A model generated the notes under the pieces. That model had not been told where the DNA came from. It saw only the letters and a program-made list of their open reading frames with translations, and ran no database searches. From the NCBI GenBank assembly GCA_009835515.1, contig VXXH01000632.1:1-5105 (forward strand): a stretch of DNA of 5,105 bases, in the 5' to 3' direction. How positions within the stretch are numbered: position 1 is the first letter of the stretch; every line of letters starts with the position of its first letter. The DNA is from Candidatus Poribacteria bacterium (GTDB taxonomy: Bacteria > Poribacteria > WGA-4E > WGA-3G). This document shows positions 1 to 5,105 of the stretch, piece after piece. The translations under genes and the position numbers were made by a program.

Positions 1-25
1 AGTCGATTTGATATAAGACGCAGCG

Positions 26-58
26 GTTATCGGTTGTCGGTAAGTGTTGATAGCTGAC
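26..58. repeat. Heptamer-repeat remnant in front of the sulfotransferase gene
   Basis: GTTATCG (26-32) and GTTGTCG (33-39) are adjacent 7-bp units. They are followed by a short GTAAG-containing middle and then by TGATAGC and TGAC (48-58), which resemble the opposite-orientation units of the full element at 1891-2030. This looks like a shortened copy of that element with most of its centre missing. The 13-mer TTATCGGTTGTCG (27-39) recurs exactly at 2780-2792. The copy ends about 11 nt before the start codon of the downstream gene and therefore forms most of the visible leader. No clear Shine-Dalgarno sequence lies between it and the ATG. Confidence 0.7.
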
Positions 59-69
59 TGCTATCTACT

Positions 70-828
70 ATGGAAAATTTAATCACAGTGATTGGGCGCG
101 GTCACTCGGGGACGCGCGCCATTTCGCATACATTATACGCCAGTGGCGTTTTCATGGGGAGCCAAATTAACCCTTCTGGCGATAAGATCCCACCGCATGC
201 GATGTATGATGCCTGCCGAGTTATGGCACAATATGTCAAATGGGAGGGTGGCCTCTCATGGGATTTTGATCCCCTATTTACGATGCCGATGGATCCAGAG
301 TTTGAACGGCTCATTAACACCTATTTGGCGGATGTGCTACAGGATCCGGCTGCCCATAAAGGTTGGAAAATTCCGGAGACGACGCTTGTGTATCCGTGGA
401 TAGTCCGTATGTTTCCAGAGATGAAGTATATCCACTGGATTCGGGATCCGCGGGATTGTATTCGGGGCAGCCACAAAACGGATGACCTTCGCGATTTTGG
501 CGTTGTGTATCCTGAAACGGACAACATTTATGAGAGACGCGCCATTTCTTGGATCTATCAATATCAACTCATGCAAGCAACGCCGATGCCTAAAAATGTT
601 ATTCAGATTCGATTTGAGGACTTTGTTTTGGATCAGGAGCGGGTGCTTAAGGCACTTGAGGCGTTTTTGGATATCCCGTTGGGGAGGATCATCGTCCGTG
701 CAGATGCGGTAGCACGGTGGAAAAAAGATTTCGCTGAATTGGAACCCGGTGCCTCGTTACCGCACTACGAATTTGAGTTTCTGAAAAAAGCAATCGTTGA
801 AAACGGTTATCCCTTAACAGCAACATAA
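70..828 (+). CDS. Sulfotransferase family protein (PAPS-dependent type)
   Basis: This 252-residue protein probably transfers a sulfuryl group from PAPS to a hydroxyl or amine acceptor. Near the N-terminus, after a hydrophobic strand, GRGHSGTR (residues 9-16) fits the 5'-phosphosulfate-binding loop of sulfotransferases. HKGWKIPET (about 96-104) fits the segment after that loop. YIHWIRDPRDCIRGSH (120-135) fits the 3'-phosphate-binding motif, with Arg125 and Ser134 as the expected contacts. RFEDFVLDQERVLKALEAFLDIP (181-203) matches the usual 'YEDL...FLGL' element near the C-terminus. The length suits a bacterial single-domain enzyme. There is no signal peptide or membrane segment, so it should be cytoplasmic. 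The ATG is chosen because the nucleotide-binding loop begins only nine residues in; upstream lies repeat DNA and no obvious Shine-Dalgarno. The oxidoreductase gene starts 17 nt downstream, suggesting co-transcription. The acceptor (sugar, lipid or small metabolite) cannot be read from sequence. Confidence 0.88.
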   Translation: MENLITVIGRGHSGTRAISHTLYASGVFMGSQINPSGDKIPPHAMYDACRVMAQYVKWEGGLSWDFDPLFTMPMDPEFERLINTYLADVLQDPAAHKGWKIPETTLVYPWIVRMFPEMKYIHWIRDPRDCIRGSHKTDDLRDFGVVYPETDNIYERRAISWIYQYQLMQATPMPKNVIQIRFEDFVLDQERVLKALEAFLDIPLGRIIVRADAVARWKKDFAELEPGASLPHYEFEFLKKAIVENGYPLTAT

Positions 829-831
829 CAG

Positions 832-845
832 AGAAAGGAACTATT
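832..845 (+). promoter_or_regulatory. Ribosome binding site for the oxidoreductase gene
   Basis: AGAAAGGA (832-839) lies six bases before the ATG at 846, a good Shine-Dalgarno match. It fixes the start of the oxidoreductase. It also contrasts with the two genes preceded by repeat DNA (starts at 70 and 2038), which lack such a sequence. It sits in the 17-nt gap after the sulfotransferase stop codon, supporting translation from a shared mRNA. Confidence 0.85.
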
Positions 846-1871
846 ATGTCAACAAATACTCCTTACCGTGTTGGACTTGTCGGAACAGGGGGCATTGCAA
901 ACGCGCACGGCAGTGCATGTCAACAAGCACCGAGCGCGGAATTAGCGGCGATCTGTGATGTGTCAGAAAATACGTTAACCGGTTTCGGTGAGCGATTTGA
1001 TGTGGCACCTGAGCACCAGTATCTCGCTTTGGAAGAGATGTTAGATGCTGAGGACTTGGACATCGCTATTATCTGTACGTGGGGTGCCTTCCACGCTGAG
1101 GTCGGTATCCAGCTTTCAGAATCCCGCCAAGTCAAAGCGATCTTGTGTGAAAAGCCGTTTACGTCAACGGCAGCGGAGGCGAAAGCGTTCGTCGGAGCAG
1201 CCCAAGAAAACGGCGTTATCGTGGCGGAAGCGTTTAAATTTCGGCATCATCCGATGCACCTCAAGGCGAAAGAATTAATCGATTCCGGGGCAATCGGGGA
1301 GTTTAAGGTGCTTCGCAGCACTTTCTGCACCGGTGGCGGCGGCGGCGGACCAGAGACACGTAAGCCTGAGGCGAATTGGCGGTTTAATAAAGCGAAGGGT
1401 GGCGGTAGTATTTACGATTTAGCGTGTTACAATATCCACCATGCGCGATTCATGTTTGGTGCTGAACCCATTCGGGTATCAGGAATGTCTCAAGCCGGAT
1501 TAGAAGTAGACGACGGTTCCTACCTACTGTTAGTATTTCCCGGTGAACGGGTTGCCCAGATTTCTACCGGTTTTAATTGTGCTGGCGGACAGTACGCCGA
1601 AATGGCTGGACTCGGAGGCATGCTTAGGATTGAGACGGCGTGGAACAATGAGAACTCCCCTGTCAATATTGAGCTGACGACACGAGAGGGTAGAGAAGTC
1701 ATCGAGTTTGAACCGTGTTTCCAGTTCGCATTGCAATTGGAGCACATGTGCGAAGTTTTAGCGACTGGTAAATCACACCGTATCTCACCCGAAAGCTGCG
1801 TGAATCAGATGCGTGTTATTGATGCTGCCTTTGAAGCGATGGCGACCGGACGGACAGTCGAATTAGGATAG
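846..1871 (+). CDS. Gfo/Idh/MocA family NAD(P)-dependent oxidoreductase
   Basis: This 341-residue protein is a two-domain dehydrogenase expected to oxidise or reduce a sugar, polyol or related hydroxyl compound with NAD(P). The N-terminal Rossmann fold carries GTGGIA (residues 13-18). The family signature EKP is at 102-104, with Lys103 as the usual catalytic lysine. EAFKFRHHP (128-136) resembles the EAFMYRxHP segment of the glucose-fructose oxidoreductase, xylose dehydrogenase and dihydrodiol dehydrogenase branch. GGGSIYDLACYNIHHARF (185-202) matches the C-terminal domain motif; Asp191 and Tyr195 sit where that branch has its conserved Asp and catalytic Tyr. A run of six glycines (163-168) lies in the loop before this motif. 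About ten cysteines and no signal peptide point to the cytoplasm, although some glucose-fructose oxidoreductases are periplasmic. It follows the sulfotransferase by 17 nt with its own ribosome binding site, so the two may act on the same carbohydrate. The substrate is unknown. Confidence 0.95.
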   Translation: MSTNTPYRVGLVGTGGIANAHGSACQQAPSAELAAICDVSENTLTGFGERFDVAPEHQYLALEEMLDAEDLDIAIICTWGAFHAEVGIQLSESRQVKAILCEKPFTSTAAEAKAFVGAAQENGVIVAEAFKFRHHPMHLKAKELIDSGAIGEFKVLRSTFCTGGGGGGPETRKPEANWRFNKAKGGGSIYDLACYNIHHARFMFGAEPIRVSGMSQAGLEVDDGSYLLLVFPGERVAQISTGFNCAGGQYAEMAGLGGMLRIETAWNNENSPVNIELTTREGREVIEFEPCFQFALQLEHMCEVLATGKSHRISPESCVNQMRVIDAAFEAMATGRTVELG

Positions 1872-1890
1872 CAGATTTGAATGGATTAAT

Positions 1891-2030
1891 GGTTATCAGT
1901 TATCGGTTATCAGTTTTCAGTTAAGAGGATTCTTGTGGCAGTTGAGGTTACTGTTCAAGTAACAACAAACCTCCTTAACTGACAACTGACGACTGCCAAC
2001 TCTTTAACTGACGACTGATAACTGACAACT
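1891..2030. repeat. Nested inverted-repeat element with heptamer arms (MITE-like or STRR-like)
   Basis: The left arm (1892-1926) is five consecutive 7-bp units close to GTTATCA. The right arm (1980-2029) is seven units in the opposite orientation, close to TGACAAC/TGATAAC, with one 8-bp unit at 2001-2008. The two arms can pair. The inner part of the stem is AGTTAAGAGG (1919-1928) with CCTCCTTAACT (1970-1980), perfect apart from one bulged base. Outside it the next 20 positions pair at about 14, more with G-U pairs. At the centre is the separate hairpin GTTACTGTTCAAGTAAC (1947-1963), a 6-bp stem with a 5-nt loop. The element nearly fills the gap between the oxidoreductase and HAD genes and encodes no protein. 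It could be a non-autonomous mobile repeat, a structured RNA or a transcription boundary. There is no T-tract, so a standard intrinsic terminator is not supported. Confidence 0.85.
1947..1963. other. Perfect apical hairpin inside the repeat element
   Basis: GTTACT (1947-1952) and AGTAAC (1958-1963) are perfect complements around the 5-nt loop GTTCA. The hairpin does not share the heptamer sequence of the arms, so it is a distinct core of the element. No run of T follows on either strand, so it is recorded as a structure only, without a terminator call. Confidence 0.7.
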
Positions 2031-2037
2031 ATTTATT

Positions 2038-2736
2038 ATGGCAAATTTCACAGAGACAAAAGCACTGACCTTTGACCTGTTCGGCACAATCTTGGATTTA
2101 GGCGGCAGTCTTACGCCGTTTATTAGCGAATCGTTGGATGCCCACGCTGCAGCGGATGTATCTGCGGATGAATTTTGGGCGCAGTGGCGTTACAGGCAGC
2201 GAATTGAGCAGTATCAGGACACAATTATGATGCTTGGGCATAGCGGTTATCTGGAAACGGTGCGCCGCGCATTGCATTACACACTCAGGCAGAACAGTAT
2301 TGATGTCTTGCCGGATACGGTAAAAGAGTTTATGCACGGGTGGGAGCAGCTTTCTCCGTTCCCAGAAGTTTTGGCTGCACTTTCACGGCTGCGATCCCGG
2401 TATCGGTTAGTCATTTTATCCAACGGGGATCCGTCGTTTTTGGACTACCTTGTTAGAGAACGCGTTGTGTGGGATTTCGACGACGTAATCTCTGTTACAT
2501 CGGTTGGTGCGTTTAAACCGCATCCAGCGGTCTATCGTGCCGCTGCAGGGAAGTTGGGGCTTGCAGTCAACGAGTGTCTCATGGTATCAGCGAATTCGTT
2601 TGACATCATGGGGGCGCGGGCATGCGGTTATAAGGGGGCGTTTGTTAACCGTTACCTACTGCCATACGAAGAGACACCGTACCAACCTGATGTAACGGTA
2701 ACCGATTTTACAGCATTGGCAGATGCGTTGCTATAG
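2038..2736 (+). CDS. HAD-superfamily hydrolase, type II (L-2-haloacid dehalogenase-like)
   Basis: This 232-residue protein is close in length to L-2-haloacid dehalogenases, which hydrolyse the carbon-halogen bond of short 2-halo acids through an aspartyl ester. Motif I is TFDLFGT (residues 11-17), with nucleophile Asp13 and Thr17. The helical cap follows, including WRYRQ (50-54), where Arg51 aligns with the halide/carboxylate arginine. Motif II is LSNG (127-130) with Ser128. Motif III is FKPHPAVY (159-166) with Lys160 and Tyr166. The last motif is VSANSFDIMGA (183-193) with Ser184, Asn186 and Asp189. By remembered numbering of the Pseudomonas L-DEX enzyme, every catalytic position is kept; two pocket positions differ, Phe15 for Tyr and Phe188 for Trp. 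The start fits the usual distance to motif I, but there is no Shine-Dalgarno; the repeat element ends 7 nt upstream. No signal peptide. Other HAD type II activities, such as azetidine-ring hydrolysis or phosphatase side activities, cannot be excluded. Confidence 0.93.
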   Translation: MANFTETKALTFDLFGTILDLGGSLTPFISESLDAHAAADVSADEFWAQWRYRQRIEQYQDTIMMLGHSGYLETVRRALHYTLRQNSIDVLPDTVKEFMHGWEQLSPFPEVLAALSRLRSRYRLVILSNGDPSFLDYLVRERVVWDFDDVISVTSVGAFKPHPAVYRAAAGKLGLAVNECLMVSANSFDIMGARACGYKGAFVNRYLLPYEETPYQPDVTVTDFTALADALL

Positions 2737-2751
2737 GTGCGGCGGTGCGGC
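2736..2751. repeat. 8-bp tandem duplication at the HAD gene stop codon
   Basis: GGTGCGGC occurs twice back to back (2736-2743 and 2744-2751). The first copy begins with the last base of the HAD gene's TAG. It is a small slippage-type duplication with no assigned role. Confidence 0.6.
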
Positions 2752-2778
2752 GGCATCAAAATATCCAGCGGTATTCAG

Positions 2779-2800
2779 CTTATCGGTTGTCGATTCTATC
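2779..2800. repeat. Heptamer-repeat remnant in the convergent intergenic region
   Basis: CTTATCG (2779-2785) and GTTGTCG (2786-2792) are two adjacent units of the heptamer family seen at 26-39 and 1892-1926; TTCTATCA follows. The 13-mer TTATCGGTTGTCG (2780-2792) is identical to 27-39. No opposing arm is visible here, so this is a fragment. Confidence 0.65.
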
Positions 2801-2806
2801 AGTATG

Positions 2807-2827
2807 GGCGGGATTTCAAACCCCGCC
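2807..2827. terminator. GC-rich hairpin between convergent genes (possible bidirectional transcription boundary)
   Basis: GGCGGG (2807-2812) and CCCGCC (2822-2827) form a perfect 6-bp GC stem with a 9-nt loop. It lies between the ends of the HAD gene (+, stop at 2736) and the WD40 gene (-, stop at 2852), where a shared terminator would be expected. No T-tract follows the stem on either strand, so intrinsic termination is not well supported. It may equally be a dispersed palindromic repeat. Confidence 0.4.
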
Positions 2828-2851
2828 AGCTAAATATACACAAGGTGTTCG

Positions 2852-5105
2852 CTACTTCGTAATTACCATTTTTCGGGTTGCTGTGAAATCTCCTGCTGTT
2901 AACGTATAGAAATATACGCCACTCGCCACGGGTTCACCAAGTTCATTTCTACCATCCCAATATGCTGCATGGCTCCGGTCTTGATAGGTACCCGCAAGTT
3001 GATGTCCGAGTGCTAAAGTGCGCACCAGTTTGCCGTGTGCTGCATAGATACTAACCGTCACGTCCGCGGGTGCTGCCAACTGATAAGGTATCCATGTCTC
3101 AGGGTTAAAAGGATTCGGATAGTTTGGAAGTAGTGCGGTTTCTTTCGGCATCAACACTGCAAGGAGTTGCTGCAGCACTAAAATGCCACGCTGGAAAGCG
3201 GGATCTGATAGCGCAACTTGTTGTGCTTCAAGCAGCCACTGCTGAACATCTTTTCTTGTAAGCGTTATTTCCGCATCGCGGCTCCACGCTGCCGACGCAC
3301 CGGCGGTATCCCCTATCGCACCTGCCACCAGTGCGAGATCGACAATATTAACAATGCCATCTCCGTTGACATCCGCTAAATTGTCGCCTGTCTGGTGAAA
3401 GTTTGAGGCGACGATGACCAGATCTTGGACGTTTACGACACCGTTGCCGTCCAAGTCGCCTACTGAGAGGAAGGGTTCCGTTATTTGTCCAGTTTTGACT
3501 CGCACGTACGAAATCCTACCTGCCCTGTCAGTGAGGAGTACATTAGATAATGTTAGCGTGGAGGCTTTCGGGGCAAGTGCCTCAAACGTAAGGGTGGCAA
3601 GCGTCCCAGAGCCGCTGGTTTCGCCAGCGAGAGAGGTTGCGGCAAGCGTCACTCTGTTTTCTGTGACAAGCGCAGGCACCGCATACGCGTCCGATAGCAA
3701 GTAGTCACCATTCGTGCTTTCAAGAAATCGGACAGCAGAAGGGTCAAACCGGACGGTTGCCTGATAACCTGAGACGGCACCTCCGTCTGCAATACTGAGA
3801 GCAAATGTGAGTTGCTCGCCGATAGCGGGTGATTGTACTGGAGATGGCGAAAAACTCACAGTTGCATACATATTGGTTGGCGGGGTAAAGTTCCACAAAA
3901 GCACAGTTCCATCTAAACTCGCACTGGCGAGTGTGTTACCATCTGGACTGATCGTAACGCCGAGAACGCCCCTTGTATGTCCGATCAGGGTTTGCCGATG
4001 TGCCCCGGAGATAGTATCCCACAGACGAATGGTGTCATCTAAACTCGCGCTCACGAGCGTGTCGCCCTCTGAAGTGTATGCGATGCTAAAGACGTAATCT
4101 GTGTGTCCAGTTAACGTCTGCTTATGCTCACCGAAAGCGGTGTCCCATAGCCGGATGGTGCCATCATCACTCGCACTTGCGAGTGTGCTACCATCCGGGC
4201 TGAATACAAGGCTCCTGACATAATCCGTATGTCCAGTCAGCGTCTGCTCATGCTGACCGGATGCAACATCCCATAGATAGATAGACCCGTCCCTACTGCC
4301 ACTTGCGAGAGTGTCCCCATCGGGGCTGAACGTAACACTCAGGATACCCTCTGGCTGCCCCATCAGTATCTGCTGGAGTTTACCAATGGCAGCGTTCCAT
4401 AGGCGAATGGTGCTATCTAAACTTGCACTGGCGAGCATGCTACCATCCGGGCTGAACGCAACACTTCTGACAGCATCTGCATGCTCCGTAAGCGTTTGTC
4501 GGTGTGTGCCGGTGGAAACATTCCAAAGACGGATCGTGCCATCGTCACTTGCACTGACGAGTGTACTACCATCCGGGCTGAACGCAGTACTCCCGACCCA
4601 AGCCGTATGTCCAGTCAGCGTGTGTGTGGATACGCCAGAGTCCGTGTTCCACAGATGCACTGTACCGTCCGCGCTACCGCTTGCAAGCGTTCCTGCAGTT
4701 GTACTAAATGCGACGCTGCTGATATAATCTGTATACCCTGTTAGTGTCTGCCTGTGCCCGCCGAAGACAGCATCCCACAATCGGATGGTGCCATCCGTAC
4801 TGGCACTCGTAATCGTTCCACCGCTGGAACTGTATGCGACACTCAAAACAGCACCCTCATGACCTACGAGGGTCAAATTATGCTGACCGGATGCAGCATT
4901 CCACACGCGGATAGTACCATCCCCGCTGCCACTGGCGATTGTGTCCCCATCGGGACTGAACGCAACACTCAAGACAGCCCCTGTATGCCCAGTTAGCGGT
5001 GTCCGCTGGACCACACCGAAGGTCGTATTCCATAAACGGATAGTACCATCGGCGCTGCCACTCGCAAGGTTTCCTCCAGTCGCATTGAAAGCGACAGTAT
5101 AGACA
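2852..5105 (-). CDS. WD40-repeat / cohesin-like / dockerin protein with C-terminal sorting-type domain (5' end missing)
   Basis: At least 750 residues are present and the frame stays open to the window edge, so the true start lies outside; the GTG at 5014 sits inside a blade and is not a credible start. From the N-terminal side there are ten or more WD40 blades (3887-5105), a cohesin-like beta-domain (about 3527-3868), two dockerin calcium loops (3308-3460), an acidic/helical linker with VQQWLLEAQQ (about 3143-3262), and a C-terminal domain opening LLPNYPNPFNPETW (2855-3133). WD40 propellers are protein-interaction platforms; cohesin and dockerin are binding partners in cellulosome-type assemblies; the C-terminal domain resembles those used for export or anchoring in type IX-like systems. 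No cysteine occurs in the visible part, which fits an extracytoplasmic protein, but the signal peptide would be off-window. The likely role is a surface or secreted scaffold or adhesin. It is transcribed toward the HAD gene and has no obvious functional link to it. Confidence 0.95.
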   Translation of the reverse strand, partial: VYTVAFNATGGNLASGSADGTIRLWNTTFGVVQRTPLTGHTGAVLSVAFSPDGDTIASGSGDGTIRVWNAASGQHNLTLVGHEGAVLSVAYSSSGGTITSASTDGTIRLWDAVFGGHRQTLTGYTDYISSVAFSTTAGTLASGSADGTVHLWNTDSGVSTHTLTGHTAWVGSTAFSPDGSTLVSASDDGTIRLWNVSTGTHRQTLTEHADAVRSVAFSPDGSMLASASLDSTIRLWNAAIGKLQQILMGQPEGILSVTFSPDGDTLASGSRDGSIYLWDVASGQHEQTLTGHTDYVRSLVFSPDGSTLASASDDGTIRLWDTAFGEHKQTLTGHTDYVFSIAYTSEGDTLVSASLDDTIRLWDTISGAHRQTLIGHTRGVLGVTISPDGNTLASASLDGTVLLWNFTPPTNMYATVSFSPSPVQSPAIGEQLTFALSIADGGAVSGYQATVRFDPSAVRFLESTNGDYLLSDAYAVPALVTENRVTLAATSLAGETSGSGTLATLTFEALAPKASTLTLSNVLLTDRAGRISYVRVKTGQITEPFLSVGDLDGNGVVNVQDLVIVASNFHQTGDNLADVNGDGIVNIVDLALVAGAIGDTAGASAAWSRDAEITLTRKDVQQWLLEAQQVALSDPAFQRGILVLQQLLAVLMPKETALLPNYPNPFNPETWIPYQLAAPADVTVSIYAAHGKLVRTLALGHQLAGTYQDRSHAAYWDGRNELGEPVASGVYFYTLTAGDFTATRKMVITK
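2855..3133 (-). other. C-terminal domain (NYPNPFNPET-type, FlgD/T9SS sorting-like)
   Basis: This part of the WD40 gene begins LLPNYPNPFNPETW. It then has a beta-rich module: PADVTVSIYAAHGKLVRTL, a YWDGRNELGEPVASGVYFY segment, and a basic tail ATRKMVITK. The pattern is that of C-terminal domains in Bacteroidota, Ignavibacteria and Poribacteria: Asn-Pro-rich entry, 'WDG...G..v.sGvYfY', final short strand. In Bacteroidota such domains direct type IX secretion. Whether the same machinery exists in this organism is not shown here. Confidence 0.85.
3308..3460 (-). other. Type I dockerin-like calcium-binding pair
   Basis: Two F-hand loops sit 28 residues apart within the WD40 gene: DLDGNGVVNVQDL and DVNGDGIVNIVDL. 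Each has the Asp/Asn pattern at loop positions 1, 3 and 5 and the Asp at position 12 that bind calcium in dockerins. Dockerins normally bind cohesins on partner proteins. Here a cohesin-like domain lies directly upstream in the same chain. Confidence 0.88.
3527..3868 (-). other. Cohesin-like beta-sandwich domain
   Basis: The translated segment begins with VSFSPSP and GEQLTFALSIADG, continues with YQATVRFDPSAVRFLES, and contains GSGTLATLTFEALAP before LTLSNVLLTD. This order of strands resembles cohesin domains: an opening 'vG....v.v.v.....v.gyq..v.yDp..l.f', then 'sGtlatltF.' and a closing strand. It lies between the WD40 array and the dockerin pair. The assignment is from pattern only and a profile search should test it. 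Confidence 0.75.
3887..5105 (-). repeat. 126-bp coding tandem repeat encoding WD40 blades
   Basis: Eight complete blades of exactly 42 residues (126 bp) follow one another without insertion or deletion: 4871-4996, 4745-4870, 4619-4744, 4493-4618, 4367-4492, 4241-4366, 4115-4240 and 3989-4114. A ninth, ending the array, is at 3887-3988, and a part of an earlier, 43-residue one is at 4997-5105. Typical features are the LTGHT opening, SPDG turn, SGS/SAS.DGTI and LWN/LWD. Some blades lack the Gly-His pair, having GY (blade at 4619-4744), EH (4367-4492) or GQ (4241-4366). The 17-mer CTACCATCCGGGCTGAA occurs at 4188, 4440 and 4566, offsets of 252 and 126 bp, showing repetition at DNA level. The array continues past the window. 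Confidence 0.95.

Follow-up and report, generated by a model that had tools for sequence, protein, structure and literature searches.

A palindromic repeat with TAACTGA-type arms, likely mobile, in intergenic gaps of Poribacteria

The palindrome described here lies in a stretch of 5,105 nucleotides (the window; contig VXXH01000632.1 of assembly GCA_009835515.1) from a Candidatus Poribacteria bacterium. It belongs to a family of dispersed palindromic repeats with TAACTGA arms and is likely (with a probability of about 0.6) a non-autonomous mobile element, probably copied via a folded single strand. The repeat has dispersed copies with shared cores and its orthologous slots differ among genomes, and both points favour a mobile element. 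The hosts are Poribacteria, which we take to be sponge symbionts, and a literature search covering titles and the openings of abstracts has revealed no account of such repeats in these bacteria.

Architecture of the element and its flanking genes

The element is an imperfect palindrome of 146 nt that occupies most of the 166-nt gap between a Gfo/Idh/MocA oxidoreductase gene and a HAD-hydrolase gene. Its parts and the two flanking genes are the following (window coordinates):

846-1871, + strand: Gfo/Idh/MocA oxidoreductase gene, upstream flank, ending in TTAGGATAG, with AGGA at 1865-1868
1888-2033, no strand assigned: whole palindromic element, with ends AATGGTTATC ... GACAACTATT, set by the commonest ends in 60 elements and the letters of the window
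1892-1923, + strand: left arm, a period-7 array of 4.6 GTTATCA-type heptamers, including two TCAGTTA
1919-1928, + strand: inner stem of the family, left side (AGTTAAGAGG), conserved, partner 1970-1980, with 4 of its 10 pairs invariant in 18 copies
1929-1969, + strand: core of the TTCTTGTGGCAG subfamily, defined by the 18-copy alignment and containing the non-conserved hairpin 1947-1963
1970-1980, + strand: inner stem of the family, right side (CCTCCTTAACT), conserved, partner 1919-1928, from pair counts in 18 copies
1971-1999 and 2000-2028: 29-nt direct repeat, overlapped by the right arm
1977-2030, + strand: right arm, a period-7 array of 7.6 units with TAACTGA/AACTGAC-type heptamers
2038-2736, + strand: HAD-family hydrolase gene, downstream flank, with its ATG 4 nt past the element

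An earlier note, made from the letters of this DNA alone, had placed the element at 1891-2030. The palindrome itself is real, with a single-strand fold of -51.2 kcal/mol (minimum free energy) versus -30.2 ± 3.8 for shuffled sequences (z -5.5; none of 200 as good), and its outer ends have been amended on the basis of the 60 elements. The tandem and mutually complementary heptamer arms mentioned in that note correspond to the two period-7 arrays, and the inverted repeats of the element join 1885-1915 with 2006-2036 (81% complementary) and 1898-1924 with 2004-2030 (85%). The perfect central hairpin (1947-1963, GTTACT-GTTCA-AGTAAC) within the 1919-1928/1970-1980 stem is present just as had been described. 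When both strands are considered, TAACTGA occurs five times in the window, always inside the element, with 0.37 occurrences expected by chance, and these five units are interspersed with variants instead of being tandem-perfect. The comparison of the window with the Rfam models gave no match at gathering score.

Two other heptamer-like stretches of the window, GTTATCGGTTGTCGGT at positions 26-41, upstream of a sulfotransferase gene, and CTTATCGGTTGTCGAT at positions 2779-2794, past the HAD gene, are possibly decayed arms. Positions 2852-5104 (minus strand) encode a WD40-repeat protein, and its C-terminal part resembles by eye a dockerin pair plus a PNPFNP-type sorting or Ig domain.

Copies and anatomy of the family

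The other poribacterial copies expected in the earlier note have been found throughout the genus. A BLAST search with a 152-nt region produced 63 matches at E<=1e-3 in the genome of the window itself (4.85 Mb in 881 contigs; 40 of 304 candidates scored), and at E<=1e-6 matches were present in 24/24 genomes of the same genus, this one included, with two weak matches among 16 other genomes. A covariance model (R1) built from 18 oriented copies (alignment A1) also matched 24/24 genus genomes, again including that of the window, at E<=0.01, with 20-124 matches each, although these figures are not copy numbers, because 150 candidates were scored per genome and either strand of a palindrome can give a match. 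A 400-kb stretch of G005, a single-contig genome, taken around the HAD orthologue and independently of copies, gave 34 R1 matches, which corresponded by tally to 19 distinct places. Three exact tandem TAACTGA units were found in 27/38 genus genomes versus 2/46 others of the phylum, the reversed-pattern control giving 0, and a core pattern matched 34 stretches of GTDB genomes, 33 from Poribacteria and one from Pseudoalteromonas. Two copies located in opposite orientation on one contig of the genome of the window (L036/L037, G000:C330) have 207 nt in common at 94.7% identity, nested hairpins included, the highest value noted between copies at different loci, and the pair is likely a recent duplication.

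The arm heptamers of the family are of the type G-Y-T-N-T-C-R, and an inner stem CAGTTAAGAG/CTCTTTAACTG surrounds a core with several subfamilies, TTCTTGTGGCAG being that of the window. Among 60 elements, selected by an inner TRGTT/AACYA, the commonest outer ends were AATRGTT...AACYATT (AA before TRGTT in 25/60, TT after AACYA in 32/60), so terminal inverted repeats are present as expected of MITEs, and no tag of the GTAG/CGTC type was found at the element foot among the commonest end tallies. The earlier note had also pointed to a possible target-site duplication, and none was detected in the 60 elements: direct repeats of 2-7 nt at four offsets were not above those of reshuffled flanks, with a single 2-nt excess (P 0.02) among 24 tests. 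A TAA/TTAA target duplication, hinted at by junctions of the lon|S4 slot and of a third slot (both described below), was likewise not upheld across the 60 elements. The element resembles MITEs in being short, non-coding, dispersed and provided with terminal inverted repeats, and it differs from them in lacking both this duplication and a parent transposon among the Y1 and RVT_1 families; the missing duplication makes a classical DDE MITE unlikely. The heptamer-bearing, MITE-like mobile repeat suggested from the letters alone is in keeping with the dispersed copies, the empty and filled orthologous slots and the apparent nested insertions.

Covariation was analysed in the 18 copies, where the stem 1919-1928/1970-1980, outer to the central hairpin, was paired in 94.3% of the cells with zero both-sided changes. 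The central hairpin was paired in 59.6% of the cells and is not a family feature; its both-sided changes, found in 3/6 pairs (7 cells in the whole structure), have been discounted as support because shuffles show as many (317/500 reach three pairs). RNAalifold gave 24 pairs, 0 with both-sided change, on the same copies. The R/Y positions of the arms showed no covariation in excess of reshuffled arms, pairing in 41 and 40 of 63 cases versus 37.6 and 39.4 after reshuffling, a control that is imperfect since both strands are counted. Small hairpins such as AAGATTTTTCGCAGAAAAATCG are nested in the heptamer arrays, with 52 distinct versions in 98 contexts in the loci studied, and 290/312 of their stem positions were Watson-Crick compared with 222 ± 6 (maximum 246) when arms were swapped between copies; the search pattern itself fixes one of the six stem positions. 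The compensatory change considered in the earlier note is consequently strong in the small nested hairpins and not shown for the heptamer arms, and for this reason the arms cannot be taken as an established structured RNA. Nothing observed here favours the recombination site that the note also suggested. An apparent anti-pairing at the fourth heptamer position (1/63 Watson-Crick) was dropped because each palindrome had been counted on both strands, which spoils the shuffled control; by reading, this position pairs in 2/18 of the oriented A1 copies, too small a set for any claim.

Turnover at orthologous gene junctions

The HAD gene was found in 29 of the 30 genomes searched, and two of them (G011 and G013), with no upstream gene on the contig, were omitted. 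The remaining 27 slots comprised 5 empty ones (a gap of 3-4 nt, or genes that overlap), 7 that contain two heptamer arms, 4 with the left arm only, 1 with the right arm only and 10 with none according to a strict pattern. Several of the 10 arm-free slots consist, by eye, of other inverted repeats, including a GGAAG...CTTCC type, GCGCGGTTTCTGACCGCGCC and tandem GGGGTTACAAACCCC (L058, L062, L064, L074, L080, L083-L085), and therefore several palindrome families inhabit poribacterial intergenic gaps. Where the slot is empty in G002 and G003, 6 nt separate the AGGA near the Gfo/Idh stop from the HAD start, and this AGGA would serve the HAD gene as a Shine-Dalgarno-like site; the corresponding distance in the window is 169 nt.

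The slot between lon and the S4-protein gene (lon|S4) was compared in the 30 genomes with Lon, that of G002 being unreadable (n=29), and 3 slots were empty (5-9 nt), 7 had both arms, 3 the left arm only, 4 the right arm only and 12 none, with a strict arm pattern that, in G007, overlooks the right arm of the palindrome. This slot contains a 100-nt element in G007 versus 9 nt in G001 and in G009, whose Lon is 97% identical to that of G007. The syntenic stretches of these three genomes (89-93% identical) include, apart from this presence/absence, two further sites with differing content. At lon|S4, G005, G004 and G011 resemble one element with hairpins added successively and nested, G006 is shorter than G000, G020 and G043 by about three heptamers, and a one-armed remnant of 24 nt is found in G016 and G008. 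A third slot, upstream of lon, was found by all-against-all comparison of the loci studied and seen in part; among the genomes listed, it is empty in G016, G008, G023 and G042, and its content varies among the rest. The Lon proteins of G017 and G007 share 96% identity, yet the lon|S4 content of G017 is unrelated, and homologous exchange of flanks may account for such slot differences. Any one slot's difference may also reflect gain or loss, in either direction.

As unrelated sequences fill the same slots, intergenic turnover is general, and stop-start junctions, including the space between ribosome-binding site and start, are filled very differently among related genomes. The presence of the palindrome, another sequence or nothing at the same junction makes a small mobile element likely, and its turnover would then involve transposition, beyond recombination and decay alone. 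Machinery from elsewhere in the cell would probably copy the element by way of a single strand folded back on itself, and the element would insert between stop and start codons at gene junctions. Once placed, it would likely grow or shrink by whole heptamers while its arms take up further small hairpins, and a deletion would leave a single arm. Insertion between stop and start would likely break the link between the downstream gene and the ribosome-binding site that it originally used.

The main rival of the mobile-element reading is that the palindromes are built in place without any transposition, replication slippage expanding the heptamers, template switching at the fork adding the second arm and gene conversion homogenising the cores. 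Orthologous copies that differ in length by roughly whole heptamers, the lack of target duplication and of a linked enzyme, and the 8/19 arrays in the 400 kb of G005 without an inverted partner within 200 nt are all in line with it. However, near-identical non-heptamer TTCTTGTGGCAG cores recur at many unrelated loci, which is hard to obtain by independent slippage, and the same stop-start gaps measure just 3-9 nt in relatives. As a complete explanation, growth in place is considered a good deal less probable than mobility, and slippage and template switching probably contribute to the heptamer counts.

A functional leader or spacer RNA is an improbable alternative, in which the array before the start would bind a translation factor and the hairpin would set the distance from ribosome-binding site to start. 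It was confronted with a survey of 78 loci (1.40 Mb, many of them picked for holding a copy; 973 called genes), where a TAACTGA-direction array is located upstream of 108/973 genes and 46/108 of these arrays end 5-20 nt before the start, a placement similar to that reported for Beggiatoaceae in the available part of PMC4679880. A motif resembling the Shine-Dalgarno sequence was present in 1/37 genes with the array end within 15 nt of the start versus 347/712 array-free genes (at least 40 nt upstream), a result partly built in because the test window overlaps the array; with array ends within 25 nt it was present in 16/54 genes (Fisher p 0.007 against the same array-free set), gene starts being simple longest-ORF calls. 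The one-sided changes of the arms in the 18 copies, mostly G-U compatible, would also suit an RNA. Against this, opposite-direction arrays are equally close to upstream stops (45/75 begin within 15 nt past the stop), arrays are also found in divergent (6/27) and convergent (2/24) gaps as well as in codirectional ones (17/186), with no clear orientation preference, and occupancy is not conserved at orthologous genes. Since arrays adjoin both starts and upstream stops, the gap from stop to start tends to be taken up by the palindrome.

The third rival, in which the repeats are REPIN-like and mobilised by Y1 transposases of the RAYT/IS200 type, is also judged quite unlikely. The palindrome shares with REPINs (PMC3116915) and GTAG/CGTC-tagged REPs (PMC3733652), as presented in the available parts of these papers, the inverted hairpin pairs, the extragenic location, the high copy number and the non-autonomous character; target duplication is missing too, and Y1 transposases are encoded in 23/24 genus genomes. 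It differs from them in its heptamer-built arms, in the absence of a tetranucleotide tag from the end tallies and in showing no Y1/RAYT association. A heptamer arm was found within about 1.5 kb of 3/30 Y1 loci examined versus 348/1000 random 3.3-kb pieces, that is, arms are fewer near Y1 genes, and Y1 counts and R1 matches were not correlated (rho 0.12, p 0.59); these results speak against mobilisation by Y1/RAYT. Genome G013, with 0 Y1 matches and 68 R1 matches, hints in the same direction, its assembly being 89% complete. Recurrent 14-mers with a count of at least 12 were found near none of the 30 Y1 loci, an insensitive search because only ten 14-mers reach 12; with a count of at least 5 they were found near 8/30 loci, 2 of these 8 being heptamer-type. 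Nor was a link to reverse transcription seen: RVT_1 was detected in 12/24 genus genomes and not in the single-contig, copy-bearing G010. With no mobilising enzyme found in either the Y1 or the RVT_1 family, the repeat is read as a non-autonomous hairpin element copied by a putative enzyme from elsewhere in the cell.

Some observations were made around the Y1 genes themselves. The sequence AAACACCCAAGCAA or a one-letter variant is located within 1.5 kb of the Y1 genes L098 (G020), L101 (G015) and L108 (G004) and recurs in the stretches studied, so it is a possible RAYT-linked repeat of the genus. G005 has eleven Y1 matches, unusually many, seven of them with open frames of 140-143 amino acids, and no heptamer arms were found at the two of its Y1 loci examined (L087 and L109).

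The heptamer outside Poribacteria

The TAACTGA heptamer is already known. According to the available part of MacGregor 2015 (PMC4679880), direct repeats of it are phylogenetically scattered among Beggiatoaceae, Thiocystis, cyanobacteria and Bacteroidetes and lie mainly between genes. The majority of the sets in the Guaymas Beggiatoaceae genome are directed towards nearby start codons that lack a canonical ribosome-binding site. The same part gives 1/170 sets as inverted, proposes translation-factor binding by the Beggiatoaceae arrays, makes no mechanism of spread evident and leaves Poribacteria unmentioned. The portion available of another paper (PMC4853749) counts the heptamer in Thiomargarita, where it is absent from the RepeatModeler families. 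The likeness to heptanucleotide repeats of cyanobacteria seen in the earlier note thus holds in that the heptamer is of a known type present in cyanobacteria, and fails in that it is not only cyanobacterial, being the TAACTGA of PMC4679880 as far as the available part describes it. The poribacterial repeats agree with those in the heptamer, the mostly intergenic location and the arrays ending near starts, and differ from their short direct arrays in forming two-armed palindromes with cores, nested hairpins and varying orthologous occupancy.

The two-armed architecture is what sets the poribacterial arrays apart from those elsewhere. With a looser rule, an inverted partner within 200 nt was found for 11/19 arrays in the 400 kb of G005, a closed genome, and for 11/22 in the syntenic G001/G007/G009 stretches, partly chosen around copies; the values were 60/110 in a bigger set, most of it selected for its copies, and 11/13 for exact arrays in the loci studied. 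In plasmid and phage collections, matches covered arm parts only (at most 36% of the query) and came from the five cyanobacterial genera Microcystis, Fischerella, Nostoc, Planktothrix and Brasilonema, from Bernardetia and from the Microcystis phage Mic1, where none of 11 arrays (8 stretches) had a partner of opposite orientation within 200 nt. Runs of about four TAACTGA-type units, picked up by a four-unit pattern, are present on 35 viral contigs of IMG/VR (L232-L266), and 1/48 exact arrays, or 4/60 by the looser rule, had such a partner.

The heptamer is common to distant phyla and its spread is left unexplained in the available part of PMC4679880, so the poribacterial palindromes provide a testable system. 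Which enzyme copies the palindromes, and whether the one-armed arrays found elsewhere are remnants, can be asked in Poribacteria. A speculative and rather doubtful extension is that the orphan TAACTGA arrays known from cyanobacteria, Bacteroidetes and giant sulfur bacteria, and from some of their viruses, would be single-arm remnants or relatives of a mobile, duplication-free hairpin element. In Poribacteria this element would have kept both arms and would still be turning over, its arms doubling as landing pads for smaller hairpins.

Elhai and co-workers reportedly described in 2008 the small dispersed repeats (SDR) of Nostoc as tiny hairpins with compensatory changes, nested and embedded in tandem heptamers. 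These would share with the poribacterial element the small compensating hairpins nested within heptamer arrays, a likeness of description; they belong to another phylum, and the heptamer arms of Poribacteria themselves form the outer hairpin. The SDR of Nostoc are also mentioned in the available parts of PMC4390886 and PMC3116915.

One-armed TAACTGA-type arrays have been located in the Microcystis plasmid p1-NIES88 (367 nt; L299, 6-372) and in the Microcystis phage Mic1 (115 nt; L297, 7939-8053), and the presence of the latter in a phage genome suggests phages as a possible vehicle for the spread of the heptamer.
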